64,000 nt of DNA from Knoellia subterranea KCTC 19937. Lineage in GTDB: Bacteria; Actinomycetota; Actinomycetes; Actinomycetales; Dermatophilaceae. Below are positions 1-64,000 of the stretch, one piece after another. Made by a program: the position numbers and the translations under genes. The notes under the pieces are model-generated. The model had not been told where the DNA came from and did no database searches. It worked only from the letters and a program-made list of their open reading frames with translations. Location of the stretch: contig NZ_AVPK01000002.1 of NCBI RefSeq assembly GCF_000768685.1, positions 434,001 to 498,000 on the forward strand, given 5' to 3'. Each line of letters begins with the position of its first letter. The stretch's first letter is position 1.

Positions 1-476
1 CTGACGCTGATCCCGTCCGCTCCCACGGTCACGGACTTCGCAGGCAGTGCCGACGTGGCCGGTCCCTGCTTCACCTCTCCCGTCGCGATGTCGAACTTGC
101 TGCCGTGGCACGAGCAGTTGATCGTGCCGCCGTCGACGCCCGTCACGGTGCAGCCCTGGTGGGTGCAGACTGCCGAGAAGGCCTTGAAGTCACCGTCCGT
201 GGGTTGCGTGATGACGACCTTGGCGTCCGCGAAGATCTTGCCGCCGCCGACCGGGATGTCCGCCGCCTTGGCGAGGTCCTGGGCAGCTGACGCCGCCGAG
301 GAGGCCGCGTCCTTGACGTCGTCGACGGCGGTGCCCGCGTCGGTCCCGCAGGCGGTCAGGCCGGCCCCGGCAATGGCGACGACGCCGGCCGCTCGAAGTG
401 CTTCCCGGCGACCGCAGCACGCGAACGGTGTCGCGGCTTCCTCGACTGTCGGGTCCTGTCGCTCCACTGTTGCCAT
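1..476 (-). CDS. Rieske 2Fe-2S lipoprotein, 3' end cut by window
   Basis: Reads leftwards off the window; 158 codons are visible. The start is ATG at 476 with AGAGG about 9 bases upstream. An RR pair at residues 23-24 precedes a hydrophobic stretch and a lipobox LTAC (Cys43), so it is probably a Tat-exported lipoprotein held on the outer face of the membrane. A Ser/Ala/Asp linker follows, then the Rieske fold with motif CTHQGC (Cys104, His106) and CSCHGS (Cys121, His124). Cys104, His106, Cys121 and His124 would bind the 2Fe-2S cluster, and Cys109-Cys123 would form the usual disulfide. Small secreted actinobacterial Rieske proteins of this type are predicted electron carriers with unknown partners. 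It is divergent from the liv operon. The family call is secure; the role is not. Confidence 0.88.
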   Translation of the reverse strand, partial: MATVERQDPTVEEAATPFACCGRREALRAAGVVAIAGAGLTACGTDAGTAVDDVKDAASSAASAAQDLAKAADIPVGGGKIFADAKVVITQPTDGDFKAFSAVCTHQGCTVTGVDGGTINCSCHGSKFDIATGEVKQGPATSALPAKSVTVGADGISV

Positions 477-550
477 GATCGTCAACCTCTCGTCGGCGAA
501 AGTAGTTCGGTGGGTAGCCAGTATGCCGACGGTTCCTGTTCGCCGCCTGT

Positions 551-606
551 GGAGATTGCACAAGAAACTGTGCACCACGACCTTGGTAACGACTCTGCAC
601 AATCTC
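551..606. promoter_or_regulatory. Dyad cluster between Rieske gene and liv operon
   Basis: Three TGCACA/TGTGCA half-sites lie here at 557-562, 569-574 and 596-601. The first two form a perfect dyad with a 6-base spacer. An outer dyad GAGATTG (552-558) / CAATCTC (600-606) encloses all of them. The position, 110-165 bases before the substrate-binding protein gene and about 75 bases from the divergent Rieske gene, suits an operator for a regulator of either gene. The regulator is unknown; this is inferred from symmetry alone. Confidence 0.4.
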
Positions 607-716
607 GACAAACCTGCCCGGAAACAGGGGTTGGCGTGGCTATTGTTCGCGGTGCTCGCACACCCGTCGCGGGCTCCTCGACACCGCGTCGCAGGAGAAG
701 AAATTCAGGAGGAAAC

Positions 717-1943
717 GTGGCTCAGCGTTCCGTCATGACCATGGGTGCATCACTGCTGGTGGCCTCGATCGCACTGGCCGGCTGTGGCTCCCGCGGCGAC
801 AGCGGCGACAGCAGCGACAGTGGTGACACCGGCAGCAGCAGCAAGGTTGCCAAGATCGGCGTTATCGCGCCCCTCTCGGGCGACCTGTCCGCGCTCGGCA
901 AGGGCATCCAGCACTCCGTCGAGCTCGCCGTCAAGCAGGCCAACGACTCCAAGGCCATCCCCGGCTGGACCCTCGAGGTCGAGGCCGTGGACGACGAGGG
1001 CAAGGCCGACGTCGGCAAGAACGGCGCGACCAAGCTCGCCGGAGACGACCAGGTCGTCGGTGTCGTCGGCAACCTCAACTCGAGCGTGTCGCAGCAGACC
1101 CAGCCGGTCTTCGCCGCCGCCAACATCACCCAGATCTCCCCGGCCAACACCGGCCCCACGCTGACCCGTGGCGCCGACCTCAACGCGCCGGCACGTCCCT
1201 ACAAGACGTTCTTCCGCACCTGCGCGACCGACATCGCCCAGGGTGGCTTCGCGGCCAAGTTCCTGATCGACCAGGGCATCAAGACGGTCGCGACGATCCA
1301 CGACAAGAAGACCTACGGTCAGGGTCTGGTGTTCCACTTCACCGAGGCCTACAAGGCCGCTGGTGGCACCGTGGTCGCCGCCGAGACGATCAACCCGGAC
1401 GAGTCCAACTACGCCCCGGTCGTCTCCAAGGTCGCCCCGTCCAAGCCGGGTGCTGTCTTCTACGGTGGCGAGTACCCGCAGGCGGGCCCGCTGTCCAAGC
1501 AGATGAAGGCCGGTGGCCTCAACGTCCCGCTCATGGGTGGCGACGGCATCTACGACCCGAAGTTCATCGAGCTCGCGGGCTCGACGTCCAACGGTGACCT
1601 GGCCACGTCGGTCGGCGAGCCCACCGACGCCACGGACGCCGGCAAGAAGTTCCTTGCCGAGTACGAGGCCGCCAAGTACCCCGAGCCCTCTGCGGCCTAC
1701 GGTGGCTACGCCTACGACGCGGCGAACGCCATCATCGAGGCCCTCAAGGTCTCGCTGAAGGACGCCGCTGACGCCAAGAGCGCCCGCCAGGCCACGGTCG
1801 ACGCGGTCGGCAAGGTCTCCTTCGACGGTGTGACCGGCAAGGTCTCCTTCGACGAGTACGGCGACACGACCGTCAAGGTCATCTCCGGCTACAAGGTCGA
1901 GGGCGGCAAGTGGACCTTCGTCAAGTCCGAGAACGTGGGCTGA
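717..1943 (+). CDS. livK: Branched-chain amino-acid ABC transporter substrate-binding lipoprotein
   Basis: Extracytoplasmic receptor of the transporter encoded downstream; it captures Leu/Ile/Val-type amino acids, the exact ligand being unproven. I chose GTG at 717 because AGGAGG sits at 707-712 and because the signal peptide then begins normally: a hydrophobic stretch and lipobox ALAGC put the lipid-anchored Cys at residue 23. The frame stays open to 510 but that part has no signal-peptide character. A Ser/Asp/Gly-rich linker follows, then a type I periplasmic-binding fold beginning VAKIGVIAPLSGDLSALGKG, about 365 residues, normal for the LivJ/LivK family. Total length 408 aa. First gene of livKHMGF, separated from the permease gene by a strong hairpin, a common way to make more receptor than membrane component. 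Confidence 0.92.
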   Translation: MAQRSVMTMGASLLVASIALAGCGSRGDSGDSSDSGDTGSSSKVAKIGVIAPLSGDLSALGKGIQHSVELAVKQANDSKAIPGWTLEVEAVDDEGKADVGKNGATKLAGDDQVVGVVGNLNSSVSQQTQPVFAAANITQISPANTGPTLTRGADLNAPARPYKTFFRTCATDIAQGGFAAKFLIDQGIKTVATIHDKKTYGQGLVFHFTEAYKAAGGTVVAAETINPDESNYAPVVSKVAPSKPGAVFYGGEYPQAGPLSKQMKAGGLNVPLMGGDGIYDPKFIELAGSTSNGDLATSVGEPTDATDAGKKFLAEYEAAKYPEPSAAYGGYAYDAANAIIEALKVSLKDAADAKSARQATVDAVGKVSFDGVTGKVSFDEYGDTTVKVISGYKVEGGKWTFVKSENVG

Positions 1944-1980
1944 TCCGGCATAACGCCACACAGCTGACGTAGTGAATTCG

Positions 1981-2010
1981 AGCAGGGGCGGGCGCAAGTC
2001 CGCCCCTGCT
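1981..2010 (+). terminator. Intercistronic hairpin between livK and livH
   Basis: Perfect 11-bp stem AGCAGGGGCGG / CCGCCCCTGCT with an 8-base loop, 38 bases after the livK stop and 42 bases before livH. There is no T tract. It is likely a partial terminator or an mRNA-stabilising 3' end that raises livK expression above the permease genes. Confidence 0.75.
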
Positions 2011-2051
2011 TGAATGTGCCAGCCCCACACACAGAGAGGACCGGCTCAACG

Positions 2052-2975
2052 ATGACCGAGTTCCTGCAACAGATCGTGAACGGCTTGACCCTCGGGTCGC
2101 TGTACGCGCTGATCGCCGTCGGCTACACCGTCGTCTACGGCATCGTCCAGCTCATCAACTTCGCCCACGGCGAGGTCTTCATGATCGGCGCGTTCGGCGC
2201 GCTGGCCACGTGGACCGTGCTGTTCAAGGGCCAGCACGGACTTTGGGTCCTGCCGATCATGGTGCTCGGCGCCGTGATCGTGTCCGTGCTCACCGCAGTC
2301 GTGATGGAGCGCATCGCCTACCGGCCTCTGCGCGGAGCTCCACGACTCGCCCCGCTCATCACCGCCATCGGAATCTCGATCTTCCTCCAGGAGGCCGTGC
2401 GCCTCTTCTACCCCGGCGCCAAGAGCAAGCTCACCTTCCCCGAGATCGAGGTCGTGAGCGGAACCGCCCTCCAGGTCGGTGGCCTCACGATCCAACGCGC
2501 AGCGGTGTTCACCGTCGGCGCGCTCGCCGTGTCCGCCGTCCTCCTCTGGTTCTTCGTCAACCGGACGCGGCTGGGCCAGGGCATGCAGGCCGTCTCGCAG
2601 GACCCCGACACCGCCCAGCTCATGGGCATCAACGTCAACCGGATCATCGTCATCGCGTTCGCACTCGGTGCAGCGCTGGCGGCCGTGGGCGGCGTGGCGC
2701 AGGGTCTGCTCAACTCCAACATCGACTTCCGCATGGGATTCCTCGCCGGCCTCAAGGCCTTCACGGCGGCCGTCCTCGGCGGCATCGGCAACATCCAGGG
2801 AGCCATCGTGGGTGGCCTCACCCTCGGTATCGCTGAGTCGATGGCCACCCAGTTCATCCCCGGCCAGTTCGGTGGATCGGCATGGAAGGACGTGTGGGCG
2901 TTCGTGCTCCTCATCCTCGTTCTCGTCTTCAGGCCCCAGGGCCTCCTCGGCGCCCGGGTGGTGGACCGCGCATGA
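2052..2975 (+). CDS. livH: Branched-chain amino-acid ABC transporter permease LivH
   Basis: One of the two membrane subunits of the transporter, 307 aa, all hydrophobic segments apart from short loops, matching the usual LivH length. The start MTEFLQQIVNGLTLGSLYAL is the classic LivH opening, and ATG at 2052 has GAGAGGA at 2034-2040. A start at 2010 would overlap the preceding hairpin and add 14 non-conserved residues. The family signature NFAHGEVFMIGAF is near residue 37, and a conserved late loop reads LKAFTAAVLGGIGNIQGAI. The stop overlaps the livM start (ATGA), so translation of the two is coupled. Confidence 0.95.
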   Translation: MTEFLQQIVNGLTLGSLYALIAVGYTVVYGIVQLINFAHGEVFMIGAFGALATWTVLFKGQHGLWVLPIMVLGAVIVSVLTAVVMERIAYRPLRGAPRLAPLITAIGISIFLQEAVRLFYPGAKSKLTFPEIEVVSGTALQVGGLTIQRAAVFTVGALAVSAVLLWFFVNRTRLGQGMQAVSQDPDTAQLMGINVNRIIVIAFALGAALAAVGGVAQGLLNSNIDFRMGFLAGLKAFTAAVLGGIGNIQGAIVGGLTLGIAESMATQFIPGQFGGSAWKDVWAFVLLILVLVFRPQGLLGARVVDRA

Positions 2976-4729
2976 GCACCTCGACACCCGACCTCACGCA
3001 CGGCGCCGGCCACGGCGACCACGACGACCACGTCACAGTCCCGCTCCTCGAGCGCTTCCCCGGACGTGGCAGCGCGGCGGCCTGGCCCCTCGGCCTCGTC
3101 GGCGTCCTCCTTCTCGTCGGTGGCACGTTCCTCTCGTGGAGCTACACCGGCGACGTCCTCGGCGACCTGTCCATCAACTTCTACCCGGGCGGCGTGCAGA
3201 TCTGCATGATCGTGCTCGGGCTCGTGGCACTCGCCTTCCTGCTCGCCCACCGGGGACCCCTGAGTCGACTCGGTGACTGGCTCGACTCGGCCGCCGCCGT
3301 GCGCAACCTCGGCCTCGGAGCCGTGGCCTACATGGCCGTGGCGATCGGCGTCATCGCCTACGAGTCCGGCGGACTCATCAACGTCAACCCCGGTGGTTGG
3401 GTCTCGCTCGTGGGCGCCCTGCTGCTCGCCGCCTCCGGGCTCATGCTCGTGTCGCGGCAGCACAAGGACCCGCTCTTCGCCAAGACCACGTCGTGGTTGG
3501 AGATCTGCGCGATCATCGTCCTCATGGCCCTGGTGCTCTTCGGAGCGGCCTACGCCCTCGGCATCGGCGACGGCGCGAGTTTCGTGCTCTTCCTGATGTT
3601 CGTCGCGGCGGCTGCGACGGCGCTCGCCAAGTCCGGCGTGTTCACGTGGATCGGGCTCATCGCGCAGAAGAACCGTCCGGTGCTCATGCTCGGCGCCTTC
3701 GCGGTGGCGTTCCTCTTCCCGTTCACGCAGGGCGGATCCGACGAGAACATGTCGATCGCCACGCAGGTTCTGATCTTCGCGGCGACCGCCCTCGGCCTCA
3801 ACATCGTCGTGGGTCTGGCCGGCCTGCTCGACCTCGGCTACATCGCCTTCCTCGGCGCCGGTGCCTACGTCGGAGCAGTTCTGTCGAACTCGGCGTTCGC
3901 CACGATCGGGTGGAAGCCCCCGTTCCTCGTGGTCGTTCTCGTGGGCGCGATCTTCTCGTCGATCCTGGGTCTCATCATCGGCTCGCCGACGCTGCGCGTC
4001 TCCGGTGACTACCTCGCCATCGTGACGCTGGCCTTCGGTGAGATCTTCCGCTTCACCATGGGCAACCTCGACGGCAACAACGGCCCCGACCTGACCAACG
4101 GCCCCAACGGCGTCCCGGCCATCCCGGATCTCAACTTCTTCGGGTTCGACTTCGGGCAGCCGCACAACGTCGCCGGCATCACGCTGGGACGGTTCGCGAA
4201 CTACTACTTCCTCCTGCTCGTCATCGCGGCGATCATCATCTTCGTCTTCGTCCGGCTCAACAACAGCCGGATCGGGCGGGGCTGGGTCGCCATCCGTGAG
4301 GACGAGAAGGCGGCCGAGGCCATGGGCGTCAACGTCTTCGGTCTCAAGCTGTTCGCGTTCGCCGGTGGCGCGTTCCTGGCCGGCATGGCCGGAACGGTCA
4401 AGGCCCACCACGATGTGTCGGTCACGCCCGACCAATACATCTTCCTCGAGTCGGCGTTTCTCCTGGCCGCCATCGTGCTCGGCGGTATGGGCACGGTCGC
4501 CGGCGTCCTCGTCGGTGCGACGATCCTCAAACTCCTCCCCGAGAAGCTGCGGTTCATCGCCGACTACCGACTGCTCATCTTCGGTCTCGTGCTCGTCCTC
4601 ATGATGCGCTTCCGTCCGGAAGGCATCATCGCCAACCAGCGTCGCAAGCTCGAATTCCACGAGGACGACGAGGACTTGGCGGAGCGCATCGAAGAAGTCC
4701 ACCTCGAGGAAGCGGAGGCCAAGGCATGA
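2972..4729 (+). CDS. livM: Branched-chain amino-acid ABC transporter permease LivM, long form
   Basis: Second membrane subunit, 585 aa. The ATG at 2972 overlaps the livH stop. The C-terminal half from about residue 235 is the LivM family: ALGLNIVVGLAGLLDLGYIA, then the GDYLAIVTLAFGEIFRF loop and the AFLLAAIVLGGMGTVAGVLVG region. The N-terminal 230 residues are an extra block: a His/Asp-rich cytoplasmic start, then several further predicted membrane helices that standard LivM (roughly 300-430 aa) lacks. Such long forms occur in actinobacteria; the extra block has no assigned role. Its stop overlaps the livG start in an ATGA. Confidence 0.93.
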   Translation: MSTSTPDLTHGAGHGDHDDHVTVPLLERFPGRGSAAAWPLGLVGVLLLVGGTFLSWSYTGDVLGDLSINFYPGGVQICMIVLGLVALAFLLAHRGPLSRLGDWLDSAAAVRNLGLGAVAYMAVAIGVIAYESGGLINVNPGGWVSLVGALLLAASGLMLVSRQHKDPLFAKTTSWLEICAIIVLMALVLFGAAYALGIGDGASFVLFLMFVAAAATALAKSGVFTWIGLIAQKNRPVLMLGAFAVAFLFPFTQGGSDENMSIATQVLIFAATALGLNIVVGLAGLLDLGYIAFLGAGAYVGAVLSNSAFATIGWKPPFLVVVLVGAIFSSILGLIIGSPTLRVSGDYLAIVTLAFGEIFRFTMGNLDGNNGPDLTNGPNGVPAIPDLNFFGFDFGQPHNVAGITLGRFANYYFLLLVIAAIIIFVFVRLNNSRIGRGWVAIREDEKAAEAMGVNVFGLKLFAFAGGAFLAGMAGTVKAHHDVSVTPDQYIFLESAFLLAAIVLGGMGTVAGVLVGATILKLLPEKLRFIADYRLLIFGLVLVLMMRFRPEGIIANQRRKLEFHEDDEDLAERIEEVHLEEAEAKA

Positions 4730-5598
4730 CCGTCACCGACACTCCCCCACCCCCCGCAACCCCGTCGACCGTCGGTGCCCCGATCCTCGAGGCGCGTGGC
4801 GTCACGATGCGCTTCGGTGGTCTCACGGCGGTCAAGGACGTCGACATGACCGTCAACGAGGGCGAGATCGTCGGTCTCATCGGCCCCAACGGTGCCGGCA
4901 AGACGACGTTCTTCAACTGCCTCACGGGTCTCTACAAGCCGACGGAGGGTGTCGTCACCCTCTCTGGTCAGGTGATCCCCCCGAAGCCGCGCGCCGTCGT
5001 GGTTGCCGGGATGGCCCGCACGTTCCAGAACATTCGTTTGTTCGCGAACATGACGGCCCTCGAGAACGTCATGGTGGGGCGCTACTGCCGCACCAGCTCG
5101 ATGGCGCTCACGTCGATCCTGCGCGGCCCGAAGTTCCGTCGCGAGGAGGCAGCCACGCGGGCCCGCGCCCAGGAGCTCCTCGAGTTCGTCGGCCTCGGCG
5201 ACTCGGCGGAGAACCTCGCGCGCAACATGCCGTACGGCGACCAACGGCGACTCGAGATCGCTCGAGCGCTGGCCACCGACCCCAAGCTCATCCTTCTCGA
5301 CGAGCCCACGGCCGGCATGAACCCGCAGGAGACCAAGCAGGCCAGTGACCTCATCTTCCGCATCCGCGACAGCGGTCTGGCGGTCGTCGTGATCGAGCAC
5401 GACATGAGGTTCATCTTCAACCTGTGCGACCGGGTCCTCTGTCTCGTCCGCGGTGAGGTGCTCGTCCAGGGTTCGCCCGGCGAGGTCCAGTCCGACCCGC
5501 GCGTCATCGAGGCCTACATCGGTGGCGGCGATGACGACGAGGATGACGACCCCACCCCGTCCCTCGATGCAGGTACGACCCAGGAGGAGCAGCAGTGA
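4726..5598 (+). CDS. livG: Branched-chain amino-acid ABC transporter ATPase LivG
   Basis: Cytoplasmic ATPase, 290 aa. Walker A GPNGAGKTT (near residues 53-61), the LivG-type insert after LTGLYKPTEGVV, signature region NMPYGDQRRLEIARAL (the YGDQRR variant is normal for LivG), Walker B LILLDEPTAGMNP and H-loop IEHDMRF. The family normally stops near residue 260; here a tail of about 25 residues rich in Asp/Glu (GGGDDDEDDD...) is added, and its function is unknown. The start overlaps livM (ATGA) and the stop overlaps livF (GTGA). Confidence 0.95.
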   Translation: MTVTDTPPPPATPSTVGAPILEARGVTMRFGGLTAVKDVDMTVNEGEIVGLIGPNGAGKTTFFNCLTGLYKPTEGVVTLSGQVIPPKPRAVVVAGMARTFQNIRLFANMTALENVMVGRYCRTSSMALTSILRGPKFRREEAATRARAQELLEFVGLGDSAENLARNMPYGDQRRLEIARALATDPKLILLDEPTAGMNPQETKQASDLIFRIRDSGLAVVVIEHDMRFIFNLCDRVLCLVRGEVLVQGSPGEVQSDPRVIEAYIGGGDDDEDDDPTPSLDAGTTQEEQQ

Positions 5599-6308
5599 GC
5601 GCCATGCTCGAGGTCAAGGACCTCGTCGTCGCCTACGGCAAGATCAAGGCCGTCAAGGGCATCAGCTTCACCGTCGACGAAGGTGAGGTCGTCACCCTGA
5701 TCGGCACCAACGGTGCCGGCAAGACGACGACGCTGCGGACCATCTCGGGTCTGCTGCGCCCGGCCAGCGGCTCGATCCGCTTCCAGGGCAAGCGCATCGA
5801 CAGCTCTCCGGCGCACGACATCGTCACGCTGGGTCTGGCCCACTCCCCCGAGGGGCGGCGGATCTTCCCGCGGCTCACGGTCGAGCAGAACCTTCTGCTG
5901 GGGGCCTTCTCCCGCCGCGACAACGACGTCAAGAAGGATCTCCAGGCGGCCTACGACCTCTTCCCGATCCTCGGGGAGCGCAAGGCCCAGGCTGCGGGAA
6001 CCTTCTCCGGTGGCGAGCAGCAGATGCTCGCGATGGGTCGGGCCATGATGAGCCGCCCCAAGCTGCTCATGCTCGACGAGCCGTCGATGGGTCTGTCGCC
6101 GCTCATGATGAAGACCGTCATGTCCACGGTGACGACGCTCCAGGAGCAGGGCACGACGATCCTGCTCGTCGAGCAGAACGCCCAGGCAGCCCTCAAGCGG
6201 GCCACGAAGGGCTACGTCCTCGAGGTCGGCAAGATCGTCCTGTCGGGCACGGGTCAGGAGTTGCTCACGAGCGACGACGTCCGCAAGGCGTACCTCGGCG
6301 AGGACTGA
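5595..6308 (+). CDS. livF: Branched-chain amino-acid ABC transporter ATPase LivF
   Basis: Second ATPase of the transporter, 237 aa, the standard LivF length. GTG at 5595 overlaps the livG stop; ATG at 5604 is an alternative. Walker A GTNGAGKTTT, Q-loop region HSPEGRRIFPRLTVEQNL (a LivF hallmark), signature FSGGEQQMLAMGRA, Walker B LLMLDEPSMGLSP, H-loop LLVEQNAQ. Last gene of the operon, followed by a strong bidirectional terminator. Confidence 0.95.
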   Translation: MSAMLEVKDLVVAYGKIKAVKGISFTVDEGEVVTLIGTNGAGKTTTLRTISGLLRPASGSIRFQGKRIDSSPAHDIVTLGLAHSPEGRRIFPRLTVEQNLLLGAFSRRDNDVKKDLQAAYDLFPILGERKAQAAGTFSGGEQQMLAMGRAMMSRPKLLMLDEPSMGLSPLMMKTVMSTVTTLQEQGTTILLVEQNAQAALKRATKGYVLEVGKIVLSGTGQELLTSDDVRKAYLGED

Positions 6309-6343
6309 TCCCGCAACCTCCGACCCGCGCGGTCGAGAGAGCC

Positions 6344-6385
6344 GAGAAAGTGCCGCTTCCCTTCACAGGGAGGCGGCACTTTCTC
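6344..6385. terminator. Bidirectional terminator between livF and uvrA
   Basis: GAGAAAGTGCCGC (6344-6356) pairs perfectly with GCGGCACTTTCTC (6373-6385), and a short CCCT/AGGG pair lies inside the loop. It lies between the convergent genes livF and uvrA, 35 and 53 bases from their stops. In both reading directions the end of the stem is T-rich. Confidence 0.9.
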
Positions 6386-6438
6386 TACTCTCGGCTTCCT
6401 GTCCAGATCGAACTGACGGTGTATGCCGCCCGCTCGCC

Positions 6439-9400
6439 TCAGGCGCTCTTGCGCGGCGTCCGCTTCGTGGCCCTGGCCGTGGTCGCCTTCGTGGGAGTGG
6501 TCTTCTTCGCCGCATTCGTCGTCGACGCGGTCGTCTGGCCCGCGGTGGCTGCGCGAGCGGCCGCAGTGGCCTTGGCCGTGGTGGTGGCCGTCTTCGTGGA
6601 GGCTGCCTTCTTTGAGGTCGCCTTCGTGGTCGAGGACTTCTTCGTCGCTGCCTTCGAGCCACCCGCCGACTTCTCCGCTGGTGCCTTCTGTGCCGCTGCC
6701 GCTCTGCCGCTCGTCGGCCGGCTCACGGTTCGCGAGGTCTTGGCGATGACGGGCGCAAGGAATCGGCCCGTGTGGCTGTCGGGGTTGGCCGCGACCTGCT
6801 CGGGCGTACCCGTTGCGACGATGGTGCCGCCCTTGTTGCCACCCTCGGGCCCGAGGTCAACGATCCAGTCGGCGCTCTTGATGACGTCGAGGTTGTGCTC
6901 GATCACGAGGACGGTGTTGCCCTTGTCGACTAGCCCCTGGAGGACGCCGAGCAGCTTGCGGATGTCCTCGAAGTGCAGACCCGTGGTCGGCTCGTCGAGG
7001 ACGTAGATCGTGCGCCCGGTCGATCGCTTCTGGAGTTCGGTCGCGAGCTTGACTCGCTGAGCCTCACCACCGGAGAGCGTCGGCGCCGGCTGACCGAGGC
7101 GCACATAGCCCAGCCCGACCTCGTTCAACGTGATCATGTGCCGGGCGATGGCAGGCACCGCGGCGAAGAACTCGGCAGCCTCCTCGATCGGCATGTCGAG
7201 CACATCGGCGATCGTCTTGCCCTTGAAGTGCACCTCCAGCGTCTCGCGGTTGTAGCGCGCGCCGTGGCAGACCTCGCACGGGACGTAGACGTCCGGCAGG
7301 AAGTTCATCTCGATCTTGATCGTGCCGTCACCCGAGCACGCGTCGCAGCGGCCGCCCTTGACGTTGAACGAGAACCGCCCCGGCTGGTAGCCGCGCATCT
7401 TGGCCTCGGTCGTGGTCGCGAAGAGCTTGCGGATCGCGTCGAAGACACCGGTGTAGGTCGCCGGGTTGGACCGCGGAGTGCGGCCGATCGGACCCTGGTC
7501 GACGTGGACGACCTTGTCGAGGTGCTCCAGACCGGTCACGGTCTTGTGCCGGCCCGGCACGTGTCGAGCGCCGTTGAGCTTGTTCGCCAACACGTGGTAC
7601 AGGATGTCGTTCACGAGGGTCGACTTGCCCGAACCGGACACGCCGGTGACGGCCACGAGGTTGCCGAGGGGGAAGCTCGCGGTGACGTCGTGCAGGTTGT
7701 GCTCGCGGGCCCCGACGACCGTGACCTCGCGTCCCTTCTCCTGCGGTCGGCGCACCGCCGGCAGGGGGATCTCCTCACGGCCGGACAGGTACTTGCCGGT
7801 GAGCGACGTCTCGTGGGTGAGCAGGTCGGCGACGGTGCCGGAGTGGACGACCGCTCCCCCGTGCTCACCGGCTCCGGGACCGATGTCGACGACCCAGTCC
7901 GCGGTGGCGATGGTGTCCTCGTCGTGCTCGACGACGATGAGCGTGTTGCCGAGATCGCGCAGTCGGGTCAGCGTCTCGATGAGCCGGTGGTTGTCGCGCT
8001 GGTGCAGACCGATGCTCGGCTCGTCGAGAACGTAGAGCACGCCGACGAGTCCGGACCCGATCTGGGTCGCGAGCCGGATGCGCTGAGCCTCACCGCCGGA
8101 CAGGGTGCCCGCCGGTCGGTCGAGCGAGAGGTAGTCGAGGCCGACGTCGAGGAGGAACCCGAGCCGGGCGTTGATCTCCTTGATGACGCGCTCGGCGATC
8201 TGCTTCTCGCGGACGGTGAAGTCGACGTGCTCGAGGAAGCCCGCCGAGTCCGAGATCGGGAGGGCACACACTTCGGCGATGCTCTTGCCGCCGATGAGGA
8301 CGGCGAGCGACTCGGGCTTGAGGCGGCTGCCGCGGCAGGCGGGGCAGGGCACCTCGCGCATGTAGCCCTCGTAGCGCTCGCGGCTCCACTCGGAGTCGGT
8401 TTCGGCGTGCCGACGCTTGACGAAGGGGATCGCACCCTCGAAGCCCGTCGTGTAGGACCGCTCGCGCCCGAACCGGTTGCGGTAGCGCACGTGCACCTTG
8501 TGGTTGCGGCCGTGCAGCAGCGACTCCTTGGCCCGCTCGGGCAGGGCCCGCCACGGCTGGTCGACGCTGAACTTCATCTCCTCGGCGAGAGCACCCAGGA
8601 CGCGTTGGAAATACTCCGACGCTCCACTGCCCGAGGCCCAGGGAGCGATGGCACCCTCGGCGAGCGACAGGTCCTCGTTGGGCACGACGAGTTCGGGGTC
8701 GACCTCGAGCTCGGTGCCGATACCGGTGCAGACCGGGCAGGCGCCGAACGGCGAGTTGAACGAGAACGAGCGCGGCTCGACCTCGTCCATCGCGAGTGGG
8801 TGGTTGTTGGGGCAGGCCATCTTCTCGGAGAAGCGACGCTCGCGCGGCAGCTCACCCTCGCCGGAGCCGTCGGCGTCCTCGGGGGCGTCGACGAACTCGA
8901 TGATGACCACACCACCGGCCAGACCGAGGGCGGTCTCGACGGAGTCGGTGAGTCGACGCTTCGACGACGCGTCATCGCCCTTGGCGACGAGGCGGTCGAC
9001 GACGACGTCGATCGTGTGCTTGATCTGCTTCTCGAGCGTCGGTGGCTCGGTGAGCGACACGACCTCGCCGTCGACCCGAGCCCGGGCGAACCCCTTGGAC
9101 TGGAGCTCGGCGAACAGGTCGACGTATTCGCCCTTGCGGGCCCGCACGACGGGAGCCAGCACCTGGAAGCGAGTCCGCTCGGGCAGGGCCAGCAGCTGGT
9201 CGACGATCTGCTGTGGGCTCTGACGGGTGATCGGCTCGCCACAGGTCGGGCAGTGCGGACGCCCGGCCCGGGCGAAGAGGAGTCGGAGGTAGTCGTAGAC
9301 CTCGGTGATCGTGCCGACCGTCGACCGGGGGTTGCGGTTCGTCGACTTCTGGTCGATGGACACTGCCGGCGAGAGTCCCTCGATGAAGTCCACGTCCGGC

Positions 9401-9660
9401 TTGTCCATCTGACCGAGGAACTGGCGCGCGTAGGCCGACAGTGACTCGACGTAGCGCCGCTGCCCTTCGGCGAAGATCGTGTCGAACGCCAGCGACGACT
9501 TGCCCGACCCCGAGAGGCCAGTGAAGACGACGAGGGAGTCACGGGGCAGATCGACCGACACGTCCTTGAGGTTGTGCTCCCGAGCGCCACGCACGATGAG
9601 GCGGTCGTGGGTGGCACTTCCGGAGCGTCGGACGGGCGCAGGGGTCACGGCAGAAGTCAC
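6439..9660 (-). CDS. uvrA: Excinuclease ABC subunit UvrA with basic C-terminal tail
   Basis: DNA-damage recognition ATPase of nucleotide excision repair, acting with UvrB (16967-19084). I chose GTG at 9660 because TAGCAT lies 7 bases upstream, the leaderless pattern seen across this window; ATG at 9669 is the alternative. The open frame reaches 10005, but that part overlaps the divergent lipoprotein gene. Length about 1073 aa. Two ABC modules: Walker [10 protein letters not shown] near 48-55 and GVSGSGKST in the second half, with signatures [12 protein letters not shown] and [12 protein letters not shown]. Zinc modules show CPTC, CPVC, CPAC, CDAC and CEVC pairs. The conserved protein ends at GRFLAPVIA; about 100 further residues are almost only Lys, Ala, Thr, Ser and Arg, like an H1-type DNA-binding tail. 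No LexA-type SOS box was seen upstream. Confidence 0.96.
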
Positions 9661-9667
9661 GATCACC

Positions 9668-9744
9668 ATGCTAGGTGTCGCCACCGACAGCCTCCGACCC
9701 TCAGCGTCCGCAACGGCTCGTGAGGACCTCTCCGGGCCTACAGT
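9668..9744. promoter_or_regulatory. Divergent leaderless promoters of uvrA and lipoprotein gene
   Basis: On the minus strand TAGCAT (9673-9668) is followed after 7 bases by the uvrA GTG. On the plus strand TACAGT (9739-9744) is followed after 7 bases by GTG 9752. Neither gene has a ribosome binding site. No recognisable -35 hexamer was identified on either side. Confidence 0.55.
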
Positions 9745-9751
9745 GACGAGC

Positions 9752-10912
9752 GTGAGCCTGCGCCCGCTGCTCGTCACGACCGCTGTCCTCTCCGTGCTCC
9801 TTCCGGCCACGGGCTGCACGTCGGACGACTCGGCCACGCCCGCGCCCCGCCCGTCGGTCGGTGCCCGCCTGGACTGGCAGCGCCTGTCCCTGCCCGAAGG
9901 GCAATCCCCCGTCACCCTCACGGTCACCGAGGACCGGGTGCTCGTGGGCACGTACGGCGCCAGCAGACCGCATCCCCACCTCCTCTCGACCACGGACGGC
10001 GACACCTGGCACGAGGTGCCGCTCGCCCCTCGCTCGCCCTACGCGTTCGAGGGCCGGTGGTTCCAGATCGTGACCCATGCCGGCCGCGTCGACGCCATCG
10101 CCGGCGCCCGGGGCGGCGCCCACGGCAACTACCGCTGGACGACGTGGACCGGCACCGAGGATGGCGTCGCCGAACAGGAACAACCCTTCGGGGTCTTCGG
10201 CAGCTATGGAGCGGGAGACCTTGCCGGCATCGCGTATGCCGCTGGGTCGCCCGTGATTCTCGGCGCCTGGCAGAGCGAACGCACGGGACTCGACATCGCC
10301 ACATGGACTCGAGCGGGGACGCGCTGGTCCCGGCAGCCCTCTACGGCAACACCCCTCGGCAGCACCGCGGAGTCACTGGCGGCCGGCACCGCCATCGCCT
10401 CCGCGGGGGACGGCGTCGTCGTTGCCGGTTCGGTCACCCGGCTCGCCAGTGGTTCGGTCACCGTCGGGGCGGCACTCTGGTCCGCACCCGGATCCGGTGG
10501 CCCGTGGACCCGCCTCGATCTCCCCGGGGCGCCAGCGACGGATGGACCCGGTCTGGCGGACTCCGCCACCTGCACACCGCACTCCTGCCTCGTCGTCGGG
10601 ACCGAGGACGGACGGTTCGCGGGCTGGGACGTGACGGAGGGCGCGGCGCGGCGAGCGGACGGCATACCGGAGATTTCGGTGACGGAGAACAGGTCGGTCG
10701 TGGCACCCGTCATGGTCGGCGAGAAGGACGACATCGTCCTCGTTCCGACGCCCCGGGGGGCGGTCGTGGCCCGGCGAGCCGGAACGACGTGGTCGACCAC
10801 CGACGGTCCGAGTGGGACGCCGACCGCCGCCATCCCCCACGGCAACGACCTCTGGGTGATCACGACGGACGTGCAAGGTGGGGGCACGTTGTGGCGTGCG
10901 CGCGTACGGTGA
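9752..10912 (+). CDS. Putative lipoprotein of unknown function
   Basis: 386 aa. GTG at 9752 lies 7 bases after TACAGT with no ribosome binding site (leaderless); GTG at 9743 is an in-frame alternative. A signal peptide ends in a lipobox LPATGC, followed by a Ser/Asp/Thr/Pro-rich linker. The rest is Trp/Gly-rich with repeating stretches such as [28 protein letters not shown] and [13 protein letters not shown], which look like the blades of a sialidase/BNR-type beta-propeller. A pair CTPHSC is near residue 270. I do not recognise a specific enzyme family. It is translated away from uvrA, and the promoter of the next gene lies inside its last codons. Confidence 0.75.
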
Positions 10913-10916
10913 CCTC
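10905..10916 (+). promoter_or_regulatory. Leaderless -10 element for 10917 gene
   Basis: TACGGT (10905-10910) then 6 bases to GTG 10917. The hexamer lies in the final codons of the preceding gene. Confidence 0.5.
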
Positions 10917-11603
10917 GTGACCGATCTCCTCGATGCCCTCGACCGTCAGACCACGCTCCTCGTCGCCGACATCCGCGCCCTCGACGACCTCTCGGCGCCG
11001 AGTCTGTGCCCCGGCTGGAGCAGGGACCACGTGCTCAACCACATCGCCCGCAACGCCGAAGCCCTCTCACGGCTCGTCGGGGCGGCCGTCGACGGAACCG
11101 GCGAGACGATGTACTCGTCACCCGAGGGTCGCGACGCCGACATCGACGCCGGCGTGGGCCGGCCGGCCGCGGTGGTCGTCGATGAGGTGGCGGCGACCGC
11201 GGTCCCCCTGGCCGAGGACCTGAGGCGCCTCGGCCCGGAGCACCGCGACATCGAGCTCGAGCGAACGCCCGGCGGACCGACGTTCAAGGGCGGCATGCTG
11301 CCCTTCATGCGGCTGCGTGAGGTGGTCTACCACCACGTCGACCTCGACACCGGCTTCGGTTTCGACGACCTCGACGGCGAGCTCCAGACGCTCTTCATCG
11401 AGAACGAGATCAAGCGTCAGCAGGGCGGTCCGAGCCCGTTGTCGGCCACGATCCGCAGCACTGAGGGCGACACGTGGACCCTGGGTGACGGCGCCACCGA
11501 GGTCACCGGCACTCGCGGCGCAATCCTCCGCTGGTTGGCGCGTCAGGATCCGTCCGGCGTGACCTCGTCCGGCGACCTGCCCTCCCTGACGGCTGGGCTC
11601 TGA
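10917..11603 (+). CDS. Maleylpyruvate isomerase-family (mycothiol-dependent, DinB-like) protein
   Basis: 228 aa. The N-terminal DinB/MDMPI four-helix domain is recognisable from the stretch LSAPSLCPGWSRDHVLNHIA and from His/Asp/Glu residues that in the family bind a metal; the motif LREVVYHHVDLDTGF near residue 130 supplies the conserved HHxDL. The C-terminal third is the small MDMPI_C-type domain ending in ILRWLARQD. Family members use mycothiol as a cofactor for isomerisation or detoxification; the substrate here is unknown. GTG at 10917 follows TACGGT by 6 bases. The stop is only 2 bases from the next ATG, a metallo-beta-lactamase-fold hydrolase, which together suggests a thiol-conjugate detoxification pair. 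Confidence 0.82.
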   Translation: MTDLLDALDRQTTLLVADIRALDDLSAPSLCPGWSRDHVLNHIARNAEALSRLVGAAVDGTGETMYSSPEGRDADIDAGVGRPAAVVVDEVAATAVPLAEDLRRLGPEHRDIELERTPGGPTFKGGMLPFMRLREVVYHHVDLDTGFGFDDLDGELQTLFIENEIKRQQGGPSPLSATIRSTEGDTWTLGDGATEVTGTRGAILRWLARQDPSGVTSSGDLPSLTAGL

Positions 11604-11605
11604 CC

Positions 11606-12286
11606 ATGGGCACCCCGTCCGACTACACCGGCGACGTCTCCCCCGGCGGGCCGACCGACGTCCGCGAGCTGACGCACCTCGTCATCCGCAAGATCGCCGT
11701 GTCGGAGATGTCGAACAACGTCTATCTCCTGACCTGCCGCGCCACCGGCGAGCAGCTGCTCATCGACGCCGCCGACGAACCCGGACGGCTCGGGCACCTC
11801 ATCGGCGAGGGGACCGGCGACCTGGGCCACGTCGTCACGACCCACCAGCACTGGGACCATGTGCGAGCCCTGCCCGACGTCGTCGGAGCGTTCGGTGCGA
11901 CGACCTATGCCGGCGAGGAGGACGCCGATGCCCTGCCGGTCGACGTCGTCGTCCGACTCGTGCACGGGGACGTCATCACGTTCGGGGACTGCACGCTCGA
12001 TGTCGTGCACCTGCGGGGGCACACGCCAGGGTCGGTCGCCCTGGCCTACTCCGACCCGTCCGACGGCGGGCACATGCACCTCTTCACCGGCGACTCGCTC
12101 TTCCCCGGCGGCATCGGGAACACCAAGAACCCCGGCCAGAGCTTCGACAGCCTCATCGAGGACGTCACGACGCGCGTCTTCGACGTCTACGACGACTCGA
12201 CCTGGGTCTATCCGGGTCACGGCGGCGACACCACGCTCGGCGCCGAGCGGCCCCACCTCCCGGAGTGGCGCGAACGCGGTTGGTGA
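11606..12286 (+). CDS. MBL-fold metallohydrolase (glyoxalase II-like)
   Basis: 226 aa. The dinuclear zinc motif THQHWDH is near residue 78, with further ligands in the HTPGS region (His near 137), GDSLFPGG (Asp) and YPGHGGDTTLG (His). This is the glyoxalase II/MBL hydrolase arrangement, and the length is normal. It probably hydrolyses a thioester; the pairing with the mycothiol-type gene two bases upstream suggests an S-acyl mycothiol conjugate, which is inference. A related MBL gene lies beside uvrA in other actinobacteria, so this is part of the conserved backbone. ATG at 11606 has no good ribosome binding site and is probably translated by coupling. Confidence 0.88.
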   Translation: MGTPSDYTGDVSPGGPTDVRELTHLVIRKIAVSEMSNNVYLLTCRATGEQLLIDAADEPGRLGHLIGEGTGDLGHVVTTHQHWDHVRALPDVVGAFGATTYAGEEDADALPVDVVVRLVHGDVITFGDCTLDVVHLRGHTPGSVALAYSDPSDGGHMHLFTGDSLFPGGIGNTKNPGQSFDSLIEDVTTRVFDVYDDSTWVYPGHGGDTTLGAERPHLPEWRERGW

Positions 12287-12354
12287 CCAGGACGCGGCCG
12301 GGCGCGGCTCGGTCTCACCGTGTGGCCCGGATCACGGGACACGACGCCCGGATC

Positions 12355-12366
12355 TAGCCTGTCGTG
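12355..12366 (+). promoter_or_regulatory. Leaderless -10 element for EamA transporter gene
   Basis: TAGCCT (12355-12360) then 6 bases to GTG 12367, which favours this start over the in-frame GTG at 12364. Confidence 0.5.
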
Positions 12367-13239
12367 GTGTCGCGTCTCGAGTCCGTCCCCGCTCCCCTGC
12401 TCGTCCTCGCCGGGATCGTCTCCGTCCAGTTCGGCGGAGCACTCGCAGCCACGCTCGTCCCCGAGATCGGTGCCGGCGGCTCGGTCGTCATGCGGCTCCT
12501 CTTCGCGACGGTCATCCTCGTCGCCATCGCGCGGCCCCGCTTCCGTGGACACTCGCGCCGGGCGTGGCTGACAGTCGTCGGCTTCGGGCTGGCGCTGGGA
12601 CTCATGAACTTCACGTTCTACGGATCACTCGCCCACCTGCCCATCGGTGTCGCCGTCACCGTCGAGTTCCTCGGACCCCTCCTGCTTGCCGCCTCGCTGT
12701 CCCGCCGCCCGATCGACTTCATCGCCGTGCTCGCCGCCGCCGGTGGTGTCCTCCTGATCTCCGAGGCCCTGTCCGTGCCCTTCGCCGATCTGGACTGGAC
12801 CGGGCTGGGACTGGCCGGGATGGCGGGAGCCTGCTGGGCGGCATACATCATCTTCAGCGGGCGGACGGGAGCCGAGTTCGACAAGCTCGAAGGGCTCGCG
12901 CTTGCCATGATCGTCGCAACCCTCGTGACCCTGCCGTTCGGGCTCGCGTCGGTGCCCGAATGGACCGGCGAGACACTCGCCAAGGGTCTGGGCATTGCGG
13001 TGCTGTCGTCGGTGCTGCCGTACTCCCTCGAACTCACCGCGCTGCGCCGACTCACCGCGCAGGTCTTCGGCATCCTGCTCAGCCTCGAGCCTGCCGTCGC
13101 TGCCCTCGCCGGGCTCATCATCCTCAGCCAGACCCTCGACGGCATCCAGCTGCTCGGCATGGCTCTCGTCGTCGTCGCCTCCGCGATCGTCCTCGGCCTC
13201 GGAGCGCGCAAGGACCCCGCCGAATCGACGGGGTCCTGA
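12367..13239 (+). CDS. EamA/DMT-family exporter, RhtA-like
   Basis: 290 aa inner-membrane protein with about ten predicted helices arranged as two EamA repeats. The first repeat starts LLVLAGIVSVQFGGALAATL and the second at LGLAGMAGACWAAYIIFSGR near residue 145. Features typical of the RhtA (threonine/homoserine efflux) branch include PIGVAVTVEFLGPLLLA and SVLPYSLELTALRRLTAQVFGIL. Substrate not provable from sequence; amino-acid or metabolite efflux is likely. The last codons form the stem of a terminator. Confidence 0.86.
   Translation: MSRLESVPAPLLVLAGIVSVQFGGALAATLVPEIGAGGSVVMRLLFATVILVAIARPRFRGHSRRAWLTVVGFGLALGLMNFTFYGSLAHLPIGVAVTVEFLGPLLLAASLSRRPIDFIAVLAAAGGVLLISEALSVPFADLDWTGLGLAGMAGACWAAYIIFSGRTGAEFDKLEGLALAMIVATLVTLPFGLASVPEWTGETLAKGLGIAVLSSVLPYSLELTALRRLTAQVFGILLSLEPAVAALAGLIILSQTLDGIQLLGMALVVVASAIVLGLGARKDPAESTGS
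13211..13237. terminator. Terminator inside the 3' end of the EamA gene
   Basis: AGGACCCCG (13211-13219) pairs with CGGGGTCCT (13229-13237), loop 9 bases. It ends on the EamA stop codon and is 31 bases beyond the end of the convergent terC gene, so it could serve both. Confidence 0.6.
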
Positions 13240-13267
13240 CGCGTTCGAGCGAGGTATGCCGGGTGGC

Positions 13268-14308
13268 TCAGTCGCCCTTGTAGAAGCCGTCGTCGTCGCT
13301 CGAGTCGGGGCCCTGGCCGGCACCGACCTGGGCGAACTCCGCCTTCGCGTCGCGCTTGGACTTCCAGAGGCTGGCCACGGTCGTGACGCCGAGGATGACG
13401 ACGATCGCGCCGAGCGAGACAGCGATCGGGATCTCCGGGACGTCGAAGTGCTCGCCGCCGTTGATGAACGGCAGCTCGTTCTCGTGCAGCGCGTGGAGGA
13501 TGAGCTTGACGCCGATGAAGGCGAGCAGCACGGACAGGCCCAGGCTGAGGTAGACGAGCTTCTGGAGCAGGCCGCCCAGGAGGAAGTACAGCTGGCGCAG
13601 ACCCATGAGGGCGAAGAGGTTCGCGGTGAGGACGAGGTACGGCTCCTTGGTGAGGCCGTAGATCGCCGGGATCGAGTCGAGTGCGAAGAGCAGGTCCGTG
13701 GTGCCGAGCGCCAGGACGACGATGAAGAGCGGGGTGACGACGCGCTTCGCGTTCTCCTTGACGAAGAGCTTGTTGGTCCACTCCTTCGTCGAGGGCAGGG
13801 TGTTCTCGACCCACTTCATGAAGCGGTTCTCCTCGTACTCCTCGTCGTCGCTCTCACCCTCGGTCGCGAGCTTGACCGCGGTGTAGATGAGGAAGGCGCC
13901 GAAGATGTAGAAGACCCACGAGAAGTTGTTGATCGCCGCGGCCCCGAGCCAGATGAAGATGCCTCGCAGCACGATCGCGATGATGATGCCCCACATGAGG
14001 GCGGTCTGCTGGAACTTCTCGGGCACGGCGAACTTCGCCATGATCAACAGGAAGATGAAGAGGTTGTCGACCGACAACGAGTACTCCGTCAACCAGCCGG
14101 CATAGAACTCGCCGGCGAGCTGGCTTCCGTGGCTCATCCAGACCCAGATGCCGAAGACGATCGCCGCGCCGATGTAGAACGACAGGGCGACGACCAGTTC
14201 CTTGGTCGAGGGACGGTGCGGGTTCCTGGCGATCATGATCACGTCGAACAACAGGACGGCGGCAGCAAGGCCGATCGTAAGGAACCACTGCCACGGGGCG
14301 ACGTTCAT
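13268..14308 (-). CDS. TerC-family integral membrane protein, predicted manganese exporter
   Basis: 346 aa from ATG at 14308 (MNVAPWQWFLTIG). The frame is open further upstream, but those codons overlap the riboswitch P1 stem, so a later start is required; a TTG between GAAAGG (14366-14361) and 14308 is a second possibility. About nine predicted helices. TerC hallmarks: acidic residues in helices, EYSLSVDNLFIFLLIM (near residue 68) and the repeat-related TTDLLFALDSIPAI (near 205), the DN and DS motifs thought to bind metal. A charged cytoplasmic loop (EGESDDEEYEEN) separates the halves and the C-tail is acidic. The manganese-sensing leader upstream strongly supports Mn(II) export. Lies between uvrA and uvrB, as TerC genes do in streptomycetes. 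Confidence 0.93.
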   Translation of the reverse strand: MNVAPWQWFLTIGLAAAVLLFDVIMIARNPHRPSTKELVVALSFYIGAAIVFGIWVWMSHGSQLAGEFYAGWLTEYSLSVDNLFIFLLIMAKFAVPEKFQQTALMWGIIIAIVLRGIFIWLGAAAINNFSWVFYIFGAFLIYTAVKLATEGESDDEEYEENRFMKWVENTLPSTKEWTNKLFVKENAKRVVTPLFIVVLALGTTDLLFALDSIPAIYGLTKEPYLVLTANLFALMGLRQLYFLLGGLLQKLVYLSLGLSVLLAFIGVKLILHALHENELPFINGGEHFDVPEIPIAVSLGAIVVILGVTTVASLWKSKRDAKAEFAQVGAGQGPDSSDDDGFYKGD

Positions 14309-14370
14309 GGATTCCGTCGCCGCGGGGAGCGCGGTGGAGAGGGTGAGCAACGCGGACAACCTTTCAAGGG

Positions 14371-14480
14371 TTGGGGACATGGCCCGGAGGTCTCTCCCGC
14401 CCAAGGGCTGGACCGGCTCCCCGGGCTCGCCGTGGGGCGAGCCGTGATGACGAGGACACCGCGCTGGGGATACTCCCCTC
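14371..14480 (-). ncRNA. yybP-ykoY manganese riboswitch
   Basis: Reading leftwards: GGGGAGTA (14478-14471) whose GGGGA pairs with TCCCC (14377-14373) to close P1; a conserved TCATCACGGC segment; and GGGAGAGACCTCC just before the closing stem. These are the family hallmarks (RF00080), and TerC proteins are typical targets. Mn(II) binding would change a downstream structure near 14370-14309 to raise terC expression. The leader was recognised from memory of the consensus, not by a covariance search. Confidence 0.88.
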
Positions 14481-14483
14481 CGC

Positions 14484-14530
14484 TGGTCAGGATTCTCTCA
14501 CGGCTCCGCGCGTGAGATGAATCCTGACCA
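14484..14530. repeat. Long near-perfect hairpin upstream of the terC riboswitch
   Basis: TGGTCAGGATTC (14484-14495) plus TCTCACG pair with CGTGAGA (14511-14517), one bulged base, and GAATCCTGACCA (14519-14530): 19 bp around an 8-base loop. A second, smaller hairpin CCGGAG/CTCCGG follows directly at 14531-14550. It lies between the divergent terC and DUF559 genes, where no terminator is needed. It could be an operator overlapping the terC promoter or an extra leader structure. Confidence 0.7.
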
Positions 14531-14552
14531 CCGGAGTGGGCCCGCTCCGGGT

Positions 14553-14598
14553 GGTGTGCTGCAGGGGGCGCAATATCCCGCGCCTCTTGCAGCACACC
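14553..14598 (+). repeat. Dyad repeat, copy A, upstream of DUF559 gene
   Basis: GGTGTGCTGCA (14553-14563) pairs perfectly with TGCAGCACACC (14588-14598), with further pairing of GGGCGC with GCGCCT inside. Its left half aligns with the reverse complement of the dyad at 15631-15669 at 19 of 24 positions by eye. The two copies bracket the DUF559 gene as inverted repeats. About 70 unremarkable bases separate it from the start codon. Confidence 0.6.
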
Positions 14599-14666
14599 CG
14601 CGGCGAGGGCCCTGAGCCTGTGGATGACCGCGGGACCGAGTTCGCCAGGTCCGGCAGGCTGGACAC

Positions 14667-15611
14667 ATGACGGATCCGCGCCGACACCGCCTCCCCCGCG
14701 CCGAGCGGGCACGACGCGCTGCCTTGATCGCGGAGGAGCATGCAGGTCTGGCCCACCGCAGGGATCTCCGCGAAGTTGGCGTGAGCCGGGCCGACGTGCG
14801 GTCCGAAATAGCGGCCGGCCGATGGTCCGCGATCGGTCGCCACACCGTGGCCATCACCACGTCCCAGCCCTTGACGGGTGAGGCGGCACTGTGGCATGCG
14901 GTGTGGGAGAGCGGTTCGGGCGCCGTACTCGACGGCGTGAGCGCGTTGGAGGCGGCAGGACTGAGCGGTTTCACGGCCGATCACGTCGACGTCGCCATCC
15001 CTGCCAACCATCACGTCCACAAGCTCCCGGGCGTACGGGTCCACCGGCGCCGCGACATCGGACCGGTTCGAGGTGCCGGGATACCTCGCACGACCGTGGA
15101 GTGGGCCGCGATCCGGGCCGCTCAGTGGGCCCGCACGGACCGTACTGCGGTGCTCATCCTGTGTCTCGTGGTGCAGCAACGACTCGTCGCACCGGCACGT
15201 CTCCTCGAGATCTGGACCACGACACGCGGGGGTGCCCGACGTGGGTTGCTGCGGCAGGTCATCCCGGACATCTGCGACGGGGCGCACTCGCTGGGTGAGC
15301 TCGACTTCGGTCAACTGTGTGTGGACCGTGGACTCCCGCCACCATCCCGCCAGGTGGTCCGGACCATGGCGCGAGGGCGGGCCTACCTCGACGCGTTCTG
15401 GGAGGACATCGGACTGCTGGTCGAAATCGACGGCGGCCACCACGCAAGGGCACTCGCACCCGTCGACGACGCGCTCCGCCAGAACGACGTCACGCTCACG
15501 GATGCCGTGGTGCTGCGCATCCCCGTGCTGGGTCTTCGGCTCGAATGCGACGCGTTCATGGACCAAGTGGTCCGGGCTCACGAACTCCTCACCGAACGCA
15601 GGGCCGCCTGA
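14667..15611 (+). CDS. AbiEi-like antitoxin-domain protein with C-terminal DUF559 endonuclease-like domain
   Basis: 314 aa. The N-terminal 80 residues resemble the winged-helix domain of AbiEi-type antitoxins (GLAHRRDLREVGVSRADVRSEIAAGRW, then a VYAL-like GRHTVAITT strand). The middle segment (LDGVSALEAAGL ... IPRTTVEWAAIRAA) is the linker domain common in these actinobacterial proteins. The C-terminus is a Vsr/PD-(D/E)XK-like DUF559 domain with RAYLDAFWEDIGLLVEIDGGHH near residue 240; the Asp and Glu plus the later LRIPVLGL strand fit the fold. Whether it cuts DNA is unknown. ATG at 14667 lies 6 bases after CAGGCT, a weak leaderless match. There is no obvious toxin partner beside it. Dyad repeats flank the gene. 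Confidence 0.78.
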   Translation: MTDPRRHRLPRAERARRAALIAEEHAGLAHRRDLREVGVSRADVRSEIAAGRWSAIGRHTVAITTSQPLTGEAALWHAVWESGSGAVLDGVSALEAAGLSGFTADHVDVAIPANHHVHKLPGVRVHRRRDIGPVRGAGIPRTTVEWAAIRAAQWARTDRTAVLILCLVVQQRLVAPARLLEIWTTTRGGARRGLLRQVIPDICDGAHSLGELDFGQLCVDRGLPPPSRQVVRTMARGRAYLDAFWEDIGLLVEIDGGHHARALAPVDDALRQNDVTLTDAVVLRIPVLGLRLECDAFMDQVVRAHELLTERRAA

Positions 15612-15630
15612 CCCCTCAACAACAGCAACC

Positions 15631-15669
15631 GTGATGCACAAGGGCAGCATGTTGCGCCTTCTGCATCAC
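15631..15669 (-). repeat. Dyad repeat, copy B, downstream of DUF559 gene
   Basis: GTGATGCA (15631-15638) pairs with TGCATCAC (15662-15669); the interior also pairs partly (AAGGGC with GCCTT). It is related to copy A at 14553-14598 in inverted orientation. It starts 20 bases after the DUF559 stop and ends 13 bases before the -10 element of the next gene, so it could act as a terminator, an operator or both. Confidence 0.6.
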
Positions 15670-15681
15670 AACAGCCTCACC

Positions 15682-15693
15682 TACGCTGCGATC
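15682..15693 (+). promoter_or_regulatory. Leaderless -10 element for hydrolase lipoprotein gene
   Basis: TACGCT (15682-15687) then 6 bases to GTG 15694, directly after dyad repeat B. Confidence 0.5.
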
Positions 15694-16533
15694 GTGCCCA
15701 CTCGCCGGTCGGTCGTCCTCGCAGCGGCGGCCTTGCCTCTCGCGGCGTGCGGCAGCCCGGGCACTTCAACCACCACGCCGTCCGAGGAGACTCCCCGAGC
15801 CATGCGAATCACCTACGGCGAGGACACGAGCCAGTTCGCCGAACTGACCCGGCCCGAGGGCACCAGCAAGGGCGTCGTGGTCGTCATCCACGGCGGCTTC
15901 TGGAAGGCGCAGTACGACCTGGGCCTGGGCCGGCCCCTCGCCCGCTCCCTCGCCGAGCACGGCTGGACCGCGTGGAACATCGAGTACCGCCGCGTCGGCA
16001 ACGGCGGCGGCGCCCCCGAGACCTTCGACGACGTGCACGCCGCGATCGACCTGCTCGCCTCGATCCCGGACGTCGACCTCTCCACCGTCCTCACCCTCGG
16101 GCACTCCGCGGGCGGTCACCTCGCCGTGTGGGCTGCGGGACGGCACCGGTATGCCGCGTGGTCCGGAGCGTCCGTCCGGGTCACCGGCGCGCTGTCCCAG
16201 GCCGGGGTCCTCGACCTTCAGCGGGCAGACCGCGAGGACCTCGGGGCGGGCGCGGTCCAGCGACTCCTCGGGCACCCCGCGACAACCGACGACGAGGCCT
16301 ACGACCCGCAGCAGCACCTGCCTCTTGAGGTGCCTGTGCGGTGCATCCATGGCCGGGCGGACGACACCGTGCCGACCGACCAGTCCACGAACTACGTGGC
16401 TGCGGCGACCGATGCCGGTGCCGACGCGGCAGTGGACCTCGTGGACGGAGACCACTTCGTCGTCATCGACCCCGGCAGCCAGGCATGGACACGTCAGCTC
16501 GAACTGCTCGACGAACTCGCCGGCCACGCCTGA
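15694..16533 (+). CDS. Alpha/beta-hydrolase lipoprotein (BD-FAE/prolyl-oligopeptidase-like)
   Basis: 279 aa. GTG at 15694 follows TACGCT by 6 bases and gives a clean signal peptide with RR near the start and lipobox LAAC near residue 17; upstream in-frame codons overlap the DUF559 gene. Oxyanion motif HGGFW near residue 68, nucleophile elbow GHSAGG near residue 137, an Asp in RADDTVPTDQ and a His in GDHFVV complete the catalytic triad. The order and spacing match secreted esterases/arylformamidase-like hydrolases of 260-290 aa. Substrate unknown. Confidence 0.85.
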   Translation: MPTRRSVVLAAAALPLAACGSPGTSTTTPSEETPRAMRITYGEDTSQFAELTRPEGTSKGVVVVIHGGFWKAQYDLGLGRPLARSLAEHGWTAWNIEYRRVGNGGGAPETFDDVHAAIDLLASIPDVDLSTVLTLGHSAGGHLAVWAAGRHRYAAWSGASVRVTGALSQAGVLDLQRADREDLGAGAVQRLLGHPATTDDEAYDPQQHLPLEVPVRCIHGRADDTVPTDQSTNYVAAATDAGADAAVDLVDGDHFVVIDPGSQAWTRQLELLDELAGHA

Positions 16534-16552
16534 ATCGCCGCCGCCGGCCGAC

Positions 16553-16597
16553 GCGCCAGCGTCGAACCACGACAGCTCGGGTCAGGGACGCTGGCGC
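16553..16597. terminator. Bidirectional hairpin between hydrolase and YjbR genes
   Basis: GCGCCAGCGTC (16553-16563) pairs perfectly with GACGCTGGCGC (16587-16597) across a 23-base loop. It lies 20 bases after the hydrolase stop; its right arm lies in the last codons of the convergent YjbR-family gene. Confidence 0.6.
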
Positions 16598-16932
16598 TTC
16601 GGGAGCTTGGCCACGACCAGCTCGTACGACGTGTCGATCGCCTCACGCAGCGCCTCGTCGGGGATGGCGCCACCAACGGTGAGCGTGTTCCAGCCGTGCC
16701 GGCCGATGTAGGGCGACACCGCTGCATCGTCCGGGAACTCCGCGATCCACTCGTCGGCCTCGGCCCGGGTGCCCAGCTTCACGCCCACGGTCGGCTCGTC
16801 GCCGGACCCGAGTCCACCCAGGAAGGCGAAGATCTTGTCCCCGACCTTGGCCACGTCGTCGCCCTCCCACGGCTGATCGGCCCACGCTCCGGGCTTGGCC
16901 AGGGCGTAGGCAGACACCTCCTCGGGCGTCAT
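16582..16932 (-). CDS. MmcQ/YjbR family protein
   Basis: 116 aa, the usual length for this CyaY-fold family. Hallmarks: LAKPGAWADQPWEGDDVAKVGDKIFAFLG near the start, VGVKLGTRAEADEW, and PYIGRHGWNTLTVGGAIPDEALREAIDTSYELVVAKLPK at the end. Members are annotated as DNA-binding but biochemical evidence is thin. It ends convergently to the hydrolase gene and lies 34 bases upstream of nothing but the uvrB 3' end. The start has no clear ribosome binding site. Confidence 0.88.
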   Translation of the reverse strand: MTPEEVSAYALAKPGAWADQPWEGDDVAKVGDKIFAFLGGLGSGDEPTVGVKLGTRAEADEWIAEFPDDAAVSPYIGRHGWNTLTVGGAIPDEALREAIDTSYELVVAKLPKRQRP

Positions 16933-16966
16933 GCCACGCCCGATGCCGAGGACGACGCAGACATTC

Positions 16967-19084
16967 TCACTTGGTGGCCTCGTTCATCTGCCGGAGCTCC
17001 TTCTTGAGGTCACCGACCTCGTCGCGGAGGCGAGCAGCCAGCTCGAAATGGAGGTCGGTCGCGGCCTGGTGCATCTGCGTCGTGAGCTCCTGGATGAGGT
17101 TCGCGAGATCGCCCGCCGCCATCGTCCCGACCCGCCCCGCACCCGCAGTCGCCTGATCGGCGGCCAGGGCGCCACGCCCGCCACGGCCACCGCCGTCGGC
17201 CTTCCCGCGCGACCGGGCCCGACCCGAACCCAGTAGGGCCTCGGTGTCCGCGTCCTCGCGCTCGAGCAGGTCGGTGATGTCGGCGATCTTCTTGCGCAAC
17301 GGCTGCGGGTCGACGCCGCGCTCGAGGTTGTAGGCGATCTGCTTCTCGCGGCGCCGCTGGGTCTCCTCGACGGCCTCCTGCATCGAGGGAGTCACCTTGT
17401 CGGCATACATGTGGACCTGGCCCGACACGTTGCGGGCGGCGCGACCGATGGTCTGGATGAGCGAACGCGAGGACCGCAGGAAGCCTTCCTTGTCCGCGTC
17501 GAGGATGGACACGAGCGACACCTCGGGCAGGTCGAGTCCCTCACGCAGGAGGTTGATGCCGACGAGGACGTCGAACTCGCCCATTCGCAACTCGCGCAGC
17601 AGCTCGACCCGTCGCAGGGTGTCGATGTCGGAGTGGAGGTAGCGAACACGCACACCCTTGTCGAGGAGGTAGTCCGTGAGGTCCTCGGCCATCTTCTTGG
17701 TCAACGTCGTGACGAGCACCCGCTCGTCCTTGGCCGCGCGCTCGTTGATCTCGTGGAGCAGGTCGTCGATCTGGCCCTTCGTCGGCTTGAGGACGATCTC
17801 GGGGTCGACCAGTCCGGTGGGTCGGATGATCTGCTCGACGACGCCGTCTGCCTGGGCGAGCTCGTAGTTCCCCGGCGTGGCCGACAGATACACCGTCTGG
17901 CCGATGCGCTCGAGGAACTCCTCCCACTTGAGTGGCCGGTTGTCCATCGCGGACGGCAGGCGGAAGCCGTGGTCGACGAGGGTGCGCTTGCGCGACATGT
18001 CGCCCTCGAACATCGCCCCGATCTGCGGAACGGTCACGTGCGACTCGTCGAGGACGAGCAGGAAGTCCTCGGGGAAGTAGTCGAGCAGGCAGTTCGGCGC
18101 CGAACCGGGGCTGCGCCCGTCGAGGTGCATCGAGTAGTTCTCGATCCCCGAACAGGACCCCACCTGTCGCATCATCTCGATGTCGTAGGTCGTGCGCATC
18201 CGGAGCCGCTGGGCCTCGAGCATCTTGCCCTGTGCCTCGAACGCCTTGAGCTGTTCCTCGAGCTCGTGCTCGATCCCGGCGATGGCCCGCTCCATGCGCT
18301 CCGGGCCGGCGACGTAGTGCGAGGCCGGGAAGACGTACATCTCCGACTCCTCGCGCACGACCTCACCGGTGAGCGGGTGCAGCGTGTAGATCTTGTCGAT
18401 CTCGTCGCCGAAGAACTCGACGCGCACCGCGAGCTCTTCGTATTGCGGGATGATCTCGACGGTGTCGCCGCGCACCCGGAACGTGCCGCGCGTGAACGCC
18501 AGATCGTTGCGCGTGTATTGCATCTGCACGAACCGCCGCAGCAGGTCGTCGCGATCGAGCTCGTCGCCGACGCGCAGTTGCACCATGCGGTCGACGTACT
18601 CCTGCGGCGTCCCGAGGCCATAGATGCACGACACCGACGCGACGACGATGACGTCACGCCGGGTCAACAACGAGTTCGTCGCCGAGTGCCGCAGGCGCTC
18701 GACCTCGTCGTTGATCGACGAGTCCTTCTCGATGTAGGTGTCCGTCTGCGGGACGTACGCCTCGGGCTGGTAGTAGTCGTAGTAGCTGACGAAGTACTCC
18801 ACCGCGTTGTTGGGCAGCAACTCCCTGAATTCATTCGCGAGTTGGGCGGCCAACGTCTTGTTGGGCGCCATCACGAGGGTCGGCCGCTGCACCTGCTCCA
18901 CGAGCCAGGCCGTGGTCGCCGACTTGCCCGTGCCGGTCGCGCCCAGGAGCACGACGTTCTGCTGACCGGCGTTGATCCGCTCGGCGAGGTCCTTGATCGC
19001 GGCCGGCTGGTCACCGGCCGGCTCGAACTCGGACTCGACCTTGAACGGGGCGACGGTGCGCTTCAGGTCGGTGGTGGGACGCAT
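16967..19084 (-). CDS. uvrB: Excinuclease ABC subunit UvrB
   Basis: Helicase-like damage-verification subunit of nucleotide excision repair, 705 aa (family 660-720). ATG at 19084 lies 6 bases after TACCGT with no ribosome binding site; the frame stays open to 19234, but those codons have no family similarity and overlap the divergent promoter. Walker [10 protein letters not shown] at 48-55, the beta-hairpin segment [20 protein letters not shown] that grips the damaged strand, the DESH box, and helicase motif [11 protein letters not shown]. The C-terminal UVR motif ([27 protein letters not shown]) for UvrC contact is preceded by a Gly/Arg-rich insertion of about 40 residues ([18 protein letters not shown]). 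Confidence 0.96.
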
Positions 19085-19096
19085 ACGACAACGGTA
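19085..19096 (-). promoter_or_regulatory. Leaderless -10 element of uvrB
   Basis: On the minus strand TACCGT (19096-19091) then 6 bases to ATG 19084. The hexamer overlaps a copy of the abundant octamer CGGCATAC. No LexA-type box nearby. Confidence 0.55.
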
Positions 19097-19184
19097 TGCC
19101 GTGCCACCGACAGTCCCCCACGCCATGCCTTGGACAGTCCCGTATGCCGGCCGCCCGCCTCCCCGGGATCCCGCGCCCGGGTGC

Positions 19185-19196
19185 CACGATGGTTCC
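19185..19196 (+). promoter_or_regulatory. Possible leaderless -10 element for Gfo/Idh/MocA gene
   Basis: CACGAT (19185-19190) then 6 bases to GTG 19197. It is a weaker match (C for T at the first position). Confidence 0.35.
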
Positions 19197-20249
19197 GTGA
19201 CGACGACCCCGACTTCGCTGCCCGCACCCCGCACGCCCGACCCCCACTCTGCACCGACACTGCGCTGGGGCGTCCTCGGCCCCGGCTACATCGCCCGGGC
19301 GATGTCGACGGCCCTCGCCGCCGAGACGGACCAGGTCATCCAGGCGGTGGCGTCACGCGACCTGAGCCGAGCGCAAGGATTCGCGGACGACTTCGGCGCG
19401 CACACGGCATACGGGTCCTATGACGAGCTGGTCAACGACCCGAACGTCGACATCGTCTACGTCGCGACCCCTCACTCAGAGCACCACGAGCACGCGCGGC
19501 TCGCGCTCGACGCAGGCAAGCCGGTGCTCGTCGAGAAGGCGTTCGCCCGCAATGCCGCAGAGGCGCGCGACATCCTCGACACCGCGCGGGACAGGGGTCT
19601 GCTCGCGATGGAGGCGATGTGGACGCGCTTCCTGCCGGGTGTCGACGTCGTGCGCCAGTGCCTCGAACAGGGCCTCCTCGGCGAGGTCGAAAACGTCTTC
19701 GCCGACCACGGCCAGCCACTCTTCCCCAACGGCCCGCAGCGGCTCTCCGATCCCGCACTGGCCGGCGGAGCCCTCCTCGATCTCGGCATCTATCCGATCA
19801 GCTTTGCCAACTTCGCCCTCGGCGGCATCACCTCCGTCGCCGCGACCGGCCGCCTCACCGATGAAGGCGTCGATGCGGAGGAGACCGTCCTCGTGACGGG
19901 CGCCGGTGGCCGTGGGGTGCTCCACGCCACCATGACCTCGCGCACGCCCACGACCGCGAGCATCAACGGCACCGCCGGGCGTCTCGAACTCGGCGACCCG
20001 GACGATCCGAACAACCGGTGGTACGCACCGTCGCGGGTCCGCTTCGTCTCCCGCGATACGACGACCGACATCTCGTGGGAGCCCGAGGACCGGATGCACG
20101 GGCTGCACTTCGAGGCCTGCGAGGCGGCGCGACTCGTCGATGCCGGGCTGACCGAGAGCCCGTTGCTGCCCGCTGCCGAGACGCTCCGGATCATGGAGGT
20201 CCTCGACGAGGTGCGCTCACAGATCGGGGTGCGCTACCCCGGCGAGTGA
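19197..20249 (+). CDS. Gfo/Idh/MocA-family NAD(P)-dependent oxidoreductase
   Basis: 350 aa. N-terminal Rossmann fold with [15 protein letters not shown] (GxGxxA-type nucleotide loop, near residue 24) and the family marker [12 protein letters not shown], where the Lys of the EKP-like motif (here EKA) is catalytic. The C-terminal domain shows [14 protein letters not shown]. This form of the motif and the [15 protein letters not shown] strand match sugar or trans-dihydrodiol dehydrogenase-like members. Substrate unknown. GTG at 19197 was chosen because the open frame before it overlaps uvrB. The last 16 bases overlap the convergent coaE gene. Confidence 0.86.
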
Positions 20250-21409
20250 CCCTCGTGGCCCACGACGCGGTCGTGCACCGAGTCGAACCACGGCTCCTTC
20301 GCCTCGGCGTAGTCCCCCGTCGACAGCACCCTTGACGCCAGGTCCTGCTTGAGCTCGGAGTACTCCCTGCGCCCCTCCGGGTCGGCCCGAAGCCAGTCCC
20401 GGAAACCCAGCGCCCAGCGGTAGCCCGGGCCGTCGACCTCACGCACGTGGACGTGCGCGACGCGTCCCGGGTCGGCACTGCCGTGGAACCGCTTGGGCCA
20501 CTCCGTCCCGTCCTTGCCGTTGTCGTGCGCCACTCCCCCGATCCGCGGAAAACCCTTGCGGGACAACGCTTCCAGGAACGCGGGCTCGTCCGCGTCAGCG
20601 AGCGACCGCACCCCCACCTGGAGGTCGATGACGTCCTTGGCCAGCAACCCGGGCACCGCGGTGGATCCGATGTGCTCGATGGCAACAGCCGTGTCCCCCA
20701 AGGCTTTTCGCAGTCGCGCGATGAGGCGTTCGGCCTGTGCGGGCCACTCCGCGTTGGGCTCACTGAGCGTCAGTGCGTCAGGACGACGAGCCCGTATGCC
20801 GTGAATCAGGTTCTCGTTGAACGGTTCCAGCCGTTCGGCCCAGATCCGTCGCACCCGCTGATCGAGGTGCTCACGGGTGCCGTTGTTGTCGAGCCAGATG
20901 TCGGCGGCGGCCCGGCGCGCGTCGTCGTCGGCCTGGGCGTCGATCCTGGACTGCGCGTCCTCGGCGCTCATCCCCCGGTCGCGGACGAGTCGGGCGAGGC
21001 GCTCCTCCTCCGTCACGCCCACAACGATGACGAGGTGGTAGTCGGCGCCCATGCCCTTCTCGACGATGAGTGGCATGTCGTGGACGAGGATGGCGTCGTC
21101 GGGTGCGCCCGCCATGAGCTCGGCCGTGCGCTTCCAGATCGCGGGGTGGGTGATGCCCTCGAGGTCCTTCAGCGCGGCCGGCTCCGTGAAGACGACACGT
21201 CCGAGAGCCGGACGATCGAGGGCTCCATCGGAGCCGAACACCGCGTCACCGAAACGTTCACGGATGGCCTGGAGGGCCGGCATACCGGGTTCGACGACCT
21301 CGCGGGCCACGGCGTCCGCGTCGACGACCACGGCACCGAGGTCCCCAAGCGTGCGAGCCACCGTCGACTTGCCGGAACCGATTCCGCCGGTCAGACCCAC
21401 ACGAAGCAT
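20234..21409 (-). CDS. coaE: Dephospho-CoA kinase fused to UPF0157 (GrpB) domain
   Basis: Last enzyme of CoA synthesis: phosphorylates dephospho-CoA. 391 aa from ATG 21409 (MLRVGLTGGIGSGKST), P-loop near residues 8-15. The kinase domain runs to about residue 195 with DADAVAREVV, the LID region DRGMSAEDAQSRIDAQ and the terminal WLDNNGT. From about residue 225 a UPF0157/GrpB nucleotidyltransferase-like domain follows (AIEHIGSTAVPGLLAKDVIDLQV ... HVHVREVDG). The same two-domain CoaE is known in mycobacteria, where the extra domain has been linked to folding or regulation of the kinase. Start is 6 bases after TACGTT, leaderless. Confidence 0.95.
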   Translation of the reverse strand: MLRVGLTGGIGSGKSTVARTLGDLGAVVVDADAVAREVVEPGMPALQAIRERFGDAVFGSDGALDRPALGRVVFTEPAALKDLEGITHPAIWKRTAELMAGAPDDAILVHDMPLIVEKGMGADYHLVIVVGVTEEERLARLVRDRGMSAEDAQSRIDAQADDDARRAAADIWLDNNGTREHLDQRVRRIWAERLEPFNENLIHGIRARRPDALTLSEPNAEWPAQAERLIARLRKALGDTAVAIEHIGSTAVPGLLAKDVIDLQVGVRSLADADEPAFLEALSRKGFPRIGGVAHDNGKDGTEWPKRFHGSADPGRVAHVHVREVDGPGYRWALGFRDWLRADPEGRREYSELKQDLASRVLSTGDYAEAKEPWFDSVHDRVVGHEGHSPG

Positions 21410-21446
21410 GGGGTCAACGTACCCGTCACGACATAGGGTCGCCTTC
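21410..21446. promoter_or_regulatory. Divergent leaderless promoters of coaE and kinase remnant
   Basis: Minus strand: TACGTT (21421-21416) then 6 bases to the coaE ATG. Plus strand: TAGGGT (21434-21439) then 7 bases to ATG 21447. Both promoters lie within 37 bases, so they share their upstream sequence. Confidence 0.5.
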
Positions 21447-21746
21447 ATGACCTCGGCCCTCGTGGTGGGTCTCGTGCTAGCGGGGCTCGCCGTCCTCGCA
21501 CTCGTCTGGTGGGTGACCCGGCTCCGAGCCGCACTGGCACGGAGCCAACACGAGATCAGTCGGCTCGAGGGGGTGGCCCTGCGCCGGGCCGACCAGGTGT
21601 CCGTGCTGAGCCACGAGGTCCGCACGCCACTCGCCCTCATCAAGGGCCCTTCTGGTGCGTGTCCATCGCGGCGGCCATCGACGGCGAGGTCGTGGCCGGA
21701 GTCATCGCTGCACCCGCCCTGGGTGAGGTCTATGCCGCCGATCTGA
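21447..21746 (+). pseudogene. Sensor histidine kinase, N-terminal remnant
   Basis: ATG 21447 opens with a membrane helix (SALVVGLVLAGLAVLALVWW), a short coiled segment and the HisKA H-box VSVLSHEVRTPLALIKG with phospho-accepting His56. Similarity stops abruptly at codon 67 (near 21646). The rest of the kinase (dimerisation helix 2, ATP-binding HATPase domain) is absent; the frame runs 32 more codons through inositol monophosphatase sequence in the wrong frame to a stop at 21746. It still has its leaderless promoter. A normal kinase of this type would be 350-450 aa. Confidence 0.85.
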
Positions 21747-22171
21747 CCGGCGTCACCGTCAACGGAGTCCCCGCCGCCCCACGACGCCGTGAGCGCGAGC
21801 TCGACTCGCTGGTCGTCTCGACGTTCCCCCGCGACCTCGACCTCGAGACCGTCGGCGACAACGCCCTGGCCGCGAGCGGGCGCCTCGTCCACGCGTACGG
21901 AGCCGTGCGCACGCTCGGCAGCGGCGCCCTCGGTCTGGCCATGGTTGCCACCGGACGGGCGGACGCGACCTTCGACCTGCACACGAACGCGTGGGATGTC
22001 GCCGCCGGGGCCTTCATGGTGCGACTGGGCGGTGGCCGCTATCACGGCTGCGAGGACGGCGTCGTCGACGACGACCCGCGCACGTCCTACCAGCGCCCGG
22101 CCTACTGGTCGACCGCCGCCGACGTGGACCACCCCACGCTGCGCGACCTCGTCACCGAACTCGCGACCTGA
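21647..22171 (+). pseudogene. Inositol monophosphatase-family, C-terminal remnant
   Basis: From PFWCVSIAAAIDGEVVAGVI onward this is the second half of an IMPase-family phosphatase, about 174 residues, with intact WDVAAGAFMVRLGG (metal/substrate Asp in WDxAAG) and a normal C-terminus DLVTELAT. The first half, holding the metal-binding GEE and DPLDGT motifs, is missing, so it cannot be active. Its frame is offset from the kinase remnant upstream, and it has no start of its own in context. The join is at or near GGGCCC (21644-21649), where both parents could share GCCC. Confidence 0.85.
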
Positions 22172-22210
22172 TCCCCCGGCGGGTTCGCCCTGCCGACTCC
22201 GCTCAAGGAA

Positions 22211-23158
22211 TCAGGTGCGGCAGCCCGCTGGCGTGAGCCCACAGGACAACTGGGGGTACACGTATTCGACGGACGGACGTGCGGCCGCGATCAGGGTCGG
22301 GTCCACGCGTTCGGTCCCGGCGATCGGACCGGATGCCCCCGACAGGGCCACGGCACTGCCGGAGCGGACAGCGATCACGACCGATCCATGCGAGACCGTC
22401 GGCTGGTTCGCGAAGGAGCTGAGTGCCAGACCGTCACTCCACGGACCACTGAGCGCTTCGACGATCCCCCGGGTGGTTCCGTCACTGGCGGTGACGCAGG
22501 CGCGACTCTGGGAGCGGAGCTCGTTCATGAACGCCGAAGCATCCGCAGTACTCGGGAAGAACAGGTAGGCCTCGCGGTCGGCACGCCCATCGGCCGCACT
22601 GGTGCTTCGCGAGTCGTAGCTGTAGGCGTTGCCCCGCGCTGCGACCGGGAAGATGTCGGTGCCACAGGCGCCAGCAAAGCTGCTCGATGGCCTCCACGAG
22701 TCGGCGTGCAGCAGGCTGACAGGTCGTTGGGTCGTTGGAGTCGAACCACTCGCGGACGGCCGCGGCCCGGTGGATGCGCTCGCACCGGGGTTCGGTGCCG
22801 CAGTGGACGAGGAGCTCGCCGTCGGCGTCGACGACACCGACGTCGAGGCCGTCGCTGAGGGGCTTGCCGTCGGCGACCCGGTTGGCGAACCGGTCGGCGT
22901 GACCACGGGCGTCCCGTCGAGGATCGGCGATGGCCTGGCCGGCAGGGCCTCATCGGGGCCGATCCGGTCGCTCAGGGCGAATGCGCCGACGGCAATCACG
23001 GCGGTGGCGGCGGCCACGGCGACGGTCCCGAGCATCCGGCGGCGGCGTCGGCGCGCCCGGCCAGCGCCGACGATGTGCTCGGCATACTCCTGCGACATCG
23101 GTGTCGGCGAGACGGACCGTAGTCGGGCGCGCAGCTCGTCTTCGCTGATCGGGCTCAT
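22211..23158 (-). CDS. Putative membrane anti-sigma factor with Ser/Thr/Pro-rich stalk
   Basis: 315 aa. ATG 23158 overlaps the stop of the sigma-factor gene (ATGA), so it is the coupled partner. Residues 1-40 are cytoplasmic (MSPISEDELRARL..., then a run of six Arg), followed by one membrane helix (about 44-63), a stalk of about 85 residues made almost only of Ser, Thr, Pro, Ala and Gly, and an extracellular domain of about 145 residues with four to five Cys (ACGTDIF, RACV, LSCGLTPAGC) that may form disulfides. No zinc anti-sigma motif is visible. The position behind an ECF sigma gene is the main evidence for function. Confidence 0.72.
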   Translation of the reverse strand: MSPISEDELRARLRSVSPTPMSQEYAEHIVGAGRARRRRRRMLGTVAVAAATAVIAVGAFALSDRIGPDEALPARPSPILDGTPVVTPTGSPTGSPTASPSATASTSVSSTPTASSSSTAAPNPGASASTGPRPSASGSTPTTQRPVSLLHADSWRPSSSFAGACGTDIFPVAARGNAYSYDSRSTSAADGRADREAYLFFPSTADASAFMNELRSQSRACVTASDGTTRGIVEALSGPWSDGLALSSFANQPTVSHGSVVIAVRSGSAVALSGASGPIAGTERVDPTLIAAARPSVEYVYPQLSCGLTPAGCRT

Positions 23159-23661
23159 GACAACCATCCTTCTTCGACGCGCTCGCTGTTCATCCGGGCC
23201 AAGGCCCGTGAGCAGGTCGATTTCACTGTTCCTACGGAAATCTCGAGTTCTTCTGCGACCTGACTCTCAGTGAGGTCGAGGTAGTAGCGCAGGACGATGA
23301 TGGTCCGCTCCCGCGTCGACAGGCCGGCGAGTTCGTGCACGATCGTGTCGCGCTGCTCGACGGTGGTGTGACCCGCTTGGGTGCTGAGATGGTCGTCGCC
23401 GATGTCACCGAGTGCGGGCTCGAGGTGGCGTCGACGCCACCGGTCCGTGTTGAGGTTGACGAGGATCCTGCGCGTGTATGCGTAGGCACCCTCGGGCCGG
23501 ACCTTCCCCCAGTTCAGGTAGGTCCGGATCAGCGCTTCCTGCACGAGGTCCTCGGCCGCCGTCCGGTTGCCGGTGAGCAGCACCGCCACTCGCGACAGGC
23601 GCGTCTGCACCCCTTCGACGAACGCCGTGAACTCGGCGTCCATCCGCTCCGGTGTCCCCAT
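23155..23661 (-). CDS. SigE-family ECF RNA polymerase sigma factor
   Basis: 168 aa. ATG 23661 with GGAGGGG a few bases upstream; the frame is open to 23757 but that part holds the promoter. Region 2 shows FTAFVEGVQTRLSRVAVLLTGNRTAAEDLVQEALIRTYLNW and AYTRRILVNLNTDRWRRR; region 4 shows [44 protein letters not shown]. This is the short actinobacterial SigE family. An ECF-type promoter directly upstream suggests autoregulation, and the overlapping next gene is a probable membrane anti-sigma, giving an envelope-signal circuit. Confidence 0.92.
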   Translation of the reverse strand: MGTPERMDAEFTAFVEGVQTRLSRVAVLLTGNRTAAEDLVQEALIRTYLNWGKVRPEGAYAYTRRILVNLNTDRWRRRHLEPALGDIGDDHLSTQAGHTTVEQRDTIVHELAGLSTRERTIIVLRYYLDLTESQVAEELEISVGTVKSTCSRALARMNSERVEEGWLS

Positions 23662-23696
23662 GCCGCCCCTCCATTCGACCCTCTTGTCACCCATCC

Positions 23697-23723
23697 CTAC
23701 GAGAGAGAGGCGTCGGGGGTTGA
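23697..23723 (-). promoter_or_regulatory. ECF-type promoter of the sigma operon
   Basis: On the minus strand TCAACC (23723-23718), a 16-base spacer, then CGTAG (23701-23697). The AACC -35 and CGT -10 with this spacing are the usual ECF arrangement, consistent with autoregulation by the sigma factor encoded 36 bases downstream. Confidence 0.6.
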
Positions 23724-23762
23724 GTGTTCCAGCAGAAATTCTCGCGCGCCTCCGCACAGGCC

Positions 23763-23798
23763 GAAGGCCCGGCTCCCCGCAAGGGGAACCGGGCCTTC
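23763..23798 (-). terminator. rpsA terminator
   Basis: GAAGGCCCGG (23763-23772) pairs perfectly with CCGGGCCTTC (23789-23798), with further GC pairing inside. It lies 43 bases after the rpsA stop. Confidence 0.8.
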
Positions 23799-23811
23799 AG
23801 TGGTGAGCGGA

Positions 23812-23834
23812 CGGCATACGGAATCCGTATGCCG
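23812..23834. repeat. Palindromic pair of the CGGCATAC octamer
   Basis: CGGCATACGGA followed by one base and TCCGTATGCCG: a 23-base perfect palindrome just after the rpsA stop, made of two copies of the octamer over-represented in this window. Confidence 0.7.
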
Positions 23835-23840
23835 GTGGGC

Positions 23841-25349
23841 TCAGTTTCCGGTGAGCTTCTCGCGCAGCGCGGCGAGGGCCTCGTCGGAGGCGAGGGTGCC
23901 CTCGGCGACCGGCGGAGCGGCCGGACGCGAGTCCGAACCGTCAGCGTCGGACGACGACGAGGACGAGGACGAGTCGCTGCTGTAGGACGTGGCGGTGTCG
24001 CCACCGGCAGCGGCCTCGGCGTCGGCCTTGGCGGCCTCCTCGACCTGGGTGCGGTGCGCCTCCCAGCGAGCGTGCGCCTCGGCGTACTGCTTCTCCCAGA
24101 CCTCACGCTGCTTCTCGTAGCCCTCGAGCCACTCGTTGGTCTCGGGGTCGAAGCCCTCGGGGTACTTGTAGTTGCCCTGCTCGTCGTACTCGGCAGCCAT
24201 GCCGTAGAGGGTCGGGTCGAACTCGGTGAGTCCGGCGCCGTCCTCGTTGGCCTGCTTGAGCGAGAGCGAGATGCGACGACGCTCGAGGTCGATGTCGATG
24301 ACCTTGACGAAGATGTCGGCGCCGACGGTGACGACCTGCTCCGGCAGCTCCACGTGGCGCTCGGCCAGCTCGGAGATGTGGACGAGGCCCTCGATGCCGT
24401 CCTCGACGCGAACGAACGAGCCGAACGGGACGAGCTTGGTGACCTTACCCGGGACGACCTGGCCGATGGCGTGCGTGCGGGCGAAGTGCTGCCACGGGTC
24501 CTCCTGCGTCGCCTTGAGCGACAGGGAGACGCGCTCGCGGTCCATGTCGACGTCGAGCACCTCGACGGTGACCTCGTCGCCGACCTCGACAACCTCGGAC
24601 GGGTGGTCGATGTGCTTCCAGGACAGCTCCGAGACGTGCACGAGACCGTCGACGCCGCCGAGGTCCACGAACGCACCGAAGTTGACGATGGAGGACACGA
24701 CGCCCGAACGGACCTGGCCCTTCTGGAGCTCCTTGAGGAACGTCGTGCGCACCTCGGACTGCGTCTGCTCGAGCCACGCGCGGCGCGACAGGACGACGTT
24801 GTTGCGGTTCTTGTCGAGCTCGATGATCTTGGCCTCGATCTCCTTGCCGACGTACGGCTGGAGGTCGCGGACGCGACGCATCTCGACGAGGGAGGCGGGG
24901 AGGAAGCCGCGCAGGCCGATGTCGAGGATGAGACCACCCTTGACGACCTCGATGACGGTGCCGGTGACGACGCCGTCCTCTTCCTTGACCTTCTCGATGG
25001 TGCCCCAGGCGCGCTCGTACTGCGCACGCTTCTTGGAGAGGATGAGGCGGCCTTCCTTGTCCTCCTTCTGGAGAACGAGGGCTTCGACCTCGTCGCCGAC
25101 GGCGACGACCTCGTTGGGGTCGATGTCGTGCTTGATCGACAGCTCACGCGAGGGGATGACGCCCTCGGTCTTGTAGCCGATGTCGAGCAGAACCTCGTCG
25201 CGGTCGACCTTGACGATGCGGCCTTCGACGATGTCGCCATCGTTGAAGTGCTTGATCGTCGCGTCGATGGCGGCGAGAAGGTCTTCCTCAGAGCCGATGT
25301 CGTTGATGGCAATCTGAGGGGCGGTCGTGTCGACCGTGCTGGCAGTCAT
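23841..25349 (-). CDS. rpsA: 30S ribosomal protein S1
   Basis: 502 aa with four S1 RNA-binding repeats: around residues 40-110 (GDIVEGRIVKVDRDEVLLDIGYKTEGVIP), 125-190 (GVVTGTVIEVVKGGLILDIGLRGFLPASL), 210-280 (VRSGVVSSIVNFGAFVDLGGVDGLVHVSELSW) and 295-365 (GQVVPGKVTKLVPFGSFVRVEDGIEGLVHISEL). The C-terminal 130 residues are low-complexity and acidic/serine-rich, as usual for actinobacterial S1. ATG 25349 (MTASTVDTTAPQIA) has GGAG 10 bases upstream; the longer frame to 25529 lacks similarity. S1 helps bind structured mRNA to the ribosome. In other actinobacteria polA is close by; here it is 19 kb away. Confidence 0.96.
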   Translation of the reverse strand: MTASTVDTTAPQIAINDIGSEEDLLAAIDATIKHFNDGDIVEGRIVKVDRDEVLLDIGYKTEGVIPSRELSIKHDIDPNEVVAVGDEVEALVLQKEDKEGRLILSKKRAQYERAWGTIEKVKEEDGVVTGTVIEVVKGGLILDIGLRGFLPASLVEMRRVRDLQPYVGKEIEAKIIELDKNRNNVVLSRRAWLEQTQSEVRTTFLKELQKGQVRSGVVSSIVNFGAFVDLGGVDGLVHVSELSWKHIDHPSEVVEVGDEVTVEVLDVDMDRERVSLSLKATQEDPWQHFARTHAIGQVVPGKVTKLVPFGSFVRVEDGIEGLVHISELAERHVELPEQVVTVGADIFVKVIDIDLERRRISLSLKQANEDGAGLTEFDPTLYGMAAEYDEQGNYKYPEGFDPETNEWLEGYEKQREVWEKQYAEAHARWEAHRTQVEEAAKADAEAAAGGDTATSYSSDSSSSSSSSDADGSDSRPAAPPVAEGTLASDEALAALREKLTGN

Positions 25350-25497
25350 GTAGTAGGAACTCCGATGTGGACAGATGGATTCGATGGGTTGGTACTGAGT
25401 GCGTTCGGCCCGTCCCCGGGCCCACAAGGGCACGCGAGAACACACACGAATGCTCGTCCACCTTACCGAGGTTGTCAGTGCACGGTCAAAGCGGGGT

Positions 25498-26301
25498 ATG
25501 CCGGTGAGTGACTCCGTGGGACGGCGCACCGCCGGGACCGGCGAGACCCATGCCGCGAACCGCGCGTGGTGGGACGGCGAGGCCGCCGACTACTACGCCG
25601 AACACGGCTCGTTCCTCGGCGACGAGGAGTTCGTGTGGGGGCCCGAAGGGTGGACCGAGGAAACCCTGGGCCTGCTGCAGGCGTCCTCCGAGCAGCGCAT
25701 CCTGGAGATCGGTGCGGGCGCCGGCCAGTGCGCTCGGTGGCTGACCCGACACGTGGGGGCGTCGGTCGTCGCGACGGACCTCTCGGCCGGGATGCTGCGC
25801 GTCGGCGCGGACGTGAGTCGACGCACGGGCGTCTCTCCCCCGCTGGTGCAGTGCGACGGTCTGGCGCTCCCCTTCGGTGACGCGACCTTTGACACCGTCT
25901 TCACGGCATACGGCGTCGTTCCGTTCGTCGCCGACAGCGCCGCGGTCATGGCCGAGGTGGCCCGCGTGCTGCGCCCGGGCGGCCGGTTCGTCTTCTCGAC
26001 GACCCACCCGATCCGGTGGGCGTTCCCTGACGATCCGACCGAGACGGGGCTCGTTGCTCGGCTCAGCTACTTCGACCGGACTCCGTATGTCGAATCGGAT
26101 GCGTCCGGGCACGCGACCTACGTCGAGCACCACCGAACCCTCGGTGACCGCATCCGCGAGATCGTCGCCGGTGGACTGCTCGTCGAGGACGTCGTCGAAC
26201 CCGAATGGCCGCTGGACAACACCGAGACGTGGGGTGGCTGGTCCCCGACGCGTGGCGCGATCATCCCCGGCACCGCGATCTTCGTCTGCCGCAAACCCTG
26301 A
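25498..26301 (+). CDS. Class I SAM-dependent methyltransferase
   Basis: 267 aa, divergent from rpsA. SAM-binding motif I ILEIGAGAGQCARWL near residue 66; acidic motif VVATDLSAGML; motif III VLRPGGRFVFSTTHPIRWAFPDD. The opening ANRAWWDGEAADYYAEHG and the WPLDNTETWGGWSPTRG near the end match a Methyltransf_11-type group common in actinobacteria. Substrate unknown. ATG 25498 lies inside a copy of the CGGCATAC octamer; GTG 25504 is an alternative start, and no clear ribosome binding site or -10 hexamer settles the choice. Confidence 0.85.
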   Translation: MPVSDSVGRRTAGTGETHAANRAWWDGEAADYYAEHGSFLGDEEFVWGPEGWTEETLGLLQASSEQRILEIGAGAGQCARWLTRHVGASVVATDLSAGMLRVGADVSRRTGVSPPLVQCDGLALPFGDATFDTVFTAYGVVPFVADSAAVMAEVARVLRPGGRFVFSTTHPIRWAFPDDPTETGLVARLSYFDRTPYVESDASGHATYVEHHRTLGDRIREIVAGGLLVEDVVEPEWPLDNTETWGGWSPTRGAIIPGTAIFVCRKP

Positions 26302-26334
26302 TTGACCACGCTGCCACCACCTGGCGGGTCACAC

Positions 26335-26373
26335 GACAGGGCCCCGTCACCGGGGAGGTGACGGGGCCTTGTC
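26335..26373. terminator. Bidirectional terminator
   Basis: GACAGGGCCCCGTCAC (26335-26350) pairs, with one mismatch, with GTGACGGGGCCTTGTC (26358-26373) over a 7-base loop, between the convergent methyltransferase and DUF3068 genes. Confidence 0.88.
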
Positions 26374-26393
26374 GTCGGCAGAGTGGGAGCGGG

Positions 26394-27410
26394 TCAGCGG
26401 CGGTGGATGTCCGCCCGGCTCGTCGTCTCGGCGTTGTCGCCGAAGACGTCAAGGGTGTTGGTGCCATTGTCCGCGCCCGCGTAGGCGTTGCCATCGTCGT
26501 TCCGGCCTGCCGGCGTACGCGGCAGGGACTCACCACCAGCGTTCCGTGCACCCCGCCACAGGAAGAAGCCGATGAGACCGGAGAGGAGCCCGAGGAGACC
26601 GGTGATCAGCGGGAGCTTGCCGACGAGACCCAGCTTGGAGTCATTGGCCTTGGCGTCCTTGATGTTCGCGGCGATCGTCTCGTCGGTGAAGCCGAAGTCG
26701 AGGTCGAGGACCGTCTGCCCGTTGTCGAGCTTGCGGACCTGCTGCTCGGTCTGGTTCTGGATGGCACCCGTGCGGGGGTCGATCCACATCGTCTTCAGGG
26801 ACGAGTAGGTGCCCTGGATGCCGGAGGAGATCTCGGCCGGCTCGTCCTGGACGTCGATGACGAACTTGTAGGTGTTCCAGCCGTTGACCTCCTCCTCACC
26901 CTCGAAGGTCGCGTCGACCGTGCGGCCGAGGATGCCGTCCCAGAAGGGGTAGGTCTTCTTCTCGACGTCGAACGGGAACTTGTTGATGAGCCCCTCGTGG
27001 GTCTGCTCGATGCCGTACTTGCTGTCGTCCTTCGACGCGATCGCCATGCCTGTGCGGCGATCCGTGGCGAACCGGTCCGTGGTGGCACTCACGAGGCGCT
27101 TGTCGGGGTCGGTGTCGTCGACGCAGTCCGGCGAGTCGCCGTTGGGGTCGGTCAGGAGACACGTGAAGGTGTCAAAGACCACGACTCCCCCGTCGGACTT
27201 CTGGCCGTCGGAGACCGTGTGGCTCAGGGCCTTGACCGGCGCGCTGCCACCGGCCGGGAGAACAGCCGCAGTGCCCGTGAGACGGGTGTAGGAGTCAGTG
27301 TCGAGCGGGGTCTTCTTCACCGCCCCCGGGACATAGGCGACCGCGAGGAGCGCTGTCATCAGGAGGAAACCAGCAAGGCCCATGAGAACCAGACCGATGA
27401 TTCTGCGCAT
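26394..27410 (-). CDS. DUF3068 (PorA-family-like) membrane-anchored protein
   Basis: 338 aa. N-terminal helix (RRIIGLVLMGLAGFLLMTALLAVAYVP), a large extracytoplasmic domain, and a second helix near residue 280 (LPLITGLLGLLSGLIGFFLW) followed by a polar Asn/Asp/Gly-rich tail. The domain contains YTRLTGTAAVLPAG, FDTFTCLLTDPNGDSPDC, YPFWDGILGRTVDATFEGEEEVNG and TMWIDPRTGAIQNQTEQQ, which I recognise as DUF3068. Members are found with cell-wall arabinan and glycan genes in Corynebacteriales and relatives; molecular function unknown. Likely start ATG 27410 after AAAGG; GTG 27422 is possible. A -10 hexamer lies at 27465-27460. Confidence 0.82.
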   Translation of the reverse strand: MRRIIGLVLMGLAGFLLMTALLAVAYVPGAVKKTPLDTDSYTRLTGTAAVLPAGGSAPVKALSHTVSDGQKSDGGVVVFDTFTCLLTDPNGDSPDCVDDTDPDKRLVSATTDRFATDRRTGMAIASKDDSKYGIEQTHEGLINKFPFDVEKKTYPFWDGILGRTVDATFEGEEEVNGWNTYKFVIDVQDEPAEISSGIQGTYSSLKTMWIDPRTGAIQNQTEQQVRKLDNGQTVLDLDFGFTDETIAANIKDAKANDSKLGLVGKLPLITGLLGLLSGLIGFFLWRGARNAGGESLPRTPAGRNDDGNAYAGADNGTNTLDVFGDNAETTSRADIHRR

Positions 27411-27459
27411 CAGTGGGGACACCTTTGTCTCAAGTGGAACGCGAACGGAAGTGGTCGAG

Positions 27460-27465
27460 ACCCTA
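27460..27465 (-). promoter_or_regulatory. Probable -10 element of the DUF3068 gene
   Basis: TAGGGT on the minus strand (27465-27460), about 50 bases before the start codon, so this mRNA would carry a short leader with AAAGG as ribosome binding site. Confidence 0.4.
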
Positions 27466-27518
27466 CCAGTCAGTACCGCGTCCGGGCTGCTGTCCGGGCC
27501 GGTGAGGTGGGTCTCCCC

Positions 27519-27530
27519 TACAGTGCCCCC
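27519..27530 (+). promoter_or_regulatory. Leaderless -10 element for acyltransferase gene
   Basis: TACAGT (27519-27524) then 6 bases to ATG 27531. Confidence 0.55.
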
Positions 27531-28721
27531 ATGAGCACAGGGCCAGCACGCACCGCACCCGTCGGTGCGGTCACCGTGATCCCGGCGCTCGATGGCCTGC
27601 GCGCCGTCGCCGCCACCCTGGTCATCCTGACCCACGCGGCCTTCCTGACCGGCTTCGGAGCGACCGGCGACCTGGTGGGACGGCTGTGGTCCCGCGGCGA
27701 CTTCGGAGTGGGGATCTTCTTCGCCCTCTCTGGTTTCCTCCTCCACCGGGGCCTCATCGCGGCACCCTCGGGCAAGGTTGCCGTGGGCGCCTATGCCCTC
27801 CGCCGGGCAGCCCGCGTCCTGCCCGCATACTGGGTCACGCTCGCCGCTGTCGTGGTGTTCGCCAACCCACCCCTGCGTGACTGGCTGCTGCATGTCGCCG
27901 GCCTCCAGATCTATGTCGGCGACGCGTGGATCTCGTCCTTCAACCAGTCGTGGAGCCTGGCGACCGAGATCTCGTTCTACGTTGCGCTTCCCTTCGTCGT
28001 CATGGCGCTCAGCCCGCTCCGACGACGGCACCCCGCGGGGCCGCTGGTCGTCATGGTTGTCGCCATCGTGGGACTCACCCTGCTGTCGGTCCTGCGCAGT
28101 GGCGAAGTGTTCGGCGTCGACGTGATCACCCACATGTGGCTCCACGCGCGCGGCCCACAGTTCCTCATCGGGATGCTGTGCGCAGAGGCGCTGTTGCTCC
28201 CCGATCACGCGATCTCGCGCACTCTGCACAGGTGGGGCGGTGACACAGTGGGATGCCTCGCCGTCGCCGGTGGCGCCTACCTGTTGTCGACCACCGCAAT
28301 CACCGGGCCCCTGACCGTGGCACCGGCGACGGGCTCCGAACTCCTCGTGCGATCAGCCCTGGGCACCCTGGTCGCGTTCTGCCTGCTGCTGCCACTGACC
28401 CATGGGCGACCCTCCACCTACTCGCACGCGTTGAGCCTGCCCTGGATGCGCTGGCTCGGGGTCATCAGCTACGGCGTCTTCCTCTGGCACCTCCCGGTGT
28501 TCATGGCGATCTACGACGTCACGGGAGTCGCCAACTTCACGGGGGGACTCCTCCCGCTGCTCGCAGTCGGGCTCCCTATCACCCTGCTTCTGTCAGCGGT
28601 CAGCCACTACTGGGTCGAAGTGCCGGCTTCACGCCTCGCCGGACGGGTGCTCGCGCGGCGGCGACATCGCCAGCACGAACGCACCCAGCACGAGGAGTCG
28701 CAGGGAGCCCTCCAGAGCTGA
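27531..28721 (+). CDS. Acyltransferase family 3 (AT3) membrane protein
   Basis: 396 aa with about ten predicted helices. AT3 signature PALDGLRAVAATLVILTHAAF near residue 18 (catalytic His), the second-helix RxxR-type element YALRRAARVLPAYWV, SWSLATEISFYVALPF, and late GVISYGVFLWHLPVF. The family transfers acetyl, succinyl or longer acyl groups from the cytoplasm to sugars on the outer side of the membrane. It is the first acyltransferase of the glycan region. Its last 93 bases overlap the convergent AftD-like gene. Confidence 0.9.
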   Translation: MSTGPARTAPVGAVTVIPALDGLRAVAATLVILTHAAFLTGFGATGDLVGRLWSRGDFGVGIFFALSGFLLHRGLIAAPSGKVAVGAYALRRAARVLPAYWVTLAAVVVFANPPLRDWLLHVAGLQIYVGDAWISSFNQSWSLATEISFYVALPFVVMALSPLRRRHPAGPLVVMVVAIVGLTLLSVLRSGEVFGVDVITHMWLHARGPQFLIGMLCAEALLLPDHAISRTLHRWGGDTVGCLAVAGGAYLLSTTAITGPLTVAPATGSELLVRSALGTLVAFCLLLPLTHGRPSTYSHALSLPWMRWLGVISYGVFLWHLPVFMAIYDVTGVANFTGGLLPLLAVGLPITLLLSAVSHYWVEVPASRLAGRVLARRRHRQHERTQHEESQGALQS

Positions 28722-31700
28722 CCCACCGACGGCGCCGGGGGCCAACCACGCCTGGGCGACGGCGGCGGACAACGCCAGGAGGGCGGCGGCCGTGAGGACC
28801 CACTTGTGCCGGCCCCCGGAGAATCTGGTCACGGCCACGCCGACGAGCCCCACTGCCAGCCCTGCGGGACCGGCGATCACGGCGGCCCCGATCAGGAGCC
28901 CCACCGTCACGCGGAGATCGTGGTGGCGAACGTCGGGCATCGCCGGATCCACCGACGGCGCCTCGGTGCGGCCTCGTCGCCGTTCGGGCCACAGCGCGCC
29001 GACGAAGACCACCCCAGCGAGCAGGAGTCCAACGAACAGTCCCCATCGATACCGAGTGTCCGGCGCGAACGTGATGACGAGCGTCCCGGAAGCCTCCGCA
29101 GGCACGACGAAGCCCTGCCTCCGGCCGTCCACGACCTGCGGCTCGAGTCGGGTGCCGTCCAACCGCGCCTGCCACCCCGCATTGGCGTTGTCCGCCATCA
29201 CGAGAAGTCGCTGGGGGCCGGACGCGATGGCTCCGTGAACCTCGGTCGGGCTCACCCGGTTGCTGCTGACCGTCGCCCCCGACGGGCTGTCGTCGGCACC
29301 GTCGTCGCGGGTGAGGATGGCTGAGCGCGGGACCAGGCCACGCCAGACGCCAACCTCGATGCGATGGGATTCCCTCGAGTCCAACTCCACGGGCTCGCAC
29401 GCAGACCAGGTGATGTCGGCCAGCCCGAGGAGACCCTCGTGCGTGGCCGTGGCCGACGTGCGCACGGTGCGACCATCGACGGTCACCTGCGGACCAGACC
29501 CACACGCAGCGACCTCGGCGGCTGGCTGTTGGAAGGGGTGACCGAGCAGCTCGATCTCCTCGAGCTCCAGGGACGCGAGACCCGGACGTCCCGGACCCGG
29601 AACGTTGACGAAGGTGACCGTGATCCGACGGCCGGTCATGGCAGGGAACGTCACCACGCCGTGTTCGGGGAGCCTGCGCGTGACCTCGGTGCCGTCGACA
29701 TCCACCGTGAGCGCCGGGGCGGCCTTCCTGGCCCAGTCCCCCCGCACCTGGAAGCGAAGGGCGTCGATACGGGTCGGCTCATCGAGGGTGAGGGTGACCG
29801 AAGGGCTGCGATCCGACCCGGAGGGGCTCCACGCCGTGCGCGCGTCCGAATCGATGAGCGCGCTGGGGAGCTCGGCGGGTGCGTACCCGCGCTGACTGGA
29901 CGCCTCGACCTTCACACCCGCAACGTCGAGGAGGCTCGCCGCCGGCGCCTGCGGGTCGACTCCCAGGGTGCCCCGCAAGGAACTCGTCCCCGCAGCGAGT
30001 CCCGTCACGTCGCGGGTGAGTGCTCCCGACGATTCGGGATCCAGGAGCATCCCCGGCAGACACCGGATCTCGTTGTGGACCGCCGAGCATCCATCCCGAC
30101 CCGGGAGGTCGGCACCCAGAATCGCGCTGTCGGCCGGCACGCCGGCGGCCGCGCGTTCAGGCGTCCGGACAACTTCTCGAGGTTCGATGCCAGGGATGCG
30201 AACGTCCGCGAGCCCGGTGAGGGTGCTCGCCGGTGACCCCGCAGTGGTGGCCGTGATCCGGACCCGGAGAGTGGTCGTCGGTTCGGAGGGCAACGAGATC
30301 GCCGTGCGCTCCCCCGACGTCGACAACCGCGATTCGACAGAACCATGGTCGGTGGACACGACCACTCGGGTGGCGATACCCAGCGCGTCCCCGAACCGGT
30401 CCCGGCTCGTCAGAGGCAGGATCGACACCGACGGCAACTGCACGGCACGTCCGAACTCCACCCGGAGCTCGGGAGACGCATCCCCGGTCACGACCCACGA
30501 GGTGGTGGGGTTCCCGTCGATGGCCGCGAAGGGTCGGTGAGCCGGCTGCAGGTCACCCACGCGGTAGTCCTGAGCGACGGAGGTCGTGGCCGAGACATCA
30601 CGGATCCCGTCGTAGGCCATCGTCGATCGTCGGTTCACGTCGCCCCAAGGCAGATAGTCCGGCGCGTGCCGGGCTGCGTCCTGCGTCAACGTGCTCGTCA
30701 CGTCCTGGCCTCGGGGTGCGCCGAACCATCTGGTCCGCGCCCGGAAGCCGTCCGTCACCACGCTTCGCTCGGGCATGAGGGCACTCGTGAGATCGCCATC
30801 GAAGATGACCGGCCGACCACCCAGACCTGCGTCCTCCAACCGGGCCAGATCCTCCGCAGCTCCCGTGGCACCGATGACGTCGGCAGCGTTCCAGAGCGTC
30901 AGCTCGTCCGCGACCACGCCGTCCAGGGAGTAGACCTCGAGCGGAAACACCCGCTCATTCGCTGCGTCGACCCACGTGGACCCGAAGCCCTTGGTCAGGG
31001 TGATGCCGGGTGAGTTGAGGAGCGCAGAGCGGGCCAGCGCCACCGGCGGTTGCCCCGAGGCGCCCGTCGACAGGTCGTTGCGGAGAACGAGGTGCCGGAC
31101 CCCGGACTGCCGCAACATCGCCATGGCACCATCGAGCGACCTGCCGGTCTGGAGGCGTGACTCGACCTCGTCGAGCAGCCGGATGGTCCCGGCCGGCGTC
31201 AGCGGAACCGCATCGCGAACGGCATACGCGGCCGTTGTCAACGCGCGAAGCGGCTCGTCCATGGGACGACCCCAGACGTACTCCCCGAAACTGGACGCGG
31301 GCACAATCAGGGCGCGCTCCCCCGGCCGCTGATCGAGCCATGAGCCGAGCTGCTGCCACTGAGGGGCGTACTCGGTGAAGGTGCCGCGCGCAGCGATCGC
31401 GCCGCTGAAGCCGGGAGCCGCCGCGGCGACGACGAGCAGTGCAGCAGCGCCGACGACCGCCTCCCGGGCCCAGGCCACCCGGGACTTCCACTCGGGGACT
31501 CGCCCCAAGAGGTGCGCCAATCCGACCGCGAGTGGCAGCCGCACGAGGAGGTCGGCCTTGTGGATGTTCCGGAGTGGTGCCAGTGGCCCGTCCAACGCCG
31601 CCTGGACCTGTTCCGTGAGCGGGGAACCGAAGGGAGCCTCGTGCGGAACCGCGATCACGAGCAGACCGGTGGCCAGCAGTGCCAGGAAGAAAGTGCGGTG

Positions 31701-32636
31701 CGGCAGCCCTCGCAGCGCCAGGCCGACGAGACCCAGCGTCATCACGGCCGTCGTGAAGAGGATGCTCGACCTGGCCGAGACGATCTGCTGCCCGGCTGGC
31801 CACCAGGCACCACCAGCCGTGACGAGATGGCCGAGCCAATGGGTCGTCCCCCGGAGGACGTCAAGCAGGGTGATCTGGGACGAGACCGTCCCGGCGTTCT
31901 CGATCCAGTCGAGGAACGGCGGCGAGTAGCGTCCCAGCGTCAGCAGTGGGACCACCCACCAGCTGGTCGCCGCGGCCACACACGCCACCCACCAATAGGT
32001 CACGGTCCGCCGCCACCACCGCGTGCGAGTCACCAACCAGATGGCCGCGGGCAGGACGGCGAAAGCGGTCGCCGTTGCGTTGACCCCACCGCAGCACAGA
32101 ACCGCGAGCCCGCTGAGGGCTGCCCCCTTGCGCGCGCCCAGTCGCCCGCGATCGACGAGCACGAGCGGCCACAGGATCAGGGGGGCGAGGAGTTGCGGGT
32201 GGGCCTCCGACGACACCGTGCCGATGGTGCTCACCACTCGCGGCGCGAGGGCGTAGGCCAGGGCCGCAATCACACGAACTCGCGGACCACCCACCTGCAG
32301 CGCCCGCAGAAGACCGAGCATCCCTGCGAAGCCCGCAGTGAGGAGGGTTGCCCACCACAACCGCTGCACGACCCACATGGGCAACAGTTCGGAGCCCAGT
32401 CCGAAGAACGGCCCCATCGGGAACAGGTAGCCGTAGGCCTGGTTCTGGAGACCACCCCATGACACCTGCGGGTCCCAGAGATGGAGGGCACTCGCGAGGA
32501 AGCCCCACGGATCGACGTACAGATCGGACTTGGTGTCGGCAGCGATCCGACCCGGCGCCACGGAGGCCGCGACTGCCCACACGACCAATAGCCCCGCGCA
32601 GACAGCGGGGTCAGGGAAACGCCACCTCCACCTCAC
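28629..32636 (-). CDS. AftD-like alpha-(1->3)-arabinofuranosyltransferase (DUF3367 type)
   Basis: 1335 aa. The N-terminal half is a GT-C membrane transferase with more than ten predicted helices. A characteristic early loop reads GRIAADTKSDLYVDPWGFL (Asp34, Asp38), where GT-C enzymes place their catalytic Asp; PMGPFFGLGSELLPMWVVQRLWW follows. A large extracytoplasmic part contains two regions resembling F5/8-type (discoidin) carbohydrate-binding domains: FAAIDGNPTTSWVVTG near residue 700 and LIDSDARTAWSPSGSD near 935. Last helices lie near 1235-1330. AftD in mycobacteria adds branching arabinofuranose from decaprenyl-phospho-arabinose to wall arabinan. Its target here is unknown. GTG 32636 overlaps the upstream methyltransferase stop (GTGA). 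Confidence 0.87.
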   Translation of the reverse strand: MRWRWRFPDPAVCAGLLVVWAVAASVAPGRIAADTKSDLYVDPWGFLASALHLWDPQVSWGGLQNQAYGYLFPMGPFFGLGSELLPMWVVQRLWWATLLTAGFAGMLGLLRALQVGGPRVRVIAALAYALAPRVVSTIGTVSSEAHPQLLAPLILWPLVLVDRGRLGARKGAALSGLAVLCCGGVNATATAFAVLPAAIWLVTRTRWWRRTVTYWWVACVAAATSWWVVPLLTLGRYSPPFLDWIENAGTVSSQITLLDVLRGTTHWLGHLVTAGGAWWPAGQQIVSARSSILFTTAVMTLGLVGLALRGLPHRTFFLALLATGLLVIAVPHEAPFGSPLTEQVQAALDGPLAPLRNIHKADLLVRLPLAVGLAHLLGRVPEWKSRVAWAREAVVGAAALLVVAAAAPGFSGAIAARGTFTEYAPQWQQLGSWLDQRPGERALIVPASSFGEYVWGRPMDEPLRALTTAAYAVRDAVPLTPAGTIRLLDEVESRLQTGRSLDGAMAMLRQSGVRHLVLRNDLSTGASGQPPVALARSALLNSPGITLTKGFGSTWVDAANERVFPLEVYSLDGVVADELTLWNAADVIGATGAAEDLARLEDAGLGGRPVIFDGDLTSALMPERSVVTDGFRARTRWFGAPRGQDVTSTLTQDAARHAPDYLPWGDVNRRSTMAYDGIRDVSATTSVAQDYRVGDLQPAHRPFAAIDGNPTTSWVVTGDASPELRVEFGRAVQLPSVSILPLTSRDRFGDALGIATRVVVSTDHGSVESRLSTSGERTAISLPSEPTTTLRVRITATTAGSPASTLTGLADVRIPGIEPREVVRTPERAAAGVPADSAILGADLPGRDGCSAVHNEIRCLPGMLLDPESSGALTRDVTGLAAGTSSLRGTLGVDPQAPAASLLDVAGVKVEASSQRGYAPAELPSALIDSDARTAWSPSGSDRSPSVTLTLDEPTRIDALRFQVRGDWARKAAPALTVDVDGTEVTRRLPEHGVVTFPAMTGRRITVTFVNVPGPGRPGLASLELEEIELLGHPFQQPAAEVAACGSGPQVTVDGRTVRTSATATHEGLLGLADITWSACEPVELDSRESHRIEVGVWRGLVPRSAILTRDDGADDSPSGATVSSNRVSPTEVHGAIASGPQRLLVMADNANAGWQARLDGTRLEPQVVDGRRQGFVVPAEASGTLVITFAPDTRYRWGLFVGLLLAGVVFVGALWPERRRGRTEAPSVDPAMPDVRHHDLRVTVGLLIGAAVIAGPAGLAVGLVGVAVTRFSGGRHKWVLTAAALLALSAAVAQAWLAPGAVGGSALEGSLRLLVLGAFVLAMSPPREHPSGEA

Positions 32637-33367
32637 CGGCGACGGAGGACCAACATCAGATTCCAGCTGGCCACTTCCCGGAGGCCGGGCACCCGCAGGA
32701 TCAGGTCCGCCCAGTCAGGGTGATAGCGAGGTGCGGCCTCGAGGAGCTCCGCGTCCAGACGATCACGTGCCCAGCCCAAACCCTCCGCCACGGTCACAGC
32801 ATGCATCGTCTCCCCGAAGCGGTTCTTGGGGGCGCGGCCGTGCTTGCGCTCGTAGCGTGCACGCGCCCGCTCCCCGCCCAGGAGGTGCCACGGCGAGGTC
32901 TCATGACCACCCCACGGGCCGAACCACGCCGTGTAGGAGATGAAGACCAGGCCCCCGGGTCGGACGACTCGCATCATCTCGTCGACGAGTGCCCCACGGT
33001 CGACGACGTGCTCCATGACGTTGTTCGACATGACGACATCGGCCACCCCGTCGGGGAACGGCAACCGCTCTCCCTGCGCCACCACCGCACCGCTCTCCGG
33101 ACCAGGATTGAGCGATCCGCGTTCGATGTCCACGGCGAGGTATCGAGCGCCGTGTTCGACGAATCGGCGACCGAACTGGTCCTGTCCCGCACCGACGTCG
33201 AGCACCGTCCGACCCCGAAGGTCCTCGTGCCGTGAGATGAGGGCAATGGTGTCCTCGGCGACATCGGTGTAGAACCGTTCCGGGTCCGTCTGCTCGACGA
33301 GGAACGATCGGAACAGGGTGACCGACCTTGCTACTGTTCGGTACCTGCCGGTCGACGTGCGATGCAT
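32633..33367 (-). CDS. SAM-dependent methyltransferase of the glycan region
   Basis: 244 aa. Motif I TVLDVGAGQDQFGRRF near residue 55, motif II YLAVDIERGSL, then VMSNNVMEHVVDR and MRVVRPGGLVFISYTAWFGPWGGHETSPWHLLGG. The GGHETSPWHLLGG stretch is common to methyltransferases beside actinobacterial arabinofuranosyltransferase genes, and here it is directly coupled to one by a GTGA overlap. It probably methylates a sugar or lipid-linked glycan precursor in the cytoplasm; this is inferred from context. ATG 33367 lies 6 bases after TAGATT, leaderless. Confidence 0.85.
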   Translation of the reverse strand: MHRTSTGRYRTVARSVTLFRSFLVEQTDPERFYTDVAEDTIALISRHEDLRGRTVLDVGAGQDQFGRRFVEHGARYLAVDIERGSLNPGPESGAVVAQGERLPFPDGVADVVMSNNVMEHVVDRGALVDEMMRVVRPGGLVFISYTAWFGPWGGHETSPWHLLGGERARARYERKHGRAPKNRFGETMHAVTVAEGLGWARDRLDAELLEAAPRYHPDWADLILRVPGLREVASWNLMLVLRRR

Positions 33368-33379
33368 GACGGGAATCTA
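33368..33379 (-). promoter_or_regulatory. Leaderless -10 element of the methyltransferase-AftD operon
   Basis: TAGATT (33379-33374, minus strand) then 6 bases to ATG 33367. Confidence 0.55.
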
Positions 33380-33443
33380 ACCACCTCCCTCTGTGCCAGC
33401 TCCGACCCTCGTTCCTCGATTGCACCGTGGAGGTGACGGCGCC

Positions 33444-34550
33444 GTGCCCCTCCGGGTTCTGCTGCTCAACTGGCGCGACATGCACCACCCCGAGGCGGGC
33501 GGTGCCGAGAAGTATCTCGTGACTGTCGCCGAGGGATTGGCCGCACGGGGCCACGAGATCACCTTCCGGACCGCTGCCTATCCCGGCGCGGTGGCCGAGG
33601 AGGTCGTCAACGGAGTCCGCTACATCCGCCGCGGCGGGCGCCTGGGGATCTACCCCCGCGCGTTGATGGCGAACCTCGTGCGTCGCTACGACGTGGACGT
33701 CGTGGTCGACGTCCAGAACGGTATGCCGTATCTCAGCCCCCTGACCCGTCGACCGGTGGTCAATCTGGTCCACCACGTCCACAAGGAGCAGTGGCCGGTC
33801 GTCTTCGGACCACGACTCGCCAAGGCCGGATGGTGGCTGGAGTCCCGCCTGGCTCCGATCGTCTATCGCCGCACTGACTATGTCGCGGTGAGCGACGCAA
33901 CGAAGGCCGAACTCGCCGGATTGGGTGTTCGGTCACCTCAGATTCAGGTCATCCACAACGGCACCGATCACACACCTGCCGGGAACACCCCACGGTCGAC
34001 GGAGCCGACCATCATCGTGTTGGGTCGCCTCGTCCCGCAGAAGCGCGTGGAAATCGCGCTGGAGACGCTCGATCGGCTGCGAGATGAGCTGCCGACTCTC
34101 ACTCTCGACATCGTCGGGAGCGGCTGGTGGGACACCCACCTGCACGAGAAGGCCACTGCGTTGGGCCTGAACGACCGGGTCACGTTCCACGGGCATGTCT
34201 CCGAGGCAGAGAAGCACCGCCTCCTCGCCCGAGCGTGGGTGCACGCGATGCCGAGCCTCAAGGAGGGGTGGGGCCTCGTGGTCGTCGAGGCGGGAGTGCA
34301 CGGAACACCAACCGTGGCCTTCTCGGAGGCGGGTGGCCCGACGAACTCCATCGTCCACGGTCGTACCGGTCTGCTCGTCGATCAAGGAGTCGATGCGTTC
34401 GTGGAGGCCGTCCGATTGCTCCTCACCGATGACGCCCTGCGTCACGACATGAGTCAAGAGGTGGCCCAGTGGGTGACTCAGTTCCATTGGGACGAGTCGG
34501 TTGACCGATGGGAACGAGCCCTCACGGCAGCTGCGTCACGCCGATGCTGA
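33444..34550 (+). CDS. Glycosyltransferase family 4 protein
   Basis: 368 aa GT-B enzyme. I chose GTG 33444 because GGAGGTG stands 8 bases upstream and the family opening VPLRVLLLNWRDMHHPEAGGAEKYL begins there; the frame is open to 33393. Acceptor-side motif PEAGGAEKYL, C-terminal nucleotide-sugar site HNGTDHTP, GRLVPQKRVEIALE, and the catalytic E(x7)E-type stretch PSLKEGWGLVVVEAGVHGTPTVAF near residue 280. It uses a nucleotide-diphospho sugar, probably on a lipid-linked glycan. It is divergent from the methyltransferase-AftD operon and followed by a strong terminator. Confidence 0.92.
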   Translation: MPLRVLLLNWRDMHHPEAGGAEKYLVTVAEGLAARGHEITFRTAAYPGAVAEEVVNGVRYIRRGGRLGIYPRALMANLVRRYDVDVVVDVQNGMPYLSPLTRRPVVNLVHHVHKEQWPVVFGPRLAKAGWWLESRLAPIVYRRTDYVAVSDATKAELAGLGVRSPQIQVIHNGTDHTPAGNTPRSTEPTIIVLGRLVPQKRVEIALETLDRLRDELPTLTLDIVGSGWWDTHLHEKATALGLNDRVTFHGHVSEAEKHRLLARAWVHAMPSLKEGWGLVVVEAGVHGTPTVAFSEAGGPTNSIVHGRTGLLVDQGVDAFVEAVRLLLTDDALRHDMSQEVAQWVTQFHWDESVDRWERALTAAASRRC

Positions 34551-34587
34551 CTGCTTCGAGTGTCCGCCGGAGGGGTGCGGTCACACC

Positions 34588-34619
34588 AAGAGGCCGGCTC
34601 CCGCAGGGGCCGGCCTCTT
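34588..34619. terminator. Bidirectional terminator after the GT4 gene
   Basis: AAGAGGCCGGC (34588-34598) pairs perfectly with GCCGGCCTCTT (34609-34619) over a 10-base loop; TCTTC follows on the plus strand. It serves the GT4 gene and the convergent DUF2613 gene. Confidence 0.88.
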
Positions 34620-34645
34620 CGATTGCGTCCATTGGGACGCGTGAA

Positions 34646-34783
34646 TCACGGAGCGTCGTAGATGACCACGCGCTCGCTCTTGGCAGCCGAGTTGGCCGAG
34701 GGCGAAATGGCGGCGACGCCGCCGAAGATGGCCACCAGAGCCAGAATGGCACCGGCAGCAACGGATCCGAGAGCAGTGGTCAT
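34646..34783 (-). CDS. DUF2613-like small membrane protein
   Basis: 45 aa: ATG 34783 (MTTALGSVAAGAILALVAIFG), one membrane helix, then the polar tail SANSAAKSERVVIYDAP. Size and layout match the DUF2613 microproteins found beside arabinofuranosyltransferase-type genes in Corynebacteriales; function unknown. The ATG overlaps the stop of the upstream membrane protein (ATGA), so it can be made from that mRNA, but TACGAT stands 7 bases upstream, so it may also have its own leaderless transcript. Confidence 0.72.
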   Translation of the reverse strand: MTTALGSVAAGAILALVAIFGGVAAISPSANSAAKSERVVIYDAP

Positions 34784-36582
34784 GGGCGAGATCGTAACAG
34801 ACCGGCGGGTAACCTTCGGCGAACCACACGAACCCCTCCAAGGGTGACGAGCACCACAGAGGTCAGGAGCGTGATCTCCCAACCCACTGTGTTGGCGCGA
34901 GGCATCTGCACGGCGCCGAACCCGCCTCCGGGCAGTTCGACGAGGAGCACGGACTCGGTCTCGGCGACCACTCGACCCGCGGCCCGCGCGGCTGCCTCGT
35001 CGGTCCCGTCTTCCTCGAATCCAGCGCCACGCTCCACGAAGAGGTAGCGCACTCCGGCCCGGGACAGAGCCGCGACCGGAGTGAGCCCCGAGGCGATGTC
35101 TTCGGAGACCTGAGCAGATCGCGGCGACTCCCCCGAGATGACACCCGACCGGAGTGGAAGGGAGTCATCGCTCAGCACTCGCTGATCGATCATGCGGGGG
35201 GCGAGGGTGAGCGACACCCGGTCGCCGTTCCAGGCATAGCGTCGATATTGACTCCAGGGCAGGACCCCGACCTCGCCCGGAGGCATGGTCGACAGCGCCG
35301 CCGCGGCCGCCCGATAGTCGGCCGGCACTCGCACCGCGTCCAGCCGACCGCCAACACCCCACACCAACTGGCTCGACAACACCACCACAGAACCGATGAC
35401 CACCACCGCGCCGGGAGTCCCCCACGGACGTCGGTCTCGGCGCAACGAGTCGACGACGAGACCGACTCCCACGGCAACCGCAACCATCCATGGGGCAAGG
35501 AACTTCTGACTGTCGCGCAGCGCTCCCCCGCCCGGCACCTCGGTGACGAGCCACTCCCACATCGTTCGCAACGCGGGCAGGGCACTCAGCACGACCACGA
35601 GGGCGCCCACGATCACAGGTGCCGCGAGCTCCAGGGCGTTCCGACGCCGGACCTCGACCAAGTAGATGCCCATGGCCACCAGGGAGAGTGCCGCGGCAGT
35701 CACGGAGACGAAGACCGTGTCACGGGCTGCCGGATGGGCGGCGACGTTCCAGAAGCCGCCCCCACTGACAAGCGATCCCCACACCCCCAGCGGCGTGTCG
35801 GGGGCAGGGCCGAACGCGGCTACGGACCTGGAGTCCACGGCGATCTCGGCGACCAGCGAAGGCACCATCCACGCAGCAGAGATCCCGAGGGTCGCACCGG
35901 TGGCAACACAGAGGTGCGCGATCATCCGCCGTGGCGCCCGCCTCGCTCCCGCCAGCAGGATCGCGAACACGCCCAGGACCACGAGCAGGACGGAGTTCAC
36001 TCCACCAACACCGCTCACCCCCAACCAGAGCGCCACCGGCAGTGAGCCCGTCTGGCCGACCACGGCGCGACGTGCGGCACGCACGGCCCACGGCAACACG
36101 GCATACCCCAGAAGGACAGTCCACTGTCCGATCACGAGACGTTCGGACACAAAGGGGTTCCACACCGCCGCGAGGGCTGCGGCGCAGAGGCCCCAACGCC
36201 CCGCCACAGGGCGCACCTCGCGAAGGAGAGCGGCAGCACCGAGAGACGCGCCGATCAGGAGCGCTGCGAGCACCACTTTCTGAGCCAACGAGGGCGTGAT
36301 GGCTGCGCCGAGAAGCCATACGAAGGCGTCGCTGGGCACGGCGCGAGGGGTGGGCGTCGTGATGCCAGTCGCGAAGGGTGTCAGGCGCGCATCTGGTGAC
36401 CAGGCAAGGTCGTAGGCAAGGACGACACCGCGGCCAAGTGCCGGCCCAAGAATCACGCCAGCCAGAACCACGGAGCAGAGGATGACGAGCCCCCGCACCT
36501 GTCCGACCTCTCCGAGATCGGATCGAAGGCCACCGGCGCGGTCACCTACCCCCGCGGGTGAACCTGACGAGCCCATGGACAT
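34780..36582 (-). CDS. GT-C-like multi-pass membrane protein of the glycan region
   Basis: 600 aa, about thirteen predicted helices. After the first helix the loop GRGVVLAYDLAWSPDARLTPF sits where GT-C transferases carry a catalytic Asp. The C-terminal extracytoplasmic part (YRAAAAALSTMPPGEVGVLPWSQY ... ALSRAGVRYLFVERGAG) parallels the middle part of the AftD-like protein (WQQLGSWLDQRPGERALIVPASSFGEYVWG ... MLRQSGVRHLVLRNDL), so the two are probably distant relatives. Specific function unrecognised. ATG 36582 has GAAAGGG 7-8 bases upstream; ATG 36576 is possible. Overlaps the DUF2613 start. Confidence 0.75.
   Translation of the reverse strand: MSMGSSGSPAGVGDRAGGLRSDLGEVGQVRGLVILCSVVLAGVILGPALGRGVVLAYDLAWSPDARLTPFATGITTPTPRAVPSDAFVWLLGAAITPSLAQKVVLAALLIGASLGAAALLREVRPVAGRWGLCAAALAAVWNPFVSERLVIGQWTVLLGYAVLPWAVRAARRAVVGQTGSLPVALWLGVSGVGGVNSVLLVVLGVFAILLAGARRAPRRMIAHLCVATGATLGISAAWMVPSLVAEIAVDSRSVAAFGPAPDTPLGVWGSLVSGGGFWNVAAHPAARDTVFVSVTAAALSLVAMGIYLVEVRRRNALELAAPVIVGALVVVLSALPALRTMWEWLVTEVPGGGALRDSQKFLAPWMVAVAVGVGLVVDSLRRDRRPWGTPGAVVVIGSVVVLSSQLVWGVGGRLDAVRVPADYRAAAAALSTMPPGEVGVLPWSQYRRYAWNGDRVSLTLAPRMIDQRVLSDDSLPLRSGVISGESPRSAQVSEDIASGLTPVAALSRAGVRYLFVERGAGFEEDGTDEAAARAAGRVVAETESVLLVELPGGGFGAVQMPRANTVGWEITLLTSVVLVTLGGVRVVRRRLPAGLLRSRP
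34784..34796 (-). promoter_or_regulatory. Internal leaderless -10 element for the DUF2613 gene
   Basis: TACGAT (34796-34791, minus strand) then 7 bases to ATG 34783. It lies inside the last codons of the upstream gene. Confidence 0.4.
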
Positions 36583-36664
36583 TGAGTGGCCCTTTCTGGT
36601 CGGAGTGAACCTACCAATGCCATCGGTTGGAGCCGCCGTGGTGGGCTGACGCCGGGGCAGCGAT

Positions 36665-36677
36665 TACCGTTCATGCC
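36665..36677 (+). promoter_or_regulatory. Leaderless -10 element for second acyltransferase
   Basis: TACCGT (36665-36670) then 7 bases to ATG 36678. Confidence 0.5.
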
Positions 36678-37826
36678 ATGGATTCCCGGCCCCAGCAGAC
36701 CAGTGCTCGCATGGATGCCCTGGACGGCATCCGGGGTTTGACCATCATTCTCGTGGTGCTGGGCCACCTGTGGATCGTGTATCCGAAGGAGTCGCTCGAC
36801 CGATTCCCCATCGTGAGAGCAGTGTTCAACGGCGGCGCCGTCACCATGTTCTTCGTCATCGGCGGGTTCATCGTCACGCGCAACCTGCTCCGAGAGAACG
36901 CCGAGGGCCGGCTGGATCCGTTCCGCTTCTATCTGCGACGGATCGTCCGACTCGGCGTGCAGCTCGTGCCCCTTGCCCTGGCGATCCTGGTGCTGGCGCG
37001 TTACGACGACACCGACACCTCGGACAGTTCGACCACCATCAGGTCCGTTCTCAGCGTGCTGACGTTCACGTGGAACAACTACCTGATCGATCACGCACTG
37101 GAGGCGCGCAGCGAGTTGGGTCACCTCTGGTACCTCAGTGTGCAACAACAGGTGTACTTGGCCTTCCCCATTGCCGTCCTGCTGCTTTCTCGCTGGCGCA
37201 GAGCGCTCGGCCTGGTCTTCATCGCCGCCGGCGTGGGCGTGATCATCCATCGGTTCGTGGTCTTGAACGGCGGCCCGAACAGTGAATGGGCCGCGTCCCT
37301 GTCAACGTTCACCCGGGCCGACGGTCTTTTCCTCGGCGCAGCCCTTGCGTGCCTGGCCCCGTGGATCCCTGACCGGGGTGCCGTGAACAAGCACGTCGCA
37401 AACGGCGCCCTGGTGGCGCTCGGCCTCCTCATCGCTCTGTTACCCGAACTGGGCTCGCAGCAATACCTTCGCGAGTGGTCAGTGGTTTACGTGGTGGTGG
37501 CCACGCTCCTGGTGGCCGCCGTCACGAGCAAGACGCAGCGGGCGGGATTCGCCACGACTGTCCTCCAACGCCGCACACTGGTCTGGCTCGGCAACGCATC
37601 CCTCTCCCTTTATGTCTGGCATTTCCCTATCTTCTGGACCGTGAGTCACCACACGCCGGCCCTCACGCCCCTCTCACGAACCTTCCTGAGCCTGGGCCTC
37701 CTCGCCGCGGTCACCGTGATCTCCCAGCGCTTCATCGAGGCACCCACGCGGCGCTGGCTTCGAACCTCGTCACTGTTCCGAACGCCGGCACTTCCGACGA
37801 GCGAGGCAAGGGCCAACGTGAAGTGA
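36678..37826 (+). CDS. Acyltransferase family 3 membrane protein, tandem copy 1
   Basis: 382 aa, about ten predicted helices. AT3 opening ARMDALDGIRGLTIILVVLGHLWIVYP (His near residue 33), RFYLRRIVRLGVQLVPL, HLWYLSVQQQVYLAFP and late LGNASLSLYVWHFPIFW; C-terminus FIEAPTRRWL. It should transfer an acyl group to an extracytoplasmic sugar. It is a paralogue of the next gene: same opening (DGxRGLxxxLVVLxHxWIVYP) and same end, 15 bases apart, so a tandem duplication with later divergence. Confidence 0.9.
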   Translation: MDSRPQQTSARMDALDGIRGLTIILVVLGHLWIVYPKESLDRFPIVRAVFNGGAVTMFFVIGGFIVTRNLLRENAEGRLDPFRFYLRRIVRLGVQLVPLALAILVLARYDDTDTSDSSTTIRSVLSVLTFTWNNYLIDHALEARSELGHLWYLSVQQQVYLAFPIAVLLLSRWRRALGLVFIAAGVGVIIHRFVVLNGGPNSEWAASLSTFTRADGLFLGAALACLAPWIPDRGAVNKHVANGALVALGLLIALLPELGSQQYLREWSVVYVVVATLLVAAVTSKTQRAGFATTVLQRRTLVWLGNASLSLYVWHFPIFWTVSHHTPALTPLSRTFLSLGLLAAVTVISQRFIEAPTRRWLRTSSLFRTPALPTSEARANVK

Positions 37827-37828
37827 TA

Positions 37829-37841
37829 TACGGTGACGGCC
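37829..37841 (+). promoter_or_regulatory. Leaderless -10 element for third acyltransferase
   Basis: TACGGT (37829-37834) then 7 bases to GTG 37842. It lies in the 15-base gap after the stop of tandem copy 1. Confidence 0.5.
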
Positions 37842-39005
37842 GTGCCAGACACCGAACGATCCAACTCACGGAATGCGACCCTCGACGGCCTCCGTGGGCT
37901 CGCCGTCTTCCTCGTGGTGCTTGCGCACGTGTGGATCGTGTATCCCTTCGACCGGCTCGAGGACATTGCACCGCTGGACGGATGGTTCCGCGGAGGCAAC
38001 ATCGCCGTCTCGATGCTCCTCGTCCTGAGTGGATTTCTGTTCACTCGTAGCCTGCTTCGCGCGCACGAGACATCCGGCCCGTCGGGCCTGCTGGGCCCCC
38101 TGCTGCGGCGGACGCTTCGGATCAGCGCACAGATCTACCTGGTCCTGCTCGCGGTCCTGGTCCTGGCTGAGGTTGACTCAACCGACACGACCAGCCCGGA
38201 CACGAACACGCGATCGGCAGTCGCCATCGGTACCTACACGTGGAACTGGTACGTCAGGGACCACGCGCTCGATGCACGCCCCGATCTGGGACACCTCTGG
38301 TATCTGAATGCCGAACTCCACGTCTTCCTCCTCCTCACGCTGGCCATCGCGTTCTGGGGTCGTCGACGGACGCTTCTGACCATCGGGGTCGTGGCACTGA
38401 TCGCTGCCGTGACGTGGTGGCGGTGGTACGTCCACGACACCGAGGGCTGGTACAGCGCCTCACTACGGACGTCGACTCGTGCGGATGCGGCCCTGTACGG
38501 CGTGCTCGCAGGCTTGATGTGGGACCGGGTGCAACAGTGGCGCCGGGAAGCGCCAGCGGCCGCAGGGGCATCAGCCCTGCTGATCATCGGCACGATCTTC
38601 AGCTGTTCAATGCTCGGGATCGACGCGTACTTCAAGGGCCAGGGCATCGTGATCGCCTTTGCGACGGCCGTCTTCGTCGTCGCCGCTTCCATGGGCGGCA
38701 CGGACGGGGGGCCCGTCGGCCGGCTGTTCGGCTCAGCCCCCCTGACGCGTCTCGGGACCGTGTCATTGACCCTGTACGTGTGGCACCTGCCGGTCTACTG
38801 GTTCATGTCGCGGCACACCAAGGACTGGAGCAACCTCTCCCGCGCCATGGCCACGGCCGCAGTTCTGATCGTCCTCGTGTCACTGGTCCACAGGTTTGTC
38901 GACGAGCCGGTTCGACGGTGGACCTCGAACCTGATGCGCAAGGAAGGGAACAGTTCACCCACGAGCCGTCCCGCTAGCCGCACGCGATCGAGCCGGAGTT
39001 CGTGA
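37842..39005 (+). CDS. Acyltransferase family 3 membrane protein, tandem copy 2
   Basis: 387 aa. GTG 37842 is favoured by TACGGT 7 bases upstream; GTG 37833 is in frame. AT3 opening ATLDGLRGLAVFLVVLAHVWIVYP, then LLRRTLRISAQIYLVLL, HLWYLNAELHVFLLLTLA and TVSLTLYVWHLPVYWF; end FVDEPVRRWTSNL. It parallels the preceding gene along its whole length. Two adjacent AT3 enzymes may decorate different positions or with different acyl groups; which donor they use cannot be told from sequence. A long terminator follows. Confidence 0.9.
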   Translation: MPDTERSNSRNATLDGLRGLAVFLVVLAHVWIVYPFDRLEDIAPLDGWFRGGNIAVSMLLVLSGFLFTRSLLRAHETSGPSGLLGPLLRRTLRISAQIYLVLLAVLVLAEVDSTDTTSPDTNTRSAVAIGTYTWNWYVRDHALDARPDLGHLWYLNAELHVFLLLTLAIAFWGRRRTLLTIGVVALIAAVTWWRWYVHDTEGWYSASLRTSTRADAALYGVLAGLMWDRVQQWRREAPAAAGASALLIIGTIFSCSMLGIDAYFKGQGIVIAFATAVFVVAASMGGTDGGPVGRLFGSAPLTRLGTVSLTLYVWHLPVYWFMSRHTKDWSNLSRAMATAAVLIVLVSLVHRFVDEPVRRWTSNLMRKEGNSSPTSRPASRTRSSRSS

Positions 39006-39008
39006 CAA

Positions 39009-39049
39009 GAGAGGCCGGGTCCGGGCATGTGCCCGGGACCCGGCCTCTC
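39009..39049. terminator. Bidirectional terminator
   Basis: GAGAGGCCGGGTCC (39009-39022) and GGGC pair with GCCC and GGACCCGGCCTCTC (ending 39049), with one bulge and a 4-base ATGT loop: 18 bp. It separates the acyltransferase from the convergent oxygenase gene, ending 18 bases from the oxygenase stop. Confidence 0.92.
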
Positions 39050-39066
39050 GGCTGTTCGTCGTGCGT

Positions 39067-39918
39067 CTACTTCTTGGGGCGGCGGAACTTGTTGACCTTC
39101 TCGAGCACACCGCTCACCTTGTCGGCGTCGAGTCCCACCTTGCGCAGCGTCCGGTCGTAGACGTCGAGCACGTTCCGATCCACTGCGATCGCGGCCTTCT
39201 TGAGGCCCGACTCCTCGGGGCGGGCCCGGTAGTTCGTGGCCTTCCGCACGGGCGCAGCCTCCTCGGTGAAGTAGTACAGCGCCATCGAACGGCGAGCCAC
39301 CCCGTCGGGGCAGGTCAGCGCGTCCGGGTGCCCGTGGAAGCTGTCATCACTCGTGGTGAAGATGAGCATGCGGTTGCCCGCGGGCTGGACCTTGGCCTGG
39401 GCTGCGGTCATCTTCTGGTCCCAGAGTTCGAGCTGGCCGCCCCACTCCTCGGGCCACTCCTCGTTGAGGTACAGGAGGATGTTGACCCGCCGGCTCCAGT
39501 TGAGCTTCTCGTGGTGCGTGGTGAAGTCGGCGTGGATGTTCAGGTGTCCTCCACGCAGCGTCTGGTGGAGGCCACCACCGTCCATGCTCCAGTCCGGCAG
39601 CAGGTTCTCGATGCCCGTGAGCTCCTCGAGGAACGAGACGAACTCCGGCGAGCAGAACTCCTTGGCGATGGCGTTGAGCGTCGTGCCCCAGGTGTCCGGC
39701 TGGGTGTTGCCGTACTTGGTCTCGTTGACGTGGAGGTAGCCCTTCCAGAAGGGGTCTCGGATCGCAGGAAACTCCTCCACCGCACGAGCGAAGGCCTCCG
39801 GGTGGAGAACGTCATCGACAACAACGTGCGGGAACGGCTGTGCGGACTGGTAGCTCGGAGCAAGCTCCGGCAGGCGAGCCCGCAGGGACTCAAGATCTAC
39901 GAGGGTGGCGACAGTCAT
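39067..39918 (-). CDS. 2-oxoglutarate/Fe(II)-dependent oxygenase
   Basis: 283 aa. Jelly-roll metal motif HxD in GGHLNIHADF (near residue 127), distal His in SFHGHP (near 192) and the 2OG-binding Arg in GVARRSMALYYFTEE. This is the prolyl-4-hydroxylase-like (2OG-FeII_Oxy) arrangement found in enzymes placed within surface-polysaccharide clusters. It may hydroxylate or otherwise oxidise a glycan or lipid precursor; substrate unknown. ATG 39918 (MTVATLVDLESLRARLPELAPSY) lies 7 bases after CATACT; the longer frame to 40110 crosses the divergent promoter region. Confidence 0.87.
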   Translation of the reverse strand: MTVATLVDLESLRARLPELAPSYQSAQPFPHVVVDDVLHPEAFARAVEEFPAIRDPFWKGYLHVNETKYGNTQPDTWGTTLNAIAKEFCSPEFVSFLEELTGIENLLPDWSMDGGGLHQTLRGGHLNIHADFTTHHEKLNWSRRVNILLYLNEEWPEEWGGQLELWDQKMTAAQAKVQPAGNRMLIFTTSDDSFHGHPDALTCPDGVARRSMALYYFTEEAAPVRKATNYRARPEESGLKKAAIAVDRNVLDVYDRTLRKVGLDADKVSGVLEKVNKFRRPKK

Positions 39919-39931
39919 GCCGCGGAGTATG
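39919..39931 (-). promoter_or_regulatory. Possible leaderless -10 element of the oxygenase gene
   Basis: CATACT (39931-39926, minus strand) then 7 bases to ATG 39918; weaker match at the first position. Confidence 0.35.
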
Positions 39932-39963
39932 CCAGAGCGTAGCCGCCGAACATTACCAATGGG

Positions 39964-40034
39964 TAAGATCTCACGGTGCCTCGGGTCTCGAGGTGCCTTA
40001 AGGCCCCATGTGGGGCGCATGGAGAGGGATGACG
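39964..40034 (+). promoter_or_regulatory. Promoter and structured leader of the GT2 operon
   Basis: TAAGAT (39964-39969) is a good -10 element; it overlaps a small dyad TTACC/GGTAA (39954-39967). Transcription from about 39976 would give a leader of some 60 bases with two small hairpins, CCTCG/CGAGG near 39979-39993 and GCCCC/GGGGC at 40003-40016, before the ribosome binding site GGAGAGG (40021-40027). Confidence 0.45.
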
Positions 40035-41495
40035 ATGACGTCAGTTCGCAGGACCGACCGCACCGCTGCGCCACGGATCGGCGTCCTGGTCGTTGCCTAC
40101 AACGCAGCATCGACGCTGCGCGCGGTCCTCGATCGCATCCCCGACGACTTCCGCGCGCAGATCGAGCACGTTCTCGTGTGTGACGATGCCAGCGAGGACG
40201 AGACCTATCAGATCGGGCTCGAGTACCAGTCCGGTACGACCCTCCCCCTCACAGTGGTGAAGCACGTCGAGAACCTGGGCTACGGCGGCAACCAGAAGTT
40301 CGGCTACCGCTGGGCCATGGACCAGGGTCTGGACATCGTGGTCATGCTGCACGGCGACGGGCAGTACGCGCCCGAGATCATGGACCGCATCGTCGAGCCG
40401 CTCGTCAACGGCGAGGCCGACGTGGTGATGGGCTCCCGCATGATGGAACGAGGCTCCGCGCGCAAGGGCGGCATGCCCCTCTACAAGTACGTGGGCAACC
40501 GCGTCCTCACGGGCTTCCAGAACGCGATGACTGGCGCCTCCCTCACGGAGTGGCACAGCGGGTACCGCGCCTACAGCACCGACGCACTCCGCGACGTGCC
40601 CTTCGCCGACTACTCCAACGATTTCGACTTCGACACAGAGATCATCCTTGGGATGCTGGGGGCCCAGAAGCGCATCGTCGAGGTGCCGATCCCCACGTAC
40701 TACGGCGACGAGATCTGCTACGTCAACGGGATGTCCTACGCGCGCGATGTGACGATGGACGTCCTGCGCCACCGTGCACACCGCATGGGTTTCGGCGGGG
40801 GAAGCGCCGGCGGGATCGACACCCAGGCCTACGAGATCAAGCACAGCCCGCACTCGTCCCACGGGCAGCTGCTGAACTGGCTGACGGCCATGCCGTCCGC
40901 CAAGGTGCTCGACGTCGGCTGCTCGGATGCCCACTTTGCGGGGCTTGTTCGCGCCATGGGCCACCACGTCGTCGGAGTCGATCTCGTCAAGCACGACGGA
41001 GTGGGTGAGCGGCTTGACGGTTTCGTCGAGGCTGACCTCAATCAGGGCCTTCCTCGGGAGGCGGGATCGGACTATGACGCCATCGTTGCCGGTGATGTGC
41101 TCGAGCACGTCATCGATCCGGACGCCCTGATGGCCGACATGGTCTCGCGACTTGCCGATGGCGGCAGCATTCTGGTCAGCGTGCCCAACTTCGGGCACTG
41201 GTACCCGCGCATCCGCGCCGCCTCTGGCACCTTCGACTACGACCAGCGAGGCCCACTGGACCGAGGTCACGTCCGCTTCTTCACCCGGCGCAGCTTCGAG
41301 CGGCTCATCGATCAGGCCGGTCTCCGAATCGTCGAGCGGCGCACCGTCGGCTCACCCTTGGACGTCCTCGAGCGGGGTGGCAGCACCGCCGTCGGGAAGG
41401 CCGCCCGATACGCTTCCGCTGTCGACCGTGCTGCCGTGAAGGTGCGCCCGACGCTGTTCGGTTATCAGTTCCTCTACAAGTTGGAACGCGTTTGA
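40035..41495 (+). CDS. Glycosyltransferase family 2 - methyltransferase fusion
   Basis: 486 aa. ATG 40035 has GGAGAGG 7 bases upstream; ATG 40029 and 40008 are in frame but worse placed. Residues 1-235 are a GT-A fold GT2 domain of the polyprenyl-phosphate sugar synthase type: RIGVLVVAYNAASTLRAVLDRIP, LVCDDASEDETY, VVMLHGDGQYAPEIMDRIVEPL (metal-binding region) and SGYRAYSTDALRDVPF. After a linker, residues 290-470 are a class I SAM methyltransferase: AKVLDVGCSDAHFAGLV, GVDLVKHD, AGDVLEHVIDPDALM and SVPNFGHWYPRIRAASG. One protein could add a sugar and methylate the product, or make a lipid-linked methylated donor. It starts a three-gene operon. Confidence 0.88.
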   Translation: MTSVRRTDRTAAPRIGVLVVAYNAASTLRAVLDRIPDDFRAQIEHVLVCDDASEDETYQIGLEYQSGTTLPLTVVKHVENLGYGGNQKFGYRWAMDQGLDIVVMLHGDGQYAPEIMDRIVEPLVNGEADVVMGSRMMERGSARKGGMPLYKYVGNRVLTGFQNAMTGASLTEWHSGYRAYSTDALRDVPFADYSNDFDFDTEIILGMLGAQKRIVEVPIPTYYGDEICYVNGMSYARDVTMDVLRHRAHRMGFGGGSAGGIDTQAYEIKHSPHSSHGQLLNWLTAMPSAKVLDVGCSDAHFAGLVRAMGHHVVGVDLVKHDGVGERLDGFVEADLNQGLPREAGSDYDAIVAGDVLEHVIDPDALMADMVSRLADGGSILVSVPNFGHWYPRIRAASGTFDYDQRGPLDRGHVRFFTRRSFERLIDQAGLRIVERRTVGSPLDVLERGGSTAVGKAARYASAVDRAAVKVRPTLFGYQFLYKLERV

Positions 41496-43543
41496 GTTCT
41501 GTCGCCCAGCCGCGCACCCCTGCTGCACCCACCGCCCTCGGACTTCTCCTCGGTGGCGTTCCGTTCTTCCTGATTCTCCTGAACTTCCGCCTCGACCCAC
41601 TGCGAACGGCTGTGGCGAAGCGATTCGCCTCGAACTTCTTCGATCTTCAGGCAACTGCCTTCCTCGATGGACGCCTCGACGTTCCCAACGGGGCACTGGG
41701 CATTGAAGGCTTCGAAATCGGCGGGAAGACCTATATGTACTTCCCACCGTTCCCCGCCCTCCTGCGTGTGCCGGTGCAGATGCTCACGCACGAACTCGAC
41801 GGCCGACTCACTCTCCTGTCCATGGCACTGGCCTGGGCCGTTCTCGCGATCACCGCGACTCGGCTCGTCTGGCTCGTTCGCGAATGCCTTCGCCCCAGGA
41901 CGCCGTTGAGCGGGACGGACAAGGCCCTGGGCGCCATCTTGCTGGCCGCCATCACGGGCGGCACGGTCCTCACCTTCGACGCGGCGCTGCCCTGGGTGTA
42001 CCACGAGGTCTACATGTGGGCCACGGCTCTCGCGGTCGGGTCCGCGTACTGGTTGCTTCGCGTGGCCCTCGAACCGACGCGCGACTCCGTTGCCTGGCTC
42101 GGCGGATTCGTCCTTGCGACGGCCCTGACCAGAACGCCGGGAGGAATCGCCCTGAGCGCAGCAACCATGGGCCTTGGCGGATGGCTCCTGTGGCGGCGGC
42201 GCTCCGACTTCCAGGACCGTCGCCGGATCATCCCCTGGGCCGTGCTCGGCGCGGGCCTCGGCCCGGCTGTGGCCTCGGTGACCTACAACTGGATCAAGTT
42301 CGGCCACCCCTATCTCTTCCCGCTTGAGTCCCAGGTCTGGACCAAGGTGAACGCGCACCGCCGCGAGGCCCTCGAGATCAACGGCGGCACCATCACGGGG
42401 CCTCAGTTCCTCGAAACCACGCTGGTCAACTACCTCCGGCCCGACGGCATCCGGTTCGTCGACTATTTCCCGTGGATCACTCTTCCGTCGGAACCCGCGA
42501 AGTCCTACGGCGGCGCGTTCCTCGATCAGACCTACCGAACCGGAAGCATCACGGCATTCATGCCACTGCTGTGCCTCTTGTGCCTGGCCGCCGTTCCTCT
42601 TTTGCTTCAGCGCAAGGCACCCGCGGCGGTCGTGGCCCTGCGGTGGCCGGCCGTGGGTACAGCCGTCATTGGCGGCGCCGTCCTGGAGTACGGCTACCTG
42701 GCCCACCGCTACACGAGCGACTTCGTCCCCGGCCTCGTCGTCGTCGGAACGATCGGGGCGTGGTACTTGGCGCCCGGCATCGACGCACTTCCCGGGATCG
42801 CACGCCGAGCCATGGTGGGGATGATGTCGGTTCTCTGCGCCTTCAGCATCGCCGCGCAGATGGCGACGGCCTCACTGATTGCGGCGCACACCCATCGCGG
42901 CGACGACCTCACCCGCTACTTGTCCCTCCAGGAACAACTGAGCGGCGGACCCAATTCGGCGGTCTCGAAGCTGGTGACGCATACCAAGTTCCTTCCCGTC
43001 GATGGCATGACCGACGGACTCCACGTCGTCGGTGACTGTGCAGCCCTCTACGTGAACACCGGCGACCAGTACGAGCCGTGGAACGTCGTCGAACAGCGCG
43101 ACATGATCGTGACCGTCACGCCGACCTTCGTGCGCTACCGCGCCGGCAAGTTGCCGCTCTTCAACCAACTGGGCATCGAGGACCGGACAGTGTCCCTGGA
43201 GTTCGCCAGCTCAGTTCCGCAAGCCCGATTGGTGATCGAGGATCAGGACGGGAACTTCTACTCGCCATGGTTCCCCGTGGAGCGTGGTCGCCCGATCAAG
43301 GTGACCGCTCATGGGCTGCCCGATCGATTCGAGACCCGGATCAGCGTCGATGGCAGTTCGGACTACGACCTGTACCTGCCGACGACTGAGTGGAACAAGG
43401 ACTGGTACAACGAACTCACCGAGCTGACCTTCATCGCCAACCGCGATCCGGGCACCGCCGACCACGCGCGGGTCTCCAATCAGTGGGGACCGCTGCCACC
43501 GTTGTGCGAGCGTCTGACCAGTCAGTCAGCCCTCGGCCGATGA
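41492..43543 (+). CDS. Predicted GT-C-type membrane glycosyltransferase
   Basis: 683 aa. The TTG start at 41492 overlaps the previous stop (TTGA), so translation is coupled. About ten to twelve predicted helices in the first 470 residues, then an extracytoplasmic beta-rich domain of about 190 residues. The first loop FDLQATAFLDGRLDVPNGALGIEGFEIGGKTYMYFPPFPALLRVPV has the acidic residues and FPPFPA pattern of GT-C/mannosyltransferase-like proteins. It also has LPWVYHEVYMWATALAVGSAYWLL. I do not recognise a named family; assignment rests on topology and the operon with a GT2 and a flippase. Confidence 0.72.
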   Translation: MSSVAQPRTPAAPTALGLLLGGVPFFLILLNFRLDPLRTAVAKRFASNFFDLQATAFLDGRLDVPNGALGIEGFEIGGKTYMYFPPFPALLRVPVQMLTHELDGRLTLLSMALAWAVLAITATRLVWLVRECLRPRTPLSGTDKALGAILLAAITGGTVLTFDAALPWVYHEVYMWATALAVGSAYWLLRVALEPTRDSVAWLGGFVLATALTRTPGGIALSAATMGLGGWLLWRRRSDFQDRRRIIPWAVLGAGLGPAVASVTYNWIKFGHPYLFPLESQVWTKVNAHRREALEINGGTITGPQFLETTLVNYLRPDGIRFVDYFPWITLPSEPAKSYGGAFLDQTYRTGSITAFMPLLCLLCLAAVPLLLQRKAPAAVVALRWPAVGTAVIGGAVLEYGYLAHRYTSDFVPGLVVVGTIGAWYLAPGIDALPGIARRAMVGMMSVLCAFSIAAQMATASLIAAHTHRGDDLTRYLSLQEQLSGGPNSAVSKLVTHTKFLPVDGMTDGLHVVGDCAALYVNTGDQYEPWNVVEQRDMIVTVTPTFVRYRAGKLPLFNQLGIEDRTVSLEFASSVPQARLVIEDQDGNFYSPWFPVERGRPIKVTAHGLPDRFETRISVDGSSDYDLYLPTTEWNKDWYNELTELTFIANRDPGTADHARVSNQWGPLPPLCERLTSQSALGR

Positions 43544-44790
43544 CGACCACCATGCCGCCCACCGACCAAGAGCAGGCACCTCCAGCACGTGCCCGGGCGA
43601 CGTCGTTGAAGGCCGGGGCCGTGGCCGTCGGAACGCTCCTGGCCAATGTCTTTGCCTACGGTCTGTTTCTCATCCTCAACCGCCAGCTCGGACCGGACGA
43701 CCTGGGCGCCGTGGCGTCGCTCCTCAATCTCGTCATCATCGCTGGCGTGGCGGCACTCTCCACCCAACTCGTCAGCGCGTGGCGCGTGGCCCATCGCCGT
43801 CCGGATGCGCATGCGAGTGCGCTGCGGACGGGCGCGATCGTGGGGCTCATCGTCACCCTGACGGTCACTGCGGTCTCCCCCGTGCTCGTCCGCGCCCTTC
43901 ACCTCGACAGTTACCTCCCCGTCCTCGTCGTGGCTGCCGCCATGTTCCCCACCTGCCTCACGGCCGGAGTGCAGGGCAGTCTTCAGGGGTCGGAGCGTTT
44001 CGTCGCCCTCGGCTCCCTGTACGCGATCGTCTCTATCGCCCGGACCGGTGGTGGCATCGCAGCCGGATGGGCGGGCTGGGGCGTCTCCGGAGTCATGGCC
44101 CTCACCTCACTCGCGGCCTGGCTGACGGCGCTGGGCGCACTGTTGTTCGTCCGGCGAGACGTGGCCCGCGCCCTCAGCGCGGACGTCCCCACGCAGGTCC
44201 GCCGGGTCCTCGCAGGCATGGCGGGCACCTCCGCCCTTCTTGTGGCCTCGACCATCGATACCCCCGTCGCGCGTCACGTTCTCTCAGGAGCCGATTCCGG
44301 CGCGTATGCCGTCCTCAGCCTTTTCGCGAAGGCCGCGTTCTGGGGGCCGGCCTTCCTGGCGACCGTGCTCTTCCCGCACATGTCCCGTGCGAAGGGGACG
44401 CGACCCCTCTTCGTGGCACTCGGCGGCACCGCCGCCATCGTTGCCGTGGGCGTCGCGTTCTCGGCCCTCCTCCAGAGTCCACTGATCCGCATCGTCGGCG
44501 GGACGGCATACACGCATCTCGGCACGCTGGTGCCGGTCTTCACCGCTCTCGGTGGGGCGTGGGCCCTGGCCCAGGTGCTCGTCTTCTGGGGTGCCGCGCG
44601 AGGACGTCACGTCGTCGGTTATCTCGTCTGGGCCGCCGTCGGTGTGGCCACGCTCGCGGTCGTCCTCTGGCGCCACGGCTCCGTCGCAGAGGTCGCGACG
44701 ACGTTCCTCGCCGCGTCCCTCGTCGTCGCCGTGGTCGGCCTCGCGGTCAGTGTGCCGCGTCGTGCCAGGAACGCCCCAGACCCACGCTGA
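43540..44790 (+). CDS. Polysaccharide/lipid-linked glycan flippase-like membrane protein
   Basis: 416 aa, about twelve predicted helices. Opening SLKAGAVAVGTLLANVFAYGLFLILNRQLGPDDLGAVASLLNLV is typical of the MATE/Wzx-like polysaccharide biosynthesis family, with paired helices up to residue 405. ATG 43540 overlaps the preceding stop (ATGA). It probably moves the lipid-linked product of the upstream enzymes across the membrane. The last 44 bases overlap the 3' end of the convergent polA gene. Confidence 0.82.
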   Translation: MTTTMPPTDQEQAPPARARATSLKAGAVAVGTLLANVFAYGLFLILNRQLGPDDLGAVASLLNLVIIAGVAALSTQLVSAWRVAHRRPDAHASALRTGAIVGLIVTLTVTAVSPVLVRALHLDSYLPVLVVAAAMFPTCLTAGVQGSLQGSERFVALGSLYAIVSIARTGGGIAAGWAGWGVSGVMALTSLAAWLTALGALLFVRRDVARALSADVPTQVRRVLAGMAGTSALLVASTIDTPVARHVLSGADSGAYAVLSLFAKAAFWGPAFLATVLFPHMSRAKGTRPLFVALGGTAAIVAVGVAFSALLQSPLIRIVGGTAYTHLGTLVPVFTALGGAWALAQVLVFWGAARGRHVVGYLVWAAVGVATLAVVLWRHGSVAEVATTFLAASLVVAVVGLAVSVPRRARNAPDPR

Positions 44791-47416
44791 CGTCGAGCGG
44801 GACGTCCATCTCGACGGCCCGACCCATCTCGGCACGAACGAGCGCCTCGACGTCGTCCCGCTCGCCCGGTGCCACCTCGAGCACGAGTTCGTCGTGGACC
44901 TGGAGCAGCATCCGCGACTTCGCCCCGGACTCGCGGAGGGCACCGTCGACGCCCTTCATGGCGAGCTTGATGATGTCGGCAGCGGACCCCTGGATCGGTG
45001 CGTTGAGCGCCATCCGCTCGGCACCCTCGCGTCGCTGCCGGTTGTCGGAGGTCAGGTCGGGCAGGTAGCGGCGCCGACCCAGCATCGTCGCGGTGTAACC
45101 CGTCGCGCGCGCCTCGGCCACGACCTCGTGGAGGTAGTCGCGCACCCCGCCGAACCGTGCAAAGTACTCGTCCATGAGCCCCTGCGCCTCGCCGGTGGAG
45201 ATCGACAGCTGCTTGGACAGGCCGAATGCCGACAGCCCGTAGGCCAGGCCGTAGCTCATCGCCTTGACCTTGCTCCGCATCTCGGCGGTGACGTCCTCCG
45301 GCTCGACCGAGAACACCCGCGCGCCCACGAAACGGTGCAGGTCCTCCCCCGTCCGGAACGCCTCGATGAGACCTTCGTCGCCGGACAGGTGAGCCATGAT
45401 CCGCATCTCGATCTGGCTGTAGTCCGCCGACATGAGCGATTCGTAGCCGTCTCCCACAACGAACACATCGCGGATGCGTCGCCCCTCCTCGGTGCGAATC
45501 GGCACGTTCTGGAGATTCGGATCCGTCGACGAGAGGCGCCCCGTCGCGGCGATCGTCTGGATGTAGGTCGTGTGGATCCGCTGGTCCTCGGCGACCGACT
45601 TGATGAGCCCCTCGACCGTGACTCGGAGTCGGGTCGCGTCCCGGTGCCGGAGCAGCGCCTCGAGGAACGGGTGCTCGGTCTTGGCGTAGAGGTCGGTCAG
45701 CGCGTCCGCGTCGGTCGTGTAGCCGGTCTTGGTGCGGCGCGTCTTGGGCAACCCGAGCGTCTCGAAGAGCACCGTCTGCAGCTGCTTGGGCGACCCGAGG
45801 TTGATCGTGTCGCCACCGATCGCGTCGTAGGCATCCTGCTGGGCCTCACGCACCTTGGCGTCGAAGTCGGCCGCCAGAGAACTCAGCGCATCGGTGTCCA
45901 CGGCGATGCCGGTCCGCTCCATCGAGCCGAGGATGTCGACGAGAGGCAGCTCGATGTCACGCAGCAGCTCGGCGCCGCCCGTCGCGTCGAGCTGCTCACC
46001 GAGCGGGCCGGCGAGGTCAAGCACTGCACGGGCGCGCACCATGGCGTCCTGACCGACCACCTCGTCATCGGTCCCGAAGTCGAGAACGCCCTGCCCACCC
46101 GCGTGCTCCTCGGCCTTGAGCTCACGCCCGAGGTGGCGCACGACGAGGTCGGCGAGGTCGAAGCTGCGCTGATCCGGCTTGACGAGATAGGCCGCGAGGG
46201 CGGTGTCCATCGTCACTCCACGCAACGGCATACCCCGCGCTTCGAGGGCGTGCATCGGTCCCTTCGCGTCGTGCAGCACCTTGGGCCGATCCGGGTCGGC
46301 GAGCCATCCCGCGAGCGCCTGTTCGCCGGGCTCGTCAAGGTCCACGACATCGATGTATGCCGCGTGGTCGCCGGCCGTGGCCAGCGCCAACGCCGTGACG
46401 TCACCGGTCCCGCGACCCCACGCGCCCACGACGTGGACTCCGGTCGGCTCGGTCGTCGCGTGCTCGTCGAGCCAGGCCCGGACCTCGCCCGACGTGAGGA
46501 CCTCGGCGTCGAGGTCGAAGCCGCCCTCGGCCTCGTCGGGTGCGGCGTCGAAGGTCTCGAAGAGACGATCGCGCAGCACGCGGAACTCGAGACCGTCGAA
46601 GACCTTGTGGACCTCCTCGCGGTCCCACGTCGCCCGCTCGAGGTCGGCGATCGTCACGGGGAGCGAGAGGTCGCGCACGAGTTGATTCAGCCGGCGGTTG
46701 CGCAGCACTCCATTGAGGTGCTCCCGCAGGGACTCCCCCGCCTTGCCCTTGATCTCGTCGGCGTGGGCGACGACGCCCTGAAGGTCGCCGTAGAGACCGA
46801 GCCACTTGGCAGCCGTCTTGGGACCGACACCGGGCACACCCGGAAGATTGTCACTCGTCTCGCCGACGAGTGCTGCGAGGTCGCTGTAGCGCTCGGGGGG
46901 CACGAGGTACTTCTCCTCGACCGCCTGGGGGTCCATCCGCCACACGTCGGAGACGCCACGAACGGGATAGATCAACGACACCTTGTCGGTGACGAGTTGG
47001 AACGCGTCCCGATCCCCCGTGCAGATGACGACCTCCATGCCCTCGGCCTCGGCCATGGTCGTGAGCGTCGCGATGACGTCGTCGGCCTCGAAACCGTCGA
47101 GCTGGACGTGCTTGATGCGGAGCGCGTCGAGCACCTCCCTCACGAGCGCCACCTGCCCCTGGAACTCACTCGGGGTGGAGGAACGAGTCGCCTTGTATTC
47201 GGCGTACTCCTCCGAGCGGAAGGTCTGTCGGGAGACGTCGAAGGCCACGGCGACGTGCGTCGGGTTCTCGTCACGCAGGACGTTGATGAGCATCGAGGTG
47301 AAGCCGTAGACCCCGTTGGTGTGCTGTCCCGTGCTCGTCGAGAAGTTCTCGACCGGCAACGCGAAGAACGCGCGGTAGGCAAGGGAATGACCGTCGAGGA
47401 GAAGGAGGCGACTCAC
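44747..47416 (-). CDS. polA: DNA polymerase I
   Basis: 889 aa from GTG 47416 (VSRLLLLDGHSLAYRAFFALP), which lies 7 bases after TAGGCT. The 5'-3' exonuclease domain covers residues 1-300 (FDGF-type GFEADDVIATL, CTGDRDAFQLV, GVPGVGPKTAAKWL). The middle 3'-5' exonuclease domain has lost the DxE proofreading motif, as in other actinobacterial PolI. Polymerase motifs: A MSADYSQIEMRIMAHLSGD, B RSKVKAMSYGLAYGLSAFGLS, C QVHDELVLEV. It fills repair gaps and removes RNA primers, and completes excision repair started by UvrAB encoded in this window. Confidence 0.97.
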   Translation of the reverse strand: MSRLLLLDGHSLAYRAFFALPVENFSTSTGQHTNGVYGFTSMLINVLRDENPTHVAVAFDVSRQTFRSEEYAEYKATRSSTPSEFQGQVALVREVLDALRIKHVQLDGFEADDVIATLTTMAEAEGMEVVICTGDRDAFQLVTDKVSLIYPVRGVSDVWRMDPQAVEEKYLVPPERYSDLAALVGETSDNLPGVPGVGPKTAAKWLGLYGDLQGVVAHADEIKGKAGESLREHLNGVLRNRRLNQLVRDLSLPVTIADLERATWDREEVHKVFDGLEFRVLRDRLFETFDAAPDEAEGGFDLDAEVLTSGEVRAWLDEHATTEPTGVHVVGAWGRGTGDVTALALATAGDHAAYIDVVDLDEPGEQALAGWLADPDRPKVLHDAKGPMHALEARGMPLRGVTMDTALAAYLVKPDQRSFDLADLVVRHLGRELKAEEHAGGQGVLDFGTDDEVVGQDAMVRARAVLDLAGPLGEQLDATGGAELLRDIELPLVDILGSMERTGIAVDTDALSSLAADFDAKVREAQQDAYDAIGGDTINLGSPKQLQTVLFETLGLPKTRRTKTGYTTDADALTDLYAKTEHPFLEALLRHRDATRLRVTVEGLIKSVAEDQRIHTTYIQTIAATGRLSSTDPNLQNVPIRTEEGRRIRDVFVVGDGYESLMSADYSQIEMRIMAHLSGDEGLIEAFRTGEDLHRFVGARVFSVEPEDVTAEMRSKVKAMSYGLAYGLSAFGLSKQLSISTGEAQGLMDEYFARFGGVRDYLHEVVAEARATGYTATMLGRRRYLPDLTSDNRQRREGAERMALNAPIQGSAADIIKLAMKGVDGALRESGAKSRMLLQVHDELVLEVAPGERDDVEALVRAEMGRAVEMDVPLDVSVGLGRSWHDAAH

Positions 47417-47429
47417 ACATGGCAGCCTA
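47417..47429 (-). promoter_or_regulatory. Leaderless -10 element of polA
   Basis: TAGGCT (47429-47424, minus strand) then 7 bases to GTG 47416. Confidence 0.55.
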
Positions 47430-47464
47430 TGGCCAGCCCCCGACAAGACAGAAGGCGACCACCG

Positions 47465-47911
47465 ATGAGCCAGTCCCCGATCGACCCCACCACCGACCTG
47501 CTGCCGATGGTCAAGCAGTTGAACGAGCTCAACCCGAACTCACTCCTGCACCGCATGCACATCGAGGTGACCGAGGCGACCCGTGACCGCATCGTCGCGA
47601 CGATGCCGGTCGAGGGCAACACCCAGCCCTACGGCCTGCTCCACGGCGGCGCATCGGTCGTGCTCGCGGAGACGCTGGGGTCCATCGGAGCGGCCATCCA
47701 CGCCGGTCCCGACCGCATCGTCGTCGGCACCGACATCAACGCGACCCACCACCGCGCCGCCAGGTCGGGACTCGTCACCGGCGTGGCCACCCCGATCTCG
47801 ACCGGCAACACCCTCAGCGCGTGGGAGATCGTCGTCAGCGCCGAGGACGGCAAGCGGGTGTGCACCTCACGCATCACCTGCCTCGTGCGCGAGGCGCCTC
47901 CCGGCAGCTGA
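47465..47911 (+). CDS. Hotdog-fold thioesterase (PaaI-like)
   Basis: 148 aa. Core motif QPYGLLHGGASVVLAETLGSIGAA (near residue 60) holds the catalytic HGG and Glu of the PaaI/YbdB group; TDINATHHRAARSGLVTGVATPI follows. It hydrolyses acyl-CoA thioesters; substrate unknown. ATG 47465 has GAAGG upstream and is divergent from polA. The same neighbour is found beside polA in other actinobacteria. Confidence 0.9.
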   Translation: MSQSPIDPTTDLLPMVKQLNELNPNSLLHRMHIEVTEATRDRIVATMPVEGNTQPYGLLHGGASVVLAETLGSIGAAIHAGPDRIVVGTDINATHHRAARSGLVTGVATPISTGNTLSAWEIVVSAEDGKRVCTSRITCLVREAPPGS

Positions 47912-47962
47912 ACCGTCGGGCGGTGCCAAGTGCCGACCCGATGGGTCAGGTGACGGGTCGTG

Positions 47963-48529
47963 TCAGCTTGCGCGCGTCCCGATCGACCGCAGCGACCGAC
48001 GTCGACGGATGAGTTGGTCGACCGCCGTGTTGATCGCGCTGCCCTGAGGCGCGAGCCGACGACGCAGCTGGGTGGTGCTGACGACGCGTCGCACCACCAC
48101 GGACGAGAATCCGAGCCGCGCGAAGAAGCGGTGGGCCTCGCGACTCTGCGTCGGGACGTTGCTCACGATGACGTCCGAGCCCGAACGTTCGGCGTGGCCG
48201 ACCACGGCACACAACAGCGACCGTGCGACACCATGCCGGCGTGCGGTCGGGTCGACATAGAGCTGCTCGACCGCCACCTCGGGTTCGGGGTTGAGACCGA
48301 ACGGATTCTCCGAGGTCAGGACGTAGCCGACCGGCCGTCCGTCGATCCGCGCGAGGTGCGCGTTGACGTCGGCGCGCTGGATCGCGGACTCGAAACGACC
48401 GTCGTTCGCGAATCGAGTTGCGACCTCGAGGGGTACGCCCGCATCAACCTTGGCTGCAACCCAGAGTCCGACCAGGTCCCCGAGATCCTCCTTGGGTACC
48501 GCAGACACCTCGACCATGTTGCGTGCCAA
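47963..48529 (-). CDS. GNAT-family N-acetyltransferase
   Basis: 188 aa. Acetyl-CoA site VAVEQLYVDPTARRHGVARSLLCAVVGHAE (the RxxGxG/A-type loop near residue 95), then EAHRFFARLGFSSVVVRRV. The last 30 residues are Arg-rich. Substrate not predictable. TTG 48529 is preferred because GAGGAG stands 5 bases upstream; ATG 48517 is in frame. Confidence 0.82.
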   Translation of the reverse strand: MARNMVEVSAVPKEDLGDLVGLWVAAKVDAGVPLEVATRFANDGRFESAIQRADVNAHLARIDGRPVGYVLTSENPFGLNPEPEVAVEQLYVDPTARRHGVARSLLCAVVGHAERSGSDVIVSNVPTQSREAHRFFARLGFSSVVVRRVVSTTQLRRRLAPQGSAINTAVDQLIRRRRSLRSIGTRAS

Positions 48530-48634
48530 AGCAACTCCTCGACCTCACAGCCCCCTGCTCGGTTGACGTACCGACCTTACGGGTCCGCGGACGGTCTCGG
48601 TGGACAATCGCAAAGGTCGTTTTGCAAGCCGCCG

Positions 48635-48647
48635 TAGAGTCGCCGTC
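48635..48647 (+). promoter_or_regulatory. Leaderless -10 element of the DUF554 gene
   Basis: TAGAGT (48635-48640) then 7 bases to GTG 48648. Confidence 0.5.
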
Positions 48648-49460
48648 GTGGATGCCTCGTTCCCCGGTCTCGGCACCGTCATCAACGTCGCGACGGTCAC
48701 CGTCGGAGCCCTCCTGGGAATGGCGGTCGGGCACCGCTTCCCCGACCGGACCCGGTCGGTCGTCACCGATTGCCTCGGACTGACGACACTGCTCATGGCC
48801 GGACTTTCCGCAGTGAGCGTGACGGACCGAGCGCTCTCCGACGCGACCGGAGACGGCGCTCCGGTCCTCATCGTCCTCGGGTCCCTGCTCATCGGCTCCA
48901 TCGCCGGATCTCTGCTGCGGATCGGCGACCGGCTCGAGTCCCTCGCCGGCACGATCGAGGCCTGGTTCTCGCGCCGCTCCCCCGCTCTGGCCGACTCCGA
49001 CGACAGCGACGCCCCCGTGGTCGACGGGGCGCCGCGCGGCACGACCGCGCGCGAGAAGTTCATCGAGGGGTGGCTCGGCGCCTCGTTGCTCTTCTGCGTC
49101 GGGCCGTTGACGATCCTCGGATCGCTCTCCGACGGCCTCGGCCGCGGCATCGACCAACTCCTGCTCAAGTCGGTGCTCGATGGCTTCGCCGCTCTCGCCT
49201 TCGCGTCGACGTTCGGCGTCGGGGTCCTGCTCTCCGCGGCGTCCGTCGCGGTGGTCCAGGGCACCCTCACCGTGGTGGGCGTGCTGCTCGGTTCGATCCT
49301 CCCCGAGCCCCACATCCTCGCCCTCACCGCCACCGGTGGTCTCATGCTCGCAGGCATCGGCCTCCGGCTCCTCCGGATCAAGGATGTGCCGGTCGCCGAC
49401 ATGCTGCCGGCCCTGCTCGTGGCACCGCTGCTCACGCAGCTCGTGATCGCTCTCAGGTGA
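48648..49460 (+). CDS. DUF554 family membrane protein
   Basis: 270 aa, about seven predicted helices. The family is clear from FPGLGTVINVATVTVGALLGMAVGHRFP at the start, EKFIEGWLGASLLFCVGPLTILGSLSDGL near residue 125, LLKSVLDGFAALAFASTFGVGVLLSAASVAVVQG and the final GIGLRLLRIKDVPVADMLPALLVAPLL. It is a putative transporter with no known substrate. GTG 48648 fits the leaderless rule; the frame is open to 48600. Confidence 0.88.
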   Translation: MDASFPGLGTVINVATVTVGALLGMAVGHRFPDRTRSVVTDCLGLTTLLMAGLSAVSVTDRALSDATGDGAPVLIVLGSLLIGSIAGSLLRIGDRLESLAGTIEAWFSRRSPALADSDDSDAPVVDGAPRGTTAREKFIEGWLGASLLFCVGPLTILGSLSDGLGRGIDQLLLKSVLDGFAALAFASTFGVGVLLSAASVAVVQGTLTVVGVLLGSILPEPHILALTATGGLMLAGIGLRLLRIKDVPVADMLPALLVAPLLTQLVIALR

Positions 49461-49483
49461 GGGCCACGAAGGTGAACCGATCC

Positions 49484-49507
49484 GGTATGCCGGCCGACCG
49501 GCATACC
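49484..49507. repeat. Palindromic pair of the CGGCATAC octamer
   Basis: GGTATGCCGG, four bases, CCGGCATACC: a perfect 10-bp dyad 24 bases after the DUF554 stop. It resembles the pair at 23812-23834 and would form a stable hairpin. Confidence 0.7.
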
Positions 49508-49519
49508 CCACGCCTGACT

Positions 49520-49603
49520 CTTTATCGGGTCACCCGATAAAGGGTCGCTCCGCCGCAGTTCGCACCTCGGGCCGAGCGGACGTTTGTCGGGTCACCCGAC
49601 AAA
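49520..49603. repeat. Two related palindromes with core GGGTCACCC
   Basis: CTTTATCGGGT-C-ACCCGATAAAG (49520-49542) and TTTGTCGGGT-C-ACCCGACAAA (49583-49603) are perfect palindromes differing at one symmetric base pair; centres are 62 bases apart, about six helical turns. They lie between the 3' ends of the convergent DUF554 and ANTAR genes. No T tract follows. Confidence 0.75.
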
Positions 49604-49615
49604 GGGCAGCGCGGG

Positions 49616-50239
<624 letters not shown>

Positions 50240-50251
50240 GAGCCCAGCCTA
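50240..50251 (-). promoter_or_regulatory. Leaderless -10 element of the ANTAR regulator gene
   Basis: TAGGCT (50251-50246, minus strand) then 6 bases to GTG 50239. Confidence 0.55.
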
Positions 50252-50290
50252 GGCGACGTCGCCGCGTGGGCGCGCACGACTGGCGGTGAG

Positions 50291-50373
50291 TGCCGAGGGC
50301 GGGACTTGAACCCGCACGCCCTTGCGGGCAAAGCATTTTGAGTGCTCCGTGTCTGCCATTCCACCACCCCGGC
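50291..50373 (-). tRNA. tRNA-Leu (anticodon CAA)
   Basis: 83 bases on the minus strand. Acceptor stem GCCGGGG/CCTCGGC (one G-T pair), D-stem GTG/CAC, anticodon stem GAGCA/TGCTT with loop CTCAAAA giving anticodon CAA (reads UUG), long variable arm GCCC-GCAA-GGGC typical of leucine tRNA, and T arm GCGGG-TTCAAGT-CCCGC. Discriminator base A; CCA is not encoded. Confidence 0.95.
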
Positions 50374-50436
50374 GGGTGTGCGGCGCCAAGTCTAACGGCG
50401 ACCTCGGTGTGGTCCGGTCACACCCGCCCGCTGCGG

Positions 50437-51900
50437 TCAGGTGGTGGTCTCGCCGGCGACGTCGCTGTATGCCGGTGCCACCCTGTTCTTCGCGTCACCG
50501 ATGCGGTGGACCCGGAGCGCGTTGGTCGAGCCAGGGATGCCGGGCGGGGAACCCGCGACGATGACGACGAGGTCACCCTCCTCCGCCTTGCCGCAGGCCA
50601 GCAACTCCTCGTCGACCTGGAGCGCGAACTGGTCGGTGTGCCGGGCCGGCGCGGTGATGAACGTTTCGACACCCCAGGTCAGCGCAAGCTGGGAGCGGGT
50701 CCACTGGTGCGGCGTGAAGGCCAGCATCGGGATGCGGGGACGCACTCGGGCCAACCGTCGGGACGAGTCGCCGCTGACGGTGAACGTGATGAGGTACTTG
50801 CAGCCGATGAGGTTGCCGATCTCAGCCGCGGCGGCAGTGACCGCACCACCCTTGGTGCGCGGCTTGGTGTCGAGAGGCCGGATCCGCCCGAGGCCGTGTT
50901 CCTCCGTGTTCTCGATGATCCGGGCCATGGTGCTCACGGCCTCGATGGGGTGCGCACCCACACTCGTCTCGCCCGAGAGCATGAGAGCGTCGGCACCGTC
51001 GAGCACGGCGTTGGCCGCGTCCGAGGCCTCGGCGCGCGTGGGGCGACTGTTGGTGATCATCGACTCGAGCACCTGGGTCGCCACGATGACCGGCTTCGCG
51101 TTGCGGCGACCGAGCTCACAGGCCCGCTTCTGCACGAGTGGCACCGTCTCGAGCGGCATCTCGACGCCCAGGTCACCGCGGGCGACCATGAGCCCGTCGA
51201 AGACCCGGACGATCTCGTCGAGGTTGTCGACGGCCTGGGGCTTCTCGATCTTGGCGATGACGGGGACCCGGATGCCCTTCTCGTCCATGATCCGGTGCAC
51301 CGGCTCGATGTCGGCAGCGCTGCGGACGAACGAGAGCGCGATCATGTCGACCCGGGTGTCGAGGGCCCAACGCAGGTCCTCCTCGTCCTTCTCGGACAGC
51401 GCCGGAACGCTCATCGCTGCCCCGGGGACGTTGATGCCCTTGTTGTTGCTCAGGACTCCACCCTCGACGACCTCGCAGACGATGTCCGTCCCATCGGAGG
51501 AGACGACCGTCAGATTGAGCTTCCCGTCATCAATGAGGATGGTGTCGCCCGCGGACACATCGCCGGGCAGGCCCGCATAAGTGGTGCCGACCTCGTCGAT
51601 GGTCCCTTCGACCTCACGGTTGGTGATGGTGAACCTCGCGCCGGGCTCGAGCATGACGGACCCGTCCTTGAACCGCCCGGTGCGGATCTTGGGGCCCTGG
51701 AGGTCGGCGAGGATGCCCACCGCGTGACCGAGCTCATCGCTGGCGCGACGCACGTCCATATAGACCTTGGCGTGGTCGGCGAGGTCGCCGTGGGAGAGGT
51801 TGAACCGGGCCACGTCCATCCCCGAGCGGACGAGCTCGCGGAGTTGCTCGGGGCTGGACGTGGCAGGTCCCAGGGTGCAAACGATCTTGGCGCGGCGCAT
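50437..51900 (-). CDS. pyk: Pyruvate kinase
   Basis: 487 aa, normal length. Opening MRRAKIVCTLGPATSS; substrate residues in ARFNLSHG; metal/ATP site in VIAKIEKPQAVDNLDEIV (catalytic Lys); MVARGDLGVEMP; and the ANAVLDGADALMLSGETSVGAHPIEAV loop. Catalyses phosphoenolpyruvate + ADP to pyruvate + ATP, the last step of glycolysis. ATG 51900 lies 6 bases after TAGGCT, leaderless. A LacI-type operator-like sequence overlaps the promoter. Confidence 0.97.
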   Translation of the reverse strand: MRRAKIVCTLGPATSSPEQLRELVRSGMDVARFNLSHGDLADHAKVYMDVRRASDELGHAVGILADLQGPKIRTGRFKDGSVMLEPGARFTITNREVEGTIDEVGTTYAGLPGDVSAGDTILIDDGKLNLTVVSSDGTDIVCEVVEGGVLSNNKGINVPGAAMSVPALSEKDEEDLRWALDTRVDMIALSFVRSAADIEPVHRIMDEKGIRVPVIAKIEKPQAVDNLDEIVRVFDGLMVARGDLGVEMPLETVPLVQKRACELGRRNAKPVIVATQVLESMITNSRPTRAEASDAANAVLDGADALMLSGETSVGAHPIEAVSTMARIIENTEEHGLGRIRPLDTKPRTKGGAVTAAAAEIGNLIGCKYLITFTVSGDSSRRLARVRPRIPMLAFTPHQWTRSQLALTWGVETFITAPARHTDQFALQVDEELLACGKAEEGDLVVIVAGSPPGIPGSTNALRVHRIGDAKNRVAPAYSDVAGETTT

Positions 51901-51930
51901 GCGCTCAGCCTAGTGGCGAAAGCGTTTGCA
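51901..51930 (-). promoter_or_regulatory. pyk promoter with operator-like AAACGCTTT element
   Basis: TAGGCT (51912-51907, minus strand) then 6 bases to ATG 51900. Upstream of it TGCAAACGCTTTCGC (51930-51916) resembles LacI/CcpA-type half-palindromes (AAACG/CTTT) and would lie between -35 and -10, a repressing position. The binding protein is not known. Confidence 0.4.
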
Positions 51931-51942
51931 CCGTGACGCGGC

Positions 51943-53406
51943 TCACACCGTGAGAGGACGGTCCGTGGGGTTGACGGGACGGGGCAGTCGAGACGGCTTG
52001 CCGGACAGCCAGGCATCGACGTGGTGGGCCGCCGCGCGGCCCTCGGCGATGGCCCAGACGATGAGCGACTGGCCGCGGCCAGCGTCGCCCGCGACGAAGA
52101 CACCGGGCACCGACGACATGTAGTCCGCACCGCGACGCACGTTGGAGCGCTCGTCGAGTTCGACGCCGAGCTGGGCCACGAGGGTCTCGGTCTGCGGGCC
52201 GAGGAAGCCCATGGCGAGCAGCACGAGCTGAGCCGGAATGATCCGCTCGGACCCCTCGACCGACTCGAAGCCGGACTCGGCGCGACGCACCTCGTGCACA
52301 CGCAGCCCAGTGACCTGACCGTCCTCGTCGGTGACGACCTCCTGGGTGCTCATGGCATAGAGGCGGTCACCACCCTCCTCGTGGGCCGAGGCGACACGGA
52401 AGAGCATGGGGTAGGTCGGCCACGGCTGCCCCGGGGCCCGGTCCTCGCCCGGCTGGGGCATGATCTCGAGGCTGGTGACGGAACGCGCACCCTGGCGGTG
52501 CGAGGTGCCGATGCAGTCCGCACCGGTGTCACCGCCACCGATGACGATGACGTCCTTGCCCTCGGCGGTGACCTGACCGTCCACGGTCTCGCCCAGAGCG
52601 ACCCGGTTGGCGGGCGGCAGGAAGTCCATGGCCTGCAAGACACCCTTGGCGCCGGCGCGGCCCGACACATCGAGGTCACGCGGGACCGTCGCACCCATCG
52701 CGATGACGACGGCGTCGTAGCGGGCACGCAACTGCTCCCACGTCACGTCGGCGCCGACGTCGACCGAGCTGCGGAAGCGCGTGCCCTCCGCCTGCATCTG
52801 CTGGAGACGGCGGTCGAGGACCGACTTCTCCATCTTGAACTCGGGGATGCCATAACGGAGCAGGCCACCGGGACGGTCGGCCCGCTCGTAGACGGCGACC
52901 GTGTGACCAGCCCGGGTCAGCTGTTGCGCCGCGGCGAGACCGGCCGGGCCGGAGCCGACGACGGCCACGGTCTTGCCGGAGAGCCGCTCCGGCGGACGCG
53001 GTGCCACTCCCCCGTCAGCGAACGCCTTCTCGATCGTCGTGACCTCGACCTGCTTGATCGTCACAGCCGGCTGGTTGATGCCCAGCACGCACGCGGTCTC
53101 ACAGGGGGCCGGACAGAGACGACCGGTGAACTCCGGGAAGTTGTTCGTGGCGTGGAGCCGCTCGATCGCGTCGCGCCAGTCACCCTTCCAGGCGAGGTCG
53201 TTCCACTCGGGGATGAGGTTCCCGAGGGGACACCCGCTGTGGCAGAAGGGGATGCCGCAATCCATGCAGCGCCCTGCCTGCCGCTGGAGCTGGCCGAGCT
53301 CCTGCTCCTCGTAGACCTCACGCCAGTCCTTGATCCGGACGGGAACGGGTCGACGAGCCGGCAGTTCACGCTCGCGGGTCCTGAGAAAGCCTTGCGGGTC
53401 AGCCAC
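51943..53406 (-). CDS. gltD: Glutamate synthase (NADPH) small subunit
   Basis: 487 aa. GTG 53406 with GGAGG 6 bases upstream; it overlaps the end of gltB by 8 bases. N-terminal iron-sulfur Cys clusters [17 protein letters not shown] and [16 protein letters not shown]-binding [22 protein letters not shown]-binding [22 protein letters not shown]; and the final [25 protein letters not shown]. It passes electrons from NADPH to the large subunit. Confidence 0.96.
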
Positions 53407-56400
53407 GGGAAGCCTCCATGATTCGGTCCCAGACCTCGGTGCCCTCGAGGTCGAGGCCCTCGGCCTCGGCTGCGGAGCGCACGTCCAGGACTCGCTGGTA
53501 GTCGCGGGGAAGGACGAGGGAGAAGCGCGTCTGCGCCGAGTCCCAGTCCTCGAGAAGGTGGGCAGCGACGGTCGAGCCCGTGGTGTCGCGGTGGCGCTCG
53601 AGGAGGTCCCTGACCACCTCGACATCGCTGCCGCGCAGCCCGGAGACATCGACGAGTTCGCCGTTGACGCGGGAGGCGTCGAGGTCAAGCACGTAGGCCA
53701 CGCCTCCGGACATGCCGGCCGCCACGTTGCGCCCGGTCGACCCGAGGATGAGGACCGTGCCGCCCGTCATGTACTCGAGGCCGTGGTCACCCACCCCCTC
53801 GACGACTGCGGTGGCACCCGAGTTGCGGACGCAGAAGCGCTCGCCGACCCGTCCGCGCAGGAAGATCTCGCCGGAGGTGGCGCCGTAGCCGATGACGTTG
53901 CCGGCGATGACGTTGTCCTCGGCGGTGAGCGGCGCGCTGGGGTCCGGTGCCACGACGATCCGGCCTCCGGAGAGACCCTTGCCGACGTAGTCGTTGGCGT
54001 CACCGACCAGGCGCAGGGTCACGCCCTTGGGGACGAACGCGCCGAAGCTCTGACCGGCAGAGCCCCGCAGGGTGAGGTCGATGGTGCCGTCCGGAAGTCC
54101 GTTCGAGTGCGCTCGAGTGACCTCGTGGCCCAGCATCGTTCCCACGGTCCGGTTGACGTTGCGGACCGAGAACTCTCCGGTCACGGCGTGGCCGTTGTCG
54201 ATGGCGTCCCGCGCCACCGCGATGAGCTCGTGGTCGAGCGCCTTCTCGAGGCCGTGGTCCTGTCCCACCGTGTGCCGGATACCCGAGCCGTCCGGACTCT
54301 CGACCTCGGCAAGGATCGGTGCGAGGTCAAGTCCGGAGGCCTTCCAGTGAGCCACGGCCTTGCTCGTGTCGAGAGCGCCGATCTGGCCGATCGCCTCCTC
54401 GATGTTGCGGAATCCGAGGGAGGCGAGGTGCTCGCGCACCTCCTCGGCGATGTACTCGAAGAACGTCTCGACGAACTCGGGCTTGCCGGAGAAGCGCGCA
54501 CGGAGCTCGGGGTTCTGCGTCGCGATGCCGACGGGGCAGGTGTCGAGGTGACAGACGCGCATGAGGATGCAGCCACTGACGACGAGAGGTGCCGTGGCGA
54601 AGCCGAACTCCTCGGCACCGAGGAGTGCCGCAATGACGACGTCGCGTCCGGTCTTGATCTGGCCGTCGACCTGGACGACGATCCGGTCCCGCAGCCCGTT
54701 GAGCACCAACGTCTGCTGGGTCTCGGCAAGACCGAGCTCCCAGGGACCGCCCGCGTGCTTGAGCGACGTGAGCGGTGAGGCTCCCGTGCCACCGTCGTGG
54801 CCGGAGATGAGCACGACGTCGGCGTGCGCCTTGGACACACCCGCTGCAACCGTCCCAACGCCGACCTCGGACACGAGCTTGACGTGGATCCGGGCCTGCG
54901 GGTTGGCGTTCTTGAGGTCGTGGATCAGCTGGGCGAGATCCTCGATGGAGTAGATGTCGTGGTGCGGCGGCGGACTGATGAGACCGACGCCGGGCGTGCT
55001 GTGTCGGGTGCGCGCCACCCAGGGATAGACCTTGGGCCCGGGCAGCTGACCACCCTCACCGGGCTTGGCGCCCTGGGCCATCTTGATCTGGATGTCGTCG
55101 GCGTTGGTCAGGTAGACGGACGTGACACCGAAGCGACCCGACGCAACCTGCTTGATGGCGGAGCGGCGCTCGGGGTCGAGCAGTCGTTCGAGGTCCTCGC
55201 CGCCCTCACCGGTGTTGGACCGACCGCCCAGCCGGTTCATCGCGATGGCGAGGGTCTCGTGCGCCTCCTTGCTCACCGAGCCATAGCTCATGGCTCCGGT
55301 GTTGAAGCGCTTGACGATCTCGCTGACGGGCTCGACCTCGTCGATGGAGATCGGCTCCCGGGCCGCCCGACCGCCGAGCTCGAAAAGACCACGCAGCGTC
55401 ATGAGGCGCTCCGCCTGGTTGTCGATGCGCTCGGTGTACTGCTTGAAGATGTCGTATCGACGCTCACGCGTCGCGTGCTGGAGGCGGAACACGGTGTCGG
55501 GGTCGAACAGGTGCGGCTCGCCCTCGCGACGCCACTGGTACTCGCCGCCGACCCGGAGCTTGCGGTGCGACAGGATGACACCGTCGGTCGGGTAGGCCGA
55601 GTCGTGCCGCGCCGCCGTCTCCTGGGCAATGACGTCGAGGCCGATGCCACCGAGCTGGGACACCGTGCCCGTGAAGTACTCGTCGACGAGCTCCTGGGAG
55701 AGGCCGAGTGCCTCGAAGACCTGGGCGCCACGGTAGGACGCCACGGTCGAGATGCCCATCTTGGACATGACCTTGAGGATGCCCTTGCCCAGAGCCTTGA
55801 TGAGGTTCTTGACGGCCTGCTCCGCCGTGACATCCGTGATGGCGCCGGTGCGGACCATGTCCTCGACGGTCTCCATGGCGAGGTAGGGGTTGATGGCCGC
55901 CGCGCCGAAGCCCACGAGCAGGGCCACGTGGTGCACCTCGCGGACGTCGCCCGCCTCGACGAGCAGACCCACGGTGTTGCGGGTCTTCTCGCGGATGAGG
56001 TGGTGGTGCACGGCGGAGGTGAGGAGCAGCGACGGGATCGGCGCGTGGTCGCGGTCGGAGTCGCGGTCGGAGAGCACGACGAACCGGGCACCCCCGGCGA
56101 TGGCCTCGCTCACCTCGGCGCAGATCTCGGCGAGACGGCTCCGCAGCGCGGACTCTCCCTCGTCGACGAGGTAGGTGCCGCGGACGACGTGGGTCGCATA
56201 GCCCGGGAGGTCACCGTCGGCGTTGATGTGGACGATCTTGGCCAGCTCGTCGTTGTCGATGACCGGGAAGGGCAGCACGACCTGGCGGGCGTGGACCGGG
56301 GTCGCGTCGAGCATGTTGCCCTCGGGACCGATGGTCGTGCCGAGTGAGGTGACGAGCTCCTCGCGAATGGCGTCGAGCGGCGGGTTCGTCACCTGCGCGA

Positions 56401-57943
56401 AGAGCTGGGTGAAGTAGTCGAAGAGCAGGCGCGGCTTCTCCGACAGCACCGCGACCGGAGTGTCGGTGCCCATCGACCCCAGGGCCTCACCACCGGTGCG
56501 GGCCATCGGCGCGAGGATGACCTTGAGCTCTTCCTCGGTGTAGCCGAAGGTCCGCTGACGACGTGCCACCGACGCTGCGGTGTGGATGATGTGCTCGCGC
56601 TCGGGCAGCTCCCCGAGGGAGAGCAGGCCCGCGTGCAGCCACTCCTCGTAGGGGTTCTCCGCAGCGAGCTGCGACTTGACCTCCTCGTCGCTGATGATGC
56701 GGCCGGCAGCCGTGTCGATGAGAAACATCCGCCCCGGCTGGAGCCGGCCACGCTTGACGACCTTGTCGGTCGGCAGGTCGAGAACTCCGGCCTCGGAGGC
56801 GAGCACCACGAGCCCGTCGTCGGTGACCCAGTAGCGGCCCGGGCGCAGTCCGTTGCGGTCGAGCACCGCCCCGATGAGCGTGCCGTCGGTGAAGGCGACG
56901 CAGGCCGGGCCGTCCCAGGGTTCCATGAAGGTCGAGTGGAACTCGTAGAAGGCGCGGCGGGCCGGGTCCATCTCGGCGTGGTTCTCCCACGCCTCGGGGA
57001 TCATCATGAGCACGGCGTGCGGGAGCGACCGACCGCCGAGGTGGATGAGTTCGAGGACCTCGTCGAAGCTCGCCGAGTCGGAGGCATCCGGCGTGCAGAT
57101 CGGGAAGAGCCGGTCGAGGTCGCCGGGGATGACGTCGGAGACGAGCTGAGCCTCGCGCGCACGCATCCAGTTGCGGTTGCCACGGACCGTGTTGATCTCA
57201 CCGTTGTGCGCCATGAGGCGGTACGGGTGGGCGAGCGGCCAGCTCGGGAAGGTGTTGGTCGAGAACCGCGAGTGCACCAGGGCCAGCTCGCTGGCGAAGC
57301 GCTCGTCGGACAGGTCCGGGAAGAACGGCTCCAACTGACCGGTCGTGAGCATGCCCTTGTAGACGATCGTGCGCGCCGACAGTGACGGGAAGTAGACCTC
57401 GGCCTCACGCTCGGCACGCTTGCGCAGGCAGAAGGCGAGACGGTCAAGCTCGATCCCCGAGACCCCAGCACCGGGAGCCGCGACGAAGAGCTGCCGGAAG
57501 ACCGGCATACAGGCTCGGGCCATCTCGCCCACGAGGTCCGGCGTGACGGGAACGTCGCGCCACGCGAGGACCTCGAGGCCCTCTTCCGCGGCGATCGCTG
57601 CGATGCGCTCCTCGGCTGCGGCGCGCTCGGAGTCCTCCTGGGGAAGGTAGGCCATGCCGGCGGCGTACGCGCCGGCCTCGGGGAGCTCGACGTCGAGGAC
57701 CGCACGGAAGAAGGCGTCCGGCAACTGGGTGAGGATGCCGGCTCCGTCACCGACGAGTGGGTCCGCGCCCGTGGCACCACGGTGGTCGAGGTTGCGCAGG
57801 GCCGTCAGCGCGTGCTCGACGATGTCGTGGCCCGCCGTCCCACGCATGGTCGCAACCATGGCGACGCCACAGGCGTCGTGCTCGTGGTCGCGCCGGTAGA
57901 GACCGGTGTCGGCCGGATGGGCGGAGAAGCGCGTCAGGGACAC
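53399..57943 (-). CDS. gltB: Glutamate synthase large subunit
   Basis: 1514 aa. A short propeptide ends at Cys25 in HEHDACGV, which becomes the N-terminal catalytic Cys of the glutaminase domain (to about residue 430). The central domain and FMN-binding synthase domain follow (about 800-1200, including [25 protein letters not shown] and the 3Fe-4S motif [13 protein letters not shown]). The C-terminal beta-helix domain contains [13 protein letters not shown] and GGTVLILG. It makes two glutamates from glutamine and 2-oxoglutarate. GTG 57943 has only a weak ribosome binding site. Confidence 0.97.
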
Positions 57944-58049
57944 GTCGGGTCACCGTCCTCAGGGAGTCGGGGCCGGACACGCGGGAGTGCGTGGATCCGG
58001 GCGCGGAAAGGTCAAGGGACGCGGACAGCGGTGGCCACGTTTGCGACGG

Positions 58050-58055
58050 ATGCTA
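58050..58055 (-). promoter_or_regulatory. Possible -10 element of gltBD
   Basis: TAGCAT (58055-58050, minus strand) in the 147-base gap between lgt and gltB would give a leader of about 100 bases. No convincing -35 or leader structure was seen. Confidence 0.3.
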
Positions 58056-58090
58056 TCCCACCGGCGTCTTGCAATGCGAGCGGGTGTATC

Positions 58091-59047
58091 TCACATCGTG
58101 GATGCTTGCGTGGACGCCCCCGGGCCCTCCGGGCCCTCAGTGTTGTCCGGCTCGGAGTCATCGGACTCCCCCGGTGTCGAGCCGTTCGGGTCGCGGCGCC
58201 GCCCGGTGTGGACGACGATCGCCACACCGAGAAGGAAGACGAGGATGCTCGTCCACACGTTGAGGCGCTGCCCGAGGATGAGTTCGGCCTCGTCGGTGCG
58301 CATCTTCTCGATGATGATCCGCCCGATCGGATAGCCGGCGACGTAGAGCCCGAACAGCTGACCGCGCCGCAGCGACCAGCGCCGCTCGATGAGCAGCAGC
58401 ACGACGGCGAGCAGCAGGACGAAGAGCGATTCGTAGAGGAACGTCGGGTGGTAGACGCCCTGCACGATGGCGTCGCCGTTCGCGTCGGTGACGGCCCGCC
58501 CGGCCGCGGCATCCCACTGGTGGATCTCAAGGCCCCAGGGCAGGTCGGTCGGCCCGCCGTACAACTCGTTGTTGAACCAGTTGCCCCAGCGTCCGATGCC
58601 CTGCGCAACGGCGACACCTGGCGCGGCGGCGTCCGCGAAGTCGAGAAATCTCACACCGACCCGGCGGCATCCGAACCAGGCTCCGAGCGCCCCCAGCGCG
58701 ATGGCGCCCCAGATGCCGAGCCCGCCCTCCCAGATCTTGAGCGCGTCGAGCGGGTTGCCGTCCTTGCCCCAGTAGGGCTCGGGCGTCGTGATGACGTGAT
58801 AGATCCGCCCTCCGATGATGCCCGCAACGACGGCGTATGCCGCGACGTCGAGTGCCTGTCCCGGCTCACCTCCGCGGGTGCGGAGTCGGCGATCCGTGAT
58901 CCAGACGGCGACGACGATGCCGAGGAGGATGCAGAGCGCGTAGCCCCGAACCGGCAACGGCCCCAGGTGGAGGACGCCGGCCGTCGGGCTGGGAATGGTG
59001 ACCGGCAACGCCGCCGGCAGGGCGGCCACGAGGCCCGCGGCGCTCAC
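58091..59047 (-). CDS. lgt: Prolipoprotein diacylglyceryl transferase
   Basis: 318 aa, about seven helices. GTG 59047 overlaps the previous stop (GTGA); the open frame upstream is only the DsbA-like gene in another frame. Lgt motifs: IWEGGLGIWGAIALG (Glu where E. coli has His), the signature GRWGNWFNNELYGGPTDLPWGL with its essential Arg and Asn, HPTFLYES and the late GQLFGLYVAGYPIGRIIIEKMRTDEA. The C-terminal 40 residues are acidic and disordered, as in other actinobacteria. It attaches diacylglycerol to lipobox Cys, as in the three lipoproteins predicted here. Confidence 0.96.
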   Translation of the reverse strand: MSAAGLVAALPAALPVTIPSPTAGVLHLGPLPVRGYALCILLGIVVAVWITDRRLRTRGGEPGQALDVAAYAVVAGIIGGRIYHVITTPEPYWGKDGNPLDALKIWEGGLGIWGAIALGALGAWFGCRRVGVRFLDFADAAAPGVAVAQGIGRWGNWFNNELYGGPTDLPWGLEIHQWDAAAGRAVTDANGDAIVQGVYHPTFLYESLFVLLLAVVLLLIERRWSLRRGQLFGLYVAGYPIGRIIIEKMRTDEAELILGQRLNVWTSILVFLLGVAIVVHTGRRRDPNGSTPGESDDSEPDNTEGPEGPGASTQASTM

Positions 59048-59814
59048 TTCGTCGCCGCCGCAACAGCCTGCACGAGCGCGTCCGGCGTCGAGACCTGCTG
59101 GAAGTCGACCTTCTCTCCGCCGAGAAGAACAGTTGGCGTCCCCGTGATGCCGGCCTTGCCCGAGGCATCCTCGGTGGACTCGACGTACTTGGCGTAGGTC
59201 CGCTCCTCGACGCACGTCGACCACGTGTCGAGCGCACTTCCAGAGATCCCAGCCTTCTCGGCAAAGCCCTTGGTCTGGGCGTCGGTCCAGCCCTGCCCCT
59301 CGGTGGCCGGCTGGTTCGCGAAGACGTCATCGTGGAACGGCTGCCACTTGCCGGCGTCCGCCGCGCACAGGGCCGCGTTCGCCATCGTCAGCGAGTGCGT
59401 CGTGCCCATGTTGGCGTCGATGATCGTCTTGAGGTGGTAGACCAGCTTGACCTTGCCCTGCGAGGCGAGGTCGTCGATCGTCGCGCCCATGACCTGCTCG
59501 AACTGGGCACACGCCGGGCACTGGAAGTCCTCGTAGACGTCGAGGGTCGGCGCCCCCGCGACGAGGGTGACGTCCTTGTTGGCCACGAAACCCTCACCCA
59601 TGGCTCCGGCTGCCGCCGGAACCGCCGTGCTCGTCCCGACCCGGGCCTGCTTGTTCTGCTGCGCCACGACGACCGCGCCGACGACCCCGATGATGGCCAC
59701 GATGAGGACGATCGCACCGACGACGATCTTGTTCGCGCCGCTGCCGGTGTTCTTGCGGGCGGCCTCGATCTTGGCCTGACGGACGGTCTGCGCCGCCGAT
59801 GCCTTCTTCGCCAT
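59044..59814 (-). CDS. Membrane-anchored DsbA-like thioredoxin-fold protein
   Basis: 256 aa. Cytoplasmic basic N-terminus, one helix (residues about 30-52), then an extracytoplasmic thioredoxin domain of the DsbA/BdbD type: DVYEDFQCPACAQFEQVMG carries the CPAC active site near residue 100, GITGTPTVLLGGEKVD the cis-Pro loop. It probably forms or rearranges disulfides in secreted proteins. ATG 59814 has GAGGAG upstream. It is 20 bases after the MauE-like gene and overlaps lgt, so the three are one unit. Confidence 0.9.
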   Translation of the reverse strand: MAKKASAAQTVRQAKIEAARKNTGSGANKIVVGAIVLIVAIIGVVGAVVVAQQNKQARVGTSTAVPAAAGAMGEGFVANKDVTLVAGAPTLDVYEDFQCPACAQFEQVMGATIDDLASQGKVKLVYHLKTIIDANMGTTHSLTMANAALCAADAGKWQPFHDDVFANQPATEGQGWTDAQTKGFAEKAGISGSALDTWSTCVEERTYAKYVESTEDASGKAGITGTPTVLLGGEKVDFQQVSTPDALVQAVAAATK

Positions 59815-59834
59815 GGTGGTCGTGCTCCTCGGGA

Positions 59835-60320
59835 TCAGCTGGTGGGGTCGGATGCACCGGCACCGAACAGGAGCCGGTCAAGGGACAGGAAAGAGGTCGG
59901 ACGCCACGAGAGCCAGAGACCGCATGCCAGCAGTCCGAGATCCTCGAGGATCCGCGGGAGGTACGACGTGTCCTCGGCGGAGACTGCTCCGCCGCCGCCG
60001 AAGCAACCGCAATCGATGGTCAGCCCGCGCTCCCATGCCTGCGCAATGCCGATGATGAACGCGACGAGCAGCAGGGAGGTGATGGCGGCCGAGATGCGCG
60101 TGAAGAGCCCGAGCACGAGCAGCAACCCGAGGACGATCTCGATCGTGGGCAGTGCGTAGCCGACGTAGGCCGCCAGGTCGTGAGGGAGCACCTGATAGGC
60201 CTGAGTGGCCTTGGCGAGCGCTTCGGGCGTGGTGACCTTGAGGCCACCCGCGACGAGGAAGACTGCGCCGAGGACGAGACGGGCGATCAGCCCGAGGCCG
60301 TCCGCGACACGAGTGTTCAC
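59835..60320 (-). CDS. MauE/DoxX-family redox-associated membrane protein
   Basis: 161 aa, four predicted helices. Start GLIARLVLGAVFLVAGGLKVTTPEAL is typical of DoxX/MauE proteins. The loop LTIDCGCFGGGG carries a CxC pair on the outer side. Such proteins are thought to relay reducing or oxidising power across the membrane to thioredoxin-like partners; the DsbA-like gene next door is the likely partner. GTG 60320 overlaps the trpA stop (GTGA). Confidence 0.85.
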   Translation of the reverse strand: MNTRVADGLGLIARLVLGAVFLVAGGLKVTTPEALAKATQAYQVLPHDLAAYVGYALPTIEIVLGLLLVLGLFTRISAAITSLLLVAFIIGIAQAWERGLTIDCGCFGGGGAVSAEDTSYLPRILEDLGLLACGLWLSWRPTSFLSLDRLLFGAGASDPTS

Positions 60321-61132
60321 CTCGCCCCTTCCCTCACTCCCCTGGCCAGATCGGTCGTCAACTCCCGCAACGCGTCAAGGCGTGCCTCGAGTTCCCCCTC
60401 GCCCGAAAGTGCCCGGACGAAGGCCGTGCCGACGATGACGCCGTCGGCGTACTGGGCCAGCTCGGCAGCCTGGTCGCCGTTCGAGACCCCGAGGCCGACA
60501 CACACGGGCAGGTCGGTGACCGCCTTGGTGCGGTCGACGAGGTCGCGAGCCGCCGAGCCGACACTCGTCCGCTCGCCGGTGACCCCCATGGTGGAAGCCG
60601 CGTAGACAAAGCCACGGCAGGCGTCGGTGACACGCGAGAGCCGCTCCGGCGTCGAACTCGGCGCGACGAGGAAGACGCGATCAAGACCCTCTCGTTCGCT
60701 CGCCGCGATCCATTCCTCCGCCTCGTCCGGAATGAGGTCGGGGGTGATCAGGCCGGCGCCGCCAGCGGCGGCCAGCTCCGCGGCATACCGATCGGCCCCG
60801 CGCCGAAGGATGAGGTTCCAATAGCTCATGACCAGCGCGGGGGCACCCGCGTCGCGGATTGCCCGGGTCGCCCGGAAGCCGTCGATCACGTGCGTGCCGC
60901 CGGCGAGGGCGGCTTCGACGGCGTGCTGGATCACGGGGCCGTCCATGAGGGGGTCGGAGTACGGGAGTCCGACCTCGACGATGTCCACACCGGACTCCAC
61001 CATCGCCACCATGGCCCGGATCGATCCCTCGACATCCGGGAAGCCGACGGGGAGGTAGCCGATGAGCGCCGCGCGCCCTTCGGCACGGCAGCGTGCGAGG
61101 ACGTCGCCCACGCCAAGGCTCGACTCAGCCAC
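60317..61132 (-). CDS. trpA: Tryptophan synthase alpha chain
   Basis: 271 aa. GTG 61132 with GGAGGG 4-5 bases upstream; overlaps trpB by 8 bases. Catalytic Glu in [21 protein letters not shown] and Asp in [14 protein letters not shown]; phosphate-binding loop [10 protein letters not shown] and [23 protein letters not shown]. It cleaves indole-3-glycerol phosphate to indole, which passes to TrpB. Confidence 0.97.
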
Positions 61133-62333
61133 AGGACCCTCCCGACTCGCCCTTGCCGCCGTCCACCAAGTTGAACCACTCGGCGGCCGTGTGCATGTCC
61201 TTGTCACCGCGTCCTGACAGGTTGACGAGGATGATGCCGTCGGGTCCGAGCTCACGTCCGAGGACAAGGGCACCGGCGAGTGCGTGGGAGGACTCGAGCG
61301 CGGGAATGATGCCTTCGGTGCGGCAGAGCAGGGCGAAAGCCTCCATGGCCTCGTCGTCCGTGGCGAAGACATAGTCCGCCCGGCCGCTGTCCCGCAGGAA
61401 CGAGTGCTCGGGTCCCACGCTGGGATAGTCCAGCCCCGCGGAGACCGAATGGGACTCGACCGTCTGACCGTCCTCGTCCTGCATGAGGTAGCTCATGGCG
61501 CCGTGGAGGACGCCGGGCACGGCCGACGCGAAGCGGGCCGCGTGCCGACCGTCGAGACCCTCTCCCCCGGCCTCGACGCCCACGAGTCGCACGCCCTCGT
61601 CCTCGATGAACCGGTGGAAGATACCCATGGCGTTCGAGCCCCCGCCGACACAGGCCACGACCGCATCGGGCAGGCGCCCGGTCAGTTCGAGAACCTGCTC
61701 GCGCGCCTCGACGCCGATGATCCGGTGGAAGTCCCGCACCATCTCGGGGAATGGGTGGGGACCCGTCACGGTCCCGATGAGGTAGTGCGTGTGGTCGACG
61801 TTGGTGACCCAGTCACGCAGGGCCTCGTTGATGGCGTCCTTGAGGGTGGCGCTGCCGTGCTCGACGGCGACGACCTCGGCGCCGAGCATCCGCATGCGCG
61901 CGACGTTGAGTGCCTGCCGCTCGGTGTCGACCTTGCCCATGTAGACGACGCAGTCCAGGCCCATGAGGGCCGCAGCGGTCGCCGTGGCGACACCGTGCTG
62001 ACCGGCCCCGGTCTCGGCGATGACGCGCGTCTTGCCCATGCGCTTGGTCAGCAGCGCCTGGGCGATGACGTTGTTGATCTTGTGCGAGCCGGTGTGGTTG
62101 AGGTCCTCACGCTTGAGGATGATCCGGGCACCGCCGGCGTGTGCGGCGAAGCGCGGCACCTCGGTGATGATGCTCGGACGCCCGGTGTAGGTGCGGTGCA
62201 GGGTGTCGAGCTCGGCGAGGAACGTCGGGTCCTGCATGGCCTCGAGCCGTGCCCTGTCGAGCTCCTCGAGCGCAGGGATGAGCGCTTCTGGCACGTAGCG
62301 ACCACCGAACGCGCCAAAACGTCCGGCCGTCAT
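61125..62333 (-). CDS. trpB: Tryptophan synthase beta chain
   Basis: 402 aa. ATG 62333 ([22 protein letters not shown]) overlaps the trpC stop (ATGA). PLP Lys in [15 protein letters not shown], phosphate-cup motif [13 protein letters not shown], and [12 protein letters not shown]. It joins indole and serine to make tryptophan. Confidence 0.98.
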
Positions 62334-63196
62334 GACGCGCCCGAGGGTGTGCTGTCCGCGGACGGGGACGGAGTCCCGAAGGCGGCGCCTGTTGACAGAC
62401 CGAGACGGGCGGCCGAACCGGCGTCGATGATGGCCCGCACCTCCGCAGCAGGGTCGTCGCCGCGCACCAACGTCTCGCCGACGAGGACCGCCTCGGCGCC
62501 CTGTGCGGCATACATGGCTGCGTCGTCGGCACCGCGGATGCCGGACTCCGCCACCGTGACGATGCCCGGTGGAATGAGCGGGACGAGCCGCGAGAACGTG
62601 TCGGGGTGGATCTCGAGGGTCTTGAGATTGCGGGCGTTGACGCCGATGACCCGGGCTCCGGCGTCGACGGCGCGCTGGGTCTCACCCTCGTCGTGGACCT
62701 CGACGAGAGCCGTCATGCCGAGATCCTGGGCGAGCGTGTGCATGCGCACGAGCTCTGCGTCGGTCAGCGACGCGACGATCAGGAGCACGATGTCGGCGCC
62801 ATGCGCCCGCGCCTCCCAGATCTGATAGTCGGTGACCATGAAGTCCTTGCGGAGCACCGGAACCCGGACGGCGGCGCGCACGGCGTCGAGGTCGTCGAGA
62901 CTCCCGCCGAACCGACGCTGCTCGGTGAGAACACTGATCGCGGTGGCGCCGGCGGCCGCATAGATGTCCGCCAGGGCCGCGGGATCGGCGATCTCAGCGA
63001 GCGCCCCCTTGCTCGGGCTCGCCCGCTTGACCTCGGCGATGAGTGACAGGCCGTCGGCGCGCAGCAACGCCTCGGCATCCAGTGCCCCGGGCAGGTCAGA
63101 GACGCGGCGCTCCAGGTCGGAGAGGCTCACGCGGTCCTGCCGCTGCGCGAGGTCCTCGCGCACACCGGCCACGATGGAGTCGAGCACGGTGCTCAT
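62330..63196 (-). CDS. trpC: Indole-3-glycerol phosphate synthase
   Basis: 288 aa from ATG 63196 ([20 protein letters not shown]); the frame is open to 63295 without similarity. Catalytic motifs [52 protein letters not shown] and [11 protein letters not shown]. The final 25 residues are low-complexity Ser/Pro/Ala. It closes the indole ring in tryptophan synthesis and couples to trpB. Confidence 0.97.
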
Positions 63197-63206
63197 GCGA
63201 ACCGAC

Positions 63207-63440
63207 TCAGGAGACGTGGCTGTCGCCGCGAACCGCAGCACCATTGATGCCGTGGCCCGCCAGGGCGAGCACCTTGCCGGCGATGAGACCCGCAAGGATC
63301 ACCACGACGCCGGCGATGCCGAGTGCCGTGTTCGGGATGATGAATGCGATCGAGACGATCAGGCAGCCCAGGAGGACGACACCGACCAGAACCCAAGCGG
63401 CCAGACTGTGGCCGTGGTTGTCATCGTCGTGCTCAGCCAT
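63207..63440 (-). CDS. Small membrane protein of the HGxxxAAW family (DUF6704-like)
   Basis: 77 aa. His/Asp-rich N-terminus with HGHSLAAW (residues about 9-16), two helices and a Gly-rich end [13 protein letters not shown]. This small family sits in actinobacterial trp operons just before trpC; function unknown. It lies 10 bases before the trpC start. Confidence 0.82.
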
Positions 63441-63481
63441 GAAATGCCTCCAGGGAAGATGTGGGTTCGCGGGTCATTGTG

Positions 63482-64000
63482 TCAGGTGCGCGGTTCGGGG
63501 CCGACATCGGTGGGATCGTCGCCCGCCGTCAACTGGTCCCAGTCGCTGGTGGCCACCCGCCCGGGAACCTCGTAGCGCGACGACAGTCCCGGCGTCGCCT
63601 TCGGCGTCCGGACGAGCCCTGCGAGCGCCGCGCCGGCGAGGGCGAATCCGACCGCCGCGGCCCAGGGCCATCCGTTGGCGTTCGAGTGCGTCTCCAGCGA
63701 CCCCGTGCGTCCGGCCGCGGCAGCGGCGATCGGGCCGAGGACACCGTCCGGATCGAGGAGGACGCGACCCACCGACGCCAGGCCCGCCAGCACGGCCAGG
63801 GCCGTGAGGACCAGCGCCACGATCCGAGCGCGAGGACCGGCCGTGGCGGAGGCGATGGCCCCAGCAAGGACGACCAGGGCGAGTGCCACGACGCCACTGG
63901 CCGCCTCGGCTCCGGTCGCGGAGACCGACGTCGCACCGAGCACGACGTCATCCACGGATCCGGTCACCCAGGTCCGCGACGCCGTCACGACGACGAGGAA
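63482..64000 (-). CDS. Trp operon-associated membrane protein (TIGR02234-like), 5' end cut
   Basis: 173 codons visible with stop; the frame runs off the right edge, so the true start and first helix are missing. The visible protein starts FLVVVTASRTWVTG, whose ASRTW is the conserved first-helix end of the family, followed by three more helices and a polar tail ending DPTDVGPEPRT. Found beside trp genes in actinobacteria; sometimes proposed as a transporter, not proven. Confidence 0.85.
   Translation of the reverse strand, partial: FLVVVTASRTWVTGSVDDVVLGATSVSATGAEAASGVVALALVVLAGAIASATAGPRARIVALVLTALAVLAGLASVGRVLLDPDGVLGPIAAAAAGRTGSLETHSNANGWPWAAAVGFALAGAALAGLVRTPKATPGLSSRYEVPGRVATSDWDQLTAGDDPTDVGPEPRT

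Follow-up and report, generated by a model that had tools for sequence, protein, structure and literature searches.

How does the start of a histidine kinase gene come to adjoin the end of an inositol monophosphatase (IMPase)-family gene that lies in a different frame? The question is raised by one locus in a window of 64,000 nucleotides, the whole stretch of DNA analyzed here, which represents positions 434,001-498,000 of contig NZ_AVPK01000002.1 of Knoellia subterranea KCTC 19937 (G000), one strain in one draft assembly. The feature is very probably the scar of a deletion of approximately 5.8 kb inside a six-gene operon.

Two truncated genes beside coaE

The kinase remnant (21447..21646 of the window, plus strand) consists of the first 66 codons and two further bases of its gene. 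Translation of the frame starting at 21447 gives a membrane-type segment and the H-box SHEVRTPLALIKG, after which the kinase sequence ends at LIKG and the frame runs on to a stop, 99 aa in all. In Pfam, the HisKA match of this part is confined to positions 2-20 of 66 (E 3e-4), the score of 21.2 bits lying below the cut-off of 26.9 because, as expected, only a third of the domain is present. A complete sensor histidine kinase can therefore be ruled out, since this portion of HisKA alone is left and HATPase_c is gone; both domains are whole in the kinase of the carrier Janibacter sp. HTCC2649 (G006). The IMPase-family remnant (21650..22171, plus strand) comprises the last 173 codons and the stop. 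It lies in an open frame, 21641-22171, different from that of the kinase, whose translation is that of an IMPase-family protein from FWCVSIAA onward, with no stop or indel in the frame of this half. Its match to PF00459 (Inositol_P), covering positions 103-241 of 271 (E 2.2e-24), reaches 86.8 bits against a cut-off of 27 bits, and it therefore counts as a fragment of the family. It is not a whole PF00459 protein: the GEE/DPIDGT region, located upstream of the junction position in the G006 IMPase, is missing, and the WD motif is retained. GEE, DPIDGT, and WD are metal-site motifs of this fold. The preliminary description of the locus had a kinase running normally through its H-box and then becoming an IMPase end in another frame, with both functions lost. 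Translation, Pfam, and five relatives agree with the former, and the domain content, a third of HisKA without HATPase_c and an IMPase without GEE/DPIDGT, agrees with the latter. Caution is thus needed in annotation: what reads as a 220-aa “inositol monophosphatase” is a fragment, and so is the 99-aa “histidine kinase” frame.

Divergent to the kinase remnant lies an intact gene of 391 aa, coaE (20234..21409, minus strand), named by eye and from the preliminary description, which shares 51.8-80.1% protein identity with the best stretch in all ten other genomes compared. Between the two lies the -10-like element TAGGGT (21434..21439, plus strand), separated by 7 nt from the start codon of the kinase; both the hexamer and its spacing are identical in the window and in all five genomes that carry the operon. 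The arrangement of hexamer, 7 nt, and start codon may represent a conserved leaderless-type promoter, and the earlier proposal that the kinase carries a promoter gains from this conservation in five relatives. On the right, the neighbor is AntiS (22211..23167, minus strand), labeled by eye and situated beside a sigma-factor-like ORF. The names coaE, uvrB, rpsA, AntiS, SigF, and PYRDOX are all labels given by eye.

The parental arrangement in relatives

A similarity search with window positions 21300-22300 as the query returned matches in 49 of 58 genomes, K. subterranea included, many of which cover only the start of coaE (about query positions 1-112). Among the 58, both halves were strongly matched in five genomes besides K. 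subterranea itself, every one of them a congener: Knoellia aerolata (G001), K. flava (G004), Knoellia sp. Soil729 (G005), Janibacter sp. HTCC2649, and K. locipacati (G008). The Janibacter genome (locus L037) falls within the genus of the window by genome search. In these five of the eight congeners, the two parts (76-81% DNA identity) keep their order and strand beside coaE but are separated by 5,767, 5,776, 5,778, 5,794, and 5,841 bp. Such a recurring arrangement is far beyond chance, and the comparison of the region downstream of coaE that had been proposed as a check thus spoke in favor of a deletion.

It can be observed that the intervening DNA completes an operon situated between coaE and the PYRDOX gene, the order of which is identical in all five carriers: kinase, PhoB-like regulator, binding protein, permease, ABC ATPase, and IMPase. 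In G006, these encode a kinase of 272 aa (HisKA and HATPase_c), a response regulator of 241 aa that contains Trans_reg_C, a solute-binding lipoprotein (363 aa with the start adopted here), a permease of 586 aa with two BPD_transp_1 stretches, an ATPase with TOBE_2 (378 aa, its start having been picked by eye), and an IMPase of 298 aa, the first third of which falls within the missing piece. Compared with its relatives, the window therefore lacks the rest of the kinase, the regulator, the binding protein, the permease, the ABC ATPase, and the first third of the IMPase. The preliminary description had correctly expected a response regulator in the removed DNA, where the relatives indeed have a PhoB-like one; its account was incomplete, as the complete three-gene ABC transporter of the operon was taken as well. 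Phycicoccus sonneratiae (L041) and a Micropruina MAG (L042) also have these six genes in this order; in both, the 18.5 kb around the operon contain no CoaE match above 40% identity.

The lost genes were also sought elsewhere in the K. subterranea genome. For the binding protein, no close copy turned up there, the best match displaying 23% identity (E 4.9e-11). When the DNA of the entire operon served as the query and the best 40 of 453 candidates were scored, at least 36 matches were obtained, namely the two remnants and 34 others; among the latter as listed, identity was 64-94% and the longest covered 640 bp of the ATPase part at 71%. The permease, ATPase, regulator, and remainder of the kinase were sought at the DNA level only. 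Neither search revealed a second copy of the operon. Moreover, IMPase-family matches number four in each of the five carriers and three in each of the three non-carriers, and K. subterranea has three full ones plus the half in the window. The features that mark a deletion scar were accordingly present: flanking parts with extra DNA between them in congeners, and deleted genes absent elsewhere, the operon as a whole being judged by DNA only. Since the halves adjoin here, are 5,767-5,841 bp apart in relatives, and the binding protein is absent, it follows that a deletion of about 5.8 kb destroyed the operon.

The junction and its age

The junction (21646..21650, strand not applicable) lies inside the run GGGCCC (21644-21649). 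On the left, relatives match the window up to 21646 (three genomes) or 21647 (two); on the right, the unbroken match begins at 21648 (one), 21650 (three), or 21652 (one), and the right side of G001 also matches 21646-21648 with a mismatch at 21649. The exact overlap between left and right was 0 in two of 25 pairs and negative in the other 23, values which refer to the sequences of relatives, not to the strain's own parent. At 21645, all five right-hand parents have T where the window has G; at 21648, all five left-hand parents have T where the window has C. This leaves 21646-21647 as the most that the two ends could have had in common. A shared stretch of 1-2 bp is conceivable from the mixed states of the relatives, whereas 6 bp is not. 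The earlier suggestion that both parents could share the six-base GC run is thus not supported by these sequences, and the run seems to have been created by the join itself. Ku is encoded in the genome, which makes end joining plausible, and Ku-dependent end joining is a candidate mechanism.

As reconstructed from these comparisons, the deletion starts just after the kinase H-box and ends in the IMPase a few codons past DPIDGT, so that four genes are missing entirely and both end genes lack their catalytic parts. It was probably a single event, with the ends joined through 0-2 shared bases, possibly by Ku. The strain would no longer be able to use uptake and dephosphorylation by the route of the operon. 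With the promoter-like element kept, the locus may still give rise to a transcript without function and to a kinase stub of 99 aa.

Selection on the remnants was then compared with that on the intact genes. Pairwise omega over 167 codons of the IMPase half was 0.135-0.219 for comparisons with K. subterranea and 0.131-0.307 among intact genes. Under a codon model, omega on the K. subterranea branch was 0.057 against 0.047 (2dlnL 0.15, p 0.69), and this half is changed at five of the 107 sites where the other five agree, the intact five genes changing at 3-7. Relaxed selection on this branch was accordingly not seen in the pairwise values, in the codon model, or on either of two topologies. Fixing its omega at 0.15 for the IMPase half cost 4.3 or 5.5 units of 2dlnL, depending on the topology, and values of 0.15 and above are rejected on both; if the half has evolved neutrally since it was truncated, the post-deletion share of the branch would therefore be about 10% at most. 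Since neutral decay is permitted for about a tenth of the branch at most, the deletion looks recent, as had been suggested. For the kinase half, the second topology gave a looser bound on the omega of K. subterranea, between 0.2 and 0.3. It should be noted that the G001 branch had an odd omega of 11.9 (p 0.009) in the 66-codon kinase alignment; little weight is placed on omegas from this alignment because it is very short and its estimates unstable. In the IMPase alignment, two other branch values were also odd, 0.109 for G001 (p 0.053) and 0.020 for G008 (p 0.073).

Assembly error, retained function, and gene loss

The operon might be intact in the organism, the assembler having dropped 5.8 kb. 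The missing piece is exactly what relatives possess, and the genome is a draft of 33 contigs, the junction being seen in this one assembly. Such an error is nevertheless improbable: the binding-protein gene has no close copy anywhere in the assembly, the stated completeness of which is 99.99%, and the whole-operon search finds only the two remnants in place. Assembly misjoins usually need repeats, and here the ends share 0-2 bases. Furthermore, the site lies well inside a contig of 532 kb, and three of the eight congeners are without the operon anyway. The preliminary description had left the choice between a recent event and an assembly error; the event does look recent and an assembly error has become unlikely, given the absence of the binding-protein gene. 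Even less probable is that selection has kept the joined remnant for some function, for instance as a kinase stub anchored in the membrane or as a protein of IMPase fold in a new role. The retained promoter-like element, the lack of relaxed constraint, and the undamaged IMPase frame would fit such a role, but the join is out of frame, so that no fused protein of both halves is made, neither the ATPase domain nor the GEE/DPIDGT region is left, and a recent deletion would be expected to show an omega just as low.

The deletion scar, by comparison, is an ordinary case of gene loss in kind. Bacterial operon loss by deletion, known from deletional pseudogenes, displays the same truncated end genes joined out of frame, the same intact operon in relatives, and the same absence in others. 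There is no difference in kind; the scar is fresh and both its ends are visible. Among the papers searched, none combined a Knoellia genome with a pseudogene or matched this type of operon as a whole. The locus offers a clean example of operon loss in which both breakpoints, the parental arrangement, and the absence of later decay can all be seen.

Predicted function of the lost operon

NCBIfam models were run on the proteins of G006. From kinase to IMPase, the best models were PnpS followed by PhoR, PhoB, PhnS2, PhnU2, PotA followed by PhnT2, and HisN; among the models listed, one alone exceeded its cut-off, TIGR01187 of the polyamine ATPase subfamily (355.8 against 355.6 bits). PhnS2, PhnU2, and PhnT2 belong to putative 2-aminoethylphosphonate ABC transporters; transporters of this compound are the subject of PMC8316502. 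The first two are the best models for the lost binding protein and permease, and PhnT2 is second best for the ATPase. The assignment of the lost genes to such a transporter is not supported, as the scores fall below the cut-offs (PhnS2 170.7 against 392.75 bits, PhnU2 261.4 against 593.25, PhnT2 375.4 against 457.7); unlike in those transporters, an IMPase gene adjoins the transporter genes here. No match to PhnX or PhnW over cut-off was found in any of the nine genus genomes, sub-cut-off matches alone being present, and the substrate therefore need not be a phosphonate. With PnpS and PhoR as the two best models for the kinase and PhoB for the regulator, the regulatory pair resembles PhoR/PhoB-type two-component systems. 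It differs from them in scores far below the cut-offs (PnpS 122 of 400 bits, PhoR 120.8 of 334.2, PhoB 174.8 of 296.2) and in a short kinase of 272 aa. The operon probably served to import a phosphorylated organic compound, with a PhoR/PhoB-like system in control, and to dephosphorylate it. An uptake pathway kept by five relatives is thus predicted to be lost in the window strain.

Distribution of the operon in the family

Across nine genomes, the locus is occupied by the operon in five and by the scar in K. subterranea, and three are without detected remnants (G002, G003, and G007). In these three, PYRDOX or AntiS closely follows coaE, the 13 kb searched yielded neither a kinase nor an IMPase match at E <= 1e-3, and TAGGGT was not found beside coaE. 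A tree was constructed from four neighboring genes with two outgroups, one without two of the genes and the other without one. G003, which lacks the operon, is sister to G006, which has it (support 98% protein, 100% nucleotide), and G007, also lacking it, is placed beside K. subterranea (65% protein, 96% nucleotide), several other nodes of the tree being weak. The simplest reading of this distribution is repeated loss of the operon, the alternative being repeated gain at one spot.

In the wider family, a close binding protein (E <= 1e-60) occurs in nine of 149 genomes drawn from a larger group, five of which are the carriers described above. In Phycicoccus elongatus (L040:8580-9540), a full-length IMPase lies directly after coaE as the sole operon gene there, with TAGGGT and 7 nt before its inferred GTG start. 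In the 18.5 kb around this place, a binding protein is lacking at E <= 1e-10, and nothing matches the kinase, regulator, permease, or ATPase at more than 40% identity. It is possible, though on balance doubtful, that the operon beside coaE is a module repeatedly trimmed to different extents in the family, with the scar as a natural intermediate. Its stages would then be whole loss in three congeners, a phosphatase alone in P. elongatus, kept behind the same putative leaderless-type promoter, and a fresh overshoot into the phosphatase in the window, and an organophosphate-uptake function would have been lost repeatedly.

Two minor differences at the locus can also be observed. The small PYRDOX gene, pyridoxamine-oxidase-like by eye, lies between IMPase and AntiS in G004 and G006 and is missing in the window; it is present at the locus in seven of the eight congeners and gone both in the window (22171-22211) and in G007, the likely sister of the window genome. 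Extra DNA is located between coaE and the kinase in G008 (L029, approximately 1.7 kb) and in G001 (L030, approximately 2.4 kb), and is absent from the other three carriers.
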